Shown here: positions 1 to 64,000 of the stretch, in pieces
How the letters are laid out: each line of letters opens with the position of its first letter
How positions within the stretch are numbered: the first letter of the stretch is position 1
Source: Fischerella sp. JS2
GTDB taxonomy: Bacteria > Cyanobacteriota > Cyanobacteriia > Cyanobacteriales > Nostocaceae
NCBI RefSeq assembly: GCF_032393985.1
Contig: NZ_CP135918.1
Span: forward strand, 3,844,001 to 3,908,000
Direction of reading: 5' to 3'
Length of the DNA stretch: 64,000 nt
The notes under the pieces: generated by a model
Told to the model about the DNA's origin: nothing
The model's input: the letters and a program-made list of their open reading frames with translations, nothing else
The model's database searches: none
Made by a program: the position numbers and the translations under genes

Positions 1-1360
1 TACTAGCAGCCATAGTAGGAGTCAAATGTTTGGCTGTATTTTGCTCAGATGGGACACTAGTTGCGTCTTGTGTCAGTTCACTAGGTGTTGTTTGCGTAGC
101 AGAATTAACATTCGTTGTTGGCTGTGGTGTGCTTACATCTACAGAATAATCAGGTGGACTAGATTTAATTGTAACGTCTGTTACTTTTCTGACGACTGGT
201 CGTTTTCTACGTAAAAACCACACTAAAAATCCGGCAATAGCTACAATTGATACCGTCAATATTGACCACAAAAGCAATTTGTTCTCTTGGGTTGCTTGCT
301 CGTTTTGGGCAGGAGCCACTAACGTAGAACTATCAGCAGTAGTGAGATTATTTTCATCTGTTGTCGTTGGTGAGACACTCGCAGCAGATGTAATATCCGT
401 ATTGGGTGAAGTAGTAGCGTTGTCGGTTGTGGTTGCTGTTGGAGACTCAACTGTCATTGCAGCTGCGATCGCTTCTGCTTCTGTGGTTCTTGCTGCTTCT
501 ATAGCCTCCTGTCCTGGTGCATTTGTGACAAAGCCAAGAAAAGAAGCTACATTCAGACCAGGATTTTTCTTGTAGACATACACCAAAGGTTGGGAAAAAG
601 GATACTTAGGATTGTCTGGTAGAGTTCGACTCACCCTCAGGACTCGCACACCTTTAAGTTTCGATACTTGATTCGCTAAAACATAGCCAATACCGTCTCT
701 GCCTAACTGTTTGACAACTTCGACAGCGCTATCTTCATTTAGCTGAACCGCAGTTGCACCAGTTTCAAACTTGGCATTCTCAAAGGCTGGGTAGCTGCGA
801 AAAGACTCGCGTATGTCGCTATTAGGCGGACGATCTATAACCCGAATCTTACCACTAGCTCTTCCTAGTTCTGACCAATCTGTAACTTCTCCTCGAAAAA
901 TTCTGGCAAATCCCCGGTTACTCAGGTTTCCTTGGAAGGGATTCTCTTCACTAACTATGATCGCAATCTTTTCTCGACGTAAGCGCAGTTGTTCTAAACC
1001 GCGTTTTTTTTCTTCAGGCGTTAAACCACGACCAATTGCTGCTATATCTATTAATCCTTCTTTCAAAGCTATCAACGCCACATCCGCACCATTAGCAGCA
1101 GCTTCTACTTTAGTGCCAGGAAACTTTTGCTCAAACCGTTCTTTCATGGTTTGATTAATCGTATACAAGCTACTCGAGCCATCAATCCGCACAGTAGTGC
1201 CGCTTTGCACTGTTTTGGGTAGCTTAAAAGACGGAACATCATTAGATTGTGCCAGTGCCAAGTCTGACACTACAACAGAAACCGCTACTGGGGTTGTTGC
1301 CAATGTTAGCAGTAACGCTAAGCTGACTATTGAGTTATCTTTTTTTTCTTTTTGATACAT
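1..1360 (-). CDS. PstS-like phosphate-binding protein with C-terminal membrane anchor (partial)
   Basis: The frame is open from an ATG at 1360 to the left edge of the window, so the C-terminus is missing. An N-terminal signal-like segment ends near ALAQS. It is followed by a periplasmic binding domain of the PstS/PBP type (IDGSSSLYTIN, then an AAIGRGLTPEE stretch and a YPFSQPLVYVY stretch). After this come a Thr/Ser-rich linker, one membrane helix (LLLWSILTVSIVAIAGF) and a basic then Thr-rich tail. Family knowledge suggests phosphate binding at the cell surface. The added helix and tail are unlike a standard soluble PstS and resemble cyanobacterial variants fused to further domains, which would lie outside the window. 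No pst permease genes are adjacent. Confidence 0.8.
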   Translation of the reverse strand, partial: MYQKEKKDNSIVSLALLLTLATTPVAVSVVVSDLALAQSNDVPSFKLPKTVQSGTTVRIDGSSSLYTINQTMKERFEQKFPGTKVEAAANGADVALIALKEGLIDIAAIGRGLTPEEKKRGLEQLRLRREKIAIIVSEENPFQGNLSNRGFARIFRGEVTDWSELGRASGKIRVIDRPPNSDIRESFRSYPAFENAKFETGATAVQLNEDSAVEVVKQLGRDGIGYVLANQVSKLKGVRVLRVSRTLPDNPKYPFSQPLVYVYKKNPGLNVASFLGFVTNAPGQEAIEAARTTEAEAIAAAMTVESPTATTTDNATTSPNTDITSAASVSPTTTDENNLTTADSSTLVAPAQNEQATQENKLLLWSILTVSIVAIAGFLVWFLRRKRPVVRKVTDVTIKSSPPDYSVDVSTPQPTTNVNSATQTTPSELTQDATSVPSEQNTAKHLTPTMAAS

Positions 1361-2099
1361 ATGCCCTCTGATCAAGTAGTTAGAGGAAACTAGGTAGAGT
1401 AAACGGGAAATAAGCCTTTCTTAATCACTCTTTATTTGAGTAAAGGTGCTAATTTATAGTTCTGAGCGGACAATTGTATTCAATGCTTAAGGCTTTAAAC
1501 GAATACCAGGATATCAAACAATCTCATGAATACTTGTTGACTGACTTTTGCAGATAATACCTGATTGTCAGGAGTTATTTGAGATATGATTTTCGGATAG
1601 TATTTTAGTTGAGATATTCTCCTTTAAAAATAAATTTTTCCTAGAATATTTTATTGTTGGCGTGATTAAACAGAATTTTTTGCTAAAAAGCATACTTTGT
1701 CAACTTCATGCCATTGGTGATGGTTTTTAAGAAGATACATTTGTATAACAATATGTTTAACAAAATTTTTGTATTGAAATTAACATATTAACTGTGTAGC
1801 CCAAGTTGTCAATCAGTCTGTAATAAATACTTACTGAAAAGGGGATTGGAGATTAAGGAACACGAATTAAATAAAATACACAACCTCACCCCCAGCCCCT
1901 CTCCTTACTAAGGAGAGGGGTGGCGTAGCTTGAATTTGGTAGCGTGCGTTATGGACGGAACACCACTGGATGGTGCGTTGTGCTTTGCGACAACACACCC
2001 TACAAATCTGGATTTGGCAGTAATTTAATTATTTGTGTGTACAATGTAACCCATAAACGGGAGGACACAAGAGGGGCTAATTCGACTTTTGCAACAAGT
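1361..2099. other. Intergenic region, AT-rich with repeat fragments
   Basis: No convincing gene is present. The AT-rich part (1370-1830) is the likely promoter region of the PstS-like gene. Positions 1882-1922 carry one copy of a dispersed inverted repeat (CCTCACCCC...AGGAGAGGGG). Positions 1968-2003 carry a GGTGCGTTGTGC.../ACAACACACC palindromic repeat of the kind found between cyanobacterial genes. Confidence 0.6.
1882..1922. repeat. Dispersed inverted repeat (CCTCACCCC family), copy 1
   Basis: The arm CCCCTCTCCTT is followed by ACT and then AAGGAGAGGGG, a near-perfect hairpin preceded by AACCTCACCCC. Related copies lie at about 13486-13546, 25263-25357 and 54872-54921. Confidence 0.75.
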
Positions 2100-3209
2100 C
2101 TAATGACTGAGATAACAATGACAATCAGGTTTCTCAATTACTGACTCAACCAAGGCGTTTAGCGTAGTGGCTGCTAACAAACCACCTCCGATAGTTCCCT
2201 CAACCACAATCCAACCAACGTTGGTTTGCATAAGTTGCCGTTTTGCAGCAGGTGCATGGCTAAAGCCAATAGGCATACCAATAACTAATGCTGGTTGAAT
2301 TTGCTGTTGTTTAATAGCTTGGCAGATAGACAGTAATACTGAAGGTGCATAGCCAACCACAAAAATGCAACCTTTTTTTACTTGCTGTAACTTTTCTCGC
2401 CATTTTTGCTGCTGCCAAAAAGCTTGTTCTGCCTCAATAGCAGTAGTCACGTGAGGATTGTCAATTAAGGTTTTGACATGACATCCCAAATGAACTAGTC
2501 GGGTTTGATCCAAAGCGGTTGCAACCGTAGGAATATCTGCAATAATCTCACAGCCTAGCTTGAGAGCATCACGACTTTTGGCGATCGCTTGCTGACTCAA
2601 CTTGATAAACGAAGCTAAACTCACATCTCCACAAGCTAACACTAGTTGAGAAATCAGGTCTTGCTCAATCTCAGAACGAGACGATAAATCTGGTAACAAA
2701 TGCTTTAATGATTCATGAAAATCTTCTGGGTGAGCATGAATTTGGGCATCTAAACCACTCCAGAGTTTCTCTAACTCCCCTAGTCCGACTTTTGTTTCTA
2801 CTTCGATTAACTTAAGTTGGGCAAGGACTTCAGCTTGCATAATTTGACAATTGTGATCGCGTCCCAACAAACCCTCTAATGCAGATGCAGTTTGTCGCAG
2901 TTGAGAAATTTGCTGCATCACAGTTTGATATTGCTGTTGTAGTTGCAGCATCAAATTTGCATCGGGATTGTTTGGTGGTTCGACTTCGAGAATTTGGCGA
3001 ATATGATTCAGTTGAAAACCTTGTTGCTTTAATGCCACAATCCGTTGCAATCGGATGACATCTGTATCTGTGTAGAGACGATAATTACTGTGCGATCGCA
3101 TGGGTTGAGGTAATAGTCCTAACTGATGGTAATGTCGTACCATCCGGGGCGTAATTCCACCACCCACCGCTTCAGTTAGTTCTTTGATTGTCAAACCATT
3201 TGCTTTCAT
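2100..3209 (-). CDS. coaR: CoaR: MerR-family cobalt sensor fused to a precorrin-8X methylmutase-like domain
   Basis: This 369-residue protein has a MerR winged-helix DNA-binding domain at residues 1-70 (GLTIKELTEAVGGGITPRMVRHY) and a coiled-coil dimerisation region to about residue 135. The C-terminal half resembles precorrin isomerase CbiC/CobH (PALVIGMPIGFSHAPAAKRQL and GTIGGGLLAATTLNALV). The last residues include Cys363-His364-Cys365, the CHC motif that helps bind cobalt in Synechocystis CoaR. The known CoaR activates the cobalt exporter gene coaT in response to Co(II), with tetrapyrrole binding as a second input. Here the start codon lies 3 nt after the stop of the caspase gene, so the two genes are probably co-transcribed. 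No coaT is present in the window, which is unusual because the two genes are divergent neighbours in Synechocystis. Confidence 0.9.
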   Translation of the reverse strand: MKANGLTIKELTEAVGGGITPRMVRHYHQLGLLPQPMRSHSNYRLYTDTDVIRLQRIVALKQQGFQLNHIRQILEVEPPNNPDANLMLQLQQQYQTVMQQISQLRQTASALEGLLGRDHNCQIMQAEVLAQLKLIEVETKVGLGELEKLWSGLDAQIHAHPEDFHESLKHLLPDLSSRSEIEQDLISQLVLACGDVSLASFIKLSQQAIAKSRDALKLGCEIIADIPTVATALDQTRLVHLGCHVKTLIDNPHVTTAIEAEQAFWQQQKWREKLQQVKKGCIFVVGYAPSVLLSICQAIKQQQIQPALVIGMPIGFSHAPAAKRQLMQTNVGWIVVEGTIGGGLLAATTLNALVESVIEKPDCHCYLSH

Positions 3210-3212
3210 AGG

Positions 3213-6200
3213 TTAATTATCGCAAAGATGGCGATCACTTGGATGATTCTTCAGATAGCCATGTAGGCGATCACAAGCCTGATTCATCAACTGATCAAAA
3301 GATTCAATTTGCCAAACCTTTACAATGCCATCTCCTCCTGCGGTAGCTAGTAACTTATTATCCTGATTCAATGCAACATTGTTTACCGATGATTGCTCAG
3401 TATTCCATTCTGCTACATCCTCTTTTGTTTCTAAATTCCACAACTGTACAATGCTATTATTATTACCACTGACAATCATCTTGCCATCATGGCTGAATAC
3501 CAATGACGTCACTTTTGATCCATATAGTTGAAATAATCCCCCAATCGGTTCACCCTGCAAATTCCACAACCGAATAGTATCATCATCTCCACCACTAGCC
3601 ACCTGTCTGCCATTTGGGCTAAATACTGAGCTATTAACAGCCCCTAAATGACCGGAAAATTCATTTTGCTTATTACCCTGTAAATTCCAAACGCGGACAG
3701 TACTATTTTTCCCAGCACTCACAATTAATTTTCCATCCCCACTAAAACTGACGCTGTTAACTCCTTCTTGCTGTGCTTGCCAAACCAAAAGCTGTTGTTG
3801 AGAATCACGCAGATTTTGCACATTCCATAGGCGGATAGTATCGTCATCTCCTGCACTAACCAACTTTTGACCATCTGGACTAAAGTTGACACTGTTGATT
3901 AAACCTTTATGCCCTTTCAATTCTGCCAACAACTGACCCTGTAAATTCCAGAAGCGAATCACACCATCTTGACCAGCAGATGCCCATTGCTGACCATTAG
4001 GACTAAAACTAACGCTACTAAACAAGCCTTGATTTGCTTTTGCTGCTATTAAATGCTGACCTTGTAATTTCCAAAGAAAAGTACCATTATATCCGGCACT
4101 AACAATGTAGCGACTATCAGGGCTAAAACTGACGCTATTAATTAGCTGTTGATGATCTGTTGATTGTGCAAATTGTTGACCCTGCAAATTCCATATGCGG
4201 ACAGTACCGTCATCGCCTGCACTTGTTAGTAACTTACCATCCTTGCTCAAACTGACGCTTCTAACCGGACCTTGATGCCCTTCCAATTTCTCCAACTGCT
4301 GACCCTGTAAATTCCATAAACGGACAGTGCCATCACCTGCGGCGCTAGCCACTCGCTGACCATCTGGGCTAAATCCCACACACCAAATTCTGCCTTGATG
4401 CCCTTTTAATTCTACTAATTGCTTACCCTGTAAGTTCCACAAACGAACAATATTGTCCTCTCCTCCGGTTGCCAGTAACTGACCATTGGGGCTAAACATG
4501 ATAGTGCTGATCTCGCCTTGATGTCCTGCAAATAGATTCAACTGTTTACCCTGTAAGTTCCATAAACGCACAGTACCGTCATCACCAGTGCTAGCTAGTT
4601 GGTTGCCATCTGGGCTGAATACCACACTCCAAACATCTTTTTTATGCCCTCGAAAGGGTTGACCAATTGGGTTGCCCTGCAAGTCCCACAAGCGTACAGT
4701 ACCATCCTCCCCTGCGGTAGCCAAAAGTTGATTATTTGAGCTAAAACTGAGGTTTCTAACGATGCCTTGATGCGTATTCCATGAGGCTTGATTTTGACCT
4801 TGCAAATTCCACAAGCTGACAGTGCCATCCTCTGCTACGGTAGCTAAAAGCTGACTATCCGGGCTGAAATTAAGGTTTTTGACTGTGCGTTGATTTGTAT
4901 TCCAAGAGGCTTTGTTTTCACCCTGCAAATCCCACAAGCGGACAGTATTGTCTTCTCCAGCACTAGCTATGAACTTACCATCTGGGCTAAAACGACTTCT
5001 GAGCGTGCCTTGATGTCCTTCAAAGCGATCGCTTTCTTTAACTGTGTAAACCGCCCTTTGCAGCGTTCCTCTCACTTGCTCCCGTAGCTGAGATTTTGGG
5101 GGGAATAACCACAAAAGTGGTTGTTTGAGGGAATTTCCTGCTTGTAATGCCTCAATCATCCCATCTAACGCTTGCTTCTCCAACTTGATTTCTGCGTTTT
5201 CTCTAAAAGTACTAGTTTGACCTATCTGTGCATTTCTCTGATTCATCAAAGCTACGGTAGTCAACCCGATTAAACCTAAGATTATACCAATTGCTAGGCC
5301 CCAACGCAGATGCATGTTCCTTTGCTTTTGCCTAACGCTTTGTTGTACAAATTCAGCTTCTAATTGGTTGAACCAGTTATCGGGAGAGTTGAGTTTCTCA
5401 TGCAATACTTCTAGATAGGGATTTGCATTCCAAAGAAACTGTTGCGGTTGATCACGCGATCGCTCTTGATTATTTGATGTTTGTCGCTGCGATCGCACAA
5501 ATTTCGCATTGATTTTATTAAACAAGTTTTCGGTAAAGTAGAAACTGCGATCAACTAAATCTAAAACAGGTTCTACCTTGGTAAGCAAGTCTGCTGACTG
5601 TTTGTTGTGTTGAGTATTTTTCCACTCTTGTGCTGCTGGGGTCAGTTGTCGTTGCAAAATTAAATTGTCCTCTGCATCCTGCCACATCCTCAGCTTTTGC
5701 CATCCTCGCACTAAAGCATCATGAGCAGGTTCAACATAGGGTTTTCCTTCTGGATCTTGTCCTTCTACAAGTAGGCGTGCATCTGTAAAGCGCCTTATTA
5801 CCTCCTTCACCCTAGCGTTTTCTGGTTCTGGGTACTCCAATTCTGATAATGGCACTTGTCTGCGCGTCGGCTCACTCCCGCCCACTGCTACCATCCGTAG
5901 CATCACATGGCGGATAGTCTGCTTGTAGGCTCGATCCTGTTTAACTAACTCCTCATATTCACTGTCAGCTCTTTGGCTGAGGCTTACATCTACTCCACCT
6001 AGTTCTTGATAATCTGTCTGTGTGATAGCTCTGTCAATAGTTTCACCCCGTTGTTGAGCAATTCTCTGCCGTTTGAGATATTTAAGATAAAGTTCACTCA
6101 GTGTAAAAGATAACAGAGGCAGCGCACCGGGCATATTCGCCACTTCATCAATCAGGCGATCAACCAAAGGATAATTAGGATCATCCGATTTAAAATACAT

Positions 6201-7715
6201 CACTTTGGCAGATGCAGGCTCTTCTATTGCTTGGCGCAACTCTGTCCGTGTCATTGGTGTTACAATAAATCGAGCCACTGTCCAATATTGTTTTAATGCG
6301 GTATCTCTAAATTGAGATTCAAAATCCAAGCGTAGCGTCAGTACTAACCGCAATTGTTGAGAATAGTTTTTTACTGCTTCTGTCAAGAAATTAAGAAATA
6401 ATTCCCGCTCTTGTTCATCTTTGCAGAGGGTGATCAATTCTTCAAACTGATCAATTACAAGTAACAATTTGGACTGAGGATTTAATTCCATCCAAATCGC
6501 CAAATGGGCGAAAAGAATTTCTACTTTATCAAGTGTAGGCAAACTGGTAATTGAAGATATCAAAGATTTTTCTGGGGTTAATATATTATTTAAAGCTCGT
6601 AATGGAGACTCACCCGGACGCACTGGCGCTAGAATATGCCACTGTTGATGAGTTGTCTCTAACTTTTTGATGTAAGCAATTAATCCTGCCTTCACCAAGC
6701 TAGATTTCCCCGTACCAGAAGCCCCTAAAACTACGGTCAACGGTTGCTGATAAATGTGTGTAAATAACTGTTCGGTTAACGCTTGTCTACCAAAAAACAA
6801 GTTACTGTGTTCTTCGTTAAAAGATTCTAAGCCGCGATAGGGATTTTGAGATTCATCTAGAGGTGGTGCGGGTGGTAAGTTAAGTGGATGTCCTGGTGCA
6901 AGAAATATATACTCGCCTTTGTCGTGTTTTTTCAAAGGCCAAATACCAGGGGTTTGGCGTCGGCGATTTTCTTCGGTTGCCCCTTCAACTGCATCTCGTA
7001 AATATAAGTATAATTCCGTAGCAGTAATTACCCCATCTCCTTGAGGTTTTCCCTGTGTTGCTGGAGGATATATATCTGCTCTACCTTCTAGCGCTTCTAA
7101 TAAAGCCGCAGCAAAGGGTGAATGGTCGCCAATTTGACCACGCTCTGTATTCAAATTAAAAGCATCTAAGGCTTTTTGGTCATAAGCAGCACTAGTTACT
7201 ATCTGCCAAGCTGGGTCAGTAATAAAACGGTCATAACGTTCTTTATGAATAACTTCTGGTGCAGCTAATAAATCTCTGGTACTCGACCAGCGAAATGCAC
7301 CAGCAAAGCAGCAATCGAGAATCCCCAAGAAATGACGACAGGGTAAATCACTCAAGCACTCCTGCAAATGGGTCATTGCTAAATAGGTTTTAGTGTCTCC
7401 CAGTTTGGCATCTTGGGGAATTAAATAACCTTGTGGCCCATCATCACCATTGAGGGCGACTCCATGTCCGGCAAAATAAAATAACAAGCGGTCATCTGGT
7501 TGAATTTGTTGTGGTAGAGTTTTTTCTAAAAAATTTTTCAGCGTTTTAAGGGTAGCGACTTCATCTAAGCATACCCATACGTGATAACCATGCTTTGTCC
7601 GCAGAATTTCTATAAGTTTTTTGGCATCGTTAACCGCATTTTGCAGGGATGAAATACCGTTGCCGTAGTTGTTAATCCCAATAACAAACGCCATATTACG
7701 CGAGAACTCAGACAT
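3213..7715 (-). CDS. Caspase (C14) - STAND NTPase - WD40 repeat protein
   Basis: The protein is about 1500 residues. I prefer the ATG at 7715, preceded by AAAGGAG, over an upstream TTG at 7757. Residues 1-270 are a caspase-like peptidase with catalytic His84 (YFAGHG) and Cys136 (ILDCCFAG). A STAND-type NTPase follows, with NPYRGLESF, a P-loop GASGTGKS near 331-338 and a Walker B-like LLLVIDQFEEL. Next come a helical region and one membrane helix (WGLAIGIILGLIGLTTVAL), then 14 WD40 repeats forming two likely propellers. This is the layout of bacterial sensor/effector proteins in which ligand binding by the repeats and NTP-driven assembly switch on a protease. A role in immunity or cell death is inference from the architecture. 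No inactivating lesion is visible. Confidence 0.92.
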   Translation of the reverse strand: MSEFSRNMAFVIGINNYGNGISSLQNAVNDAKKLIEILRTKHGYHVWVCLDEVATLKTLKNFLEKTLPQQIQPDDRLLFYFAGHGVALNGDDGPQGYLIPQDAKLGDTKTYLAMTHLQECLSDLPCRHFLGILDCCFAGAFRWSSTRDLLAAPEVIHKERYDRFITDPAWQIVTSAAYDQKALDAFNLNTERGQIGDHSPFAAALLEALEGRADIYPPATQGKPQGDGVITATELYLYLRDAVEGATEENRRRQTPGIWPLKKHDKGEYIFLAPGHPLNLPPAPPLDESQNPYRGLESFNEEHSNLFFGRQALTEQLFTHIYQQPLTVVLGASGTGKSSLVKAGLIAYIKKLETTHQQWHILAPVRPGESPLRALNNILTPEKSLISSITSLPTLDKVEILFAHLAIWMELNPQSKLLLVIDQFEELITLCKDEQERELFLNFLTEAVKNYSQQLRLVLTLRLDFESQFRDTALKQYWTVARFIVTPMTRTELRQAIEEPASAKVMYFKSDDPNYPLVDRLIDEVANMPGALPLLSFTLSELYLKYLKRQRIAQQRGETIDRAITQTDYQELGGVDVSLSQRADSEYEELVKQDRAYKQTIRHVMLRMVAVGGSEPTRRQVPLSELEYPEPENARVKEVIRRFTDARLLVEGQDPEGKPYVEPAHDALVRGWQKLRMWQDAEDNLILQRQLTPAAQEWKNTQHNKQSADLLTKVEPVLDLVDRSFYFTENLFNKINAKFVRSQRQTSNNQERSRDQPQQFLWNANPYLEVLHEKLNSPDNWFNQLEAEFVQQSVRQKQRNMHLRWGLAIGIILGLIGLTTVALMNQRNAQIGQTSTFRENAEIKLEKQALDGMIEALQAGNSLKQPLLWLFPPKSQLREQVRGTLQRAVYTVKESDRFEGHQGTLRSRFSPDGKFIASAGEDNTVRLWDLQGENKASWNTNQRTVKNLNFSPDSQLLATVAEDGTVSLWNLQGQNQASWNTHQGIVRNLSFSSNNQLLATAGEDGTVRLWDLQGNPIGQPFRGHKKDVWSVVFSPDGNQLASTGDDGTVRLWNLQGKQLNLFAGHQGEISTIMFSPNGQLLATGGEDNIVRLWNLQGKQLVELKGHQGRIWCVGFSPDGQRVASAAGDGTVRLWNLQGQQLEKLEGHQGPVRSVSLSKDGKLLTSAGDDGTVRIWNLQGQQFAQSTDHQQLINSVSFSPDSRYIVSAGYNGTFLWKLQGQHLIAAKANQGLFSSVSFSPNGQQWASAGQDGVIRFWNLQGQLLAELKGHKGLINSVNFSPDGQKLVSAGDDDTIRLWNVQNLRDSQQQLLVWQAQQEGVNSVSFSGDGKLIVSAGKNSTVRVWNLQGNKQNEFSGHLGAVNSSVFSPNGRQVASGGDDDTIRLWNLQGEPIGGLFQLYGSKVTSLVFSHDGKMIVSGNNNSIVQLWNLETKEDVAEWNTEQSSVNNVALNQDNKLLATAGGDGIVKVWQIESFDQLMNQACDRLHGYLKNHPSDRHLCDN

Positions 7716-7947
7716 GGCATCCTGGCTCCTTTGTTGTATACACAAAGTGTTCTGCAAGTCAAGTTCAATCTATTTTTACAAGTCTACTCAATTTTATAAA
7801 TGGGTAAAACTACATGCAATTTATGCAGTTTTATGAAAGGAATTAATAGCGATCGCTCTCGGCTGCTACTAACAAAAAGCTTTTTTAATTGTGATAAGAA
7901 AGTGTAAATCATTAATATATGAGTGATCGCACAATTTCTGAAGTATG

Positions 7948-8703
7948 GGCGTTGCATAATAGCGGTATGAATTGAGGTCAATTAATCATGGAATGTCCAC
8001 GCTGTGGATCTTGTCATAACCGTAAGAATGGAAAGAAAAGAGGTAAACAGAATCACATTTGCTGTGATTGTGGTCGTCAATTCATTGATGTCTATAAACC
8101 ACCCAGGGGCTACTCGGATGAAATCAAACAAGAATGCCTAAAAATGTACGTCAATGGTATGGGATTTCGTGGAATTGAAAGGGTGAAAAACGTTCATCAT
8201 ACTACCATTATTCATTGGGTTAAACGAGTGGGTACACAATTGGCGGATACACCAAATTCAAAGGAAATTCCGCAGGTGGGAGAACTAGATGAATTAGAAA
8301 CATTTATTGGTTCAAAAAAAATAAAATCTGGTTGTGGACGGCGGTAAATCACTTTACTCAAGGTATTCTTGCTTGGGTTTTAGGTGATCGTAGTTCGACT
8401 ACTTTCCAACAGTTATGGAACATTGTCCAGTGTTGGCAGAGTTATTTTTACGTCACAGATGGATACCCTGTTTACCCTTGTTTTGTTCCTGATGGTGACC
8501 AAATTGTGAGTAAGACCTACATGACACGAGTCGAAAATGAAAACACAAGGCTTAGACATTATTTGGCTCGTCTTCATCGTAAAACTTTATGTTATTCCAA
8601 AACCGAGGAAATGCTGAGATACTCTGTTCGATTGTTATTGCACTACCTCAAATATCGTTCTGTTCCCTTACCTGCCTAAAACATACCTTTATTCAGCAAC
8701 GCC
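7948..8703 (+). mobile_element. IS1-family insertion sequence, copy 1 (756 bp)
   Basis: The element is complete. Its imperfect terminal inverted repeats start GGCGTTGC and carry GGTATG at positions 17-22; 18 of the 22 bases match between the ends. It is flanked by an 8-bp target duplication, GAAGTATG, at 7940-7947 and 8704-8711. The length is close to the 768 bp of IS1. It lies between genes and is identical, as far as I can read, to the copy at 46621-47376. Confidence 0.95.
7988..8679 (+). CDS. IS1-family transposase, two overlapping frames joined by -1 frameshift
   Basis: The first frame (7988-8347, 119 residues, InsA-like) begins with a zinc-finger-like C-x2-C...C-x2-C motif (CPRCGSC, CCDCGRQF) and a helix-turn-helix region. 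The second frame (8332-8679) continues the InsB-like catalytic domain. An A8 run at 8313-8321, with ribosomes slipping back by one base, would give KKNKIWLWTAVNHF and a fused protein of about 230 residues. Catalytic D-D-E candidates are the Asp in GELDELETFIG, the Asp in YVTDGYP and the Glu in TRVENENTRL. Frameshifting at an A-run is the known expression mode of IS1. Confidence 0.9.
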
Positions 8704-8711
8704 GAAGTATG

Positions 8712-9004
8712 GATATAATGCGCGATCGCACCGCACCTTTGTCAACCTGAGTAATTCGTCGTTATAGTGTTAGGCCAAATACAGGATTTCACAAATTCGT
8801 AACAAATTAAGTTCATAAAGACTCTGCGCCCCCACCGAAGCTTTGAGCCTCGCTATCGCGAGGATCTTACGCTAACGGAGGAAACCTCCGCACCCTTCGG
8901 GAAACCGCGCAAAGCGCGTCTACAAACTTCTCTCTGCGTTGACTCCGCGTCCCTGGTGCGTTTAAAAAAGCTGCAAATTAATGCAAAACTGTACTAGCAC
9001 CTAC
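8712..9004. repeat. Intergenic region with REP-like palindromes
   Basis: No gene is seen. Around 8830-8925 there are short GC-rich palindromes (CTCGCTATCGCGAG, ACGGAGGAAACCTCCG, ACCCTTCGGGAAACCGCGC followed by AAAGCGCGTCTAC). The last one resembles the palindrome inserted in the broken Uma2 gene near 60905-60940. Confidence 0.55.
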
Positions 9005-9364
9005 TTAATTTGGCAAAACCACGCTTTTACTTACAGTGCGTTTGCGATCGCTTTTGCGAGTACCTCCAGCCATCTGATACTCATGGCTATCACTACCAAA
9101 TCTATAAGCAATACCACGCAAAATTTTCTCAGAATAATCTGCCAAATCTTTTTCATTTTCGATGATCTGGGTTAATAAGACATCAATAGTAGAAAGGGTG
9201 CTATTGTATGCTTCTAGAGATTGTCTGAGATTTTCAATTTTTTCAGTATAATCTTTGACTGTTAATCCTTCTCCGACATCAAGAGTCGGACTGATAGATT
9301 TAATGCTGGCTAGACGTACTTCAGCTTTGCCAAGAGTACGTGATCTGCGTTTTTGTCTCGCCAT
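9005..9364 (-). CDS. Small conserved-looking hypothetical protein, 119 aa
   Basis: I do not recognise a named family. The protein has a basic N-terminus (MARQKRRSR), a central helical, probably coiled-coil part (YTEKIENLRQSLEAYNSTL, then IENEKDLADYSEKIL), a YRFGSDSHEYQMAGGTRKS stretch and a basic C-terminus. There are no membrane segments. The length, charged ends and start codon position support a real gene. It stands alone between the IS1 copy and the repeat-rich region. The C-terminal motif looks constrained, but I cannot assign a function. Confidence 0.6.
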   Translation of the reverse strand: MARQKRRSRTLGKAEVRLASIKSISPTLDVGEGLTVKDYTEKIENLRQSLEAYNSTLSTIDVLLTQIIENEKDLADYSEKILRGIAYRFGSDSHEYQMAGGTRKSDRKRTVSKSVVLPN

Positions 9365-9588
9365 AATTAATACTTATTTTTCTAGTCACTGATAACTCTA
9401 TAATGGACAATTATTAAAAAAATTGTCATACGTGAAATTGTTGATTTTTATAAAAAAGCCCAGTATACGCATATCTAGGTGCTGTTTAGAATCTAGGAGA
9501 CTGTTGTTTTCGGATCAACGCAGATATAAGGATATGCGATCGCAGGAATATCTGTTACACCCCATAACACAAGTCTGTTTTTCCTCAA

Positions 9589-9772
9589 GGCGGAAATTGC
9601 TACAGGCTGCGCGAAACACGCAAACGTGAAGGCAAAAGTTGCCACAGGCTGCGCGAAACACGCAAACGTGAAGGCAAAAGTTGCTGCAAAGAAGACCGAA
9701 GTTGTTACAAGCTGCGCGAAACACGCAAACGTGAAGGCAAAAGTTACTGCAAGGAAAGCGGAAATTGCTACA
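9589..9772. repeat. Tandem repeat with 42- and 63-bp spacing (21-bp base period)
   Basis: The core CTGCGCGAAACACGCAAACG, continuing GTGAAGGCAAAAGTT, starts at 9607, 9649 and 9712. The spacings of 42 and 63 are both multiples of 21. Because the period is a multiple of 3, frames stay open on both strands; the forward one encodes heptads such as CAKHANV and KAKVATG. I cannot tell whether a protein is made. Confidence 0.75.
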
Positions 9773-9890
9773 GGGAATGTAAAAAAAGATCACCTGTTTT
9801 CAGAAGTGCATTGTTTGACTTTTGCAAGCGATCGCCCCGAATATTTCCCGAAATAGCGATCGCAGTAGCAGCAACACATCTTGTAGAGAC

Positions 9891-9931
9891 GCAATTCATC
9901 GCGTCTTTACCGCAATTCATCGCGTCTTTAC
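9891..9931. repeat. Direct repeat GCAATTCATCGCGTCTTTAC, two copies
   Basis: Two identical 20-base copies lie one base apart (9891-9910 and 9912-9931), preceded by TGTAGAGAC. It resembles the GTAGAGACG/CGTCTCTAC palindromes at 25478-25501 and 30928-30949. Confidence 0.7.
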
Positions 9932-9940
9932 AAGATGGTT

Positions 9941-9969
9941 TGTCACATTATTTTTTCAAATTGGTATTA
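9941..9969. mobile_element. Solo end of an IS630-type element (relic)
   Basis: About 26 of 29 bases match the right end of the complete IS630-family element (32229-32257), including TTTTTTCAAATTGGTAT. No transposase frame adjoins it, so it is probably a remnant of a decayed copy or of a miniature derivative. It sits immediately downstream of the second caspase gene. Confidence 0.55.
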
Positions 9970-9979
9970 TGCACCAAAC

Positions 9980-11989
9980 TCAATGTGGGCGCACAGTTGT
10001 AATCACAATTTGACTGGCAATCCAATCATCATAAAGTTCTTCTTCTGGCATAGCTACAAGGTTGCGAGATAAAACTCTGTTCATTAAACGGTTAAGCGTT
10101 CCTTGACCTCGGCGTGCTTGTTTCACTAAGCGAGAAGGCAAATCCAGTTCTTCTTGTTCAAGTAAAGTAGCATCAAATTCGGCGGTGCTGATCATGAGTT
10201 TAAGAATGTCTTTCATTTGTGTCATTCCCTGTCTCCACAGCTTTTCTGGTAGCGTGGCATAGATTTCTTTACCGCCTAATGCCCAGGCTTCTTGTTTTGG
10301 TTGTAACCAAACGCCTCCACCATCAAATAAAGCTGCACTGACTGCATAACGTTCTGTTAAATCCAATAGGGCGCAGTACAAAGGTTCTTGACTAGTATTT
10401 TTGAGCTTGACTTTAAAAGTGGGACTTTTCCATTTGCCATTTTCTTGTCGGTACTCAAGCCGAATTTGAGTATCTTGCAGTTCTTGTCCTTCTTGATAAA
10501 TTAGCATTTGCACCGCATCCGGTCGAATGCGACTGGTAGCAGGACTAGAGAGTTCAACAATATTTGTCCAACGGGTAATATGTTCTAGGCGTTGAATTAC
10601 TTGCAAGGCTGTAGCATCTGTGTAACCTGGGATAGAAGCAACTAAAGGACGGTCATCGGCTGGGCGGGTAATTAAATATTGACCATCACGGGCAAGTAAC
10701 TTAAATTCAGCAGTTTTTGGTGTAGCCACTTCACGAATATACAAAGAAGGCTGGTTTCCTGAACTTGCACTCAGCAATTTAGACCGAACAAGTTCTAACC
10801 CTGCTGCTTCTCCTGACATTAACACACCTTTGGGCGGTAGGGGTAAACTGGTGACTACTGCCTTAAAAGTTATTTCTGGCACTAAGTTGTCAATACCGCT
10901 AATCTTAACTTTACTGAGTTGCGGCATGATTTCTAATACTTGAGCTTCGCCTATGGCTGCTGACAATTGCCGTAGTTGTGCATTAGGTGTGTCAAAAGCA
11001 AACAATGCTAACAAGGTTGTCTCATTTCCAGCAGGTTGAGGAATCCCATGTACAGCACCACCATCAATTACCCAATCGTGCTGTGGATGATAATACACAG
11101 TTAAGTAGGGATTGTGTTGAGCGATCGCTCCTCCTAAAAATGGTTGGTCTAATTCACTGAAAATAGTGGCTTCTATTTGCGGAGATTGCTCTGTCACTTT
11201 ACTACGAACTAGGGCATGAGTGCGTTTAAATAAGTCTCGATAAGTCAAACTGCCATTGGCTTTCTTTAATGTATCCAGCAAAAAGTAAGAAAATACACCC
11301 CGACTTTGCCCATCTCCGTTGTACTCTTTGGCTAACTCACTATCTAGACACGCTGCTAAGAAAATATGTTTTCCTCTGGGAAAATTCCAGCCAGTTGGAC
11401 TTGCTTCTAAACTGCGAGAAGCACACAGTTGACTAGCTTCTGCTAGGGAAAAAATAAAGCTGTTTAAAGGTCGCTTGCGCCTATCGATGGGGGCTTGACG
11501 AACTGCTGTTTCTGCTTCTATATCACCACGAGTTCCAGAACTAGAGTGGCAACAGTCCATAATCATGGCAATATGGGGATTTTTTACGGCTACTTCTGCA
11601 ATTAGTTTTGCTAATTCTTTATCAGCCAAATCCCAATTCCCTGGACTACGGCTGTCGTAACACACTAAAGTTTCATTTAGCCTGTCTGGTTCCAAACTCC
11701 AAAACTCTTCGGGGGCTTCCTCTTGACTACCATGTCCTGCAAAGTAAAAAAATGCCACATCTTCACTATTAGCTTGGCATAGATGCTGACGGAAACCATC
11801 AATAATTGCCTGACGGGTGGCATTTTGATTTAATATTGCACGTAAATGTAGCTGATATCCATCTTCACTTACACGCTTTTGCAAATACTCTTTGACAGCC
11901 ATGATGTCATTAACACAGCCCTTAAGTGGAGGGACAGGACTGATATACTCGTCAATGCCAATTAGTAAGGCGTAGATATTACGAGTCAT
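9980..11989 (-). CDS. Caspase-family (C14) peptidase, 669 aa
   Basis: The N-terminal caspase/orthocaspase domain occupies residues 1-290 and has catalytic His86 (FFYFAGHGS) and Cys147 (MIMDCCHSSSG), with the expected LLIGIDEY and LKGCVNDI strands. The remaining 380 residues form a region with no motif I can name. They contain several beta-rich segments, and no WD40 or NTPase motif is visible. Cyanobacterial orthocaspases of this layout cleave after basic residues and are linked to stress or cell-death responses; the substrate here is unknown. The gene is divergent from the alpha/beta hydrolase at 12167, with about 180 bp between the starts. Both catalytic residues are present, so it should be active. 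Confidence 0.88.
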   Translation of the reverse strand: MTRNIYALLIGIDEYISPVPPLKGCVNDIMAVKEYLQKRVSEDGYQLHLRAILNQNATRQAIIDGFRQHLCQANSEDVAFFYFAGHGSQEEAPEEFWSLEPDRLNETLVCYDSRSPGNWDLADKELAKLIAEVAVKNPHIAMIMDCCHSSSGTRGDIEAETAVRQAPIDRRKRPLNSFIFSLAEASQLCASRSLEASPTGWNFPRGKHIFLAACLDSELAKEYNGDGQSRGVFSYFLLDTLKKANGSLTYRDLFKRTHALVRSKVTEQSPQIEATIFSELDQPFLGGAIAQHNPYLTVYYHPQHDWVIDGGAVHGIPQPAGNETTLLALFAFDTPNAQLRQLSAAIGEAQVLEIMPQLSKVKISGIDNLVPEITFKAVVTSLPLPPKGVLMSGEAAGLELVRSKLLSASSGNQPSLYIREVATPKTAEFKLLARDGQYLITRPADDRPLVASIPGYTDATALQVIQRLEHITRWTNIVELSSPATSRIRPDAVQMLIYQEGQELQDTQIRLEYRQENGKWKSPTFKVKLKNTSQEPLYCALLDLTERYAVSAALFDGGGVWLQPKQEAWALGGKEIYATLPEKLWRQGMTQMKDILKLMISTAEFDATLLEQEELDLPSRLVKQARRGQGTLNRLMNRVLSRNLVAMPEEELYDDWIASQIVITTVRPH

Positions 11990-12166
11990 GGTATTAAACT
12001 ATTAAAAATAGATGCTACGATACTCAACTACAAAAAAAATCGCTAGTTTCCAAATTTAATTGTAAAAAATGATTACTTCTTCTTTTTGTGTAGTTGCATC
12101 ACTGCAAGATAGTTTTCCGAGGCAGTAGACTGGAGCTGGAAGCAGAAAATTTGCAAAGGTAAATCA

Positions 12167-13111
12167 ATGCTCTGGCTGATACTTATGATACCCCTGTTGG
12201 GGATTTTGATAGCAGTTGCGATCGCTTGTTCTTTTTACACCGACCGAGCAATTCGACAAGCGGAAGCTGATTTTCCTCCCCAAGGAAAATATGTGAAAGT
12301 GGCTGGAGTGAGATTACACTATATTTGCAAAGGTTCTGAACAAGCGGTGATTTTATTGCATGGTAATCCTGGTTCTGTGCTAGATTATCCTCCTGAAATT
12401 ATTGATCGCATCGCTCAAGAATATTGTGTTTATGCTTTTGATCTGCCTGGACATGGTTACAGTGACCGTCCAGCTATAGCCACACCACTTGTACAAGCTC
12501 AATTACTGCGTAGCGCCTTGCAAAAAATTGGGGTTGAGAAACCAATATTGGTTGGATACTCTTGGAGTAGTGCGATCGCTCTTGCCTATGCACTACGTTA
12601 TCCTGACGAAGTTGCAGGCATTGTTCTCCTTTGTGCTATAGCCTATAAAGTTGATCAGGCACTTTTGCCATTAGCAAAATTTGCACAGTCCTCATTATTG
12701 GAATTTCTGCTCAAACTTGTTCCACCTAATTTAGTAGGCTATATGCTTTTTGCACACTTAAAGAAAGGATTTTTACCAAAGTCCCCAAATTTGGATTATT
12801 TAAAAGCAGCACAGGCATTGTGGACAAGACCGATTCAAATTCAAGCTGCCTTGGAAGACAGTCAAAACCTGCAATTAGCGTTAGATGAAATGAAAAAACG
12901 CTACAGTGAAATTGAAGTCCCTGTTGTTATTGTTGTAGGTGACAGTGATAATTTTGTCTCTGCTAAAGATAATTCTTACCGATTGCGCGATCGCCTTTCT
13001 CACTCCCAATTAATTATTTTACCCGACACAGGCCATGCCATTCCCCAAACCCAGCCGCAAGCAGTCGTCAACGCTATAAATATTATTGGCAAACAGATTG
13101 ACAAAGAATAA
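12167..13111 (+). CDS. Alpha/beta hydrolase with N-terminal membrane anchor
   Basis: This 314-residue protein starts at an ATG preceded by AAAGG. Residues 1-22 form a hydrophobic anchor. The alpha/beta-hydrolase fold shows an oxyanion HGNPGS near residue 65, nucleophile Ser132 in GYSWSS, an acid Asp in VVGDSDN near residue 263 and a His in PDTGHAIP near residue 292. The nucleophile elbow is GYSWS, differing from the commoner GHSMG form. The substrate cannot be inferred; esterases, haloperoxidase-like and epoxide-hydrolase-like enzymes share this pattern. It is not in an obvious operon. Confidence 0.85.
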   Translation: MLWLILMIPLLGILIAVAIACSFYTDRAIRQAEADFPPQGKYVKVAGVRLHYICKGSEQAVILLHGNPGSVLDYPPEIIDRIAQEYCVYAFDLPGHGYSDRPAIATPLVQAQLLRSALQKIGVEKPILVGYSWSSAIALAYALRYPDEVAGIVLLCAIAYKVDQALLPLAKFAQSSLLEFLLKLVPPNLVGYMLFAHLKKGFLPKSPNLDYLKAAQALWTRPIQIQAALEDSQNLQLALDEMKKRYSEIEVPVVIVVGDSDNFVSAKDNSYRLRDRLSHSQLIILPDTGHAIPQTQPQAVVNAINIIGKQIDKE

Positions 13112-13330
13112 CAAAAACCTTAACTAATACGGTTTGATAAAGGGGAAAGGGCAAGGGATAGAAAAGACCTGTTGCAAAAGTAACCTTTGCAAGAGTAGAG
13201 AAAAGGATTTCTTAATTCCTTTAACCCTTCCCCCTTAACCTTTCCCCTGACTAATGCTACAAAGTCTAAAAACACCTTTAGGATTCAGGCGATTTCGTAG
13301 GTGAATAATATCAAGTTTGCCTGATTACTT

Positions 13331-13508
13331 ACAATTTCCTTTTACCTCACCTCGCCTTCGGCACTAAAGCAGCAAGCCCCGATCGACGAGGCACTAGCGC
13401 TGACAATTTCCTTTTACCTCACCCCACCTTCGGCACTAAAGCAGCAAGCCCCGATCGACGAGGCACTAGCGCTGACAATTTCCTTTTACCTCACCCCACC
13501 TTCGGCAC
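13331..13508. repeat. 72-bp tandem repeat, about 2.5 copies
   Basis: Units start at 13331, 13403 and 13475. Each begins ACAATTTCCTTTTACCTCAC and carries CTTCGGCACTAAAGCAGCAAG and a CGATCG core. Units 1 and 2 differ by only a few bases (CTCGCC versus CCCACC). The third unit runs into the CCCTCTCCTT...AAGGAGAGGGG hairpin, so the array seems to have grown from one dispersed repeat. Confidence 0.85.
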
Positions 13509-13546
13509 CCCTCTCCTTGGCAAGGAGAGGGGATGGGGGTGAGGTT
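13509..13546. repeat. Dispersed inverted repeat (CCTCACCCC family), copy 2
   Basis: The hairpin CCCTCTCCTTGG/CAAGGAGAGGG is followed by GATGGGGGTGAGG, which can pair with the CCTCACCCCACC just upstream at about 13489. It is the terminal part of the 72-bp array. Confidence 0.7.
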
Positions 13547-13656
13547 TTTCATTCTAAGTGATTAACTGAACTTGATACAATACCAAGCATAATTTCCTTT
13601 CTACTTGCAGATGGAGGAATCAAATTTCTGTAACTAATACCATGTTTCTCAGGTAA

Positions 13657-14961
13657 ATGCATGAGTGGGTTTTGAAAACATTATTTATGAACGCAACATA
13701 CGACTTTCGTTACTTTCAAGGGAGTTCTTTTTCCGATTTATTTGCTCAAGACACCACAGATGCACGTTATGCATTTATCCTAAATTATCCTGCAACTGCC
13801 AGTTGGGCGGCCTACCCCAATACAAAAAAATACTTTCTTCAAGACGGTAGTAGTGAAGCCACCAAAACCTCCTTTGACAAGATTTCCCAAAAAGAACCTT
13901 GGAAAAATTTGGCTGTGTTAGGCGAAAAAATTCCAGGAATTGTGATTATTCCGCCGCATAAGTTGCTGATTAACTACTGGCGGGAGCATTTTGGCTTTAG
14001 CTACTCCAACATGGAGATCATACACTATTCGACTTATCTAGATGAACTCAGTCAGAGCGATCGCTTTGACAAAATCATCACTCTGTTTCCCTTTGATCAC
14101 CTTAAACCCACAAAACACGCCATCGATCCGGATACTCATTACCATTTGCTCAGCAAAGTGACGCTAGCCGAACTTGGGGTGCAGTGTCCACAATACAAAA
14201 GCTACAATTTACACACTGTCAGTCTCAAAGACATTCAGCTACCAGAGCAATTCCCCTACTTAATCAAAACATCTCACGGTCTATCAGGAGAAGGTACTTA
14301 TATTATCAAAAACATTAGCGATTTGAACTACTGCTTTGAAGAGATAAGGAAATATCTCGATATTAAGTTGCTCTCTAAGATTATTGTCTCCGAGTTTGTC
14401 AAGAATGCCGTACAAAATTACTGCGTCCAGTTCTATATCAAGAAAGCAGGAGATATAACGCTGATCGGCACTACAAGACAACTTGTGACCCGCAAAGGTG
14501 ACTATTTAGGGGGACTAATTGACTATCGCCAAACTGACATGAGCCAATTCTTTGAAATGATAGCCACTATTGGTCGGTATGCTCACCAGCATGAATATTT
14601 TGGCGTGATTGGTTTCGATGTATTAGAAGACAAAGACGGACAACTTTATGCGATCGATGCCAATTTCCGAGTCAACGGCTCGACTCCGTTGTGCTTGCAG
14701 CGCCATACCCTACTAAAACTGGGAAAGGAGGTAGCTAAATATTCTACTGACTACCGCATGGATGGGACGTTAGACTCAATTTTAGTAACTCTCAAAGCAG
14801 AACTGGATCGTAAAGACTTTATTATCCTGTCAGCTTTGGAGAAGGTCAAATACGGGAAAATCTACACTGAAATGTCCGCGATTGTGACTGGAGAGACAAT
14901 TGAGCAAATGCAGCAGATCGAACAAAACCTACAGCATAAAGGATTGCACGGCAGTCCATAG
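13657..14961 (+). CDS. ATP-grasp family ligase of unknown substrate
   Basis: The protein is 434 residues. The start at 13657 has AGG 5 nt upstream; an internal Met at 13690 is an alternative. The central to C-terminal part has ATP-grasp features: a glycine-containing nucleotide loop (KTSHGLSGEGTYII), an acidic region (VSEFVKNAVQNYCVQFYI) and the metal-binding strand and loop (GVIGFDVLEDKDG followed by AIDANFRVNGSTP). The N-terminal third (LNYPATASWAAYP) looks like a preceding carboxylate-binding or Rossmann-like domain. ATP-grasp enzymes join a carboxylate to an amine or thiol through an acyl phosphate. No peptide or amino-acid-modifying partner is adjacent, so the product is unknown. Confidence 0.8.
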   Translation: MHEWVLKTLFMNATYDFRYFQGSSFSDLFAQDTTDARYAFILNYPATASWAAYPNTKKYFLQDGSSEATKTSFDKISQKEPWKNLAVLGEKIPGIVIIPPHKLLINYWREHFGFSYSNMEIIHYSTYLDELSQSDRFDKIITLFPFDHLKPTKHAIDPDTHYHLLSKVTLAELGVQCPQYKSYNLHTVSLKDIQLPEQFPYLIKTSHGLSGEGTYIIKNISDLNYCFEEIRKYLDIKLLSKIIVSEFVKNAVQNYCVQFYIKKAGDITLIGTTRQLVTRKGDYLGGLIDYRQTDMSQFFEMIATIGRYAHQHEYFGVIGFDVLEDKDGQLYAIDANFRVNGSTPLCLQRHTLLKLGKEVAKYSTDYRMDGTLDSILVTLKAELDRKDFIILSALEKVKYGKIYTEMSAIVTGETIEQMQQIEQNLQHKGLHGSP

Positions 14962-15115
14962 CAAGCTAATAGGTAATAGATAATTGGTAATGGAAATAAA
15001 CCAGCAATCACAAATTACCAAATCTACCTGTATGCAATTTGTCGTCATCAAGGTTGGCTCTCGCATTCTGACTGGTTAATACTTGCGATCGCCTTCCCGT
15101 AAAAATCCTATGCTC

Positions 15116-15937
15116 TCAATTGACCTGCGTCGATCCTCGATAAATTCGCTCCATCTGTTCGGGAGAGAGTTGTGTCATGGGAAACCGCTCATGTGCAGAG
15201 ATAGTGATTTTGTGAGGAGTTTCAATCTCCTCTTGCTGGCTTTGGTCAGAATGGATTGCTATCTTGCTAGTTGGAAACTGGGGTTGAAGTGTTTCATTAG
15301 TTTCTAATTCTAGAAGCTGGTTTTGGGGCAAGACATAGGCGTGTTTGTCGGGGTCGTATGCTAGAACTTCTCCCTTCTCAATGTGATAAATCCAAGCATA
15401 AATTTTGAGTTGTCCTTGGTAGAGTTTCGAGTGAATTACTGGATACGTCCGCAAATTCTCTATTTGAGTGAGGACATTTTCGGCAATAATGATTTCTAGC
15501 AGTTCTTCTCCTTGGTAATGACTGTAGTGGTCTAGAACCAGCCTTCGGGTTGCTTCTGCATATTTGAGCCAATCATGCACAAGCGGCATTTCCTCTCGCA
15601 AACTGTTTAACTTCATTAGCCCTTTCATTGCACCGCAGTGAGAGTGACCGCAGATAATAATTTGCTGAATATCTAAGGCTTGAACAGCATATTCAATTGT
15701 CGCACCCTCACCGCCGTTAGTTGCTCCAAATGGTGGAATAATGTTGCCTGCATTGCGGATGACAAACAATTCACCCAACTGAGCTTGTGTAATCAAATTT
15801 GGGTCGACACGCGAATCGGAACAGGTAATAAACAACACTCTAGGCTTTTGACCATGAGAAAGTTGCTCAAACAGTTCTTGATGTGCTGAAAAGTAGCTAG
15901 CTTTAAATTCACGCAGACCTTTAATTAATTTCTTCAT
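15116..15937 (-). CDS. ccaA: Beta-carbonic anhydrase CcaA
   Basis: This 273-residue enzyme interconverts CO2 and bicarbonate. Zinc ligands are Cys39 and the Cys101/His98 pair (CSDSRVD, CGHSHCGAM), with the Asp41-Arg43 dyad. The C-terminal extension of about 70 residues, ending PEQMERIYRGS, matches the carboxysomal CcaA of beta-cyanobacteria, where it tethers the enzyme to CcmM. The ATG at 15937 matches the family start (MKKLIKGL) and is better than the TTG at 15943. It lies on the opposite strand a little upstream of the bicarbonate uptake genes, which supports a shared role in the carbon-concentrating mechanism. Confidence 0.93.
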   Translation of the reverse strand: MKKLIKGLREFKASYFSAHQELFEQLSHGQKPRVLFITCSDSRVDPNLITQAQLGELFVIRNAGNIIPPFGATNGGEGATIEYAVQALDIQQIIICGHSHCGAMKGLMKLNSLREEMPLVHDWLKYAEATRRLVLDHYSHYQGEELLEIIIAENVLTQIENLRTYPVIHSKLYQGQLKIYAWIYHIEKGEVLAYDPDKHAYVLPQNQLLELETNETLQPQFPTSKIAIHSDQSQQEEIETPHKITISAHERFPMTQLSPEQMERIYRGSTQVN

Positions 15938-16273
15938 TACCAAATTCCACAGATACTTGTGGGCTTAACGTGCTGATTCTTGGGATTTTACTTCTTCTTA
16001 ATAGTAGGTGTTAATTGAGAATAATTCCTCTACCATAGGTTGATACAGGGCTATTACCCCGACGATGTAGCCAACTCTTCCTTAACCTTAAGCGCAAGCG
16101 AGGAGGGTGCGCGTAGCGCGGGTGGGGTTCTTCTGTACCTCACTCAGATGAAACTTGCTGTAACATCACAAGTTAAGTCAGTAAAATCCTTAACTTTTCT
16201 GTATCGACTATTATTTCTCCACAACCTATAAGTAGGAATGTAAGCTTTATACATTCCCTCACAGGATAGCATT

Positions 16274-16453
16274 ATGCAATTAATTTATCGGGCTGCTAAT
16301 TATGAATACAATCCTTATAATACCTACAAAACTGAAGGAAATAGAATTGGCATCTACAGAGGTGTCAAGACAAACTTTCGCTTGCACACAGTTGTAAGAC
16401 TGCACCAATCTCCACGACTTTTGAAGTATCGTGGTATTACTTACGTCAGCTAA
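16274..16453 (+). CDS. Small DUF4278-type protein, 59 aa
   Basis: ATG at 16274, with AGGA 9 nt upstream, reads to TAA at 16451. The product begins MQLIYRAANYEYNPYNTY, has an IYRGVKTNFR centre and ends LKYRGITYVS. This two-part pattern (a basic YRG strand at each end with a YEYNP motif) is that of the cyanobacterial DUF4278 family, small proteins of unknown role. It lies between ccaA and cmpA without clear co-transcription. Confidence 0.7.
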   Translation: MQLIYRAANYEYNPYNTYKTEGNRIGIYRGVKTNFRLHTVVRLHQSPRLLKYRGITYVS

Positions 16454-17346
16454 GGGTAAGGCTTGTTCTCCAGCCAAGACTTATTTGATCACGCCATAGC
16501 GATCGCATAACTTTATCAATGCGATCGCTATTGAGTTTAGAGTTAAGTTGCCTCTGTTTTCAAAATCCTTAACTTCTCTACCTCGACATAAAGTATCTGC
16601 AATTGTGCAATCTCCAGAAATTAATTATACGTTACCCAAAATCCTGCGTTCTCTGTGCCTCTGCGGTTTACACTATTTTAGTCTTGACACGCTACTACAA
16701 CGGACAGGTTGTTATAGTATTACCTAATTCATAGAAAAAATCTCTCATTACTATAGATTTTTCAGAAACTATTTAAATTCAACAACTTTCAGAATCGCTA
16801 AGGTTAAATATGCAAATTATATGCGCGATCGCTAATTAAATTTATATCTCTTAATATATACAATCCACAAATCTATATAATTGGCTCAAAAGCGGGCATT
16901 TTGTTCATTATTTCTCTCTGAAGCGGATTTTACCCAAAATTTAATTAAGCATAGATGCTCATTTATAGATACCATAATTTTTTAAATATTCAAGACACCT
17001 CAAACTATGGTTTGAGTATATATATAAACTTTTCCTTATCTAATTAATCCAATATTTTTTTAATAAAAATGATTTAGAAATGAACCATTGTGGCTAGAAA
17101 AGCTGTAAGCTATATTTCTAACAGGCTTAATGATTGTTTAATGATTGTTTCAATAAGATACACAAAGCTGTACTTGCAAAAGCAAAGTTTTTATAAGGGA
17201 TTTTCGTCGCCTTTCTTTGAATGATATGGGCTGATGTAAATTGCCATGCATAGTTTTAAACAGGTTTTTCTTATACAAGAAACATCCAATGTTTCCTGTG
17301 CCTAGTTTTCATGCGTAAAAAATAAAATTCACTAAAAGGAGATATT
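16454..17346. other. Long AT-rich leader upstream of cmpA
   Basis: No gene is seen in about 890 bp. The last 500 bp are very AT-rich with several TTA/TAA pairs, as expected for a LysR-type (CmpR) regulated promoter. I cannot assign individual operators with confidence. A good ribosome-binding site, AAAAGGAGA, precedes cmpA. Confidence 0.5.
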
Positions 17347-18723
17347 ATGTCTGAGTTTTTTCATCAAATCTCTCGTCGCAAGTTTATAGTTACAGCTACT
17401 GCTTCTGCAAGTGCTGTATTTCTCAAAGGTTGTTTGGGTAATCCACCAGAATCAGGAGGTAACGCTCAAAGCCAGTCAGCAGCACAGCCAGTTGCCAATA
17501 TTAGCCCAGAACAAGCACCAGAAACAAAGGCAGTCAAACTCGGATATATCCCCATCGTCGAATCTGCACCTTTAATTATTGCTAAAGAAAAAGGTTTTTT
17601 TGCTAAATATGGCATGACTGACGTTGAACTTTCCAAACAAGCTTCTTGGGGTTCAGCCAGGGATAACGTTGAAATTGGATCTGCTGCTGGCGGAATAGAT
17701 GGTGGTCAATGGCAAATGCCTATGCCACATTTAATTACTGAAGGGGTAATTACCAAGGGTAATCAAAAGCTTCCCATGTATTTATTATGTCAGTTAATTA
17801 CGCATGGGAATGGAATTGCGATCGCTTCCAAATGGCAAGGACAAGGTATTGATCTCAAACTAGCCCGAGCAAAAGGAATTGTTAGTCAACTCAAATCAAA
17901 AGGTTCTCGCTTTAAAGCAGCACATACCTTTCCCCACGTTAACCAAGATTTTTGGATTCGCTATTGGTTAGGTGCAGGTGGTATTGATCCTGATCAAGAC
18001 ATTGATTTGCTACCAGTACCATCAGCCCAAACTGTTGCCAACATGAAAACAGGGACGATGGATGCTTTCAGTACTGGTGATCCTTGGCCCTATCGGATTG
18101 TCAAAGACAAAATAGGCTACATGGCAGCTTTAACCGCAGATATTTGGAAAAACCATCCAGAAGAATATTTAGCCATCAGGGCAGATTGGGTTGATAAAAA
18201 TCCAAAGGCAACCAAAGCAATTTTAAAAGGTATTATGGAAGCCCAGCAATGGTGCGACAACTTCGACAATCGTCAAGAAATGACTAAAATATTGGCACGA
18301 CGAGAATATTTTAATGTGCCAGAAGAAGTTCTTCTCGAGCCATTTATGGGTAAATATAATATGGGCGATGGTCGCATAGTTGATGATAAATCAATGGCTG
18401 CTTTGTATTGGAAAGATGAAAAAGGTAGTGTTTCCTATCCTTATAAAAGCCATGATTTGTGGTTTATTACCGAAAGCGTTCGTTGGGGTTTCTTGCCTAA
18501 AGATTACATTGCTAATAATGCTGCTAAAGCCAGGGCATTAATTGATAAAGTCAATCGCGAAGATATTTGGAAAGAAGCTGCTAAAGAAGCAGGAATTCCT
18601 GCGGCTGACATTCCCACAAATACATCTCGTGGCGTAGAAGAGTTTTTTGATGGCATTAAGTTTGATCCAGACAAACCAGAAGAGTATTTGAAGAGTCTCA
18701 AAGTTAAAAAAGTCAGTGTTTAG
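17347..18723 (+). CDS. cmpA: CmpA: bicarbonate-binding lipoprotein of the BCT1 transporter
   Basis: The protein is 458 residues, with a twin-arginine-like SRRKFIV and a lipobox (LKGC) at the N-terminus. The binding domain reads [20 protein letters not shown], then [30 protein letters not shown] and [10 protein letters not shown]. NrtA and CmpA are close relatives. The [10 protein letters not shown] and GGQWQMPMP segments match CmpA, and no nirA or narB nitrate genes flank the operon, so bicarbonate is the likely ligand. It is the first gene of cmpABCD, which in other cyanobacteria is induced by CmpR under low CO2. Confidence 0.88.
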
Positions 18724-18815
18724 TGATTGGTTAGTAGTTAGTATTTATTAGATCAAGTTAACCACTAACTACTATCTACTATCCTCAAATCATCAACAAA
18801 TAAAGGAAAAGAGCA

Positions 18816-19655
18816 ATGACAATAGCTAGCAGACGACGTAATAATGCAAATTTTGATAATAGCTTTATTTCCCGCTTTCAAAAACAAATTTCTGATTTTA
18901 TACCTCCTGCTATTGCCATTATTGTCTTTCTTGTTATCTGGCAGTTATTTTCTTGGTTGCCAGGTGCAACATTACCAGGGCCAATTCAAGTCATTCAAGA
19001 CACGTGGACATTAATTTTGTACCCCTTTTATGACAAAGGCGGGATAGATAAAGGTTTGTTTTGGCAGATTTGGGCAAGTTTACAACGGGTAGCAATCGGT
19101 TACTTTTTTGCTGCTGTCATTGGTATCGCTTTGGGCATTTTGATTGGTATCAATAAAACTATGTCCAAAGCTTTAGATCCCCTGTTTCAACTATTGCGGA
19201 CTGTACCACCTCTGGCTTGGGTTCCTATTTCCTTGGCTGCTTTGCGACAAAACGAACCCGCAGCATTATTTGTAATTTTCATCACCGCGATTTGGCCAAT
19301 CTTAATTAATACTGCCGTGGGAGTAAAAGAAATTCCCCAAGACTACAACAACGTTGCTAAAGTTCTCCAACTTTCCAAAAAAGAGTATTTCTTTAATATC
19401 CTCATTCCCGCAGCATTACCCTACATTTTTACAGGTTTGAGAATTGCGATCGGTTTAGCGTGGTTAGCAATTATTGCCGCAGAAATCGTCATGTCAGGTA
19501 TTGTTGGTATCGGCTTTTTCATCTGGGATGCCTATCAAAATAACTACGTGAGTGAGATCATCTTAGCCCTAGTTTATATTGGTGCTGTTGGTTTATTGCT
19601 AGATAAACTCATGGCTTGGATTCAAACACTAATCGTACCAGCAGAACAAAAATAG
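18816..19655 (+). CDS. cmpB: CmpB: bicarbonate ABC transporter permease
   Basis: This 279-residue permease of the NrtB/CmpB/SsuC type starts after AAAGGAAAAGAGCA. About six membrane helices are visible (first PPAIAIIVFLVIWQLFSW), together with the family's LRTVPPLAWVPISLAAL segment and the EYFFNILIPAALPYIFTGL coupling region that docks to the ATPase. It lies 92 nt after cmpA and belongs to the same operon. Confidence 0.88.
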   Translation: MTIASRRRNNANFDNSFISRFQKQISDFIPPAIAIIVFLVIWQLFSWLPGATLPGPIQVIQDTWTLILYPFYDKGGIDKGLFWQIWASLQRVAIGYFFAAVIGIALGILIGINKTMSKALDPLFQLLRTVPPLAWVPISLAALRQNEPAALFVIFITAIWPILINTAVGVKEIPQDYNNVAKVLQLSKKEYFFNILIPAALPYIFTGLRIAIGLAWLAIIAAEIVMSGIVGIGFFIWDAYQNNYVSEIILALVYIGAVGLLLDKLMAWIQTLIVPAEQK

Positions 19656-19659
19656 ATGG

Positions 19660-19735
19660 GGAGGTGGGGAGTTGGGGAGCATAACACCCCATCACCCCAT
19701 CACCCCATCACCCCATTATCCCATCACTTAGGAAT
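19660..19735. repeat. Short tandem repeat ATCACCCC
   Basis: About four copies of an 8-base unit (CACCCCAT) lie at 19685-19725 after a GGGGAGTTGGGGAG run, between cmpB and cmpC. It is a cyanobacterial short tandem repeat with no coding role visible. Confidence 0.7.
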
Positions 19736-19744
19736 TCAGGAATT

Positions 19745-21748
19745 ATGTCTGTTTTTGTTGCTGTTGAGCAAATTGATAAAGTTTTTAATCTCACTGGTGG
19801 TGGACAATATATTGCCCTCAAAGGAATTGACCTCCAAATAAAAAAAGGCGAATTTGTTTCCTTAATTGGTCACTCTGGTTGTGGTAAATCCACCTTATTA
19901 AATATGATTGCAGGTTTGGATTTACCAACAGAAGGTTTAGTCACCTTAGAAGGTAAACGCATCAGCAAACCAGGACCAGATCGAATGGTGGTGTTTCAAA
20001 ACTATTCTCTATTACCTTGGCGGACGGTAAGAGAAAACATCGCCTTAGCAGTAGATTCTGTGATGACACATTTGCCTGCGGGGGAACGTCGGGCGATTGT
20101 CGAAAAACATATAGATATGGTCGGTTTGCGTCCCCATGCAGACAAACCGCCCGGAATGTTATCAGGAGGACAAAAACAACGAGTAGCGATCGCTCGCGCT
20201 TTAGCCATTCGTCCCAAGTTACTATTATTAGATGAACCCTTTGGGGCATTGGATGCCCTCACACGGGGTAACTTGCAAGAACAGCTAATGCAAATCTGTG
20301 AAGAAAACGAAGTCACCGCCGTCATGGTGACACACGATGTAGACGAAGCAGTGCTGCTTTCTGACAGAATAGTCATGCTCACCAATGGGCCAGAATCAAA
20401 AATTGGTGGCATTCTAGAAGTAGATATCCCTAGACCCCGTAAACGGATGGAAGTAGTTGAACATCCCAGCTACTATAGCTTGCGGAGTGAAATGATTTAC
20501 TTCCTCAACCAACAGAAACGCATCAAAAAAATTCGGGCGCGCAAAACTACAATTGTTTCTAAGCACGGTTTAGAAAAAGTCAATCTTGAAATCGGCTTTG
20601 TACCGCTAACAGCTTGCGCCCCCCTAGCAATAGCCAAAGAAAAAGGCTTTTTTGCTAAACACGGCTTAGATGATGTCAATTTAGTCCGCGAAACCAGTTG
20701 GCGTGGTATCGTCGATGGTATGAGTGGCGGATATTTAGACGCAGCCCAAATGCCTTCTGGGATGCCAATGTGGTTAACTTTGGGAGGAAATGATAACCGA
20801 CCTCTACCTGTTGTTACCTCCCTAACAATGACACGCAATGGTAATGCCATTACCTTAGCAAAACGTTTTTACGACCAAGGCATACAAACCGTTGCAGAAT
20901 TCAAACAGTATCTGAAGAGTACCCGTACCGAACCCCATATCATGGGAGTGGTACATCCTTCCTCAATGCATAGTTTACTTTTACGTTACTGGCTAGCAGC
21001 AGGAGGCGTTGACCCTGACGCCGATGTCGATATTAAGACCATTCCGCCAGCCCAGATGGTAGCCGACTTACAAGCTGGAAGTATCGATGGTTACTGTGTA
21101 GGCGAACCCTGGAACTACCGCGCTGCTTCTGAAGGTATTGGCTTTACCATCGCTACAGACTTAGAAGTTTGGTTAGGACACCCAGGTAAAGTTTTAGGTG
21201 TACGGGAAGATTGGGCAGCAGCTTATCCTAACACCAATATTGCCTTGACTAAAGCTTTACTAGAAGCTTGCTATTACTGTTCACGTCCAGAAAACGCCGA
21301 AGAAATTCGCCAGATTTTGGCGCAACGGGAATATGTCAGCACCGATATGGAGTACATCCAAATCGAAGATCCGAATAACGCCACTTGTGACTTAGACCAT
21401 CCCATGCGGGAATATGCTCACCACCAATTTTACGGAGAATCTGCGATTAACCGCCCCAGTCGCACAGAACAGATATGGATTATGACCCAATTAGCGCGTT
21501 GGGGTGAAGTGCCTTTCCCCCGAAATTGGGTAGAAATTGTCGAACGAGTATGTCGAGTCGGTGTGTTTAGTACAGCTGCCCGTGAATTGGGTATGGATAT
21601 TAGTTATACCCGTCAACCAATCAAACTGTTCGATGGCACTAGCTTTAATGCTGATGACCCGATCGCTTATCTTAACAGCCTCAGAATTAGACGTGATTTT
21701 TCAGTTGCCGAAGTTATTCTTGACACACCAGTTAGGAGAGTAGCCTAA
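19745..21748 (+). CDS. cmpC: CmpC: ATPase fused to a CmpA-like substrate-binding domain
   Basis: The protein is 667 residues. Residues 1-260 are an ABC ATPase with Walker A GHSGCGKST at 42-50, signature LSGGQKQRV, Walker B LLLLDEP and switch His in MVTHD. From about residue 275 a second domain resembles CmpA (EIGFVPLTACAPLAIAKEKG, then SSMHSLLLRYWLAAGG and YCVGEPWNYR). This fused layout is specific to NrtC/CmpC. The C-terminal domain is believed to sense the substrate on the inner side and regulate transport. Its ATG follows AGGAATT. Confidence 0.9.
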   Translation: MSVFVAVEQIDKVFNLTGGGQYIALKGIDLQIKKGEFVSLIGHSGCGKSTLLNMIAGLDLPTEGLVTLEGKRISKPGPDRMVVFQNYSLLPWRTVRENIALAVDSVMTHLPAGERRAIVEKHIDMVGLRPHADKPPGMLSGGQKQRVAIARALAIRPKLLLLDEPFGALDALTRGNLQEQLMQICEENEVTAVMVTHDVDEAVLLSDRIVMLTNGPESKIGGILEVDIPRPRKRMEVVEHPSYYSLRSEMIYFLNQQKRIKKIRARKTTIVSKHGLEKVNLEIGFVPLTACAPLAIAKEKGFFAKHGLDDVNLVRETSWRGIVDGMSGGYLDAAQMPSGMPMWLTLGGNDNRPLPVVTSLTMTRNGNAITLAKRFYDQGIQTVAEFKQYLKSTRTEPHIMGVVHPSSMHSLLLRYWLAAGGVDPDADVDIKTIPPAQMVADLQAGSIDGYCVGEPWNYRAASEGIGFTIATDLEVWLGHPGKVLGVREDWAAAYPNTNIALTKALLEACYYCSRPENAEEIRQILAQREYVSTDMEYIQIEDPNNATCDLDHPMREYAHHQFYGESAINRPSRTEQIWIMTQLARWGEVPFPRNWVEIVERVCRVGVFSTAARELGMDISYTRQPIKLFDGTSFNADDPIAYLNSLRIRRDFSVAEVILDTPVRRVA

Positions 21749-21848
21749 TTTCAGGGACAAGGGAGACAAACCAGACAAGAGGGACAATATTGTTACTCCC
21801 CACACTCCCCATACTCCCCACACTATACCCTATTCCTACCTATCCACC

Positions 21849-22718
21849 ATGCAAAACCGTAACTTTACAATTACCGATACCACTACAAATACCCTGGGAA
21901 GACCTCTAGCAACTGCAACTTCTAACCGTAAACCTTACTTAGAAATTAAAGACGTTAGCAAAGTCTATCCCACCAAAAATGGCCCTTTTACTGTATTAGA
22001 TGGAGTCAACCTCAACGTCGGTGAAGGTGAATTTATTTGCGTTATTGGTCACTCTGGTTGTGGTAAATCTACCCTTCTCAACATGGTATCTGGGTTCAAC
22101 CAACCAACCAATGGGCAAGTTTTGCTAGAAGGAAAACCCATTACTAAACCAGGACCAGATAGAATGGTCGTATTCCAAAACTATGCGCTATTACCTTGGC
22201 GGACTGCTTTTGAAAATATCTACCTAGCTGTCAACGCGGTTCATCCTAACAAGTTGGAAGCGGAAAAATCAGCAATTGTCAGGGAACACTTGGCAATGGT
22301 GGGGTTAGCAGACGCTATGGATAAGAAACCCACCCAAATGTCCGGTGGTATGAGACAACGGGTTTCCATTGCCCGTGCTTTAGCAATTCGTCCAAAAGTT
22401 TTGATTTTAGATGAACCTTTCGGGGCGCTGGATGCCATTACCAAAGAAGAGTTACAGGAAGAACTGCTGAAAATCTGGAACGAAAACCGTTGCACAGTTT
22501 TGATGATTACCCATGACATCGATGAAGCCCTGTTTTTAGCAGATAAGTTGGTAATGATGACTAATGGGCCCCGCGCTAAAATTGGCGAAGTCATGGAAAT
22601 TCCATTTTCCCGTCCTCGTGACAGATCCCGGATTATGGAAGATCCGCAATACTACAAATTGCGTAACTATGCCCTAGATTTCCTATTTAATCGTTATGCC
22701 CACGATGATGTAGGATAG
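21849..22718 (+). CDS. cmpD: CmpD: second ATPase of the bicarbonate transporter
   Basis: This 289-residue ABC ATPase has Walker A GHSGCGKST at 67-75, signature MSGGMRQRV, Walker B VLILDEP and MITHD. It has an N-terminal extension of about 30 residues but no substrate-binding domain, which distinguishes it from CmpC, with which it would form the heterodimer. The 100-nt gap after cmpC contains ACTCCCCA repeats, and the ribosome-binding site is weak. Confidence 0.88.
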   Translation: MQNRNFTITDTTTNTLGRPLATATSNRKPYLEIKDVSKVYPTKNGPFTVLDGVNLNVGEGEFICVIGHSGCGKSTLLNMVSGFNQPTNGQVLLEGKPITKPGPDRMVVFQNYALLPWRTAFENIYLAVNAVHPNKLEAEKSAIVREHLAMVGLADAMDKKPTQMSGGMRQRVSIARALAIRPKVLILDEPFGALDAITKEELQEELLKIWNENRCTVLMITHDIDEALFLADKLVMMTNGPRAKIGEVMEIPFSRPRDRSRIMEDPQYYKLRNYALDFLFNRYAHDDVG

Positions 22719-22729
22719 CCAAGTGTAGA

Positions 22730-22771
22730 GGCGGGTTTATCGAAACAGTCTATTAATTGGATAAACTCGCC
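22730..22771. terminator. Hairpin downstream of cmpD
   Basis: GGCGGGTTTATC (22730) pairs with GATAAACTCGCC (22760), 12 bp with one G-U, starting 11 nt after the stop codon. There is no clear T run, so it may act as an mRNA 3' stabiliser rather than a full intrinsic terminator. Confidence 0.5.
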
Positions 22772-23481
22772 TGTCTGTTTGAATTGGAACTAATTGTATT
22801 TGCTGAATGTCTTTGTAGCTAATGTTAAAAAAGTATTTATGATCAGCTTAACTCATGGTTAGTATAGATAATTAACAATGCATAAATTCTTTGAGTCGGA
22901 ATTCCTGACGATACATAAATAATTATTTATCAAAACTATATTATTTTTTATTTAAGAATAATTGCCTAAACATTAACTTATTGGGCAGTAAAAGTTGTAT
23001 GCTATTTTATATCAAAGTTAAATACGTTTGACGCATAAGTGCGGTTTTTGGGAACATCTGCGAAATTACAAATTAAATAGCGGGAGTCTGCTTTTTAAGC
23101 TCAACTCGACGCAAGCGATGCTTGCAATTTAAACAAGCAGACTGAGAGCAAGAAATAAATTTTATTTCTTGTAGTATTTTGCTTGCGATACAACTGTCTT
23201 CATATATCTTGTACAAAGCTTGATTTTTGCCAAAACTGTCCCAGAATAACAACTGCTATTTACCTCAAAAACAGATTATTTCATGCCAGTTGCACAGGTG
23301 AATCGGCTATTTACTGCTATATAAAAATATCTACCAAAACTTGATTATAGCATAATAGCAGGGAGCTTAAGCAAGTAAGTTTTTGAGGTTTGAGGCAAGT
23401 GCATATTTTGGCATATTTGAATGCTAAATCCAAGCTAAAAGTTAGTGAATTCACAGTTCTGTTGTGATTACATCCCCATTC
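22772..23481. other. Intergenic region upstream of bicA
   Basis: No gene is seen. It is AT-rich. A palindromic stretch at about 23083-23180 (GCAAGAAATAAATTTTATTTC, and GTCTGCTT with AAGCAGAC) resembles one near 54750. It probably contains the bicA promoter. Confidence 0.5.
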
Positions 23482-25200
23482 ATGCAACTGACTAATACGA
23501 TTCATTTCCGAAATTTACGTGGCGATCTTTTTGGTGGTTTAACAGCTGCGATTGTTTCTTTACCACTCGCGTTAGCCTTCGGTGTCGCCTCTGGTGCTGG
23601 AGCTGAGGCTGGTCTTTACGGTGCTGTTTGTGTCGGGTTTTTTGCGGCACTGTTTGGAGGTACACCGACCCTGATTTCTGAACCAACGGGGCCGATGACC
23701 GTAGTCATGACTGGAATTGTCGCCACAATGACTGCAAATAACCCAGACAATGGCTTAGCAATGGCATTCACTGTGGTGATGCTAGCAGGGATATTTCAAA
23801 TTTTATTTGGCGTATTCAGGCTAGGGAAATATGTTACCCTCATGCCCTATAGTGTGATTTCAGGCTTTATGTCAGGAATTGGAGTCATTTTGATTATTTT
23901 GCAAATTGCTCCTTTTGTCGGACAGCCTAATCCTAAAGGTGGGGTACTGGGAATGGTGCAAAATCTGCCCCAACTCCTATCAAATATTAATCCCATTGAA
24001 ACTTTTTTGGGAGTGCTGACACTGGCAATTATTTTCTTAATGCCGTCGAAATTGAAGCGCTATGCCCCTCCCCAATTAGTGGCATTAATTGTCGGTACTG
24101 TAGTTTCTCTGCTTTTCTTTGGTAATGCAGAGATCAGACGCATTGGTGAAATTCCGATGGGTCTGCCAGAATTACAAATGCCCAAATTTACTGCCTCCCA
24201 AATCACCGTCACGATCATTGATGCGGCAATGTTGGGAATGCTGGGATGTATTGATACTTTGTTGACTTCGGTGATTGCAGACAGCTTGACTCGCACCGAA
24301 CACAAATCTGACAAAGAATTGATTGGTCAGGGTATTGGTAACTTAGTTTCTGGTATATGCGGTGGGCTACCTGGTGCAGGCGCCACAATGGGAACCGTAG
24401 TAAATATTCAAACAGGAGCAAGAACAGCTTTATCTGGTATAACTAGGGCAATTATTTTGCTAGTTGTGATCCTGTGGGCTGCGAATCTGACCGAAAGTAT
24501 TCCGATGGCGGTGTTAGCAGGTATTGCACTCAAGGTCGGTATTGATATTCTCGATTGGAGTTTCCTCAAACGCGCTCATCAAGTATCCCTGAAGGGAACA
24601 ATCATTATGTATGGGGTGATGTTCCTGACAGTGTTTGTGGATTTGATTGTAGCTGTTGGCGTTGGGGTGTTCATTGCTAATATCTTAACCATTGAACGTC
24701 TTTCTAACTTGCAATCTGAAGAAGTTAAGACTATTACTGATGCGGATGATGCCATTGTTTTGAACGAACAAGAAAAGCAGTTGTTAGATCAAGCCAACGG
24801 ACGGGTACTGCTGTTCTACTTAAGTGGACCGATGGTTTTTGGAGTTTCCAAAGCGATCGCTCGTGAACATAATGCCATCAAAGACTGCGATGTTGTTATT
24901 TTGGACTTGAGTGATGTACCTTTGTTGGGTGTCACAGCTTCACTAGCGATCGAAAATGCGATCAGAGAAGCAGTTGAAAAAGGTCGGCATGTATTTATTG
25001 TTGGTGCAACTGGTAAAATTAAGCGACGGCTAGAAAAATTAGGCATTATACAACTATTGCCTCCACATCACTTACTGATGGATCGTAGAGAAGCACTTCA
25101 ACAAGCACTTATTTTAGTGAATGGTTACGCAGCCGAGACAAGTACTTCTGCCAGCACCAGATATCGAACTGATTTTGGTGACACTGCTGTAGTTCAGTAG
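23482..25200 (+). CDS. bicA: BicA: SulP-family sodium-dependent bicarbonate transporter
   Basis: The protein is 572 residues from the ATG at 23482, which matches the family start (MQLTNTIHFRNLRGD); the GTG at 23464 is less likely. About 14 membrane segments include GGTPTLISEPTGPMTVVMT and the conserved LTRTEHKSDKELIGQG and GGLPGAGATMGTVVNIQ. The C-terminal STAS domain begins near GRVLLFYLSGPMVFG. The match to characterised BicA is close along the whole length as I recall it. BicA is a low-affinity, high-flux bicarbonate/Na+ symporter of the plasma membrane. It follows cmpABCD and precedes a Na+/H+ antiporter gene. Confidence 0.93.
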   Translation: MQLTNTIHFRNLRGDLFGGLTAAIVSLPLALAFGVASGAGAEAGLYGAVCVGFFAALFGGTPTLISEPTGPMTVVMTGIVATMTANNPDNGLAMAFTVVMLAGIFQILFGVFRLGKYVTLMPYSVISGFMSGIGVILIILQIAPFVGQPNPKGGVLGMVQNLPQLLSNINPIETFLGVLTLAIIFLMPSKLKRYAPPQLVALIVGTVVSLLFFGNAEIRRIGEIPMGLPELQMPKFTASQITVTIIDAAMLGMLGCIDTLLTSVIADSLTRTEHKSDKELIGQGIGNLVSGICGGLPGAGATMGTVVNIQTGARTALSGITRAIILLVVILWAANLTESIPMAVLAGIALKVGIDILDWSFLKRAHQVSLKGTIIMYGVMFLTVFVDLIVAVGVGVFIANILTIERLSNLQSEEVKTITDADDAIVLNEQEKQLLDQANGRVLLFYLSGPMVFGVSKAIAREHNAIKDCDVVILDLSDVPLLGVTASLAIENAIREAVEKGRHVFIVGATGKIKRRLEKLGIIQLLPPHHLLMDRREALQQALILVNGYAAETSTSASTRYRTDFGDTAVVQ

Positions 25201-25262
25201 TACCTGAGGAAGAAAGGCACACAGAGGGCAGTCCCAATGAAAAAATTGATCGCCAATCATGA

Positions 25263-25357
25263 AAAACCTCACCCCGGCTACGCCACCCCTCTCCTGACTA
25301 AAGAGAGGGGAAGGGGGGGCCCACTCCCCTAAGGGAGTGGGGATTAGGGGTGAAGGG
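25263..25357. repeat. Dispersed inverted repeat (CCTCACCCC family), copy 3
   Basis: AACCTCACCCCGGCTACGCC is followed by CCCCTCTCCTGACTAAAGAGAGGGG and then a second hairpin, CCACTCCCCTAAGGGAGTGG. It lies about 60 bp after bicA. Confidence 0.7.
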
Positions 25358-25477
25358 GCTGTTCTTGTGAGGTGACTTTCAAGTCACAACACACAAAGAA
25401 GGAAACAATTGGTTTATCCCTCTGTGAAAAGAGTATCCAGCCCCTAAAAGCTTCCTTCTTTAGAACAATAAACAACA

Positions 25478-25501
25478 AGAGACGTTACATTCAACGTCTC
25501 T
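25478..25501. repeat. Palindrome AGAGACGTT/AACGTCTCT
   Basis: A perfect 9-bp stem with a 6-nt loop lies between bicA and the antiporter gene. It is related to the GAGACG palindromes at about 9888-9931 and 30928-30949. Confidence 0.6.
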
Positions 25502-25562
25502 ACAAAATCTAAAATTACACCTGCATTCGCAACCTGAGTAAGTCGCTACAGAGACGTAAAAA

Positions 25563-26978
25563 ATGATTTTTCCAGAATTAATAGTTAATTCAGTTACTTG
25601 GGTATCTTCCTGGAGTTCTGAGTTACAGTTTCCTGTATTAGCAACAGCAACCGAATCAGAATATGCTCCTGTTGTTCTTACCGGAGTATTACTGAGTTTA
25701 GTTGTAATTTATCTTGCCAGTAAACTTGGCGGTGAATTATCAAGGATGATGGACTTTCCGCCAGTTTTAGGGGAATTGGTTGGTGGAGTTGTAGTTGGTG
25801 CTTCCGCCTTGCATTTGTTGGTATTTCCTGAAAGTGGTGCGATCGCTTCCGACTCGCTGATTATGAAGGTACTGCAATATATTGATCATCTCAGTCCAGA
25901 AGCAGTAAATTCTGTTTTTCAAAGTCAAAGTGAGGCGATTTCGATTCTGGCTGAGTTGGGTGTAATTGTCCTCTTATTTGAAATTGGTTTGGAGTCAGAC
26001 CTCCGAGAACTCCAGAAAGTTGGTTATCAAGCAGCAATAGTAGCATGTGTTGGGGTCGCTGTTCCTTTTGTTGCTGGGACTGCGGGACTGATGTTTTTCT
26101 TTCACACCGCAGCAATTCCCGCTATTTTTGCTGGTGCAGCACTAACCGCTACAAGCATTGGTATTACCTCCAAAGTTTTATCAGAACTTGGACATCTCAA
26201 ATCTCGAGAAGGTCAAATTATTGTTGGCGCTGCTGTCATTGATGATGTTTTGGGTATTATTGTTTTGGCAGTAGTGGCAAGCCTGGCTAAAACTGGCGAA
26301 GTAGATATTTTGAACGTGATTTACTTGATTGTCAGCGCTACTGTTTTTCTCATCGGTTCAATTTTCCTGGGCAAATTCTTTAATAAAACCTTTGTCACCA
26401 TTGCTGATAAACTGCAAACACGCGGAAAACTTGTTATTCCAGCATTTATCTTTGCATTTTTCATGGCTTTTATTGGCAACGCCATCCATTTAGAAGCAAT
26501 TTTAGGTGCGTTTGCTGCTGGATTAGTTTTAGATGAAACCGATAAACGCAAAGAATTAGATCAGCAAGTAATTCCTATCGCCGATATTTTAGTACCGATT
26601 TTCTTTGTGAGTGTGGGTGCGAGAGTTGATTTAGGTGTCCTCAATCCTGTTGTTCCTGAGAATCAACAAGGATTAATCATTGCGATCTTTTTAGTAGTAG
26701 TGGCAATTATTGGCAAAATTGTCACAGGTTGGTCGGTGTTTGGTCAACCCGGAGTTAACCGCTTGGCGATCGGTGTCGGGATGATTCCCCGGGGTGAAGT
26801 AGGTTTGGTGTTCCTGGGTATTGGTGCAGCTAGTGGTGCGATCGATAAACCTCTGCAAGCAGCGATTATTATCATGGTAATTCTTACGACTTTTTTAGCA
26901 CCGCCTTTCTTACGGTTGGCATTCAAACAGTCAGTAGAAACGGAAGAGTTAGTTGAACCAGCTGATTTGATTGGGTAA
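25563..26978 (+). CDS. nhaS3: NhaS3-type Na+/H+ antiporter (CPA2 family)
   Basis: This 471-residue protein has about 12-13 membrane helices. Family motifs are FPPVLGELVGGVVVG, ELGVIVLLFEIGLESD, the ion-binding Asp-Asp pair in GAAVIDDVLGI and the LAIGVGMIPRGEVGLVF segment. It closely resembles Synechocystis NhaS3, an essential antiporter whose expression follows CO2 supply and the clock. The position next to bicA suggests it helps keep the inward Na+ gradient that powers Na+/bicarbonate symport; this is inference from context. A hairpin terminator follows. Confidence 0.82.
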   Translation: MIFPELIVNSVTWVSSWSSELQFPVLATATESEYAPVVLTGVLLSLVVIYLASKLGGELSRMMDFPPVLGELVGGVVVGASALHLLVFPESGAIASDSLIMKVLQYIDHLSPEAVNSVFQSQSEAISILAELGVIVLLFEIGLESDLRELQKVGYQAAIVACVGVAVPFVAGTAGLMFFFHTAAIPAIFAGAALTATSIGITSKVLSELGHLKSREGQIIVGAAVIDDVLGIIVLAVVASLAKTGEVDILNVIYLIVSATVFLIGSIFLGKFFNKTFVTIADKLQTRGKLVIPAFIFAFFMAFIGNAIHLEAILGAFAAGLVLDETDKRKELDQQVIPIADILVPIFFVSVGARVDLGVLNPVVPENQQGLIIAIFLVVVAIIGKIVTGWSVFGQPGVNRLAIGVGMIPRGEVGLVFLGIGAASGAIDKPLQAAIIIMVILTTFLAPPFLRLAFKQSVETEELVEPADLIG

Positions 26979-27013
26979 TTTTCACTTCTGTCTTCAACCA
27001 GCTAAGCACTCTG

Positions 27014-27058
27014 AAAAGCTGTTGTGTATTTATGATGCATAACGGCTTTTTCTTTTTT
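27014..27058 (+). terminator. Intrinsic terminator after the antiporter gene
   Basis: AAAAGCTGTT pairs with AACGGCTTTT (10 bp, one G-U), separated by 17 nt and followed by TCTTTTTTCT. It starts 36 nt after the stop codon. Confidence 0.75.
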
Positions 27059-27298
27059 CTGTTCTAATACCATTTTACGTACAGGTTTGGGTAAAATTGT
27101 AGTGTTTTTGAAACGCAGAGGATCGCAAAGGAAAGCGCAAAGGTGGGCAGCGCGTTGCGGGGGTTCCCCCCGTTGTAGCGACTGCTGTCGCGCAGAGTTC
27201 TGCTATAGGTTTTGGAGTAAGTGAGATGTCGATTGAAGTGGAAGCAAAGGAAATGGCAACATGAGGGGGAAGCTTATTAGTTTATCCCTTGTTGTTTT
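27059..27298. other. Intergenic region with GC-rich repeats
   Basis: No gene is seen. Between about 27105 and 27200 there is a GC-rich block with GCGTTGCGGGGGTTCCCCCC and GCGACTGCTGTCGCGC palindromes, typical mobile repeats of Nostocales. Confidence 0.55.
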
Positions 27299-27781
27299 AT
27301 GAACAGTCTAGAACAAGCCCAGACGGAATATGAAGCTTTTATTCAAACGTGTCAAAGTGCTATCATTGCTACAGCTGACGGGCAAGGAATACCAAATGCT
27401 AGCTATGCTCCGTTTGTAGTTGATGAGTTCAAGAATATCTATATATATATTAGTGGTCTGTCAACTCACACCCAAAACTTAGTTGTTAATCCTCATGCTA
27501 GTGTAATGGTGATCGAGGACGAGGATAAAACAGAGCAAATTTTTGCCCGTCGTCGTTTAACTTTTGAGTGTACAGTAGCTTTGATTGAGCGTGATTCCGA
27601 TATGTGGCGGGAAATTATGAATCATTTTCACGCTCGTTTTGGTGAAATTATGGAAGTATTGAGTGGCTTACAAGATTTTCGCATGTTCAAGCTCACTCCC
27701 AAAGAGGGACGCTTTGTAATTGGTTTTGGTGCGGCTTACTTTATTAGTGGTGATGACCTTAATAAACTAAAAGGTCGTTAA
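27299..27781 (+). CDS. HugZ-like pyridoxamine-5'-phosphate-oxidase-fold protein
   Basis: This 160-residue protein has the split-barrel flavin/heme-binding fold: TCQSAIIATADGQGIPNASY, then IYIYISGLSTHTQNLVVNP and RLTFECTVALIERDS, ending in RFVIGFGAAYFISGDDL. The last motif is characteristic of the HugZ/HutZ branch, which binds and degrades heme in some proteobacteria. Whether it degrades heme in this organism is unknown. No strong ribosome-binding site is seen before the ATG, and it is not in an obvious operon with iron-uptake genes. Confidence 0.8.
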   Translation: MNSLEQAQTEYEAFIQTCQSAIIATADGQGIPNASYAPFVVDEFKNIYIYISGLSTHTQNLVVNPHASVMVIEDEDKTEQIFARRRLTFECTVALIERDSDMWREIMNHFHARFGEIMEVLSGLQDFRMFKLTPKEGRFVIGFGAAYFISGDDLNKLKGR

Positions 27782-27866
27782 GAGGGAACAGCGAACAGGG
27801 AACTCGTCATCTAAAGAAGTCATAATTTGTTAGATTGCAAAAACAGATGAATTGATGAGGAGAAAC

Positions 27867-28328
27867 ATGCGATTTCTACTGTGCGGAGTCATTGCTAGCT
27901 TAGGAATTTTACCATTGCCAGCTTTAGCGCAGACACAAAACCAGCTATCCGATGCCCAAGTTGCGGCGATGGTAGAAGCATTGCGACTAGCTGCACCTAA
28001 AACAGGTAAAGCCAACGATGGCTACTACAGCGATTGGCAAGTTAAACCAGAAACCCTCAAAGGTTGGTCAAGAAATTGTCTGAAAAAAGAAGTAACACCA
28101 ATACAATTTGAAAATAGTCCGGAGTTAGCACGTCAAGTTGTTTCATGTATTGTGCGTCGTGAGTTAAATAATCAGTACGCAGCTACTAAGAATAATGAAA
28201 TCAGTGCTGTGCGTGGGACTGCTTGTTGGTGGATGACTGGTAGTTACACAGGCTGCAACAGTGGTTTTACTGGTACTTATGTACAACAGGTAGTTGGTTA
28301 TTATCAACAACAGCGTTCTAAACGTTAA
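27867..28328 (+). CDS. Secreted cyanobacterial protein of unknown function
   Basis: The product is 153 residues from the ATG at 27867, chosen because GAGGAG lies 4 nt upstream; an in-frame ATG at 27855 and a TTG at 27852 are alternatives. A clear signal peptide (MRFLLCGVIASLGILPLPALA) ends at AQT. The mature part has four Cys residues (RNCLKKE, VVSCIVRR, GTACWWMTG, TGCNSG), possibly two disulfides, and a GYYQQQR tail. I recognise no named domain; it looks like a conserved periplasmic protein. Confidence 0.7.
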   Translation: MRFLLCGVIASLGILPLPALAQTQNQLSDAQVAAMVEALRLAAPKTGKANDGYYSDWQVKPETLKGWSRNCLKKEVTPIQFENSPELARQVVSCIVRRELNNQYAATKNNEISAVRGTACWWMTGSYTGCNSGFTGTYVQQVVGYYQQQRSKR

Positions 28329-28385
28329 AAACGAACGGGGAACAGATAACATTTCCATGTTCTCTGTTCCCTCTGATAACTCACT

Positions 28386-28790
28386 TCAAAATTTGCAATT
28401 ATTTTCAGCACAATATACTGATTGATATGTACTAGAACGCTTACCAAACAGACTATAACGATTGTCGCGGATTTGTTCGTAAATGCGATCGCCTGCCCAT
28501 TTGACTCCAGGTAAAGCCCGATACGCATCCACAAAAATACTACCAAATGGTAATATACGGCCAATTTCTTCCGCCGCCGCACTACCCTGCCAGCGTTGTT
28601 CCGGCGCATTGGCATTAATCAAAATCATACCCAACTCACAATCTTGGGGTGTAATTCCCCACTCTTGGAGAGTTTGCTGATCTTGCATGGAGATGTAGCG
28701 AAACTGGTTTCCCTGATCTAGATTTTCTAGTAGTTGCACCAAGGTAACGCAAAGATTGCAGTTTCCGTCGTAGATTACGTAGTAGTTCAT
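28386..28790 (-). CDS. DCC-type thiol-disulfide oxidoreductase (DUF393)
   Basis: This 134-residue protein opens with MNYYVIYDGNCNLC, the DxxCxxC signature of the DCC/YuxK (DUF393) family, followed by the thioredoxin-like segment FRYISMQDQ and the family's ALPGVKWAGDRIYEQIRDNRY. A redox role is assumed for the family, but no substrate is established. It is convergent with the secreted protein gene at 27867 (57 nt apart). Extra Cys residues near the C-terminus (YCAENNC) could form a second redox pair. Confidence 0.82.
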   Translation of the reverse strand: MNYYVIYDGNCNLCVTLVQLLENLDQGNQFRYISMQDQQTLQEWGITPQDCELGMILINANAPEQRWQGSAAAEEIGRILPFGSIFVDAYRALPGVKWAGDRIYEQIRDNRYSLFGKRSSTYQSVYCAENNCKF

Positions 28791-29076
28791 AGTGGTCAGT
28801 TATCAGTGATCAGTTCTCAGTTATCAAGGCTATTTGCTCTATGTACTCTATGTACACTTCTTACCAACAAACAGCAAATAACTAAGCAAATATCCACCAA
28901 AAGTAAGATATTTGGATTTTTAGCAAGAACAGACAAGACAAGCATACGGGTGTCCGCTAAACTCTTCTTGAGCAAGTAATCTTATTTGAAAAAAGATTGC
29001 GACACATTGATATCGCAAACGCTTATCCAATTAATGTTTCACAATCCAAAATCCAAAATCGTATAAGAGGGTAGTC

Positions 29077-30129
29077 ATGAGATATAAACTCTTGGGTAAA
29101 AGCGGGTTACGAGTCTCTGAACTCTGCTTAGGAACCATGACTTTTGGCGAAGACTGGGGTTGGGGAGCATCTCAAGATGAAAGCCGCAAAGTCTTTGATG
29201 CTTTTGTAGAAGCTGGTGGTAATTTTATTGACACTGCCAATGGTTACACCGATGGATCTAGTGAAAAGATTGTTGGTGAATTTATTGCCTCGGAACGGGA
29301 ACGCTTTGTCGTTGCCACAAAGTACTCGTTTCCTTTACAGATGAATGACCATAAAGGCAATCCTAATGGTAGTGGCAATCATCGCAAAAACATGATAGAG
29401 TCCCTTGAAGGTAGTTTGAAACGCCTCAAGACTGACTATATTGATTTGTTCTGGTTGCACGCTTGGGATTTTATGACGCCCGTTGAAGAAATTATGCGTG
29501 CTTTTGATGATTTAGTACGTCAAGGAAAAGTATTATACATTGGAATTTCCGACGCACCTGCGTGGGTAGTTTCCCAAGCCAATACTATGGCACATTTTCA
29601 GGGCTGGACGCCATTTGTAGCTCTCCAAATTGAGTATAATTTATTGCAACGCACTCCGGAGCGAGATTTACTACCAATGGCGAAAGCCTTTGACTTGGCT
29701 GTATTACCGTGGTCTCCTCTAGGTGGTGGCGTATTAACAGGTAAATATAACAAGAGTCAGGGCAATGGTAACGAACAGGGAAGACTCTCTAGTACTGCTG
29801 GCGGAAATATTTCCGAACGTGCTTTAGCGATCGCCGAAGTTGTTACCCATGTTGCTCAAGAAATCGGACGTATACCCTCTCAAGTTGCACTGGCTTGGTT
29901 ACGCGCTCAAGCTGGTGTCATTATCCCAATTATTGGGGCGCGGAAGGTATCGCAGATTCAAGATAATTTAGCTTGTGTTGACATTAATCTGTCACCAGAA
30001 CATCTACAACGTCTCAACGAAGTAAGCCAAATTGAACTTGGTTTTCCCCATGATTTCTTGCAGAATGAAGTCATACGCGATCGCCTTTTCGGTGGCACAT
30101 TTAACCTGATAGACAATCATCATTCTTAA
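29077..30129 (+). CDS. Aldo/keto reductase
   Basis: This 350-residue NAD(P)H-dependent carbonyl reductase has a complete catalytic tetrad: Asp52 and Tyr57 (NFIDTANGYTDGSSE), Lys82 (VVATKYSF) and His128 (LFWLHAWDF). The C-terminal phosphate-binding region (VIIPIIGARKVSQIQDNL) is intact. The overall form is the tim/YajO-like branch. GAGGG lies 6 nt before the ATG. The physiological substrate is unknown; detoxification of reactive aldehydes is common in this family. Confidence 0.88.
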   Translation: MRYKLLGKSGLRVSELCLGTMTFGEDWGWGASQDESRKVFDAFVEAGGNFIDTANGYTDGSSEKIVGEFIASERERFVVATKYSFPLQMNDHKGNPNGSGNHRKNMIESLEGSLKRLKTDYIDLFWLHAWDFMTPVEEIMRAFDDLVRQGKVLYIGISDAPAWVVSQANTMAHFQGWTPFVALQIEYNLLQRTPERDLLPMAKAFDLAVLPWSPLGGGVLTGKYNKSQGNGNEQGRLSSTAGGNISERALAIAEVVTHVAQEIGRIPSQVALAWLRAQAGVIIPIIGARKVSQIQDNLACVDINLSPEHLQRLNEVSQIELGFPHDFLQNEVIRDRLFGGTFNLIDNHHS

Positions 30130-30331
30130 TGTTAGTGGTTAATTGATATTGGTTAGTAGTACCACTAACTACTAACTACTAACTACTAACTATTTTCTAG
30201 AATGCAATTATTTTATATCGATAAAGGAAAAATACCATCTACCGCCAGAGAGTTTCGTACGGCAGCGTACAATCTGTAGACTTGTTTTGTCGATCAAAAA
30301 CAACAGAACTAGAACAAAGAGAGTTAGGACT

Positions 30332-30895
30332 ATGGCAGATAAGCTTTCATCACGTCTTTACCCCAGCCGCATTGACCTTCCTGCTGATGCACGCGTCAAA
30401 ATTGTTGAACTTCTCAATCAAACTCTAGCCGCAACAACAGATTTGAAAACTCAGACAAAACAGGCGCACTGGAACGTCAAAGGAACCGACTTCTACCAAC
30501 TGCACGAATTGTTTGATGAAATTGCAGATGAGTTGGAAGAGTATGTCGACATGTTTGCAGAAAGAATCACCGCTTTAGGTGGTTATGCTTGTGGTACAGC
30601 TCGGATGGCAGCAGCTAATTCAATTTTGCCAGAATATCCAGTTGATATTTTGGATGGTATGCAGCATGTTACCGCATTGGCAGAGCGCTTTGCACCCTAT
30701 GCTAAGCACATCAGACAAGCGATCGACACAACCAATGATTTAGGTGATGCAGATACAGCCGATCTTTACACCGAAGTCTCTCGCACCATTGACAAGCGAC
30801 TGTGGTTCTTAGAAGCTCATTTGCAACCAGCAGAAGTGAAATCAGAAAATGGTGCTACAGCTGCTACAACTAAAGCAAAAGTTGCTGCTAAATAA
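30332..30895 (+). CDS. dps: Dps-family ferritin (DNA-protection / iron-storage protein)
   Basis: The product is 187 residues from the ATG at 30332 (AGGACT upstream); an ATG at 30287 would add 15 residues of non-family sequence. The ferroxidase pattern is complete: His46 (QAHWNVKG), His58 (QLHELF), Asp73 and Glu77 (YVDMFAERIT). The short C-terminal tail is Ala/Thr/Lys-rich (ATTKAKVAAK) and could bind DNA. Dps proteins oxidise Fe(II) with hydrogen peroxide and store iron in dodecamers. Nostocales have several Dps paralogs. Confidence 0.9.
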   Translation: MADKLSSRLYPSRIDLPADARVKIVELLNQTLAATTDLKTQTKQAHWNVKGTDFYQLHELFDEIADELEEYVDMFAERITALGGYACGTARMAAANSILPEYPVDILDGMQHVTALAERFAPYAKHIRQAIDTTNDLGDADTADLYTEVSRTIDKRLWFLEAHLQPAEVKSENGATAATTKAKVAAK

Positions 30896-30927
30896 TTAAG
30901 ACAATGTAGTTATTAGTTAGTAAGTAG

Positions 30928-30949
30928 AGACGCGATGTTCCTCGCGTCT
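30928..30949. repeat. Palindrome AGACGCGA/TCGCGTCT
   Basis: A perfect 8-bp stem with a 6-nt loop, extended by GTAG/GTAC flanks, lies 33 nt after dps. It belongs to the same family as the palindromes at 9888-9931 and 25478-25501. Confidence 0.6.
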
Positions 30950-31023
30950 GTACATTATTAGTTAACAGTTATTTGCATATATAGTAAATAATTGCCAAAA
31001 ATCAACAAACAACAAATTTTTTA

Positions 31024-31057
31024 GGTACGTTATGCTCAATGTAACGTACCATTTTTT
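31024..31057. terminator. Intrinsic terminator downstream of dps
   Basis: GGTACGTTA pairs with TAACGTACC (9 bp, 9-nt loop), followed by ATTTTTT. A T-rich stretch on the other side (AAATTTTTTA) could make it bidirectional. Confidence 0.8.
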
Positions 31058-31112
31058 ATACTTTATCTGTTGATTGTAATTTAATGTAATGAGGATAAAA
31101 AGAATAGTAATA

Positions 31113-32253
31113 CCAATTCAAAAAATGTTTGCGACAGATAAGGCATTGAGGATGAAGTCATAACCAGTCAAAGAAGCAGCAATTTGAGGAGTGAGGAGAG
31201 CTAGGAGTTGAGCAACCTTGGTTTGCAGATGCTCCAGGTGATCAAATAGCTCCCATTTCAAGTCTTGCTTGAGATATTCCCAAACGCGCTCTATGGGATT
31301 CAGTTCAGGAGAATGAGCAGGCTGGAACAAAAGAACAATATTCTCTGGAATTTGTAAACGTTTAGCTTTATGAAATAAGCCGTTATCAACTTGGAGAATG
31401 TTAAGTGATTTGGGATAACAGGCAGCGAACTCGTTCAAAAATTGTTGGTAGCATTCGGTATCAACATGAGAAAACTGCCAAAATAAACTTTCCCCAGTAA
31501 GTGGTTCAACTGCTCCATATAGCCAGAACGCTTTAAATTGCCACTGCCAATCACCAATAGGCTTAACTCCGGGAAGAGTAATTTTACGTCCTTCAATGGT
31601 TTTGAGTCCAAATCGACTCTCATCTTGTACAAAATAACGAATATTTTCGTACTGGGGCAAGATAATGGCACTGTATTGAGCAATTAATTGCAAGTCATCA
31701 CCGAGTTTTTTTTAAAAGACTCTAGTTTTTCTTCGTCCTGTTTTCGGTTACGCGGACGTGGGACTTTCAGCTTGGCTTTGAGCCTGTAACGTGCCAGATG
31801 ATGTACAGTTGCGTACTCAGCTTGCACACCCAAGGTTTTTTCTAACCAATGTTGTATTTGTGTGTACCGTTGAAACCCACCTTCTGGTTGTTCGAGTTGT
31901 TTTTTCAAACTCGATACAGCCCAATCTGGTATTGCTCTTTTTCGACCTGAACTCGTTCCAAATTCAACAACCGCCTCAATTCCTCCTTCTCGATAATCTG
32001 CCAACCATCGATGTACTGTAGCTCGATGTTTTCCCAAGATTTTAGCAATCTCACTTACACTCATTTCTTGCCCTTTAATCAGATATAGGGCTTGTATACG
32101 TTCTTTGCTCCGAGACTGTTTTTGATGTCTGAGCAACTTCTCTAGTTCCTCGACACTATCAACTATCTCGATCTGTGTTACCCCTACCATCACATACCCT
32201 GAATGCTACTTCTGTCTATTTTTACCATCTGTCGCATTCTTTTTTCAAATTGG
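31113..32253 (-). mobile_element. IS630-family insertion sequence, complete (1141 bp)
   Basis: Terminal inverted repeats start CCAATT and share TGCGACAGAT further in; counting the TA, 24 of 29 positions match. A TA dinucleotide flanks each side (31111-31112 and 32254-32255), the usual IS630 target duplication. It sits between dps and the pirin gene and does not interrupt either. Confidence 0.9.
31118..32193 (-). CDS. IS630-family transposase, two frames joined by frameshift
   Basis: The upstream frame (32193-31684, 169 residues) holds the DNA-binding part, with an HTH (MSVSEIAKILGKHRATVHRWL). The downstream frame (31693-31118) holds the catalytic DDE part: Asp in YFVQDESRFGLK, Asp in ILQVDNGLFHKA and Glu in LNPIERVWEYL. 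The frames meet at an A8 run (about 31706-31713 on the minus strand), where slippage gives ESFKKKLGDDLQLIAQY. The end of the catalytic frame overlaps the left inverted repeat. All catalytic residues are present, so the element may be active. Confidence 0.88.
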
Positions 32254-32548
32254 TATAACTTTTTGGTAACTCCCTTACTTTTAAGTATCTACTTTTCATT
32301 TTGAAGACATATACTCTAATATTGAAATAGGTAAAAACCAGGGAAAAATAAATCAGCAGTTCATACTTGCGTTATTGATATTTAATTAAGAGCAATTTAA
32401 CCTCTGGTGAAATATATGTAAACAGATGAATTTTAAGCAATATAGCGGTTTGCAAAGTGTCAATTATGTATGTAAATCACTTCAGATCGTAATTAGCAAA
32501 CTCAAAAAAACAAATTCATACAAATATATAAATTCCAAGGAGTAGACT

Positions 32549-33265
32549 ATGGTTTCCAACGCTAAAACCCATCTCATTCATGATAGAAATGCACGTGGTC
32601 GTACCCAAACAGGCTGGCTCGATAGTTATCATACATTTTCTTTTGGTAACTTTTATGATCCTAATCGTATGGGATTTCGTTCTTTGCGTGTAATTAATGA
32701 TGATCGTGTGGCGCCTGGTGCAGGTTTTCCTACTCATGGTCATAAAGACATGGAAATTTTCACCTATGTGCTAGAAGGAGCCATAGAACATCAAGATAGT
32801 TTAGGTAACGGTTCAGTCATTCGTCCAGGAGAAGCACAAATTATGAGTGCTGGAACTGGTATTTTACATAGTGAATTTAATCCATCTAAAACTGAACCAG
32901 GCCACTTCTTACAAATTTGGATTCTTCCTAATCAAAAAGGACTGCAACCTAGATATGATCAAAAGGCTTTTCCTCTTGAAGAAAGAAAAGGTAAATTACG
33001 CTTAATTGCTGCCAAAGATGGGCGTGATGGTGCTGTGAAAATTTTCCAAGATGTTGATTTGTACACATCTGTTTTGGAAGCTGGTGATGTTGTCAATTAT
33101 CAGATTTTGCCTCATCGTTATGGTTGGTTGCAAATTGCTAATGGTATCGCCAAATTAAATGGTGAAGAACTTCGTGCAGGTGATGGTGTGCAAATAAATG
33201 GCGAAGAACAACTAGAAATCAGCACTGATATCGGTGCAGAAATCTTGTTGTTTGATTTGGGTTAA
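32549..33265 (+). CDS. Pirin-family bicupin
   Basis: The protein is 238 residues, with ribosome-binding site CAAGGAG. Metal ligands typical of pirins are present: His63 and His65 ([15 protein letters not shown]), His107 and Glu109 (GILHSEFN). Bacterial pirins of this length (YhhW type) bind Fe or another metal, and some have quercetinase activity; the true function here is unknown. A truncated SDR gene follows about 95 bp downstream. Confidence 0.88.
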
Positions 33266-33358
33266 ATTGTAGCAGTTCGTAGTGAGCGCTTCAGCGTTCA
33301 CTACAAAACTTTTTATAGTTAAACTAGTGGATTTGGAAAATTTGTCCAGAGATTTACT

Positions 33359-33454
33359 ATGCCATCTTTAGCAGGAAAAGTTGCAATTGTGACGGGTGCA
33401 TCGCGGGGAATTGGACGTGTGATCGCATTCAAATTTGCACAACAAGAAGTATGA
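33359..33454 (+). pseudogene. Truncated short-chain dehydrogenase (SDR) N-terminus
   Basis: ATG at 33359 opens a 31-residue reading that is a textbook SDR start (GKVAIVTGASRGIGRVIAF, the Rossmann TGxxxGxG loop), then stops at TGA. The rest of a roughly 250-residue enzyme is absent; the next sequence is unrelated and leads into the convergent papain-like protease gene. It is a remnant cut by a deletion or rearrangement. Confidence 0.8.
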
Positions 33455-33496
33455 ATAAGTGGGGAATAGTTATGGGTTTTGTTGTCTCAAACTATC

Positions 33497-36139
33497 TCAT
33501 CTCCCTGTCCCTGATTCTCCTCCTTGTCCTGTACCTGGGGGTCCTCCACCTGTTCCTGATCTCCCAAAATTACTTTCATCAAACCACTCAGCCTTCAGAA
33601 GTGACCACCAAGCAGCTGTTAGTCCAGCTAATACGTAGTCGTAGGGAAGCCACCCGTAACCCTCTACTCCCCATTCAGTCCCCCAAGAGTTTCTAATTAA
33701 GAATGCACCTTTTGAGTAGTATCTGCGATCGCTACACTGAATAAACTTGTAATCATCATAGCCAACCGCAACGACAGTGTGTCCACCAATAACTTTGTCT
33801 TTTTGAGGATTGGGATATGCAATCCAACCCTGATTGTAATTAGAATTATCGTAGGCAGAAGAATACATTGTAAATCCGAAAATGCAAGGAAAACCTGCTG
33901 CTAAAACAGCCTTAATCTGAAATAGCAGACTTTCTGTGGTAATGCCAGCGTAATCTAAAAGAAAGTATTTAAGTGATTGGTAATTCTGAGCATAAGCATA
34001 GCAATAAGGAGGTGGTTCTTCGTCTACTTGATCTTCTTCATAAGGCCATGCTTCTTCTGGAGGAACACCAAATAAAGCTAGTACTTTCATTGTTTCTCGT
34101 ATAGATGCTCCCACGTCTCCTTGAACATTCATTTTATTGCGTGCAGCTTTGTATAGAAATAAAGGAGAAGCATCTATAAACTTACCAAAATTTCTATTTT
34201 CCAAATATTCTAATAAAGCGATCGCTGCAAATGCTGTGCATGAATTCAGCGAACCTTGATCTCTAATTGGAGAAAACCAATAGCTTAAATCTATAACACT
34301 TGGAATCAGGAAGAATGGTTTTTTATTATTTTTAATATTCTTTTGCTTATATAAATTTAATTCTTTAATAAAACTGTTATTTACTATAGGTATTTCTAAA
34401 TCTAAAGTTGGAAACAGTTTTAATTTTTCTTCTCTACTTACGTCTTTAGGTAATAAGGAGAAGTTATCATAATTAACTAGCTGATCTATTTCAAATACTT
34501 CCTGTTTGTCGAAAATATTAGCCTCTCCTTCTTCATATATATTGGTCATTTTTCTATTTTTGTTAACAAAATTGAGATATTTTTTTAATAAAAAATAAAA
34601 AACTATACTACTAACATGTTTTTTAATAATAGTGTTAATATCTATTTCTATAAATTCTTGTTCTACAAATGCATTAATTTGCTGTTGAATTATGTATAAG
34701 ATTTTATTAATTTTATTTTTTTCCGAAAGTTTAGATTTTGTGATTATAAGAATATATGAAGTTAGTATAAGTATAATATTTCTTCGTTGTTCTGCAAGAG
34801 AATATATTTCCAATCGTAATAAAGAAATTGTTTTAGCAATTGCATTTTTAGCTAATTCTTTTTTACTACACCCCAATTCCAGATTATAAGTCTTGGATTG
34901 TTCTTCTTGAATTAAGACATTTTCCAATATACTAAAACCTTGTTCTATCAGTTCTTCAAAAGATAAGTTTTTCCAATTAGCTAATGGTGAAATATTTTGC
35001 AGAATGAATGAAATTACTGGCTCAATTACATAAGAATTCTGTACTACTTCAACAATATCACTAAATTGAGGTAAAAATGAATTGTAATTTTGATTCTTTA
35101 AATTTATGATTATACTCATATTCTTTATGAGACTCTGTTCTGAATCAACATATTTATTTTTAAAATATTCTTTCCTAATATCTTTAACTGGTTGAAAAAC
35201 TTTTTCTTCAACTTCAATATTTTTTAAAAATTCATCTTCAAAAATACTTTCATAAATCTGCCGAAAACTCCTCTGATTGGGAGTAGAGTATTCTTGACAT
35301 ATCTGGTGAGCAGATTTAAATATTAAAGTTTCTATAATCTTATCAATTGCTTGACTTGGTATTAACGAGGTAACAGAAAAAAATCTAATCTTAGATAGAG
35401 TTTTTTGTTGATTTTGATTTTGTCCTTTATCTTTGTAATCTCTATAAGATTGTTGAAGTTGTGATAACTTTTTATAATCAGAAAAATACTCGTTTAAGGT
35501 AGTGTAAGTTTCAAGTCCTACTATGCCATCTTCCTTAATTTTAGTAAGTAATTGAAATTGCTTCACAAGGTCTTTAGCAATTGGATCATAAGTTTCGTTT
35601 CTCATCCAACCTGCTATCCAATTTACAACTTGTGCTGGCTGAGTGAAATCCACTAAATTATTTTGTCTGTCTTTAACTTCTTTAGAAGGTGATAAATAGT
35701 CTCCTATTAATAAAACACCAAGGTATTTCTTTAATTCAACTACCTGCTTTAAAAGTATACTTTCATATGGAATTTTATTTAAAGTATGCTTGGCATTGTT
35801 CTGATCCTGTTTCCACTCATCTCTTAAAAGTCTATGAACTCTAATTTTAGCAAATAAAATACCACCAAATATTTGGTTTGTAATTGCGTCGATTTTGAGT
35901 TTTATATGATTTTTATCTTCTTTCTCATTTCTCTGAATTTCAATTAATAAACTTAATAAACCTTTAATAATATTTTCAAAATTTCCGGTCCTTTCTTCTA
36001 TTTTGAGTCTTAATTCATCTTTGAGAGAATTTTCTTTATTTGAATTGTAGTCACGCAGGTCTGGATAATCTGGAACCCAACCAAGTCCTTTCTTTGTGAT
36101 ATCAGTGTTTGATTTTTGTTGTTTTGCTTTATCTGCCAT
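33497..36139 (-). CDS. Papain-like (C1) peptidase with a very long N-terminal insertion, 880 aa
   Basis: The start at 36139 has AAGGAAG upstream. The protein opens with the C1-family marker GLGWVPDYPDLRDYN. A section near residue 170 (VNWIAGWMRNETYD followed by IKEDGIVGLETYTTL) resembles a peptidoglycan-binding-type domain, and a long, helical, Lys/Ile/Asn-rich region follows. The protease domain starts near residue 609: Gln628 and Cys634 (PIRDQGSLNSCTAFAA), His787 (IGGHTVVAVGYD), Asn817 (IRNSWGTEWGVEGYG), all catalytic positions intact. The tail is Gly/Pro/Ser-rich. No signal peptide is seen. The middle part is more AT-rich than its neighbours. It lies downstream of the AAA/WD40 gene on the same strand, which may be functionally meaningful. 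Substrate and role are unknown. Confidence 0.85.
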   Translation of the reverse strand: MADKAKQQKSNTDITKKGLGWVPDYPDLRDYNSNKENSLKDELRLKIEERTGNFENIIKGLLSLLIEIQRNEKEDKNHIKLKIDAITNQIFGGILFAKIRVHRLLRDEWKQDQNNAKHTLNKIPYESILLKQVVELKKYLGVLLIGDYLSPSKEVKDRQNNLVDFTQPAQVVNWIAGWMRNETYDPIAKDLVKQFQLLTKIKEDGIVGLETYTTLNEYFSDYKKLSQLQQSYRDYKDKGQNQNQQKTLSKIRFFSVTSLIPSQAIDKIIETLIFKSAHQICQEYSTPNQRSFRQIYESIFEDEFLKNIEVEEKVFQPVKDIRKEYFKNKYVDSEQSLIKNMSIIINLKNQNYNSFLPQFSDIVEVVQNSYVIEPVISFILQNISPLANWKNLSFEELIEQGFSILENVLIQEEQSKTYNLELGCSKKELAKNAIAKTISLLRLEIYSLAEQRRNIILILTSYILIITKSKLSEKNKINKILYIIQQQINAFVEQEFIEIDINTIIKKHVSSIVFYFLLKKYLNFVNKNRKMTNIYEEGEANIFDKQEVFEIDQLVNYDNFSLLPKDVSREEKLKLFPTLDLEIPIVNNSFIKELNLYKQKNIKNNKKPFFLIPSVIDLSYWFSPIRDQGSLNSCTAFAAIALLEYLENRNFGKFIDASPLFLYKAARNKMNVQGDVGASIRETMKVLALFGVPPEEAWPYEEDQVDEEPPPYCYAYAQNYQSLKYFLLDYAGITTESLLFQIKAVLAAGFPCIFGFTMYSSAYDNSNYNQGWIAYPNPQKDKVIGGHTVVAVGYDDYKFIQCSDRRYYSKGAFLIRNSWGTEWGVEGYGWLPYDYVLAGLTAAWWSLLKAEWFDESNFGRSGTGGGPPGTGQGGESGTGR

Positions 36140-36420
36140 GATGATCTTCCTTTATGAAAGAGTGTATAAAAAATTGGTAGTACGAATCAACGATTGGATA
36201 CTTCGCTAACTCTTCAAATATTTTTTCTATATCTGAATGGGTGCAAGTAATATAATTTATGCACTTGTGAAATATCAACGGAAAAATGCTTACAAATTGC
36301 TTATTCCAGGTAAAGCTAAATCACCAAGCATGAAATTTTCTCCGTGTCCCCGCATCAATATTTATTTTTATTTATTTTTGGCGATCGCACTTCTTATCAG
36401 TAATAAAATTAACAAATAAT
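36140..36420. other. Gap between the AAA/WD40 gene and the protease gene
   Basis: This 281-bp AT-rich gap has no gene I can support. A promoter for the protease gene may lie here. Confidence 0.4.
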
Positions 36421-39400
36421 TCACCTTTGAATTTCATGACAAAAATTATTAACCTCTTTTGGAGAATCCTGATTATTCTTAAGGTAGTCACTCAACCAAT
36501 AGCATCCACGTTTGATAAACTTGTCCAGACTGAAATTCTCTACATTCCATAAAAGTGCTGTTGTGTCTGTACTTCCAGTAATAAGCCATTTGCTATCAAG
36601 ACTGAAGCTAACTGAATTTACGGCATCATGATGCCCAATGAGAGTAGTAATTAATACACCCCTAGATGTCCAAAATTTTATTGTACCGTCATCACTGGCA
36701 GTCGCCAGAATTCGACCATCAGGACTAAAATTTAAATCCACAACACCAGCAGTATGACCTTTTAAAGGCTGATTTAAAAGCTGACCATTTTGATTCCACA
36801 ACTTGACGCTACCATCTTCACTACAAGTAGCAAGAATTTGATTATCTGGGCTGAAACGAATGTTGTAAATTGGGGAATTATGTGCTTGCCAGGTACGCAA
36901 TGGTGTTGCGTTAGGACTCCAAAGTTTGACTGTTCCATCCCAACTTGCAGAGGCAATTATTTTGCCATCAGAACTATAACTAACTCCATAAATCGGTGCA
37001 TTATGTTGTAAATTATGTAAGACTCTGCCTTGTTGATTCCAAATCTTTACAGTTTTGTCACGACTAGCAGAGGCTATACTCATGCCACTAGGACTAAAAC
37101 TAAGATTGGTTACAAAACCTGTATGGTCTGTAAATGGTGGTTTAATTGGCTGTCCCTGCAAATTCCAAAGTCTGATTGTTGTGTCGTTACTACCACTGGC
37201 AATGATTTTGCCATTTGGGCTGAAACTAACACTAGCCACAGGCATAGAATGTCCTATAAGACTTTTGAGTTCTTGCCCTTGCAAATTCCATAGTTTTACT
37301 GTTCTGTCACCACTTGCAGTTGCGATCTTTGTGCCATCATTATTGATGTCAACGCTGTAAATAGGGTCTTTATGCCCAGAAAAAGTAGTCAGCCAGTTAT
37401 TAACTCGCCAAAGTTTAACCGTTTTGTCATTACCAGCAGATGCAAGAATCTGTCCATTCGGACTGAAACTAATGCTGTTAACTCGACCTTTATGTCCCTC
37501 TAAAGTTTGTAAAACTGAACCATCTCGACTACGCCATAACTTCACTGTTTCATCCCAGCTAGCAGTAGCAATAGTCTGACCATTAGCGCTGAACTTAACA
37601 TCTCTGACTTCAAGTGCATGTCCTTGCAGAAGCAGTTTTTTTTTCGTGATTAAATTCCAAATAATAACTGTGGTATCGTTACTAGCAGAGGCAAGTTTTT
37701 GACCATCGGGACTAAAGCTGACACTAAAAACAGGAGCTCTATGTCCTTTAAAAGTATCAATCAAATTACCTTGAAGGTTCCAGAGTTTCACACTCTTGTC
37801 ATCACTAGCTGTAGCAATCTTCTGACCATCAGGACTAAAACTGATACCATAAATTTCCCGATCATGAGCTTTCCATGCTTTTAATAAAGCACCATTCGCT
37901 CTCCACAATTTCACTGTTTTATCTTCACCAGCAGTGGCCATAGTCTGACCATCGGGGCTAAAACTTACACTCCAGACAACTCCTTTGTGTCCTTTGAGAG
38001 TTGTTATCAGCCTACCATCCCCATGCCAAAGTTTTGCGGTTCCATCCCGGCTAGCAGTAGCAATGATTTTACTATCGGGGCTAAAACTTACATCTACAAC
38101 AGGCTCAATATGCCGTAGTGTTACGAGTTCCTTGCCATCGGAACTCCAAAGTTTAGCTGTATTATCAAAACTGGCAGTTGCAATAATTTTACCATCAGGA
38201 CTAAACCTGACTTTTTGAACGTAACCTTTGTGTTTCTCTAAGCGGTTACTTTCTCGAATCCAATAAACTGCACTGAAAACTTCCATGACTTGAGGTAGAA
38301 GCTTAGGATCATTTCTCAACCAAACAGAGTCCTGTAAAAGTTTTCCTGCTCTCATCGCATCCACTAGCGGCTCAAATGAACTGCGATTGAGGCTAAAGTT
38401 TGCTTTTGAAGATGATAATAAAGCTTGAATTTGACCTTTATCTGCTGCTTTCCACTTTTGGACAGCGATCACAGCCATAGTCGTAATGGTAATTAAAGAT
38501 GTGATCGCCACTAAAGTGATTTGCTTTTGAAATTGAGCTTGTTGTTTAGCCTGCTTTGCTGCGGCTTCTGCCCGTGTGGCTGCGGCTTCGGCGCGTGATG
38601 CTGCTGCTTGTGCTGCCAAAATTTTCTCAACTTCGCGCTTTTCTACTTCCTGGCTAGCAGCTAAAAACTGATAATCTAAATCACTTAAACTTTTACCTGT
38701 TGCCCATTTCAAAGCATTTTGCAAGTTTTGTCCCCGCAACAAGCATGATTCATCTTGACGTCCAGAAGCTACCCAGCCATTAAGTAAGTCTGCGTAAGGA
38801 CGTAGTTTTGCTAATTCCTTTTCACACCATTGTTGATTAAAAACTTGCTCATATATGCGGTTATATATTAGCAGTTTGCGATCGCGCTCTACTACCAACC
38901 CCGTCAGCCGTAGTTCGGTATGCTCCGGACTGTCATCAACTACAATCTCTCCCTGCTGTAAAATTTGCTGACATAAGCCCAACAATCTACCAGTACGCCT
39001 TTCCCCACTTCGCAGAATCCTGTCTCTAATAGTCTTCAAATGCTCTGGTTCATCTTGTGCTTCCCAATTTTCAATGATCCGCTTTCGCACCAAATGCTCA
39101 ATCCACTCTCCTATTTGGGATTCTTCTTCTCTGCGTCCCCGCGTCTTCGCGTCTCTGTGTCTTTTTATTTCCTCTAGCAGTAATTTACAAACCTTCTGAG
39201 TTAAAAACGGCTGTCCTCCTGTCCAGTACAACACAGATGACATCACCGTTTGCGGTTCGCCTAACACTGTGAGTCCCATTGCCAGGGGTTCAGTTTCTGC
39301 AAGTTGGAAACCTGTTAAACTAATTGCTCGACCAATATTAAAGGGTGTTCGTCGCCGATCTTGAATCAAGTCTGAAGGTGTAGACACTCCTAAAATTGCA

Positions 39401-39951
39401 AACGTCAAACGCTGATAAACTTCTTGATCGGCTCGACGATTATAGCAGTCGCGGATAACTGCAAAAAAATCATCCACATTAAATGCCAAACTCAAAATAC
39501 TGTCAATTTCATCGATAAAAATAACTATATTTGTAGTAATTGCTTTTAGTAATATAGTATCGATAAACTTGCTTAACTTCTGGACTGGTGAGATTAAATT
39601 ATTTTCTGTCCACCAGGTTTCCAAATCAAAGTTGGTATAAAGATTAAAACTATTAATTAAAGTATCAATGACCCCTGCATACCACTGTTCTGGAGTAATA
39701 TCTGCGGTTCCGATCGCAGTAATATCTACAACAGCACAAATAAATCCCTCTTGTTGCAGACGCCGCATCACCTGTACTCGCAAGCTGGATTTTCCCATTT
39801 GGCGAGAGTTGAGGACATAACAGAACTCTCCAGCCTTCAAACCCTCATACAGGTCGTAATCTGCTTGACGTTTGACATAGGTAGGAGCATCCTGGGGAAG
39901 GCTACCCCCGACTTGGTAATTGTAAAAACTAGGTGGGAAGCTCTTGTCCAT
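36421..39951 (-). CDS. AAA-like ATPase (AAA_35 type) with membrane helix and 14 WD40 repeats
   Basis: The protein is 1176 residues. Residues 1-350 form the cyanobacterial AAA-like domain that begins FYNYQVGGSLPQDAPTYVKR, with a P-loop-like SRQMGKSSLRVQ near 50 and a Walker B-like NIVIFIDEIDSIL. Next come a helical linker, an Ala-rich coiled coil (AAAKQAKQQAQFQKQ) and one membrane helix (ITLVAITSLITITTMAVIAV). The remainder is 14 WD40 repeats (SFSPDGQ...ATASDD...VKLW), enough for two 7-blade propellers. There is no recognisable effector domain on the protein itself; the papain-like protease gene lies 281 bp downstream on the same strand. It is probably a membrane-bound sensor/NTPase; the function is unknown. 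Confidence 0.9.
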   Translation of the reverse strand: MDKSFPPSFYNYQVGGSLPQDAPTYVKRQADYDLYEGLKAGEFCYVLNSRQMGKSSLRVQVMRRLQQEGFICAVVDITAIGTADITPEQWYAGVIDTLINSFNLYTNFDLETWWTENNLISPVQKLSKFIDTILLKAITTNIVIFIDEIDSILSLAFNVDDFFAVIRDCYNRRADQEVYQRLTFAILGVSTPSDLIQDRRRTPFNIGRAISLTGFQLAETEPLAMGLTVLGEPQTVMSSVLYWTGGQPFLTQKVCKLLLEEIKRHRDAKTRGRREEESQIGEWIEHLVRKRIIENWEAQDEPEHLKTIRDRILRSGERRTGRLLGLCQQILQQGEIVVDDSPEHTELRLTGLVVERDRKLLIYNRIYEQVFNQQWCEKELAKLRPYADLLNGWVASGRQDESCLLRGQNLQNALKWATGKSLSDLDYQFLAASQEVEKREVEKILAAQAAASRAEAAATRAEAAAKQAKQQAQFQKQITLVAITSLITITTMAVIAVQKWKAADKGQIQALLSSSKANFSLNRSSFEPLVDAMRAGKLLQDSVWLRNDPKLLPQVMEVFSAVYWIRESNRLEKHKGYVQKVRFSPDGKIIATASFDNTAKLWSSDGKELVTLRHIEPVVDVSFSPDSKIIATASRDGTAKLWHGDGRLITTLKGHKGVVWSVSFSPDGQTMATAGEDKTVKLWRANGALLKAWKAHDREIYGISFSPDGQKIATASDDKSVKLWNLQGNLIDTFKGHRAPVFSVSFSPDGQKLASASNDTTVIIWNLITKKKLLLQGHALEVRDVKFSANGQTIATASWDETVKLWRSRDGSVLQTLEGHKGRVNSISFSPNGQILASAGNDKTVKLWRVNNWLTTFSGHKDPIYSVDINNDGTKIATASGDRTVKLWNLQGQELKSLIGHSMPVASVSFSPNGKIIASGSNDTTIRLWNLQGQPIKPPFTDHTGFVTNLSFSPSGMSIASASRDKTVKIWNQQGRVLHNLQHNAPIYGVSYSSDGKIIASASWDGTVKLWSPNATPLRTWQAHNSPIYNIRFSPDNQILATCSEDGSVKLWNQNGQLLNQPLKGHTAGVVDLNFSPDGRILATASDDGTIKFWTSRGVLITTLIGHHDAVNSVSFSLDSKWLITGSTDTTALLWNVENFSLDKFIKRGCYWLSDYLKNNQDSPKEVNNFCHEIQR

Positions 39952-40397
39952 CAGCCACCTATCAAAAATAAGTTGAATTAGCCAATCATACCTCTATAAT
40001 TAGTGAGATTTATTAGTTGCGTAATGTAAGTTGGTATTGGCGCCATCATGCGATTCTAATTTCAAATATGATGCGATCGCCACATAGAAGGATGGATAAC
40101 ATACATCTTGCACCTCGCCCCATCCGTGAAAGTTTAAGATAAAGCACCTTTTGTCAATCAGCTAAAATACTCAAAGCTCTTTTAATGAACATGATAATCG
40201 TAGTAAGGGGTGGGGGGAAGGAGGCGAGCGTCGCTCGCCTCCCCCAATATTTAATTATCATTATCAAATGAGCTTTGAAAAGTTGAAATATTCAAGAAAA
40301 ATATATTGTTACGACAGAATAATTTTGTAAGTACTGGGCAACATTGTTATGTAAATTCAATGATTAAACGAGGTGATGAAAAGTTTGGTCTACCGCC
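39952..40397. other. Intergenic region with an IS-end-like repeat
   Basis: No gene is seen. It contains the repeat at 40104-40175 and a GC-rich palindrome at 40215-40247 (GGAGGCGAGCG/CGCTCGCCTCC). Confidence 0.55.
40104..40175 (+). repeat. IS-end-like repeat, copy A
   Basis: Positions 40121-40175 match the reverse complement of 54456-54510 with one mismatch over 55 bp, and a further CATCTTGCACC block lies just outside in both copies. Here it precedes a transposase remnant, which suggests it is the left part of an insertion sequence. Confidence 0.75.
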
Positions 40398-40634
40398 ATG
40401 CCCAAGCGACAAAAACAAAACTCTGACCACGCACACAAATATAATACTCCTACTATAGATAATGAGGCTATTTCTCAGCAATTAGAAGCGTTATTAACTC
40501 CAATAATTTTTGCTCAACAAAGATATTACAAACAGTTAGAATGCCGAGATAGAATTCTGAATTTATCGTTCATGGTAGCAGCAGTATTAAGGTTTATACA
40601 TTTTTTTCTTACCACCTTACTCGCCCCAAATTAA
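40398..40634 (+). pseudogene. Transposase N-terminal remnant
   Basis: The 78-residue frame begins MPKRQKQNSDHAHKYNTP and has EAISQQLEALLTPIIFAQQ and RDRILNLSFMVAAVL. This is the N-terminal pattern of a cyanobacterial transposase of the IS4-like group, from memory. The frame then joins unrelated sequence and ends, so the catalytic part is gone. Confidence 0.6.
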
Positions 40635-40794
40635 CCGTATTGAAGATGAGTGGTTACACCTCAAACGTAACGAGATTTCTGCACAAATTTTTGATGATGA
40701 GTATGAACTTGCGCTTGCTGTGATTTATGGTACTGAAAATCGGGCTAATAAAGGTAATTACTCTGTCCAGCGTTTTATATTTAATCATGTCTAG
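40590..40794 (+). pseudogene. DDE transposase C-terminal remnant (IS630-like)
   Basis: In another frame, from about 40600, the sequence reads FFLPPYSPQINRIEDEWLH, then LKRNEISAQIFDDEYELAL and GNYSVQRFIFNHV before TAG at 40792. LPPYSPxxNxIE with the catalytic Glu is the C-terminal signature of IS630-type transposases. It is fused head-on to the remnant above, giving a chimeric relic. Confidence 0.7.
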
Positions 40795-41551
40795 CTACTT
40801 AATCGTCTCATTTGTGCAATGAACCAATTTAAACCCTTTTTTGCTTCTGGATGATTTTACTTATTTACTACTTGCTTATCTCGGAGAGTGACAGAAGAGG
40901 GTTAAGTTATCAAGACGTTCAGGGAAGCTCTAGCAACTTCAGTGGTACTCAAATTACTAGTAATAGCTTAGTACGTCCAATTGGTATTACTGCCATACCA
41001 GTGCCAGATAGGGAAAATTTCAATTCTAAATTCCGTCGAAGTTGCTCTCATCAAAAAGGAGGCAAGGATGATCACATTTTTTTGAATGGCGGTTGAGCAA
41101 CTCACAGTGCAGAAGCAGTAGCACTTAACAAAATACAAAGCAAACGTCTGTGACTCTCTGCATGATTCTCTAGCTAATTACAGAAAGTGATAATTAGTAA
41201 TTATTATTCATTAACTGTTTTAAATCTTTTTATTATCTGCTTAACTGTCTTAAATATCCTCTTAACTGTCTTAAATATCCTCTTAACTGTCTTAAATATT
41301 TTCTTAACTGTTCTCTTAACTGTCTTAACTTTTCTCTTATTGCTATTGTATTTTATTGATGAAACTGAGATTATTTTTTTACTAAAGTTATAAACAGTTT
41401 GAGATTAAAAAAATCAGTTAATTTCATCAAAAATGCATTAATGCATTTTAGCTAATCAAAAGAACAGAGTTGGCTCTAGCCAATCCGAATAATATTAGCA
41501 AAGCTATTGAATATAACACATAGCCTTTTAACAAAAAAAGGAATAAGACTA
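40795..41551. other. Region upstream of the enediyne-type cassette
   Basis: An 81-codon frame at 40851-41096 resembles nothing I know and I do not call it a gene. The AT-rich part from 41100 contains a 21-bp tandem repeat and probably the cassette promoter. Confidence 0.5.
41240..41330. repeat. 21-bp tandem repeat upstream of unbL
   Basis: Three copies of a 21-base unit (CTTAACTGTCTTAAATAT plus 3 bases) start at 41240, 41261 and 41282, followed by shortened CTTAACTGT units. It sits about 220-310 bp before unbL. Confidence 0.85.
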
Positions 41552-42502
41552 GTGAAAATTTTACAACAATTAATTAAAGAAATTTTAAAAATTCCACCCG
41601 CAGAAACTAATTTTGAACGGCGTGGATTTTATAAAAATAACAGTCAAATCGAAAAACATTTAGAAAAAGTAGGATATACATTTCTCCTCGGCTATCATGC
41701 AGCTATTAAGGATGAAGGTTTAAAAGCCTTAGAGTTTGAACTCAATCAGGTGGAATTAGAACTTCGTGGATTTGCTTTTGAAGGAGCAGGGATGGGTTTA
41801 GCTTTATTAGATATAATAACTCCCTGGAATAAAAAGCGGCTGCAATTATATTTAGAAGGCTTTGGCTCATCTCATATATACATGGCACATGTCGGTATTG
41901 GCTGGGTTTTAGCTAGGTTACATCGAAGGATTGAAAAAACTTTGGAGCAATTAGATCCTCTATTAGGTTGGTTGGCGATCGATGGATATGGTTTTCATGA
42001 GGGTTACTTTCATTGGCCTCAATCTATAGAAAAACAACAGGTTCCCAAAGCCATTTATGGGTATGCCTGTCGAGTTTTCGATCAAGGATTAGGTAGAAGT
42101 CTCTGGTTTGTGAAAGGTGCTGATATTGATCAAATCTTAGAAACTATTACTAACTTCTCCAAAGAGCGCCATGCAGATCTTTGGAGTGGTGTAGGTCTTG
42201 CCTGTGCTTATGCTGGTGGTGTAGACCTTTGGACGATAAAATCTTTACGAGAAGCAGCAAAATCTTATCAGCCTCAATTAGCCCAAGGAGCAGCCTTTGC
42301 TGCTAAGACACGGCAGAGAGCTAGAAACCCAGCAAAGCATACAGAGCTTGCTTGTGAAATACTGTGCGGCTTGTCTGCTGCTAATGCTGCGGAAATTACT
42401 GATGCTGCTCTAGCGCAGATATTACCAAACGGTAGCGAACCAATGTATGAGGTTTGGCGACGCAGAATTCAGGCTAAATTTACCCAGGAGATCCTAGTAT
42501 GA
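41552..42502 (+). CDS. unbL: UnbL: DUF1702 protein of the enediyne warhead cassette
   Basis: The product is 316 residues from a GTG at 41552 with AAAAAGGA upstream; a TTG at 41507 is possible. DUF1702 motifs include NFERRGFY, FAFEGAGMGLALLD, HVGIGWVLARLH, DPLLGWLAIDGYGFHEGYF, FDQGLGRSLWFVKG and GAAFAAKTRQRA. DUF1702 (UnbL) is conserved beside enediyne polyketide synthases in actinomycetes and is needed for warhead maturation, though its reaction is unknown. It overlaps the next gene by 4 bp (ATGA), so the two are translationally coupled. Confidence 0.88.
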   Translation: MKILQQLIKEILKIPPAETNFERRGFYKNNSQIEKHLEKVGYTFLLGYHAAIKDEGLKALEFELNQVELELRGFAFEGAGMGLALLDIITPWNKKRLQLYLEGFGSSHIYMAHVGIGWVLARLHRRIEKTLEQLDPLLGWLAIDGYGFHEGYFHWPQSIEKQQVPKAIYGYACRVFDQGLGRSLWFVKGADIDQILETITNFSKERHADLWSGVGLACAYAGGVDLWTIKSLREAAKSYQPQLAQGAAFAAKTRQRARNPAKHTELACEILCGLSAANAAEITDAALAQILPNGSEPMYEVWRRRIQAKFTQEILV

Positions 42503-44475
42503 AGTTCTGGATAGCTTTCATACAGCGCCATGCCAAGCGCATAGTGGCGAGTTCTTTAATTTTTGTATTATTCTGGCTGGTTCGATTACCAGAGTTATCT
42601 GATGTAGAACGCAACGCACTCACTAGCCACTTTAATTTTGCACGATCGCCCTTACCAGAGTTAGTAGGTTACTCATCTAATACTAAACGAGCAGTTCATC
42701 CTAGTTTAAACCGTCATTCAGCTTGGACTTCTTCTGTAGGTGCATCCGTAGCATTAAACGATCTGGATAAAGACGGATTATCTAATGATGTTTGCTACGT
42801 AGACACAAGAATTAATCAGATTATTATTGCACCAGTTCCGGGAACACCCAACCGTTATCAGCCTTTTACTCTAGAGCCAATCTCACTGCCTTACGATCGC
42901 ACAACAATGGCTCCTATGGGTTGTTTGCCTGGAGATTTAAATGAGGACGGGTTGATTGATATCCTGGCCTATTACTGGGGACGAACTCCGATCGCATATC
43001 TGCAAAAACAAACAGTAGGTAAAAACCAATTGCAGTTATCTAGCGATCGCTACGTAGAACGCGAACTTGTGCCAAACGGTGAGCGATGGTTTACCAATGC
43101 TGCTACCCTTGCCGATTTAGATGGTGATGGACATACTGACCTAATCATTGGTAATTACCACCAAGATGAGGCGCGAATTTTAGATGTTAGTGCCTCTGGG
43201 CGCGAACAAATGCAACATTCCATGAGTAGAGCTAAGAACGGTGGGAGCAGTCGATTTTTTCTGTGGACAGGAGCAACAACAGGAAAAGAGCCAACAGTGC
43301 AGTTTCAAGAAGCTAAAGATGTTCTCGATGAGTCAATCAAACATAGTTGGACTTTAGCTATTGCAGCAGCAGATCTTGATGGGGATTTACTACCTGAAGT
43401 TTACTTCGCAAATGATTTTGGCCCCGATCGCCTATTGTACAATCGCTCCCAACCAGGAGAGTTGCGTTTTGCCCTCCTAGAAGGAAAAAGAGGCCTCACT
43501 ACTCCCAGATCGAAAGTTCTTGGTCGTGACAGTTTCAAAGGAATGGGCGTAGATTTTGGCGACATCAATCATGATGGGTTACTCGATATTTATGTCAGTA
43601 ACATTGCTTCTGAATATGCTCTAGAAGAGAGTCACTTTCTGTTTACCAGCACGGGCAATATTGAGTCTATGCAGCAAGGTATCGCTCCCTATATTGATCG
43701 CAGCGAACCAATGGGTGTATCCCGTAGTGGCTGGGGTTGGGAATCAAAGTTTGGTGATTTTGATAATGATGGAACTCTCGAAGCATTGCAAGCAACAGGC
43801 TTTGTCAAAGGAACAGTCAATCGCTGGCCAGAGTTGCACGAGCTAGCAATGGGAAACGATGACCTTTTAAGAGATTCTCGCTTTTGGCCTCGTTTGCAAT
43901 CTGGTGATGATTTAAGCGGCCATCAACACAATCCATTTTTTGTCATGGCACAAAATGGTCGTTACTATGACTTGGCTCAAGACTTAGGAATTGACACGAC
44001 AGAAGTTAGTCGAGGTATTGCGACAGCCGATGTAGATGGTGATGGAGATTTGGATTTTGCCACAGCTAATCAGTGGGAAACTTCTTATTTCTACAAAAAC
44101 AAGAGCAATAAAGCTGGAGCATTTTTGGGTCTTCACCTTCTACGCGAACTTGGTTCAACAACATTAACTGATACAGTTGTGCGTTCTGGTCATCCAGGAA
44201 TGGAGGTAATTGGACAACCTGCGATCGGTGCGACTGCAACCGTTCATCTAGCGGATGGTCGCCAGTTAATTGCTCAGGTAGATGGTGGAAATGGTCATTC
44301 TGGCGATCGCAGTCCCGACCTACATTTTGGATTGGGTCAGTTATCGCCGAAAACTCAAATCCAAGTCGATTTGCGCTGGCGGGATCTGAATGGACGAATT
44401 CGTGAAAAATCCCTGCACTTAGAACCTGGTTGGCATACCGTGTTGCTAGGTGGATTATCCAAAGAGGAGGCTTAA
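42499..44475 (+). CDS. unbV: UnbV: FG-GAP/VCBS-repeat and ASPIC/UnbV domain protein
   Basis: This 658-residue protein has an N-terminal hydrophobic segment (IVASSLIFVLFWLVRLP), then at least seven calcium-loop-like FG-GAP/VCBS repeats (DLDKDGLSND, DLNEDGLID, DLDGDGHTD, DINHDGLLD, DFDNDGTLE, DVDGDGDLD). It ends with the ASPIC/UnbV domain (GATATVHLADGRQLIAQVDG, then GDRSPDLHFGLG). The Pfam domain takes its name from this enediyne-associated protein. It is likely exported or membrane-anchored on the outer face. Its role in warhead biosynthesis is unknown. Its stop overlaps the next start (TAATG). Confidence 0.9.
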   Translation: MKFWIAFIQRHAKRIVASSLIFVLFWLVRLPELSDVERNALTSHFNFARSPLPELVGYSSNTKRAVHPSLNRHSAWTSSVGASVALNDLDKDGLSNDVCYVDTRINQIIIAPVPGTPNRYQPFTLEPISLPYDRTTMAPMGCLPGDLNEDGLIDILAYYWGRTPIAYLQKQTVGKNQLQLSSDRYVERELVPNGERWFTNAATLADLDGDGHTDLIIGNYHQDEARILDVSASGREQMQHSMSRAKNGGSSRFFLWTGATTGKEPTVQFQEAKDVLDESIKHSWTLAIAAADLDGDLLPEVYFANDFGPDRLLYNRSQPGELRFALLEGKRGLTTPRSKVLGRDSFKGMGVDFGDINHDGLLDIYVSNIASEYALEESHFLFTSTGNIESMQQGIAPYIDRSEPMGVSRSGWGWESKFGDFDNDGTLEALQATGFVKGTVNRWPELHELAMGNDDLLRDSRFWPRLQSGDDLSGHQHNPFFVMAQNGRYYDLAQDLGIDTTEVSRGIATADVDGDGDLDFATANQWETSYFYKNKSNKAGAFLGLHLLRELGSTTLTDTVVRSGHPGMEVIGQPAIGATATVHLADGRQLIAQVDGGNGHSGDRSPDLHFGLGQLSPKTQIQVDLRWRDLNGRIREKSLHLEPGWHTVLLGGLSKEEA

Positions 44476-45398
44476 TGACGACAATAGTTAGTTGGAGTAA
44501 AGCAGATCGTTTAGGGGGATTGCGGCGCTTTGCGATCGCTATTACACTCCTCAACTTATTAGGGCATTCCTTTCTAGGGTTTGAGCAATCCTGGGCGCAA
44601 CCTCTGGTGGCGTTAGCAACTACATACAGCGTGGAAATTTTGCTAGAAGTAGTTGAAGCTGTAGTACAGAAGCGCATTCCGCATTTTATTGGTGGAATAC
44701 AACAATTTATTGATTTTCTGCTGCCCGCACATATAACAGGGTTAGCTGTGGCAATGCTACTTTATGCTAATGAGCAGTTATTCCCTATCATCTTTGCATC
44801 TGCGGTGGCGATCGCTTCCAAAGCCATGTTTCACACTGCTGTCGGTAAAAGTAATCGCCATTTTTTCAACCCCTCCAACTTTGGGATTACCGTAACTCTG
44901 CTGCTCTTTCCTTGGGTGGGAATTGCACCTCCCTATCAATTCACAGAGAACCTGAGTGGTATGGGAGATTGGTTGTTACCAGGGCTGATCGTGATTACAG
45001 GAACGTTTCTCAATGCCCGTTTTACTCGTCGATTACCTTTGATTGCGGCCTGGTTAATTGGGTTTGTCATTCAAGCATTGCTGAGAAGCTTCATTTTTGG
45101 TACACCGCTTGTTCCCGCATTAGTACCGATGACAGGTGTGGCATTTATTCTCTTTACCTTTTACATGGTGACAGACCCTGGTACAACACCCGTTGACCCT
45201 AGAGAGCAAATTTTATTTGGAGCCGGAGTTGCTGCAACCTATGGAGTTTTGATGGTTTCCCATATTGTCTTTGGACTTTTCTTTGCTTTAACTATTGTCT
45301 GTGCAGTTCGCGGGATTCTTCTGCAAGTGCAGACAATGATCAAACTGGAAGAACCAGCAAACATGGTTCCGGCATCAGCCACAGCAGTGGAGGTATAA
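44475..45398 (+). CDS. unbU: UnbU: RnfD/NqrB-like membrane protein of the enediyne cassette
   Basis: The product is 307 residues from the ATG at 44475 (GAGGAGG upstream). About eight or more hydrophobic segments and motifs SNRHFFNPSNFGITVTLLLF and MVTDPGTTPVDPREQILFG belong to the RnfD/NqrB family of electron-transport subunits, in the branch annotated UnbU next to enediyne synthases. The FNPSN and TDPGT loops are those that in RnfD/NqrB surround the flavin, suggesting an electron-transfer role in the membrane. The stop is 3 nt before pksE. Confidence 0.87.
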   Translation: MTTIVSWSKADRLGGLRRFAIAITLLNLLGHSFLGFEQSWAQPLVALATTYSVEILLEVVEAVVQKRIPHFIGGIQQFIDFLLPAHITGLAVAMLLYANEQLFPIIFASAVAIASKAMFHTAVGKSNRHFFNPSNFGITVTLLLFPWVGIAPPYQFTENLSGMGDWLLPGLIVITGTFLNARFTRRLPLIAAWLIGFVIQALLRSFIFGTPLVPALVPMTGVAFILFTFYMVTDPGTTPVDPREQILFGAGVAATYGVLMVSHIVFGLFFALTIVCAVRGILLQVQTMIKLEEPANMVPASATAVEV

Positions 45399-46620
45399 AA
45401 TATGAAGCCTGCGATCGCGATCGTTGGAATGGCCTGTCAATATCCAGATGCTCGCTCACCCATTGAGCTTTGGGAAAATGTACTAGCGCAGCGTCGAGCG
45501 TTTCGGCGTATACCATCAGAGCGTTTATCATTAGAAGATTATTGGTCTGATGACCGCAACGCAGTTGACAGCACTTATACAACCCAAGCAGCTCTAATTG
45601 AGGGCTATGAATTCGATCGCCTTCACTTTCGAGTCGCAGGAAATACATTTCGTTCGGCTGATTTTGTCCATTGGTTAGCCTTGGATGTGGCAACTCAAGC
45701 CTTAAATGATGCTGATTTTTTAAACAATAAAGGTTTACCCCATGAGCGAACGGGAGTGCTAGTTGGTAACACGCTTACAGGAGAATTCTCTCGCGCCAAC
45801 ACATTAAGATTGCGCTGGCCGTATGTACATCGGGTTGTAGAAACCACATTAGCAAAAGCAGATTTTTCACCTCAGCAGCGTTCTGCATTTTTACAAGAAT
45901 TAGAAGCAACCTACAAAGCTCCCTTTCCCGAAATAACTGAAGAAACTTTAGCAGGTAACCTTTCTAACACGATTGCCGGACGCATCTGTAATCATTACGA
46001 CCTCAAAGGTGGTGGTTATACCGTTGATGGAGCCTGTAGTTCTTCATTGCTGGCGGTTGCCAATGCTTGTACAGCCTTGATTGTGGGCGACTTGGATGTA
46101 GCCATTGTCGGTGGTATCGATCTGAGCCTCGATCCATTTGAACTAATTGGATTTGCCAAGACAGGCGCATTAGCATCTGATGAGATGCGCGTGTATGATG
46201 CTGGCTCTAATGGTTTCTGGCCAGGTGAAGGATGTGGCTTTGTAGTGCTAATGCGTTATGAGGATGCAGTAGCTCAACATCATCAAGTTTACGCCGTAAT
46301 TCGCGGTTGGGGAATTTCGTCGGACGGTAAAGGCGGAATTACACGTCCTGAAGTAGAAGGGCAAACTATAGGATTAAACCGTGCTTATGAGCGTGCTGGT
46401 TTTGATGCGGCAACAGTTGCTTATTTTGAAGGGCATGGCACAGGTACGAAAGTTGGTGATGCCACAGAACTTCAAGTTCTCTCGCAAATTCTCCAAAAGG
46501 CAGCCATTGATACTCCTTTGGCAGTCATTAGCTCGATCAAAGCAAATATTGGTCATACGAAAGCAGCCGCAGGGATAGCTGGCTTAATTAAAGCCACTAT
46601 GGCACTCCATACACAAATTT

Positions 46621-47376
46621 GGCGTTGCATAATAGCGGTATGAATTGAGGTCAATTAATCATGGAATGTCCACGCTGTGGATCTTGTCATAACCGTAAGA
46701 ATGGAAAGAAAAGAGGTAAACAGAATCACATTTGCTGTGATTGTGGTCGTCAATTCATTGATGTCTATAAACCACCCAGGGGCTACTCGGATGAAATCAA
46801 ACAAGAATGCCTAAAAATGTACGTCAATGGTATGGGATTTCGTGGAATTGAAAGGGTGAAAAACGTTCATCATACTACCATTATTCATTGGGTTAAACGA
46901 GTGGGTACACAATTGGCGGATACACCAAATTCAAAGGAAATTCCGCAGGTGGGAGAACTAGATGAATTAGAAACATTTATTGGTTCAAAAAAAATAAAAT
47001 CTGGTTGTGGACGGCGGTAAATCACTTTACTCAAGGTATTCTTGCTTGGGTTTTAGGTGATCGTAGTTCGACTACTTTCCAACAGTTATGGAACATTGTC
47101 CAGTGTTGGCAGAGTTATTTTTACGTCACAGATGGATACCCTGTTTACCCTTGTTTTGTTCCTGATGGTGACCAAATTGTGAGTAAGACCTACATGACAC
47201 GAGTCGAAAATGAAAACACAAGGCTTAGACATTATTTGGCTCGTCTTCATCGTAAAACTTTATGTTATTCCAAAACCGAGGAAATGCTGAGATACTCTGT
47301 TCGATTGTTATTGCACTACCTCAAATATCGTTCTGTTCCCTTACCTGCCTAAAACATACCTTTATTCAGCAACGCC
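46621..47376 (+). mobile_element. IS1-family insertion sequence, copy 2, inside pksE
   Basis: It is identical in length and, as read, in sequence to copy 1 (7948-8703). The 8-bp target duplication ACAAATTT lies at 46613-46620 and 47377-47384. The insertion is in the pksE coding strand, in the same direction as the gene. Confidence 0.95.
46661..47352 (+). CDS. IS1-family transposase (copy 2), frameshifted pair
   Basis: The frames 46661-47020 and 47005-47352 encode the same 119- and 115-residue peptides as copy 1, with the same A8 slippage site near 46986-46994. The transposase is intact, so the element may still be mobile. Confidence 0.9.
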
Positions 47377-48885
47377 ACAAATTTTACCTCCCATGACGGG
47401 CTGTACGCAGGTTCATCCACAACTAGCACAAGAGACTTCGATACGGGTACTTGATCGCGGTGAACTTTGGCCTACTAATTCTCAATTACGCGCTGGAGTC
47501 AGTGCAATGGGTTTTGGTGGAATTAATACCCATGTTGTACTAGAAGGAATTAGCACAAGGCGGCAAGTACTTAGTAGTCAGGAACACAGGTTATTATCTT
47601 CTGCTCAAGACGCTGAACTGATGTTGGTAGCTGCTGAAGATGCAAATCATTTGCTTCTACAAGTAGAGCATTTGTTAACTTTAGCACCTAAGTTATCTCG
47701 TTCAGAGTTAACAGATTTAGCTGCTCAGTTAGAAAAAAATCTAACTGATCGTACAGTGCGGGCAGCAATTATCACATCAACTCCCCAAGAACTAACAACC
47801 CAATTAGAGATTTTGCGATCGTGGTTGCAAGAAGAATTCACTGTTCGGCTCGACAGTCGTATGGGAGTGTTTTTAGGAGTAACCATAGATAAACCGCAAA
47901 TCGGATTTTTGTTTCCAGGGCAAGCCTCTCCCACTTACTTCAATGGTGGAGCATGGGAACGACGATTTGAGTGTGTACACGACCTTTATCAGTGGGCAAA
48001 TCTTCCACAAAATAGCGATCGCAAAGCCACAGCAGTGGCACAACCTGCGATCGTCACTGCTGCAATGGCAGGATTAAGAGTCTTAAACAAATTTGGCATC
48101 GCAGCCAGTGTCAGCGTTGGACACAGCTTAGGAGAACTTTCAGCACTGCATTGGGCTGGTGCTTTTGATGAAGCTGAGTTATTACGGATTGCGACTGTGC
48201 GTGGGCAGACAATGACCAAGGTAGGTAATACCCTTGGTGCAATGGCGAGTATTCAGGCATCGCAACCTGTAGTGGAGAATTTAATTAACGGCGATCGCGT
48301 TGTCATTGCGGGGTTGAACTCGCCTCAACAGACAGTCATTTCCGGTGAAGTTACTGGTGTCACCACAGTTGTGAATCGAGCGCAAGCAATGGGATTAAAA
48401 GCTGTTACCTTACCTGTATCCCATGCTTTCCACTCACCTTTGGTAGCAGATGCAGCCCAACCATTCGCAGACTATTTAGGGCAAGAAGCATTTCAAACAT
48501 TACAGCGAACTGTGGTTTCTACGGTGACGGGGAGAGCGATTGATTACACTGAAGATTTGCGATCGCTTCTGCATCGGCAAATCACTGCCACCGTTAGATT
48601 TATTGAGGCAGTTACCAAGGCTGCGGCAGGAGTTAACCTGTTTATCGAAGTTGGGCCGGGTCGCGTTTTATCAGGATTAGTTACTGAATTTGTGGACGTG
48701 CCAATAGTATCATTGGATGCTAGCGGTTCTTCTTTAAAAGGCTTACTACAGGCAGTTGGTGCGGCGTTTGTCGTTGGCACACCAGTTAAACACAAAGAAC
48801 TGTTTAGCGATCGCTTTACCCGACCATTTGATTTGAACTGGCAACCGCAATTCTTTGTCAATCCTTGTGAGTTAGCACCAAGGCT

Positions 48886-49051
48886 GCAAGAGGCAGAGGG
48901 CAGAAGGGGTAAGTCACAAGGGGATTCAACCCCTCCTGACTTGGAGTCACTGAACTCTCGTTCAGTGGAGTTCTTACACTCTTGCTCCTCCTGGTCGCAG
49001 CCGCGAACAGAGGGCAGAAGGAATACTGCCCTCTGCCCTCTGCCCTCTACC
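48886..49051. repeat. In-frame repeat block in the AT-ACP linker of pksE
   Basis: AGGCAGAGGGCAGAAGG at the left and a CAGAGGGCAG...CTGCCCTCTGCC palindrome at the right, with about three CTGCCCT heptamers at 49027-49049, enclose a segment rich in short palindromes (ACTGAACTC/TCAGTGGAGTT). These are typical intergenic repeats, but here the frame stays open, adding about 55 low-complexity residues (EGRRGKSQGDS, SWSQPRTEGRR) between AT and ACP. Confidence 0.7.
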
Positions 49052-52000
49052 TTTGTTGATCGATCGCCATTAGAATTAGTTTGCCAGCTTGTCGCACAAC
49101 GGGCAGAACTTCCTGTCAGTGCGATCGCAGATCATCATCGATTGTTGAGCGATCTTCATCTCAATTCAATCACAGTGAGCCAAATTGTAGTCGAAGCAGC
49201 GCGATCGCTTAATATCGCCCCACCGATTGCTCCAATTAGTTATGCCGATGCCACGGTTGCTGAAGTCGCTCAGGCATTAGAAGAACTCTTACGCCTCGGC
49301 AGTTCGCAAGCTGACAGTGTTGCAGAACGCTTACCTTCAGGTGTGGATGCTTGGGTGCGTACATTTACAATTGAACTAGTGGAGCGTTCCTTGCCTCGTC
49401 GTCAAGTTGCTAACTTGCCAGGATCTTGGAAAGTAATTACAACCTTAGATCATCCTTTAGCAGAACCTTTGCAGCAAGCATTTCAGGACTGTGAGGGTAG
49501 TGGAGTAGTCGTCTGTCTTCCTGCTGTTGAGCTTGGTACAGCATCTTTACAGGAACTTCCTCATATTGAGCTATTGCTAGAAGCCTATAGTGCAGTGTTG
49601 GCACAAGAGAATGCTCGGTTTGTGCTGGTTCAACAAAGTGGAGGTGGAGCAGGATTTGCTCGAACCCTTTATCTAGAAGCGCCACAGGTGACAACTTGTG
49701 TAGTTAATGTGCCAATGGATCGTTCCCAAGCGGCCGAATGGGTGCTGGCAGAAGCAAGAGCAGCAATAGGTTACTCTGAGGCACACTATGATGAGTTGGG
49801 AATAAGATACGAGCCAGTACTCAAAGTATTACCCCAGTTAGAAACATCTGCTGTTCCCCTGAAAGCAGATGATGTGTTGCTAGTCACAGGTGGTGGCAAA
49901 GGAATTACCGCAGAATGTGCGTTTGCCTTAGCTAAAGAAACGGGAGTGCGATTGGTGTTGTTGGGGCGATCGCAACCAGAGCGAGATCCTGAACTGTTGA
50001 CCAATCTCGACCGCATGACTGCTGCGGGAATTGAATTTCGTTACATTGCCACCGATATTACTGATGCAGTTGCAGTGAAATCGGCTATCCACACAGCAGA
50101 AGCAGCATTCGGTTCCATTTCCGCCATTCTGCACGGTGCAGCCCGCAACGTTCCGCAACTGTTGAGTAACCTGGAACAACAAGATTTTCTTCACACCCTT
50201 GCTCCTAAAGTTCAGGGTTTGCAGAATGTCCTGGCCGCAGTCAATCCAGAGGATTTGCGACTGTTGATTGGCTTTGGTTCGATCATTGCTCGCACAGGCT
50301 TACCCGGTGAGGCGGACTATGCCCTAGCAAATGAATGGCTAGTACATCTGATTCAACGCTGGCAAGCAGATCATCCTCATTGTCGCTGCTTGGCTATCGA
50401 GTGGTCGATCTGGTCTGAAGTGGGAATGGGTTCCCGTTTGGGCAGTATAGATACCCTGTTGCGGCAAGGGATTACTCCGATTCCGACAGATCAAGGGATT
50501 GCCATGCTACGTCACCTACTAACTCAGCCATTCGCTGGTTGTGCGATCGCAACTGGGCGTTTCGGTGGACTCCCGACAATCCAGCTTGAGCAAACAGAAC
50601 TGCAATTACTGCGTTTTCTAGAACAGCCACGAGTCTACTATCCTGGTGTAGAACTTGTAGTTGATGCCACCCTATCCACAGGAACCGACCTCTATCTGAA
50701 TGACCATCAGTTTCAGGGAGAACGGGTGTTTCCCGCCGTCTTGGGGTTAGAGGCAATGGCACAGGTAGCTATGGCATTGGCAAGCACAGAGGAACTACCC
50801 GTATTCGAGCAGGTAAAGTTTGAGCGTCCTGTTGTTGTTGCCGAATCCACACCTTTGAAAATTCAGATTGCTGCCTTGATGTATGAGTCGGGACACATTG
50901 AAGTTACACTCAGAAGTGAGCAGACTGGATTTGCAGTGAATCACTTCCGAGCTACCTGTTGGATTGGCACACAGGGATCAGAGATTGGTCAACTATCCAC
51001 CCATGCGCTCAATTTGGCATCTGTTGCCGATTTTGTTTCGCTGAATCCACAGCGCGACCTTTATGGTGAAATACTGTTCCATCAAGGCCGATTTCGGCGA
51101 TTGTCTAGCTATCGCCAACTGAGAGCGAAAGAGTGTCTGGCGGAAATAACACCAGATCCAGGCAGTAATTGGTTTAGCTCTTACTTACCTGCACAACTAA
51201 TTTTAGGCGATCCAGCAGTCCGAGATGCCGCAGTTCATGCCTTGCAGGCGTGCATTCCCCAGGCAACAATTTTGCCGATCGCTGTTGAGCGATTGGAATT
51301 GAGTAGTCTTCCAAGTACAGAACCACAGTTTGTCTATGCCAAAGAGCGATCGCACGATGGCAACACCTTTATTTATGACCTAGAAATTTGCGATCGCTCA
51401 GGTCAAATTCTAGAACGCTGGCAGGGATTGCAGCTAAAAGTGATTCAGTCATCACTAGCGAAAAATCCTTGGGTCGAATCATTGCTCGGCCCCTATCTGG
51501 AACGGCGAATTCAAGAACGCTTTCCTTCAGCAGATATTGCTATTATAGTTGATTGCAACCCTAATATAGAACGCCGAGTACACAGCGATCGCGTCATTCA
51601 ACAAGCTATTGGGTCAAAAGTACCAATCTGGCGGCGATTCGATGGCAAACCAGAAGTAGTAGGTTGCCAGCAAGTTTCTGTGTCTCATACCGAAGCTTTG
51701 ACTATAGCTATTGTCGGCAAAGGTGCAATTGGCTGTGATGTTGAACCCGTAGTTTCCCGTCCTGTCTCAATCTGGCAAGACTTGCTGGGGATAGAGAGAT
51801 TCAAACTAGCAGAAATTATTCATCAGGAAACGGGAGAAGACCAGAATACTGCTGCGACTCGTATTTGGACAGCAATTGAGTGTCTCAAGAAGGCTGGGGC
51901 TATAGAGAATGCCCCCCTGATCCTCGCTAGTTTAACCGCTAGTAATGATGAAGTTTTGCTCCAATCAGGAGATTTGTCGATCTCCACCTTTGATATATCT

Positions 52001-52085
52001 GTGCAGTCCTTTGCCCACAAACTAGTCTTTTCTGTGCTTCTAAACAAACGATACTTCTGAATTAAACCTACAGGAGGTACTTGCG

Positions 52086-52673
52086 ATGACGATTACCAAA
52101 AATTCCCTCAGAAACTCCAAATTCCCAATATTCCAATCTCTGATCCATGCCCTAAATGGGCGTTGGCATAAACGAGCCATGCAGATTTTTATGATTGTTA
52201 TCCTTGCTCATTTGTCCGAACACTTGTTTCAGGGATTTCAGCTTTGGGTACTGCATTGGCCTAGACCCCAATGTCTTGGCGTACTCGGACTATTCTATCC
52301 CTCTTTAGTGCATTCAGAGTGGTTGCACTACGGTCACGCTCTGTTTATGCTTTTGGGTTTAGCATTGTTGCGTCCAGCAATTACAATTACACAGGCGCTT
52401 TTCTGGTGGAATATTGCCTTTGCTATCCAATTCTGGCATCACATTGAACACGCCTTATTATTAGGTCAGTCACTGATCCATAAGAACCTATATCAATTTG
52501 CTGGGCCAGTGAGTATTGCACAGATCATCGCTCAATACTTTAGCGATCGCCCTTTTACTGGTCAACCCTGGCTGCCGCGAATCGAACTGCATCTTTTCTA
52601 CAACCTGATCGTGCTGATACCGATGCTGATCGCCCTGCGCTACCATCGGTTTCCTCCAGCGAGTGATGTTTAA
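52086..52673 (+). CDS. Histidine-rich membrane protein inside the enediyne cassette, unknown
   Basis: This 195-residue protein starts 25 nt after pksE with a strong AGGAGG site, so it belongs to the operon. About four hydrophobic segments are visible (MQIFMIVILAHL, HALFMLLGLALL, ALFWWNIAFAIQFW, NLIVLIPMLIAL). Histidines cluster near them: HLSEHLFQ, HSEWLHYGHA and WHHIEHALL. Two HxxEH motifs plus HYGH recall membrane di-iron or heme proteins, but I cannot match a family and this reading is speculative. It is not one of the five canonical cassette genes. A candidate role in oxidation or desaturation of the polyene is a hypothesis only. Confidence 0.75.
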   Translation: MTITKNSLRNSKFPIFQSLIHALNGRWHKRAMQIFMIVILAHLSEHLFQGFQLWVLHWPRPQCLGVLGLFYPSLVHSEWLHYGHALFMLLGLALLRPAITITQALFWWNIAFAIQFWHHIEHALLLGQSLIHKNLYQFAGPVSIAQIIAQYFSDRPFTGQPWLPRIELHLFYNLIVLIPMLIALRYHRFPPASDV

Positions 52674-52760
52674 TACCAATTAACCCAAATGAAACAACAG
52701 ATTTAAACCAGGAAAGTCTTGCTCCATCTAAGTTTATTAATTAAAAATTCCAAATTGGTA
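52674..52760. mobile_element. Possible IS630-derived miniature element (MITE), 87 bp
   Basis: The segment starts TACCAATT and ends AATTGGTA, the same 8-base ends (with TA) as the IS630 element at 31113-32253. It has no coding capacity. It lies directly at the stop codon of the membrane protein gene, before tebC. Confidence 0.45.
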
Positions 52761-52821
52761 TAAGTCTGTTGGTGACCATTTATGCATAGGCTACAACAAA
52801 CTTGATGTTTAAGGAGGGTAG

Positions 52822-53280
52822 ATGAAAGCATATGAATATATACATATTGTGGGTTTTGAAGAAACTAACCTCGTCGGAAATGTTTACTACGTAAACCACC
52901 TGAAATGGCAGGGTCGTTGTCGTGAGATGTTTCTTAAAGATTATGCCCCTACAATTTTGGCAGAACTATCCCAGGGTCTAGCTTTGGCTACTGTTCGGGT
53001 GTCTTGTGAGTATTTTGTCGAACTTTATGCCTTCGACACTATCGCCATCCGGATGCGTATGAAAGAACTTACCCAAAATCGAATCACAATGCTCTTTGAG
53101 TACTGGAGACTTACAAGTGGTAACGAAGAATTGATCGCTCGTGGTGAGCAGCAAATAGCCTGCATGAAACGAGAAGGAGAGCGAATGCTGCCAACACCTG
53201 TGCCAGCAGCACTGAGGGAAGCTTTACAGCCCTATGCGGAACCCAGGATGGGTAGTGGTAAGCAGGGGGTGCTGGGGTAG
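52822..53280 (+). CDS. tebC: TebC: enediyne hotdog-fold thioesterase (E10/E7 type)
   Basis: The protein is 152 residues, with an AGGAGGG site 4 nt before the ATG. The segment GFEETNLVGNVYYVNHLKW continuing QGRCREMFL is diagnostic for the CalE7/SgcE10/DynE7 thioesterases, which release the polyene chain from PksE. The remaining hotdog fold is complete (VSCEYFVELYAFDTIAIRMR, ITMLFEYW). The C-terminus runs on into GSGKQGVLG, read from a repeat that follows, so the natural end may have been extended. In actinomycetes PksE plus this enzyme yields a C15 heptaene. Confidence 0.93.
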   Translation: MKAYEYIHIVGFEETNLVGNVYYVNHLKWQGRCREMFLKDYAPTILAELSQGLALATVRVSCEYFVELYAFDTIAIRMRMKELTQNRITMLFEYWRLTSGNEELIARGEQQIACMKREGERMLPTPVPAALREALQPYAEPRMGSGKQGVLG

Positions 53281-53594
53281 AGGAAAGTGCAGGGGGAGAG
53301 AACAGAGCAGAGGGAGTAGGGGAAGCAGGGGAAGAAAGGGGGAAATAGATAATACGTTCTCCCCCAGCCCCGGCACTTTCCCAGCCTTCTCTTCTCCCCC
53401 CAGCGTCCTCAAATTTCCCAACCTCCCCTGCTTGCCATCACCCAACAATTTTGGGTTGGCAAGCCCACTAAAAAGTCATAGCCGATGCCAAGAGTGTACA
53501 TCGGCAAATCTGGTAAACCTCACTGGGGAGAAATACTCAACCGCTCTCTGCGGTTAGTATTCCCAGATTGAGATGATTTAAATGGAGGTTAATT
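53281..53594. repeat. Purine/pyrimidine repeat region after tebC
   Basis: A polypurine run (GCAGGGGGAGAGAACAGAGC...) at 53285-53345 and a pyrimidine run (CTCTTCTCCCC...) at 53355-53430 could form a long imperfect hairpin. Frames here are low-complexity and I do not call them. A GGAGG site at 53584-53588 serves the next gene. Confidence 0.55.
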
Positions 53595-54134
53595 ATGGTA
53601 TTTACTGGTCTTTTGCCGTCGATCGGTATGGAGATCCCGTGCAGTTGCTACGCGGTCAACGTACCCCTACAAGTGAATGTCCTCGGACTTGTGACGCTGG
53701 ACTTCAAGGGCGGGATCACCGTGCGAGTAGAGGAAAACCTCTCACAAGGTCTCGGCGGTGTCAAGTTAAGAGTAATTGGCCACGAGGTTTCGGCTGATAG
53801 TCCGGTACTTGGCAGAGTTACCATCAGTCAGGCCGATGCCGAGGTAACACCCCTGAGTCTGCTCGAACTCATCAAGCAGCTCCCGCCCACCTTCCGGCAA
53901 ACAATGTATCTGGATTTCACTGTTACCATCGAAAAGCCACCCGGAGGCGGCCCGCCCTTAGTGCTGTCAAACACTAAGACAGCCAGGCTGATCAACGACA
54001 ACCTGACGCAGTTTCCGCCGCAGGGTGCTGTTTATCGGCTGCAAGAACCCGTTGACCTTGCGCCTGTCGGTGCGCCGACTGAGGTCGTTGCCCAGCTGCT
54101 ACAGTTCCCCGTTACGGTTACGCACAACCCGTAA
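53595..54134 (+). CDS. Unknown beta-rich protein, 179 aa, GC-richer than neighbours
   Basis: ATG at 53595 has GGAGG 6 nt upstream. The sequence alternates short hydrophobic strands (VPLQVNVLGLVTLDFKGG, VKLRVIGHEVS, MYLDFTVTIEKP) with turns. It contains Cys residues only near the start (PCSCYAV) and no signal peptide or membrane helix. I recognise no family. Codon use is GC-richer than in the flanking genes, a hint of horizontal acquisition. It follows the enediyne-type cassette on the same strand, 314 bp after tebC, but a link (for example binding or resistance) is unproven. Confidence 0.65.
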   Translation: MVFTGLLPSIGMEIPCSCYAVNVPLQVNVLGLVTLDFKGGITVRVEENLSQGLGGVKLRVIGHEVSADSPVLGRVTISQADAEVTPLSLLELIKQLPPTFRQTMYLDFTVTIEKPPGGGPPLVLSNTKTARLINDNLTQFPPQGAVYRLQEPVDLAPVGAPTEVVAQLLQFPVTVTHNP

Positions 54135-54455
54135 CCAGCCAAACTGAGAGCCGTCGCCGTGGACTAAAAAGGGGCTAGAGCGGCCGAGGTTTTGCCAAGC
54201 TTGCTCAACTCGCCCATAGTTACCAACAGCACAGCTCAACGATGCTCACTAACAAAACCTCAGTTCGGGTTAAGATGATTTTGCCGCTAGTTCTACGAAG
54301 GAATAGGAGTTTCGTCCAACGATAGAATCATGGTTTCAGCTTATCCCGAACTCAGGTTAACTAGTTAGGACTATCATGGCAACGGTATTTAGATGCGTTT
54401 GTCCTGGGAGGGTTGGGGAGTTGACAGGTGTAGGTTTATTACATAGATGTGAAGT

Positions 54456-54550
54456 TTTGAGTATTTTAGCTGATTGACAAAAGGTGCTTTATCTTAATCT
54501 TTCACGGATGAAGAGCCTCTGACTCTTCTTGAGAATGGTGCAAGATGTCA
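54456..54550 (-). repeat. IS-end-like repeat, copy B (inverted relative to copy A)
   Basis: Positions 54456-54510 match 40121-40175 on the other strand (one mismatch). A 28-base stretch with AAGAGCCTCTGACTCTT follows, replaced by 6 bases in copy A, and then GGTGCAAGATGT, also shared. No transposase adjoins it. Confidence 0.75.
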
Positions 54551-54871
54551 TAAGACTTACAAATCAAGCATAACTTGCTTGTCTTATATTTAATTCAGCA
54601 ACTGAAATGCCCAAGTATTCTTATGTGCTTGGTTTGATTTTAATTGTCGCGGGGTCAGGCACAGCCCTACCTGCTCTTCGTGCCAGTTGCGTAAGTCCTG
54701 TGTCAGTTGAAACGGACTGAAAGATAAGTTTAGTAAGCTTTAGCTTACTTTCGCTTTCAGGCAAGAAATTTATTTCTTGGCGATCAAAAAACAGGTGCAA
54801 AACATAACATAAACCGCTTGAAAGTAGAATTAACCCAAGACAGTTTATTGTTCAATAAAATCGAGTGAAAC

Positions 54872-54921
54872 ACACCTCACCCCCTCTCCTTACTAAAGAG
54901 AGGGGGTAGGGGGTGAGGTTT
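54872..54921. repeat. Dispersed inverted repeat (CCTCACCCC family), copy 4
   Basis: CCTCACCCCCTCTCCTTACT pairs with the following AAAGAGAGGGGGTAGGGGGTGAGG. It is located 30 bp after the ctaE stop, where it may also end the oxidase transcript. Confidence 0.75.
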
Positions 54922-54952
54922 TATACCTGACTGAATTGAAAGTAGCTGTAAC

Positions 54953-55555
54953 TTACTGCCAAATGTAGAGAAGCACAAACAACACAATCCAAATCACATC
55001 AACAAAGTGCCAGAAAAGTGAAGTTGCATTCACACCAAAATGGCCAGACTCAAAATTACCTGGAATAAAAGAACGCACCAAAATAATCAACTGTAATAGA
55101 ATACCTGTGAGAACATGCAAACCGTGAAAACCAGTAAGCAGGTAGAACATTCCACCAAACGCGCCAGAAGTAAAACCAAATTCCAAACCTTTCCACTCAA
55201 TTGCCTGTCCAACCAAAAAGTAAGTCCCCATCGCTATAGTTGCCAACAAAAACAGGCGATATCTCCACAAATTGTGGCGTTGCAGCGCACGTTCTGCCAA
55301 ATAAATCACAAAACTACTAGCAACCAAAACCACCGTATTAATAGCAGGCGCTACCACTTCCAACCCATCAACACCAGGCGGCAACCAATTAGGAGTTGTG
55401 AGTTTATAAATAATATATCCGGCAAAAAAACTGAGGAAAATAACACTTTCAGATAGTAAAAATATAACGAAGCCAAACATTTTATTGCCTTCTTCGTCAT
55501 GAGTATGCTCTGCATGATGCAGGTGCAACTCTTCTGAAATCAGATAACCGTCCAT
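54953..55555 (-). CDS. ctaE: Terminal oxidase subunit III (ARTO type)
   Basis: The product is 200 residues from the ATG at 55555 (GGAGAA upstream); an earlier in-frame start at 55609 lacks family similarity. Five membrane helices of COX3 are present, with LLSESVIFLSFFAGYIIY, the GMFYLLTGFHGLHVLTGI segment and the final ATSLFWHFVDVIWIVLF. The N-terminus is His-rich (HLHHAEHTHDEE). It is the last gene of the ctaC-ctaD-ctaE operon, following ctaD after about 110 bp. Confidence 0.93.
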   Translation of the reverse strand: MDGYLISEELHLHHAEHTHDEEGNKMFGFVIFLLSESVIFLSFFAGYIIYKLTTPNWLPPGVDGLEVVAPAINTVVLVASSFVIYLAERALQRHNLWRYRLFLLATIAMGTYFLVGQAIEWKGLEFGFTSGAFGGMFYLLTGFHGLHVLTGILLQLIILVRSFIPGNFESGHFGVNATSLFWHFVDVIWIVLFVLLYIWQ

Positions 55556-55665
55556 TGCTGAAATTCTCCGTACAGTTAGCAGCATCAACAGGTTGTAATT
55601 TAAACGCAAAGGAACGCTGAGTTTAGCGCAGAGGAACGCGGAGTTTTAGTTTCCGCGTCTTTGCG

Positions 55666-57369
55666 TCAATCTATACTCGTTAAAGTAGGGTTAGTAGATA
55701 GATAGTTATGACTATGAGTTTGAGCAACTAAAGGTTCCAACTTGCCATATCCATAAGGCTCACTAATGACCACAGGAATCTCTTCAAAATTTTCTATAGG
55801 TGGTGGTGAAGAAACTTCCCATTCCAAACCAATAGCTTGCCAAGGATTAGCTGATGCTTCCTCGCCACCTACCCAAGCACTAATCATATTCAGAATAAAA
55901 GGTAGAGTAGACATACCTAACATAAACGCACCAACACTAGCAACAATATTCCATAACTCATACTCTGGAGCGTAGGAAGCAACTCTACGCAACATCCCTT
56001 GTAATCCTAATGGATGCATAGGGAAGAAGTTGAGGTTAGTACCAATAAACGCTAACCAAAAATGCAACTTACCCAAACCTTCGTAGTACATTTTGCCTGT
56101 CATCTTGGGGAACCAATGGTACATGGCTGCATACATCCCCATCGTCACCGTTCCATAAAGAACATAGTGGAAGTGACCAACGACAAAGTAGGTATTGTTG
56201 ACGTGAACATCCACAGGCACAGAAGAAAGCATGATGCCTGTAATCCCAGCAAAGACAAACAACACCAATCCACCTAAGGCAAACAACATGGGTGTAGTTA
56301 GGCGTAATTTACCGCCCCATATTGTCGCTACCCAAGCAAACACTTTAATTCCAGTCGGTACAGAGACAAACATAGTTGTCAACATGAAAATCATCCGCAT
56401 CCAACCAGGAGTTCCACTGACATACATGTGGTGTACCCAGACGATCGCACTGACTACGGCAATTAAGATTGAGGAAACGGCGACTACTTTGTAACCAAAT
56501 AAAGGTTTACGAGCATAAACGGGGAATATCTCTGAGAAAATCCCAAAGATGGGCAGAATAATCACGTAAACAGCAGGGTGAGAGTAAAACCAGAAGTAGT
56601 GCTGGAACATGACTGGATTACCACCGTTCGCTGGGTTAAAAAAGCCAGTACCAACGGTGAGGTCGAGTAACAGCATGACTGCACCTGCTGTCAAGGCTGG
56701 GAGTCCGAAAAGTTGGATAATTTGAGCGCTGAATACTGCCCAAACGAACAGGGGCATTCTAAAGAAGGTCATCCCTGGGGCGCGCATCTTCACAATCGTG
56801 GTGACAAAGTTGACTGCGCCCATAATTGAAGACACACCAGAAATTGCCACTGCGAGCAACCAGATGACTTGTCCGTTAATTAAGTTACCTGTGGGATTCT
56901 GGAGACTCACTGGTGGGTAAGACCACCAACCAGCTTGGGCTGGGCCACCAGGCACAAAAAAGCTAGCCATTAACAGAATGCCGACAACTGGTACCATCCA
57001 AAAAGCGGCAGCATTAAGGCGAGGAAATGCCATGTCCCGCGCCCCTATCATCAGGGGTACAAGGTAGTTTGCTATACCAACTAAGGATGGGAATGTCCAC
57101 AGGAACAGCATGACTGTACCATGCATGGTAAACATGCCGTTGTACATGGTGCGGTCAATTAAATCTGAATCAGGGGTGATGAGTTCTCCCCGCAGTATCA
57201 TGGCAAAGATACCGCCTACCAGGAAGAAAATGAATGAAGTAACAAGGTACTGGATACCAATGACCTTGTGATCAGTACTAAAGCTGAAGTATCGCTTCCA
57301 GTTATCAGGACTGGGGTGATGAGTTTGTTCACCTGCGATACCGATACTTTCAATGGTAACGTTGGTCAT
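55666..57369 (-). CDS. ctaD: Heme-copper terminal oxidase subunit I
   Basis: The protein is 567 residues with 12 membrane helices. Heme and copper ligands are present: His in MFTMHGTVMLFLW (low-spin heme), the CuB His and linked Tyr in FYSHPAVYVIILP, the His-His pair in IVWVHHMYVSGT and the two heme ligands in VVGHFHYVLYG. It reduces oxygen to water and pumps protons. It is 12 nt downstream of ctaC. Sequence alone does not decide cytochrome c versus quinol use; subunit II does. Confidence 0.95.
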   Translation of the reverse strand: MTNVTIESIGIAGEQTHHPSPDNWKRYFSFSTDHKVIGIQYLVTSFIFFLVGGIFAMILRGELITPDSDLIDRTMYNGMFTMHGTVMLFLWTFPSLVGIANYLVPLMIGARDMAFPRLNAAAFWMVPVVGILLMASFFVPGGPAQAGWWSYPPVSLQNPTGNLINGQVIWLLAVAISGVSSIMGAVNFVTTIVKMRAPGMTFFRMPLFVWAVFSAQIIQLFGLPALTAGAVMLLLDLTVGTGFFNPANGGNPVMFQHYFWFYSHPAVYVIILPIFGIFSEIFPVYARKPLFGYKVVAVSSILIAVVSAIVWVHHMYVSGTPGWMRMIFMLTTMFVSVPTGIKVFAWVATIWGGKLRLTTPMLFALGGLVLFVFAGITGIMLSSVPVDVHVNNTYFVVGHFHYVLYGTVTMGMYAAMYHWFPKMTGKMYYEGLGKLHFWLAFIGTNLNFFPMHPLGLQGMLRRVASYAPEYELWNIVASVGAFMLGMSTLPFILNMISAWVGGEEASANPWQAIGLEWEVSSPPPIENFEEIPVVISEPYGYGKLEPLVAQTHSHNYLSTNPTLTSID

Positions 57370-57381
57370 CGCTTTGTTTTC

Positions 57382-58293
57382 CTATGAACCAGGATAATTA
57401 ACCACAGGAGGTGCAGCCGGGGCGACTGTTGTCCAGCCAGCTGCTTGGGCATACTCAGAAACTGCCTGATTTTTGGCTGGAGAAGGTTTGCGGGTTGCAG
57501 CTTTGGTGAGCCACTGCTGGTAATCTTCTGGTGATTCAACTACAACATCGGCTTGCATGGTTGCAAAGTATGTACCACTGTATTGAGAATCTGTGAGTTG
57601 ATATTTACCCAGCCGAATGGGGGTGAATTCAAAGTCTATAGTTTGGTTAGGCACTATGTCTTGTTTGAGGCGAAAGGCTGGTACGTACAAGCCATGCAGA
57701 ACATCTTCAGATTGCAGTGCGAGACGCACTCTTTTGTTCGCGGGTAGGTGTAGTTCACTACTGGTGACATTCTTTTCTGGATAGTGGAAGACCCAAGCCC
57801 ATTGTTTGGCAAGAACATCGATTTTTTCTACAGGTGTAGTGGTAGCGTCAACAGGTGCGTCTTTTGGTGCTGCATAAGCTGATTCCATCCCCATCGGCAT
57901 ACGGAAATGGACGTGTTCATTTGGCCCTTGAATCCCCATTTGCTCGTAGATTTGGTAGCTGTAACCAGCAATCCACAGTACCAGCATAATGGGGATAGCT
58001 GTCCAGACGACTTCGAGGGTAATATTTCCTTCGATTGGTGGCCCGTCGCTGATGTCGCCTTTTTTCGCCCGATGAAAAATAACCGAATACATCAGAGTTC
58101 CGGTGACACCCAGGAAGATAAATGCTCCGAGTGTTACCAAGAAGCTAATCAAATCATCAACGAGTCGCGATTCCGCAGCCGCCTGGGGAGGAAGCCAGGA
58201 GTAAGCCTGTTTCCCAATCCAGAGACTAGTAGTTGTGAGTGCGATCGCACTCGTTGCAAAGGTGAGAATTTTGAGTAATTTCTGGATTTTCAT
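57382..58293 (-). CDS. ctaC: Terminal oxidase subunit II lacking CuA (ARTO-like quinol oxidase)
   Basis: The protein is 303 residues, with two membrane helices (IALTTTSLWIG and FLVTLGAFIFLGVTGTLMYSV) and a cupredoxin domain. The first CuA His is present (His200 in DVLHGLYVPAF). The usual CxxxCxxxHxxM region reads DSQYSGTYFATM, so both Cys are replaced (Asp235, Ser239) and the second His is Phe243; only Met246 remains. Loss of CuA is the mark of the alternative respiratory terminal oxidase of cyanobacteria (CtaCII/CtaDII/CtaEII, cox3 in Anabaena), thought to oxidise quinol and, in heterocystous species, to protect nitrogenase. It leads the subunit genes, after two DUF2231 genes. Confidence 0.9.
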   Translation of the reverse strand: MKIQKLLKILTFATSAIALTTTSLWIGKQAYSWLPPQAAAESRLVDDLISFLVTLGAFIFLGVTGTLMYSVIFHRAKKGDISDGPPIEGNITLEVVWTAIPIMLVLWIAGYSYQIYEQMGIQGPNEHVHFRMPMGMESAYAAPKDAPVDATTTPVEKIDVLAKQWAWVFHYPEKNVTSSELHLPANKRVRLALQSEDVLHGLYVPAFRLKQDIVPNQTIDFEFTPIRLGKYQLTDSQYSGTYFATMQADVVVESPEDYQQWLTKAATRKPSPAKNQAVSEYAQAAGWTTVAPAAPPVVNYPGS

Positions 58294-58359
58294 GGCAATA
58301 GAAGAGTTGGTTGTTAGTTGTTGATAGTTGGTTGGTGGTTGTTGTTTGACTACTAACCA

Positions 58360-58968
58360 CTAACCTTTTATAATTGCGTTGAGGTCTTGACCAATTCTGA
58401 GCAATTGGTCGGCAGTGTTATGGATGCCGAATTCCGCAGCCATTTGCGCTCCCAAAGTACCATGAACATACATCATAAACATGATTGCCATTCCGACAGC
58501 GAGATAACTCAGCTGCACTTGTCTATCTTCGTCTTTGCGCCAAATGAAGCGTTGTAATCCGCGCCAGACTGTCATCCCTACAATCAAGGCTAGGAGTATA
58601 ACACCACCCACACCATGCCACAACATTGTTTCCATAGCTTGCATACCCCAGGCACTTTTAACATCTACTGGTGCTTCTGCAAGCATGATTTCGTAAAAGC
58701 CTGCTGCTACTGTCAAAAAGGTAATCATGGCTGAAGCCAGCATGTTATACCAGCCAACATCAAAGAAGTTAGCACGTTCCACTGGTAATGCTAAATATTT
58801 GTAGACAAATTGATGTAAGGGGAAAAATACACCGACAATATCAAAGAGAATGGCAATGATGAACAAACCCAAGGTCAGATGCACTAAGTTGGGATGAACA
58901 GGAATGGTGTAGGGTAGTCCGTTTGCGCCTAGTTTAGCTCCCAATTGGTCAATCAGTTCTGCGTTCAT
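58360..58968 (-). CDS. DUF2231 membrane protein (second of pair)
   Basis: This 202-residue protein is a four-to-five-helix DUF2231 (YpjA-like) membrane protein: IPVHPNLVHLTLGLFIIAILFD at the start and an MLWHGVGGVILLAL helix. His residues at the membrane faces (VHPNLVH, WHGVGG) could bind heme, as proposed for related families. Its ATG overlaps the stop of the upstream DUF2231 gene (ATGA), and the operon continues into ctaC after 66 bp. A role in oxidase assembly or electron input is inferred from position. Confidence 0.83.
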   Translation of the reverse strand: MNAELIDQLGAKLGANGLPYTIPVHPNLVHLTLGLFIIAILFDIVGVFFPLHQFVYKYLALPVERANFFDVGWYNMLASAMITFLTVAAGFYEIMLAEAPVDVKSAWGMQAMETMLWHGVGGVILLALIVGMTVWRGLQRFIWRKDEDRQVQLSYLAVGMAIMFMMYVHGTLGAQMAAEFGIHNTADQLLRIGQDLNAIIKG

Positions 58969-59465
58969 CGCAAAATACCATCCTTTACTGCTTCAATTAC
59001 TGGTACTGTGTGCAGTCCATACACCCAAACAAGTTGATCTCCCAGATACACCTGCATACCAACGATGGTGACTAGAAGTAGTCCTACTCCTAAATAGCCG
59101 ATGGGTAATTTTTGGGGGTTGCGCGTACGAATTACATAACGCCAAGCTGTGATTGCAGCAATAATTCCTGAAAGCGACCAGCCAATCAGGGTATGCATAT
59201 TCAGTACTGATTTTGCTAGATGATAAGGTTTTGCCAAACCTGCTTCAAACTGACCAAAAATGATCGCAACGAAGATGGCAACAGTTGCAAGACACATATT
59301 CCACCAGCTGACCTCGAACAGACGAGAGTTACGGGTAAAATAACCTATTACATCACAGCAGAAGGCAAACAACACCATTGCGATGACAAAATGAACAACG
59401 ATGGGATGAATCGTATCTGGATAGGGTAAATTGTGGTCATTCAAACGCGTTAGATACTCAAGCAT
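58965..59465 (-). CDS. DUF2231 membrane protein (first of pair)
   Basis: The product is 166 residues from the ATG at 59465 (AGGAGA 6 nt upstream), preferred over 59510. Like its neighbour it has TIHPIVVHFVIAMVLFAFCCD, four helices and a central NMHTLIGWSLSGI. The two proteins look like a tandem-duplicated and diverged pair. It is the first gene of the oxidase operon. Confidence 0.83.
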   Translation of the reverse strand: MLEYLTRLNDHNLPYPDTIHPIVVHFVIAMVLFAFCCDVIGYFTRNSRLFEVSWWNMCLATVAIFVAIIFGQFEAGLAKPYHLAKSVLNMHTLIGWSLSGIIAAITAWRYVIRTRNPQKLPIGYLGVGLLLVTIVGMQVYLGDQLVWVYGLHTVPVIEAVKDGILR

Positions 59466-60047
59466 GAAATTCTCCTGGGTATATCTGCTGCATATAAGCT
59501 CAATTTTCAAGATTGGCGTCCATAAATATCATTACCAGCATTCATACTTAACCGATTTGGTTATGATCTGTGCGTGGCGAAATCCGGTTAGTTAAGAATC
59601 AGCTTGGTTTTAGGTTCCAATGAATTTAGTTTAATTTTTAGACTCAAAACTTAACAATTAACATATAACGATAATATTCTTAAACAAAACTAAAAAATGT
59701 ATTTTTTAATCAGAACTATAATTACTAAATGTCAATAGTGAACTATTATTAATAATGTATTAAGAAAAGCTTTTTGCTGATTAATAAAAGTATTTCTCAG
59801 TAATTTTTGATTAAAAAATAATGATATAATACGAAACATATTGTATTTTTTAATAAAAAACATCAGGTGATATTTCTATTTTCATAATTTCCATATGATG
59901 TGAATTAAAACAATATAGGGTTATTCAAACTTATCTCACCGCACAACCAAAGGCTAGCGGGTCAAATTCCCGATTACCTGCCGCAGATAGCTTTTGCAAC
60001 TGAATCGACCATGTTAGTGTTCCGGTGCTTTCCCTGATTCCAATAGA
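59466..60047. other. AT-rich promoter region upstream of the oxidase operon
   Basis: No gene is seen. Positions 59620-59900 are very AT-rich. It is the likely promoter of the oxidase operon; I could not identify a confident NtcA or other operator. Confidence 0.5.
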
Positions 60048-60302
60048 TTATTCTTGCTCGGTCGGCTCAAACGCAGTGTTAGCCTGCTCACCACTGCTGC
60101 TTCTTGCTGCTTTTAACTTTTGACGAATAGCTGCTTGAACTTTCTCATCAAAATCAGGATCTTCTGAACTTGCAATAATCCTAAGCGGACGCTGATTGAT
60201 TCTGTTCAAGTATGCTTGAAGAGTAGCTTGATCTCCACGATGTTTAAGAAAGTACTGTTTCAATTCAGCGTCGGACATTGCATCATGGTTAATTCGGCTC
60301 AT
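60048..60302 (-). CDS. Small conserved cyanobacterial protein (DUF6887-like), 84 aa
   Basis: From the ATG at 60302 the protein reads MSRINHDAMSDAELKQYFLK and then HRGDQATLQAYLNRINQRP. The MSDAELKQYFLKHR motif is common in small cyanobacterial proteins that I associate with DUF6887; this assignment is from memory. A start at 60350 would add 16 residues. It has an acidic C-terminal end and no membrane segment. The role is unknown. Confidence 0.65.
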   Translation of the reverse strand: MSRINHDAMSDAELKQYFLKHRGDQATLQAYLNRINQRPLRIIASSEDPDFDEKVQAAIRQKLKAARSSSGEQANTAFEPTEQE

Positions 60303-60559
60303 CAGCAAACTCTCTATTAGGTAAGATTTGGAACTCAAGCTCTTCGTCATACCCAGCTAATATATATGTTACGACTTCGATATCAACACAAATTAAGATG
60401 TATGGGCTAAGTCATGATGTACGTCAGTTGATAGCTAACGCGATATAAACTTTTCAATTGAGCAACAGTAGGCATTCCGGTCACTCACTCCACCTGTTGC
60501 TCATTCTAACAAGTAATACTGCTTACGATTTGGCAATTGCAGCACCTAACTTTTGCAAT
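60303..60559. other. Short intergenic region
   Basis: No gene or clear signal is seen. Confidence 0.4.
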
Positions 60560-61154
60560 TTACTCCAACAACCAAGCAAACAAATCTTTGATTGTTAGGT
60601 GTAGCTCACTTGCAAAAGATGGCATAGGAAGAACTGCATCTAATTTATCAAACACTTCAATTTCTTGTTTAGGACGAAAAACAAACACGGTTTGCTCATC
60701 CGGATCGATCAACCAACCTATCTGAGTTCCATGCTTGAGACAATGAAGAATATTTTTCGTCACCTTTGTCTGGCTTTGATCAGGAGACAAGATTTCAATT
60801 GTCCAATCTGGAGCCACAGAAAATGTATTGGCAACTTCCCCATTTTCATCACGGGGAATTCGGCTTCAAATAAAAACTGTAATGTCAGGAACAATTGAAC
60901 GATTACCATAGACGCTCGAAGAGCGGCTTCCCGAAGGTTAGGTACAACGTAGCTCTAGGGAACGCACGAGCGATGCGCTTAGGCTTAACTACACCATTAA
61001 TGGCAGCTACAAATTCTCCTCGAATTGCGCTATGTTTCCCTTGTGGCATGGGTTTCTGGATAATTTGACCGTCAATGTACTCACTAGCAAGTTTAGTTTC
61101 TGGTAATTGTAGAAACTCCACCAACGTCAGCATTTTGGATGGTGCATGTACCAT
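60560..61154 (-). pseudogene. Uma2-family endonuclease (DUF820), broken
   Basis: Two pieces of one gene lie in order. The N-terminal part (61154-60903) has MLTLVEFLQLPETKLASEYI, DGQIIQKPMPQGKHSAIRGE. The C-terminal part (60817-60560) has APDWTIEILSPDQSQTKV and IGWLIDPDEQTVFVF. Between them I see a likely extra base near 60955, a palindromic insert at about 60905-60940 (CTTCGGGAAGC.../GCTCGAAGAGC) and a TGA where the family has Trp (VFI[W]SRIP). Uma2 proteins are PD-(D/E)XK nucleases abundant in cyanobacteria. With three lesions it cannot give the full enzyme. Confidence 0.82.
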
Positions 61155-61320
61155 TTTGGGCTTGCCTCTAAGTCTGCTAGATCAAACACTAATCTCTATC
61201 TTGCTTGTTTGTTACGAACACACATTTTTGAGACCGACTGCATCCCCAATACTGCATAAAACAAAATTATGCACTAGACTTGTTTAGCCTAACGCACCTC
61301 ACTGACTTTAAGAACAACAA
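61155..61320. other. Intergenic region between divergent genes
   Basis: It holds no gene. It contains the divergent promoters of the broken Uma2 gene and the maturation protease gene. Confidence 0.4.
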
Positions 61321-61812
61321 ATGACAAATGACAAAGCACAAATAACTATTATTGGTTGCGGTAATCTTAACCGCAGCGATGATGCTGTGGGTGTTATAGT
61401 CGCTCAACGCCTACAGCAATATCTAGTCGAAAATCCCCATCCTCATGTGCAAGTTTATGATTGTGGTACTGCTGGAATGGAAGTGATGTTTCAAGCAAGA
61501 GGCTGTCAACAGTTAATAATTATTGATGCAAGTGCAACAGGTTCCGAACCAGGCGCTGTGTTTAGAGTTCCAGGAAAAGAACTAGAGAGCTTGCCAGAAC
61601 CCAGTTATAATTTGCATGATTTTCGTTGGGATAATGCTTTAGCCGCAGGTAGAAAACTCTTTCAGAATGATTTTCCTCAAGAGGTGATAGTTTATTTAAT
61701 TGAAGTGGTAAATCTTGATTTTGGTTGGGAGTTGAGTCCTGTTGTAAAAGATTCTGCTGACTTAGTTTTTGCAGAAATTAAAGCAATGATTGAATTGGGA
61801 GTTAGTAGTTAG
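61321..61812 (+). CDS. Hydrogenase maturation-type protease (HyaD/HupW/HoxW family)
   Basis: This 163-residue protein has the family opening ITIIGCGNLNRSDDAVGV, with the metal-binding acidic residue at Asp21, a second at Asp69 (QLIIIDASATG) and a His at 99 (YNLHDFRW). These proteases clip the C-terminus of the NiFe hydrogenase large subunit after nickel insertion. No hydrogenase or hyp gene is nearby, so I do not choose between HupW and HoxW. Confidence 0.82.
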   Translation: MTNDKAQITIIGCGNLNRSDDAVGVIVAQRLQQYLVENPHPHVQVYDCGTAGMEVMFQARGCQQLIIIDASATGSEPGAVFRVPGKELESLPEPSYNLHDFRWDNALAAGRKLFQNDFPQEVIVYLIEVVNLDFGWELSPVVKDSADLVFAEIKAMIELGVSS

Positions 61813-61857
61813 TGTCTATTGAGCAACAAACAACAACCAACAAATAACTAAGAACTA

Positions 61858-62226
61858 CTAAGCCATATCTCGATAAACTGCTAGCTCATCTACTCTCATT
61901 TCAAAAGGCATTCCCTCTTTTTTCGGTGGACAAATACGAATTTTGGCACTACTGATAATGTCGCCTAAAATTGCCGCCATTGGCACAATTTTTTGCAGAA
62001 CACGCCAGTTAGTAATTTGATCTGGACATTCAACTACTAAAGTCAAAGCATTAGCATAGCTAAGAATGTACCAACGACAACTAGATAATAAATTTTGAAC
62101 AGTGCGATCGCAAGCATTAAAAAAATAACTACTAATAGAATTTTCTAGTTGCTGACGCAATATAATATCTGCTGAAGTTAGCTGAATAGGGTGTAAATCA
62201 TCCTTTGGTAAAAATTCCTTATTCAT
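61858..62226 (-). CDS. Conserved cyanobacterial protein of unknown function, 122 aa
   Basis: ATG at 62226 gives a soluble protein with SADIILRQQLENSISSYFFN, CRWYILSYANALTLVVECPD and a C-terminal CPPKKEGMPFEMRVDELAVY. I recognise no family. It is convergent with the maturation protease gene, 46 bp apart. The two share this arrangement but no known link. Confidence 0.65.
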   Translation of the reverse strand: MNKEFLPKDDLHPIQLTSADIILRQQLENSISSYFFNACDRTVQNLLSSCRWYILSYANALTLVVECPDQITNWRVLQKIVPMAAILGDIISSAKIRICPPKKEGMPFEMRVDELAVYRDMA

Positions 62227-62976
62227 CTCCTTATCTCTCTTAATTACTACATAGAATTTAGACTCACAAAGCTGGAAATTACAGTTTTTACTAGTCTAAC
62301 TGATTCAACCTCCAGTAACTCTTCCATGATTAAAAGTAAATATATTAAGATTAACGTGAGTTTTTAGAATATGGTTTTACCTCTGATCAAACTTTTTTCT
62401 ACGCTGTTAGAGGCTAACAAAACCAACTTGTATATTACTCCTTTCCTATGTTTTAGGAGAAGGAGAGCAAAGGGGAGAGGTTCGTTGTACTGACGTTAAA
62501 ATTAAAAATTTATTTTAGGTTTATAACTGGATTAAAGCTGAAGTAGCAATTTTACTTATATGATTGATGTTTTCTATCTAAAAAGTAATACTTCAAGCTT
62601 TTATAATTCCAGATAGATTTATAATAAACATAAATAATTTTAAAAAAGAATCCTTTGATACTATTGCTGTGTAAAATGGTAATCTCCAAGTTAATATCAA
62701 TGAATTTTTATATTTATATTAGAAAATAATTCTCAATTTCTAAATTATAAAAGCAAACTGCTACACTGTCTATTTTTGAAAACAACACCTTAATCAGCTC
62801 AGTAAAAAGCCTTTTGCTTATAAAAACTAACTATTAATTTCTAAAAACAGTTTTGAGAAAAGTTTTCAAAGATAATTACACTAAAAGTTAATTAATAAAG
62901 TAAATCTTAAATTTATAGGGTGCGTTACACCGCGTTAACGCACCTCATAATAACTACATAGTTTAATACTTACGTA
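62227..62976. other. AT-rich intergenic region with a palindrome
   Basis: No gene is seen in 750 bp. A GGTGCGTTA/TAACGCACC palindrome lies at 62919-62944, close to the end of the CBS-CP12 gene, and might act as its 3' hairpin. Confidence 0.55.
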
Positions 62977-63573
62977 TTAACCTACGTTCACTGGATGACG
63001 TCCATTAGAGAATAGCTGTCTTGCTGATTTTTCTAGCTTGGGTGCGCCATAAAAACATGCTTCTGCTTCGAGTTCGTCTACAAAATCCCAAGCTTCTACG
63101 GCTTTTTTAGAATCCGCGCCGTAGCTACTGGAAATTGAGCGAGCATTTGATACGGCTTTTTGGAGTTCTTTTTGCAAGAAAGCTAATTTGGGTTTTTCCA
63201 GGAAATCACCTTTGGTAATAATGTCGGTAACAGAAATAATGCCAAGTAATTCACCTTGAATGACAGGCGCACGCCAAACACCTGTATTTGCAAATAGCCG
63301 TGCGACGTATTCCACATCAAGATCGGGATTGACAACGATGCAAGGCTTACTCATGATTTCATAGACATATACCTTTTTGGGATCTTTTCCATAGGCGACC
63401 ACCTTAGATACAATATCTGTCTCAGTCACAATACCGTATGCATCTGCATCGTTTCGAGGTTCTACAATCAACGCCCGTAATTCTTTGAGCCTCATGAGTT
63501 TGACTGCTTCTGCTACAGTAGCCGAACCACGAATAGTGGCTACATCTTGAGTCATAATATGCTTGGCTCTCAT
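62977..63573 (-). CDS. CBS-CP12 fusion protein
   Basis: The product is 198 residues from the ATG at 63573 (AAAGGAGC upstream); the frame opens at 63600. Two CBS repeats cover residues 1-125 (HIMTQDVATIRGSATVAEAV, then YEIMSKPCIVVNPDLDVEYV and ISVTDII). A CP12-like core follows at 158-175: AVEAWDFVDELEAEAC, matching AWDxVEELQAE of CP12. The C-terminal Cys pair of CP12 is absent, as in other CBS-CP12 proteins. In cyanobacteria these proteins bind adenine nucleotides and can inhibit phosphoribulokinase, linking energy charge to the Calvin cycle. It stands alone. Confidence 0.85.
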   Translation of the reverse strand: MRAKHIMTQDVATIRGSATVAEAVKLMRLKELRALIVEPRNDADAYGIVTETDIVSKVVAYGKDPKKVYVYEIMSKPCIVVNPDLDVEYVARLFANTGVWRAPVIQGELLGIISVTDIITKGDFLEKPKLAFLQKELQKAVSNARSISSSYGADSKKAVEAWDFVDELEAEACFYGAPKLEKSARQLFSNGRHPVNVG

Positions 63574-64000
63574 AATTTCTGCTCCTTTTCCTTTATGCAA
63601 GGAAATAGATTCTTTGATTCTTTCCTAGCTGCGTAAGCGTCGAAGAGACACGCTTTATCTAAATAATTAGGCTCAATTGCAATTCCTAAAAATCACTGCT
63701 GTAGAAAGTGATTACTACTAAATTTAGTCAATTTTCGTTCTCTGATTTCTCAATTTCTTTGACTTTTTTAGAATAAGATTTACGCCTTCGCCCATTATTA
63801 ATGATCTGAAATATATTTTAAATTCTCTAGGATTGAGAATTTAGTCAAAGTTTCGGAAATCATTAATTCAAGAGAACATATCACTTTGTCCTACTGAATA
63901 TTTAGCTTTTTAGGAAACAATTTATCCTACATTCATATCTTAGTCTTTATCACAAACTTAAACAAAGAATTAGTTATAAAACTTTGCAGTAATATTAGTT
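63574..64000. other. AT-rich region at the right edge
   Basis: No gene is seen. It presumably includes the promoter of the CBS-CP12 gene. Confidence 0.4.

What the first reader, a model, noticed from the sequence alone, without database searches (positions are those of the whole stretch)
41552..53280. A compact enediyne warhead cassette in a cyanobacterium
Seen: six consecutive + strand genes with overlaps or short gaps encode DUF1702 (UnbL), UnbV/ASPIC, an RnfD-like UnbU, a KS-AT-ACP-KR-DH-PPTase synthase and a CalE7-type thioesterase. Known: unbL-unbV-unbU-pksE-tebC is the conserved core for enediyne warheads, the DNA-cleaving antitumour natural products of actinomycetes. Inference: this organism had the core for an enediyne or a related polyene. 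No tailoring P450, sugar or apoprotein genes are visible here, so the product may be simpler or the rest may lie elsewhere.
Basis: partly seen in the sequence, partly recalled or inferred. Interest (0 to 1): 0.88.

Follow-up and report, generated by a model that had tools for sequence, protein, structure and literature searches.

The report
Broken enediyne-type cassette in cyanobacterium
A cyanobacterium carries the standard gene set that starts making enediynes (DNA-cutting antitumour compounds), but a jumping gene has recently cut its main enzyme in two; an extra, unnamed gene in the set turns out to travel with enediyne genes in many other bacteria.

Summary
The genes are real and correctly named: DUF1702/UnbL, UnbV, UnbU, an enediyne-type PKS and a CalE7/SgcE10-type thioesterase. 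But pksE is not intact: a 756-bp IS1-family element with an 8-bp target duplication lies inside the KS domain; at least 40 near-identical copies sit in this 7.02-Mb genome. Both pieces stay open and constrained, so the break looks recent. Mojavia pulchra has the same six genes with an open PksE. No E2 in the cassette and no E8 or E11 match in the genome were found, so a finished cyclic enediyne is not supported. Enediyne-type KSs in cyanobacteria are already in print (PMC4247773, PMC10308959). The least expected result is the sixth gene, orf195, histidine-rich, probably a membrane protein, without a Pfam or NCBIfam match: in 250 genomes of a Micromonospora's family it is in 89 of the 91 with UnbU and 1 of the 159 without.

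The parts
41552..42502 (+). unbL, DUF1702 protein (the ORF is open from TTG 41507)
   Evidence: PF08012 E 3.7e-117; 88.5% to Mojavia pulchra, whose ORF starts at window residue 16; outside the actinobacterial E2 clade
42499..44475 (+). unbV, FG-GAP/ASPIC protein with one N-terminal hydrophobic segment
   Evidence: PF13517, PF01839, PF07593; hydropathy; 91.3% to Mojavia
44475..45398 (+). unbU, RnfD/NqrB-like membrane protein (open frame from 44430)
   Evidence: PF03116; 48-56% to C-1027, S. clavuligerus and Sinorhizobium UnbU; GAGGAGG before ATG 44475
45402..46620 (+). pksE, N piece: KS with Cys, His, His; its ORF runs on into the IS and stops at 46643
   Evidence: PF00109/PF02801; aligns to Mojavia PksE residues 1-405 of 1953, 93%; motifs
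46613..46620 (.). target site duplication, left copy (8 bp)
   Evidence: read
46621..47376 (+). IS1-family insertion sequence inside the KS domain, tnp in two overlapping ORFs 46661-47020 and 47005-47352
   Evidence: NF033558 IS1 transposase, E 1.1e-35 and 3.9e-31; PF03400; 40 copies listed in the genome
47377..47384 (.). target site duplication, right copy (8 bp)
   Evidence: read
47393..52060 (+). pksE, C piece: end of KS (GFGG motif), AT, ACP, KR, DH, PPTase motif; its first ATG has no ribosome-binding-like site
   Evidence: Pfam; DynE8 AT; aligns to Mojavia PksE 410-1953, 86.7%; motifs; upstream sequence
52086..52673 (+). orf195: histidine-rich, probably membrane protein, unnamed family, sixth cassette gene
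   Evidence: no Pfam or NCBIfam match for this protein, best PDB match E 0.57; 8 invariant His in 21 sequences; homologue beside the C-1027 cassette; co-occurrence
52822..53280 (+). thioesterase of the E10/TebC type
   Evidence: PF13279; SgcE10 4i4j E 3.9e-49, CalE7, DynE7
53595..54134 (+). orf179, neighbour shared with Mojavia; membership unsure
   Evidence: 84.9% to Mojavia; no family; found in 1 of the other 23 loci clustered

Best explanation
This is a stand-alone enediyne-PKS cassette of a cyanobacterial lineage of such cassettes, recently switched off by an IS1 insertion. Shown: gene content, order, phylogeny, the insertion, and open relatives. Inferred from the family: intact PksE, primed by its own PPTase domain, iteratively condenses malonyl units with KR and DH acting each round and no enoyl reduction, giving an ACP-bound linear polyene; the thioesterase releases it; UnbL, UnbU and UnbV, probably with orf195, act on the polyene at the membrane, a step whose chemistry is not established. 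Without E2 and E6-E11-type genes near by, the likely ancestral product is a linear polyene or polyyne rather than a finished cyclic enediyne. In this strain the KS is cut after its catalytic residues but before its GFGG motif, so the synthase should be dead and the rest is idle, not yet decayed.
For: Families and solved relatives. KS in an all-cyanobacterial 18-row clade, SH-aLRT 95, next to Mojavia at 100, apart from own paralogues L014 and L016; the C piece groups the same way. IS ends, duplication, copy number. No stops inside the genes or pieces; dN/dS 0.11-0.25 against Mojavia; the C piece's 0.25 lies within 0.21-0.34 for four other pairs of PksEs. First ATG of the C piece lacks a ribosome-binding-like site; pksE, orf195, the thioesterase and UnbU have one. 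The ten neighbours scanned include cytochrome oxidase, WD40, protease and transport genes and no obvious tailoring set. PksE plus thioesterase giving a heptaene: PMC5408033 and PMC8725005, passages read.
Against: No expression or metabolite data. Most of the KS, with all three catalytic residues, is still encoded, so residual function is not formally excluded. The E6-E11 comparison rests on C-1027, a 9-membered system; 10-membered clusters use other genes that were not searched for. In the whole genome only E8, E9 and E11 were looked for; E9 has weak oxidoreductase matches.
Confidence: 0.85

Rival explanations
1. The cassette, when intact, does make a true cyclic enediyne warhead, with maturation enzymes encoded elsewhere in the genome or supplied by unrelated enzymes.
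For: The same five genes are the only ones common to the 10 compared enediyne clusters (PMC5181780, passages read); weak GMC oxidoreductase matches exist elsewhere (best E 1.8e-9).
Against: No E8 or E11 match in the complete genome (no positive-control genome in those calls;'s table E8 rings in 6 and E11 in 1 of the 79 loci); the cassette's single DUF1702 is outside the E2 clade; no E6, E7, E8, E9 or E11 homologue in the stretches held of the 16 cyanobacterial loci.
Confidence: 0.2
2. The two PksE pieces are both translated and still work together as a split synthase.
For: Both pieces are open and show purifying selection; the catalytic Cys-His-His lie in the N piece.
Against: The cut lies inside the KS fold: the conserved GFGG motif is in the C piece, whose first ATG lacks a ribosome-binding-like site. 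In the 21 other loci that hold PksE it is a single open frame as far as the locus reaches (two end at a contig edge inside or soon after the KS-AT part). A recent insertion explains the same selection signal.
Confidence: 0.05
3. The synthase is a heterocyst-glycolipid or PUFA-type synthase and the neighbours are coincidental.
For: NCBIfam's best model for the KS piece is PfaA, but far below its cut-off, 257.7 of 1010.1 bits.
Against: KS 66% identical to SgcE against 52-55% to the genome's own glycolipid/PUFA-like KSs, and separated from them in the tree; thioesterase and AT match enediyne enzymes. No named PfaA or HglE reference was in the tree; the paralogues stand for them.
Confidence: 0.01
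4. The cassette was recently acquired from an actinomycete.
For: Patchy in the family: strong UnbU in 8 of 217 genomes; the two other genomes marked same genus there have only weak matches.
Against: Cyanobacterial PksEs (Gloeobacterales apart) form one clade outside the actinobacterial one; the closest cassettes are cyanobacterial; actinobacterial UnbLs form other branches. Transfer or loss within cyanobacteria remains likely.
Confidence: 0.03

Closest known systems
Enediyne PKS cassette E3/E4/E5/E/E10 of actinomycetes (10 clusters compared in PMC5181780, passages read)
   Same: All five gene families; order unbL-unbV-unbU-pksE as in C-1027; TE of the SgcE10/CalE7 type
   Different: Stands alone; one DUF1702 instead of two in C-1027; pksE interrupted by IS1; orf195 between pksE and TE
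Five-gene cassette on a Streptomyces clavuligerus plasmid (NZ_CP065235)
   Same: Same five genes, same order, no E6-E11 homologue in the stretch held
   Different: No orf195 on that plasmid record; PksE in one piece; actinobacterial clade
Mojavia pulchra JT2-VF2 cassette (L026)
   Same: Six genes in the same order, 87-93% protein identity, orf179 also shared
   Different: PksE is one open frame of 1953 aa, no IS
Cyanobacterial enediyne-type PKSs in print (PMC4247773, PMC10308959, PMC6520454; passages read)
   Same: Enediyne-type KS in cyanobacteria, no known product
   Different: The passages seen do not describe an inactivated copy or orf195
RerA/RerB polyene synthase of Rhodococcus (PMC11563203, passages read)
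   Same: Iterative KS-AT-ACP-KR-DH with enediyne-like KS making linear polyenes
   Different: Two ACPs, PPTase and TE on a second protein; the passages seen name no UnbL/UnbV/UnbU

Membership tests
Enediyne PKS cassette (E3/E4/E5/E/E10) | all five gene families clustered | tested here: met
Enediyne PKS cassette (E3/E4/E5/E/E10) | KS groups with PksE, not HglE/PUFA | tested here: met
   (own paralogues as the contrast); C piece
Enediyne PKS cassette (E3/E4/E5/E/E10) | PksE domain set KS-AT-ACP-KR-DH-PPTase with catalytic residues | tested here: met
   spread over two pieces; DH by Pfam only, PPTase by one motif only
Enediyne PKS cassette (E3/E4/E5/E/E10) | one uninterrupted pksE gene | tested here: not met
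   IS1 at 46621-47376
Enediyne PKS cassette (E3/E4/E5/E/E10) | makes a polyene or enediyne | not testable with these tools
   needs metabolite work
9-membered enediyne cluster | E2 present (rule in PMC5181780, section 8 read) | tested here: not met
   the cassette's UnbL is outside the 16-row E2 clade. Which C-1027 DUF1702 is E2 is taken from its position; the rule was made on actinomycetes
10-membered enediyne cluster | R3 gene present (same rule) | not tested
   no R3 reference sequence was at hand
Heterocyst glycolipid / PUFA synthase | KS in that clade | tested here: not met
   with the genome's own paralogues L014 and L016 standing for the clade
IS1 insertion sequence | IS1 transposase in two overlapping frames, inverted ends, 8-9 bp duplication | tested here: met
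   that these marks are usual for IS1 is recalled

The most novel reading that the evidence does not exclude
orf195 is an unrecognised sixth core component of enediyne biosynthesis in Actinomycetota, Cyanobacteriota and Chloroflexota: a small integral membrane enzyme with a di-metal centre built from its invariant histidines, which, taking electrons through RnfD-like UnbU, helps turn the PksE polyene into the acetylenic intermediate. Stand-alone six-gene cyanobacterial cassettes would then be minimal makers of a linear polyyne.
Probability: 0.3. Interest if true: 0.85.

Novelty: new member of a known kind. Interest (0 to 1): 0.55.

Why it matters
Enediyne-type synthases in cyanobacteria are known from sequence, but no product had been reported by 2023 (PMC10308959, passages read). 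This locus shows how such a cassette dies, by one recent insertion in a strain with many copies of one IS, and points to close relatives with open pksE in which chemistry can be sought. The larger point is orf195: PMC8725005 (passages read) calls the steps to the enediyne core mostly unknown, and a histidine-rich protein that occurs in 89 of 91 UnbU-bearing genomes of one family and 1 of 159 others, sometimes more than 500 kb from unbU, is a concrete, removable candidate for one of them.

Tried and rejected
HglE/PUFA identity: rejected by the KS tree. A missed second pksE: none in the genome; next best matches are 34-36% paralogues. Relaxed selection on the C piece: dN/dS 0.25 is not above four other pairs, 0.21-0.34. 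orf195 as a marker of the 9-membered class: rejected, it occurs with and without E2. orf195 as universal: rejected, 0 of 26 cassette genomes outside three phyla; 7 of 35 actinobacterial, 10 of 16 cyanobacterial and 1 of 2 Chloroflexota ones lack it (several are metagenome-assembled, so some absences may be gaps). The 240-500 aa genes inside other cyanobacterial cassettes as tailoring enzymes: none of the three members scanned hit an enzyme family except one weak metalloprotease match; a PEP-CTERM motif passed its cut-off in one and fell below it in another. PHROGs for orf195 and its look-alikes: nothing. Promoter and terminator scan: no more than shuffles. IS in plasmid records: no match. Literature searches for a common linear diyne intermediate found nothing; I recall such work from no call. 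Structure prediction of orf195 and UnbL could not be run, so the metal-site idea is untested.
Full report
What is there. The window is bases 3844001-3908000 of a complete one-contig genome of 7.02 Mb. On the + strand stand unbL (DUF1702, 41552-42502), unbV (42499-44475), unbU (44475-45398), two pieces of pksE (ORFs 45402-46643 and 47393-52060), orf195 (52086-52673) and a thioesterase (52822-53280). The thioesterase's best solved relatives are SgcE10, CalE7 and, further down, DynE7; the AT region matches DynE8 at E 3e-57; UnbU is 48-56% identical to those of C-1027, S. clavuligerus and a Sinorhizobium plasmid.

The break. Between the pksE pieces lies an IS1-family element, 46621-47376, with two overlapping transposase frames, inverted ends and an 8-bp direct duplication at its flanks. 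A 749-base query from it finds 40 copies over its full length, 32 of them (this one included) with the top score; 40 of 69 candidates were scored, so 40 is a lower bound. The N piece aligns to residues 1-405 and the C piece to 410-1953 of the single open PksE of Mojavia pulchra. The catalytic Cys and two His are in the N piece, the conserved GFGG motif of the KS in the C piece. The C piece's first ATG has no ribosome-binding-like sequence, unlike pksE itself, orf195, the thioesterase and UnbU. The pieces were never joined.

Recent loss. Against Mojavia the genes differ by dS 0.25-0.47 with dN/dS 0.11-0.25 and no stops. For pksE the values are 0.13 (N) and 0.25 (C); four other pairs of PksEs give 0.07-0.13 and 0.21-0.34. 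There is no sign of decay after the insertion. Another lineage has gone further: in G097 a locus (L141) holds four fragments of a pksE and a cut-down orf195 (one search counts a stop in it).

Phylogeny. In a tree of 79 KS rows the window KS pairs with Mojavia (SH-aLRT 100) inside 18 cyanobacterial rows (95; two pairs of rows are identical, probably the same genomes twice), apart from the genome's own glycolipid- and PUFA-like KSs and from modular KSs (quick method, no bootstrap, no named HglE or PfaA reference). The two Gloeobacterales-type rows (L057, L061) branch elsewhere. The C piece gives the same placing in a 68-row FastTree, where letter make-up is uneven and a meeting of long branches is flagged. 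The actinobacterial PksEs form their own clade (26 rows at 99, 27 rows at 100), but for L067 in both.

Distribution. The UnbU profile found 460 relatives in the 84,980-genome collection, of which I worked with the 79 loci kept. They span Cyanobacteriota, Actinomycetota, Pseudomonadota, Planctomycetota, Acidobacteriota, Bacteroidota, Chloroflexota and others. 48 of 79 hold all five families in the stretch fetched, 45 in the window's order. Within the window's family strong UnbU (E under 1e-100) is in 8 of 217 genomes (that call's tally of 178 counts distant RnfD-like proteins). DUF1702 is over its cut-off in 7 of 386 phylum genomes. Cyanobacterial enediyne-type KSs are in print: Calteau 2014 (PMC4247773), Singh 2023 (PMC10308959) and a sponge symbiont paper (PMC6520454), passages read; Singh states that such compounds had not been reported from these taxa.

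What it would make. Published passages say PksE with its thioesterase gives a heptaene (PMC5408033; PMC8725005). PMC5181780 (section 8) predicts 9-membered enediynes by E2 and 10-membered ones by R3. In a 92-row DUF1702 tree the E2 clade (16 rows, 100) is actinobacterial and the cassette's UnbL is outside it; the genome's two other DUF1702 genes stand at a second PKS locus, and the one of them in the tree is outside E2 too. E8 and E11 of C-1027 have no match in the genome and E9 only weak oxidoreductase matches (no positive-control genome in those calls). R3 and the genes of 10-membered systems were not searched for. Among ten neighbours scanned are cytochrome oxidase genes, a WD40 protein and a papain-type protease. 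I therefore favour a linear polyene or polyyne as the ancestral product; this is inference.

orf195. The window's protein has no Pfam, NCBIfam or PHROG match and no PDB match better than E 0.57; some relatives have weak matches to DUF families, best E 0.0019. In 21 sequences from Cyanobacteriota and Actinomycetota, eight histidines (42, 46, 81, 118, 119, 122, 169, 187) and glutamates 45, 78, 121, 167 are invariant. Simple hydropathy gives three hydrophobic segments (31-49, 83-101, 166-184), so the membrane location is likely but not shown. A homologue sits beside the C-1027 cassette, annotated 'hypothetical protein'. In 250 genomes of the family of a Micromonospora genome (G571; taken to be Micromonosporaceae), orf195 is in 90 and UnbU in 91; by comparing the two lists, 89 hold both, G749 and G792 UnbU only, G674 orf195 only, 158 neither (Fisher p 1.4e-64, which ignores relatedness; only the best 12 and 9 first-look candidates per genome were scored). 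In 38 same-contig pairs that I picked by hand out of the 89, the distance is up to 10 kb in 14, 10-60 kb in 19 and over 500 kb in 5. Over the 79 cassette loci and their genomes orf195 is in 35: 28 of 35 actinobacterial, 6 of 16 cyanobacterial, 1 of 2 Chloroflexota, 0 of 26 others (20 seen in the loci; 4 of 12 genomes; 11 of 47). Among the 8 UnbU-bearing genomes of the window's family it is in 6. It is therefore frequent but not universal, which speaks for a coupled function and against an indispensable one. Weak relatives stand in three cyanobacterial genomes that showed no DUF1702, in gene islands of another kind. I found no paper on it in searches of an open-licence library; the 2016 genome-neighbourhood paper is not held, so it may be described there.

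Verdict. A genuine enediyne-core cassette, a new member of a known kind, recently inactivated; its unnamed sixth gene is the part worth pursuing.

Noticed in passing
window 7951-8699 and G000:5320823-5321571: Further copies of the same IS1 element; the second lies between two PKS ORFs of the genome's glycolipid-type locus (L016), so that pathway may be affected too.
   Followed up: partly
L014 6273-13325 to L015 3423 (G000 about 5.22-5.24 Mb): A second PKS cluster in the same genome: 2350-aa KS-AT-ACP-KR-DH synthase, two FAD-halogenase-like genes, aldehyde dehydrogenase, RPE65-type oxygenase and tandem DUF1702 genes; the one in the tree falls inside the cyanobacterial cassette UnbL group (support 85). 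Tandem DUF1702 also in G191, G278, G382.
   Followed up: partly
L141 5312-7918: Decayed pksE fragments plus a shortened orf195 in a cyanobacterium of another family: an independent loss of the cassette.
   Followed up: partly
L027, L031, L032, L034, L037, L041, L042: One to four members of a family of 238-495 aa proteins sit between unbV and unbU in these cyanobacterial cassettes; of three family members scanned one has a clear and one a weak PEP-CTERM motif. Possibly secreted binding proteins.
   Followed up: partly
L142 4703-5191, L143 9634-10098, L144 9563-9976: Short orf195-like proteins in islands of small genes without any PKS match, alike in three cyanobacteria.
   Followed up: no
L023 9147-9575: A 142-aa 'hypothetical protein' gene next to orf195 in the C-1027 region has relatives beside orf195 in nine of the 79 loci.
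   Followed up: no
Plasmids NZ_CP021805 and NZ_MT039191: UnbU homologues on a Sinorhizobium meliloti psymA plasmid (all five cassette families) and on a Serratia proteamaculans plasmid (listing only).
   Followed up: partly
L017 13875-14930: A lone DUF1702 gene in G143, grouping with Crocosphaera cassette UnbL, with no other cassette match within the fetched stretch.
   Followed up: no
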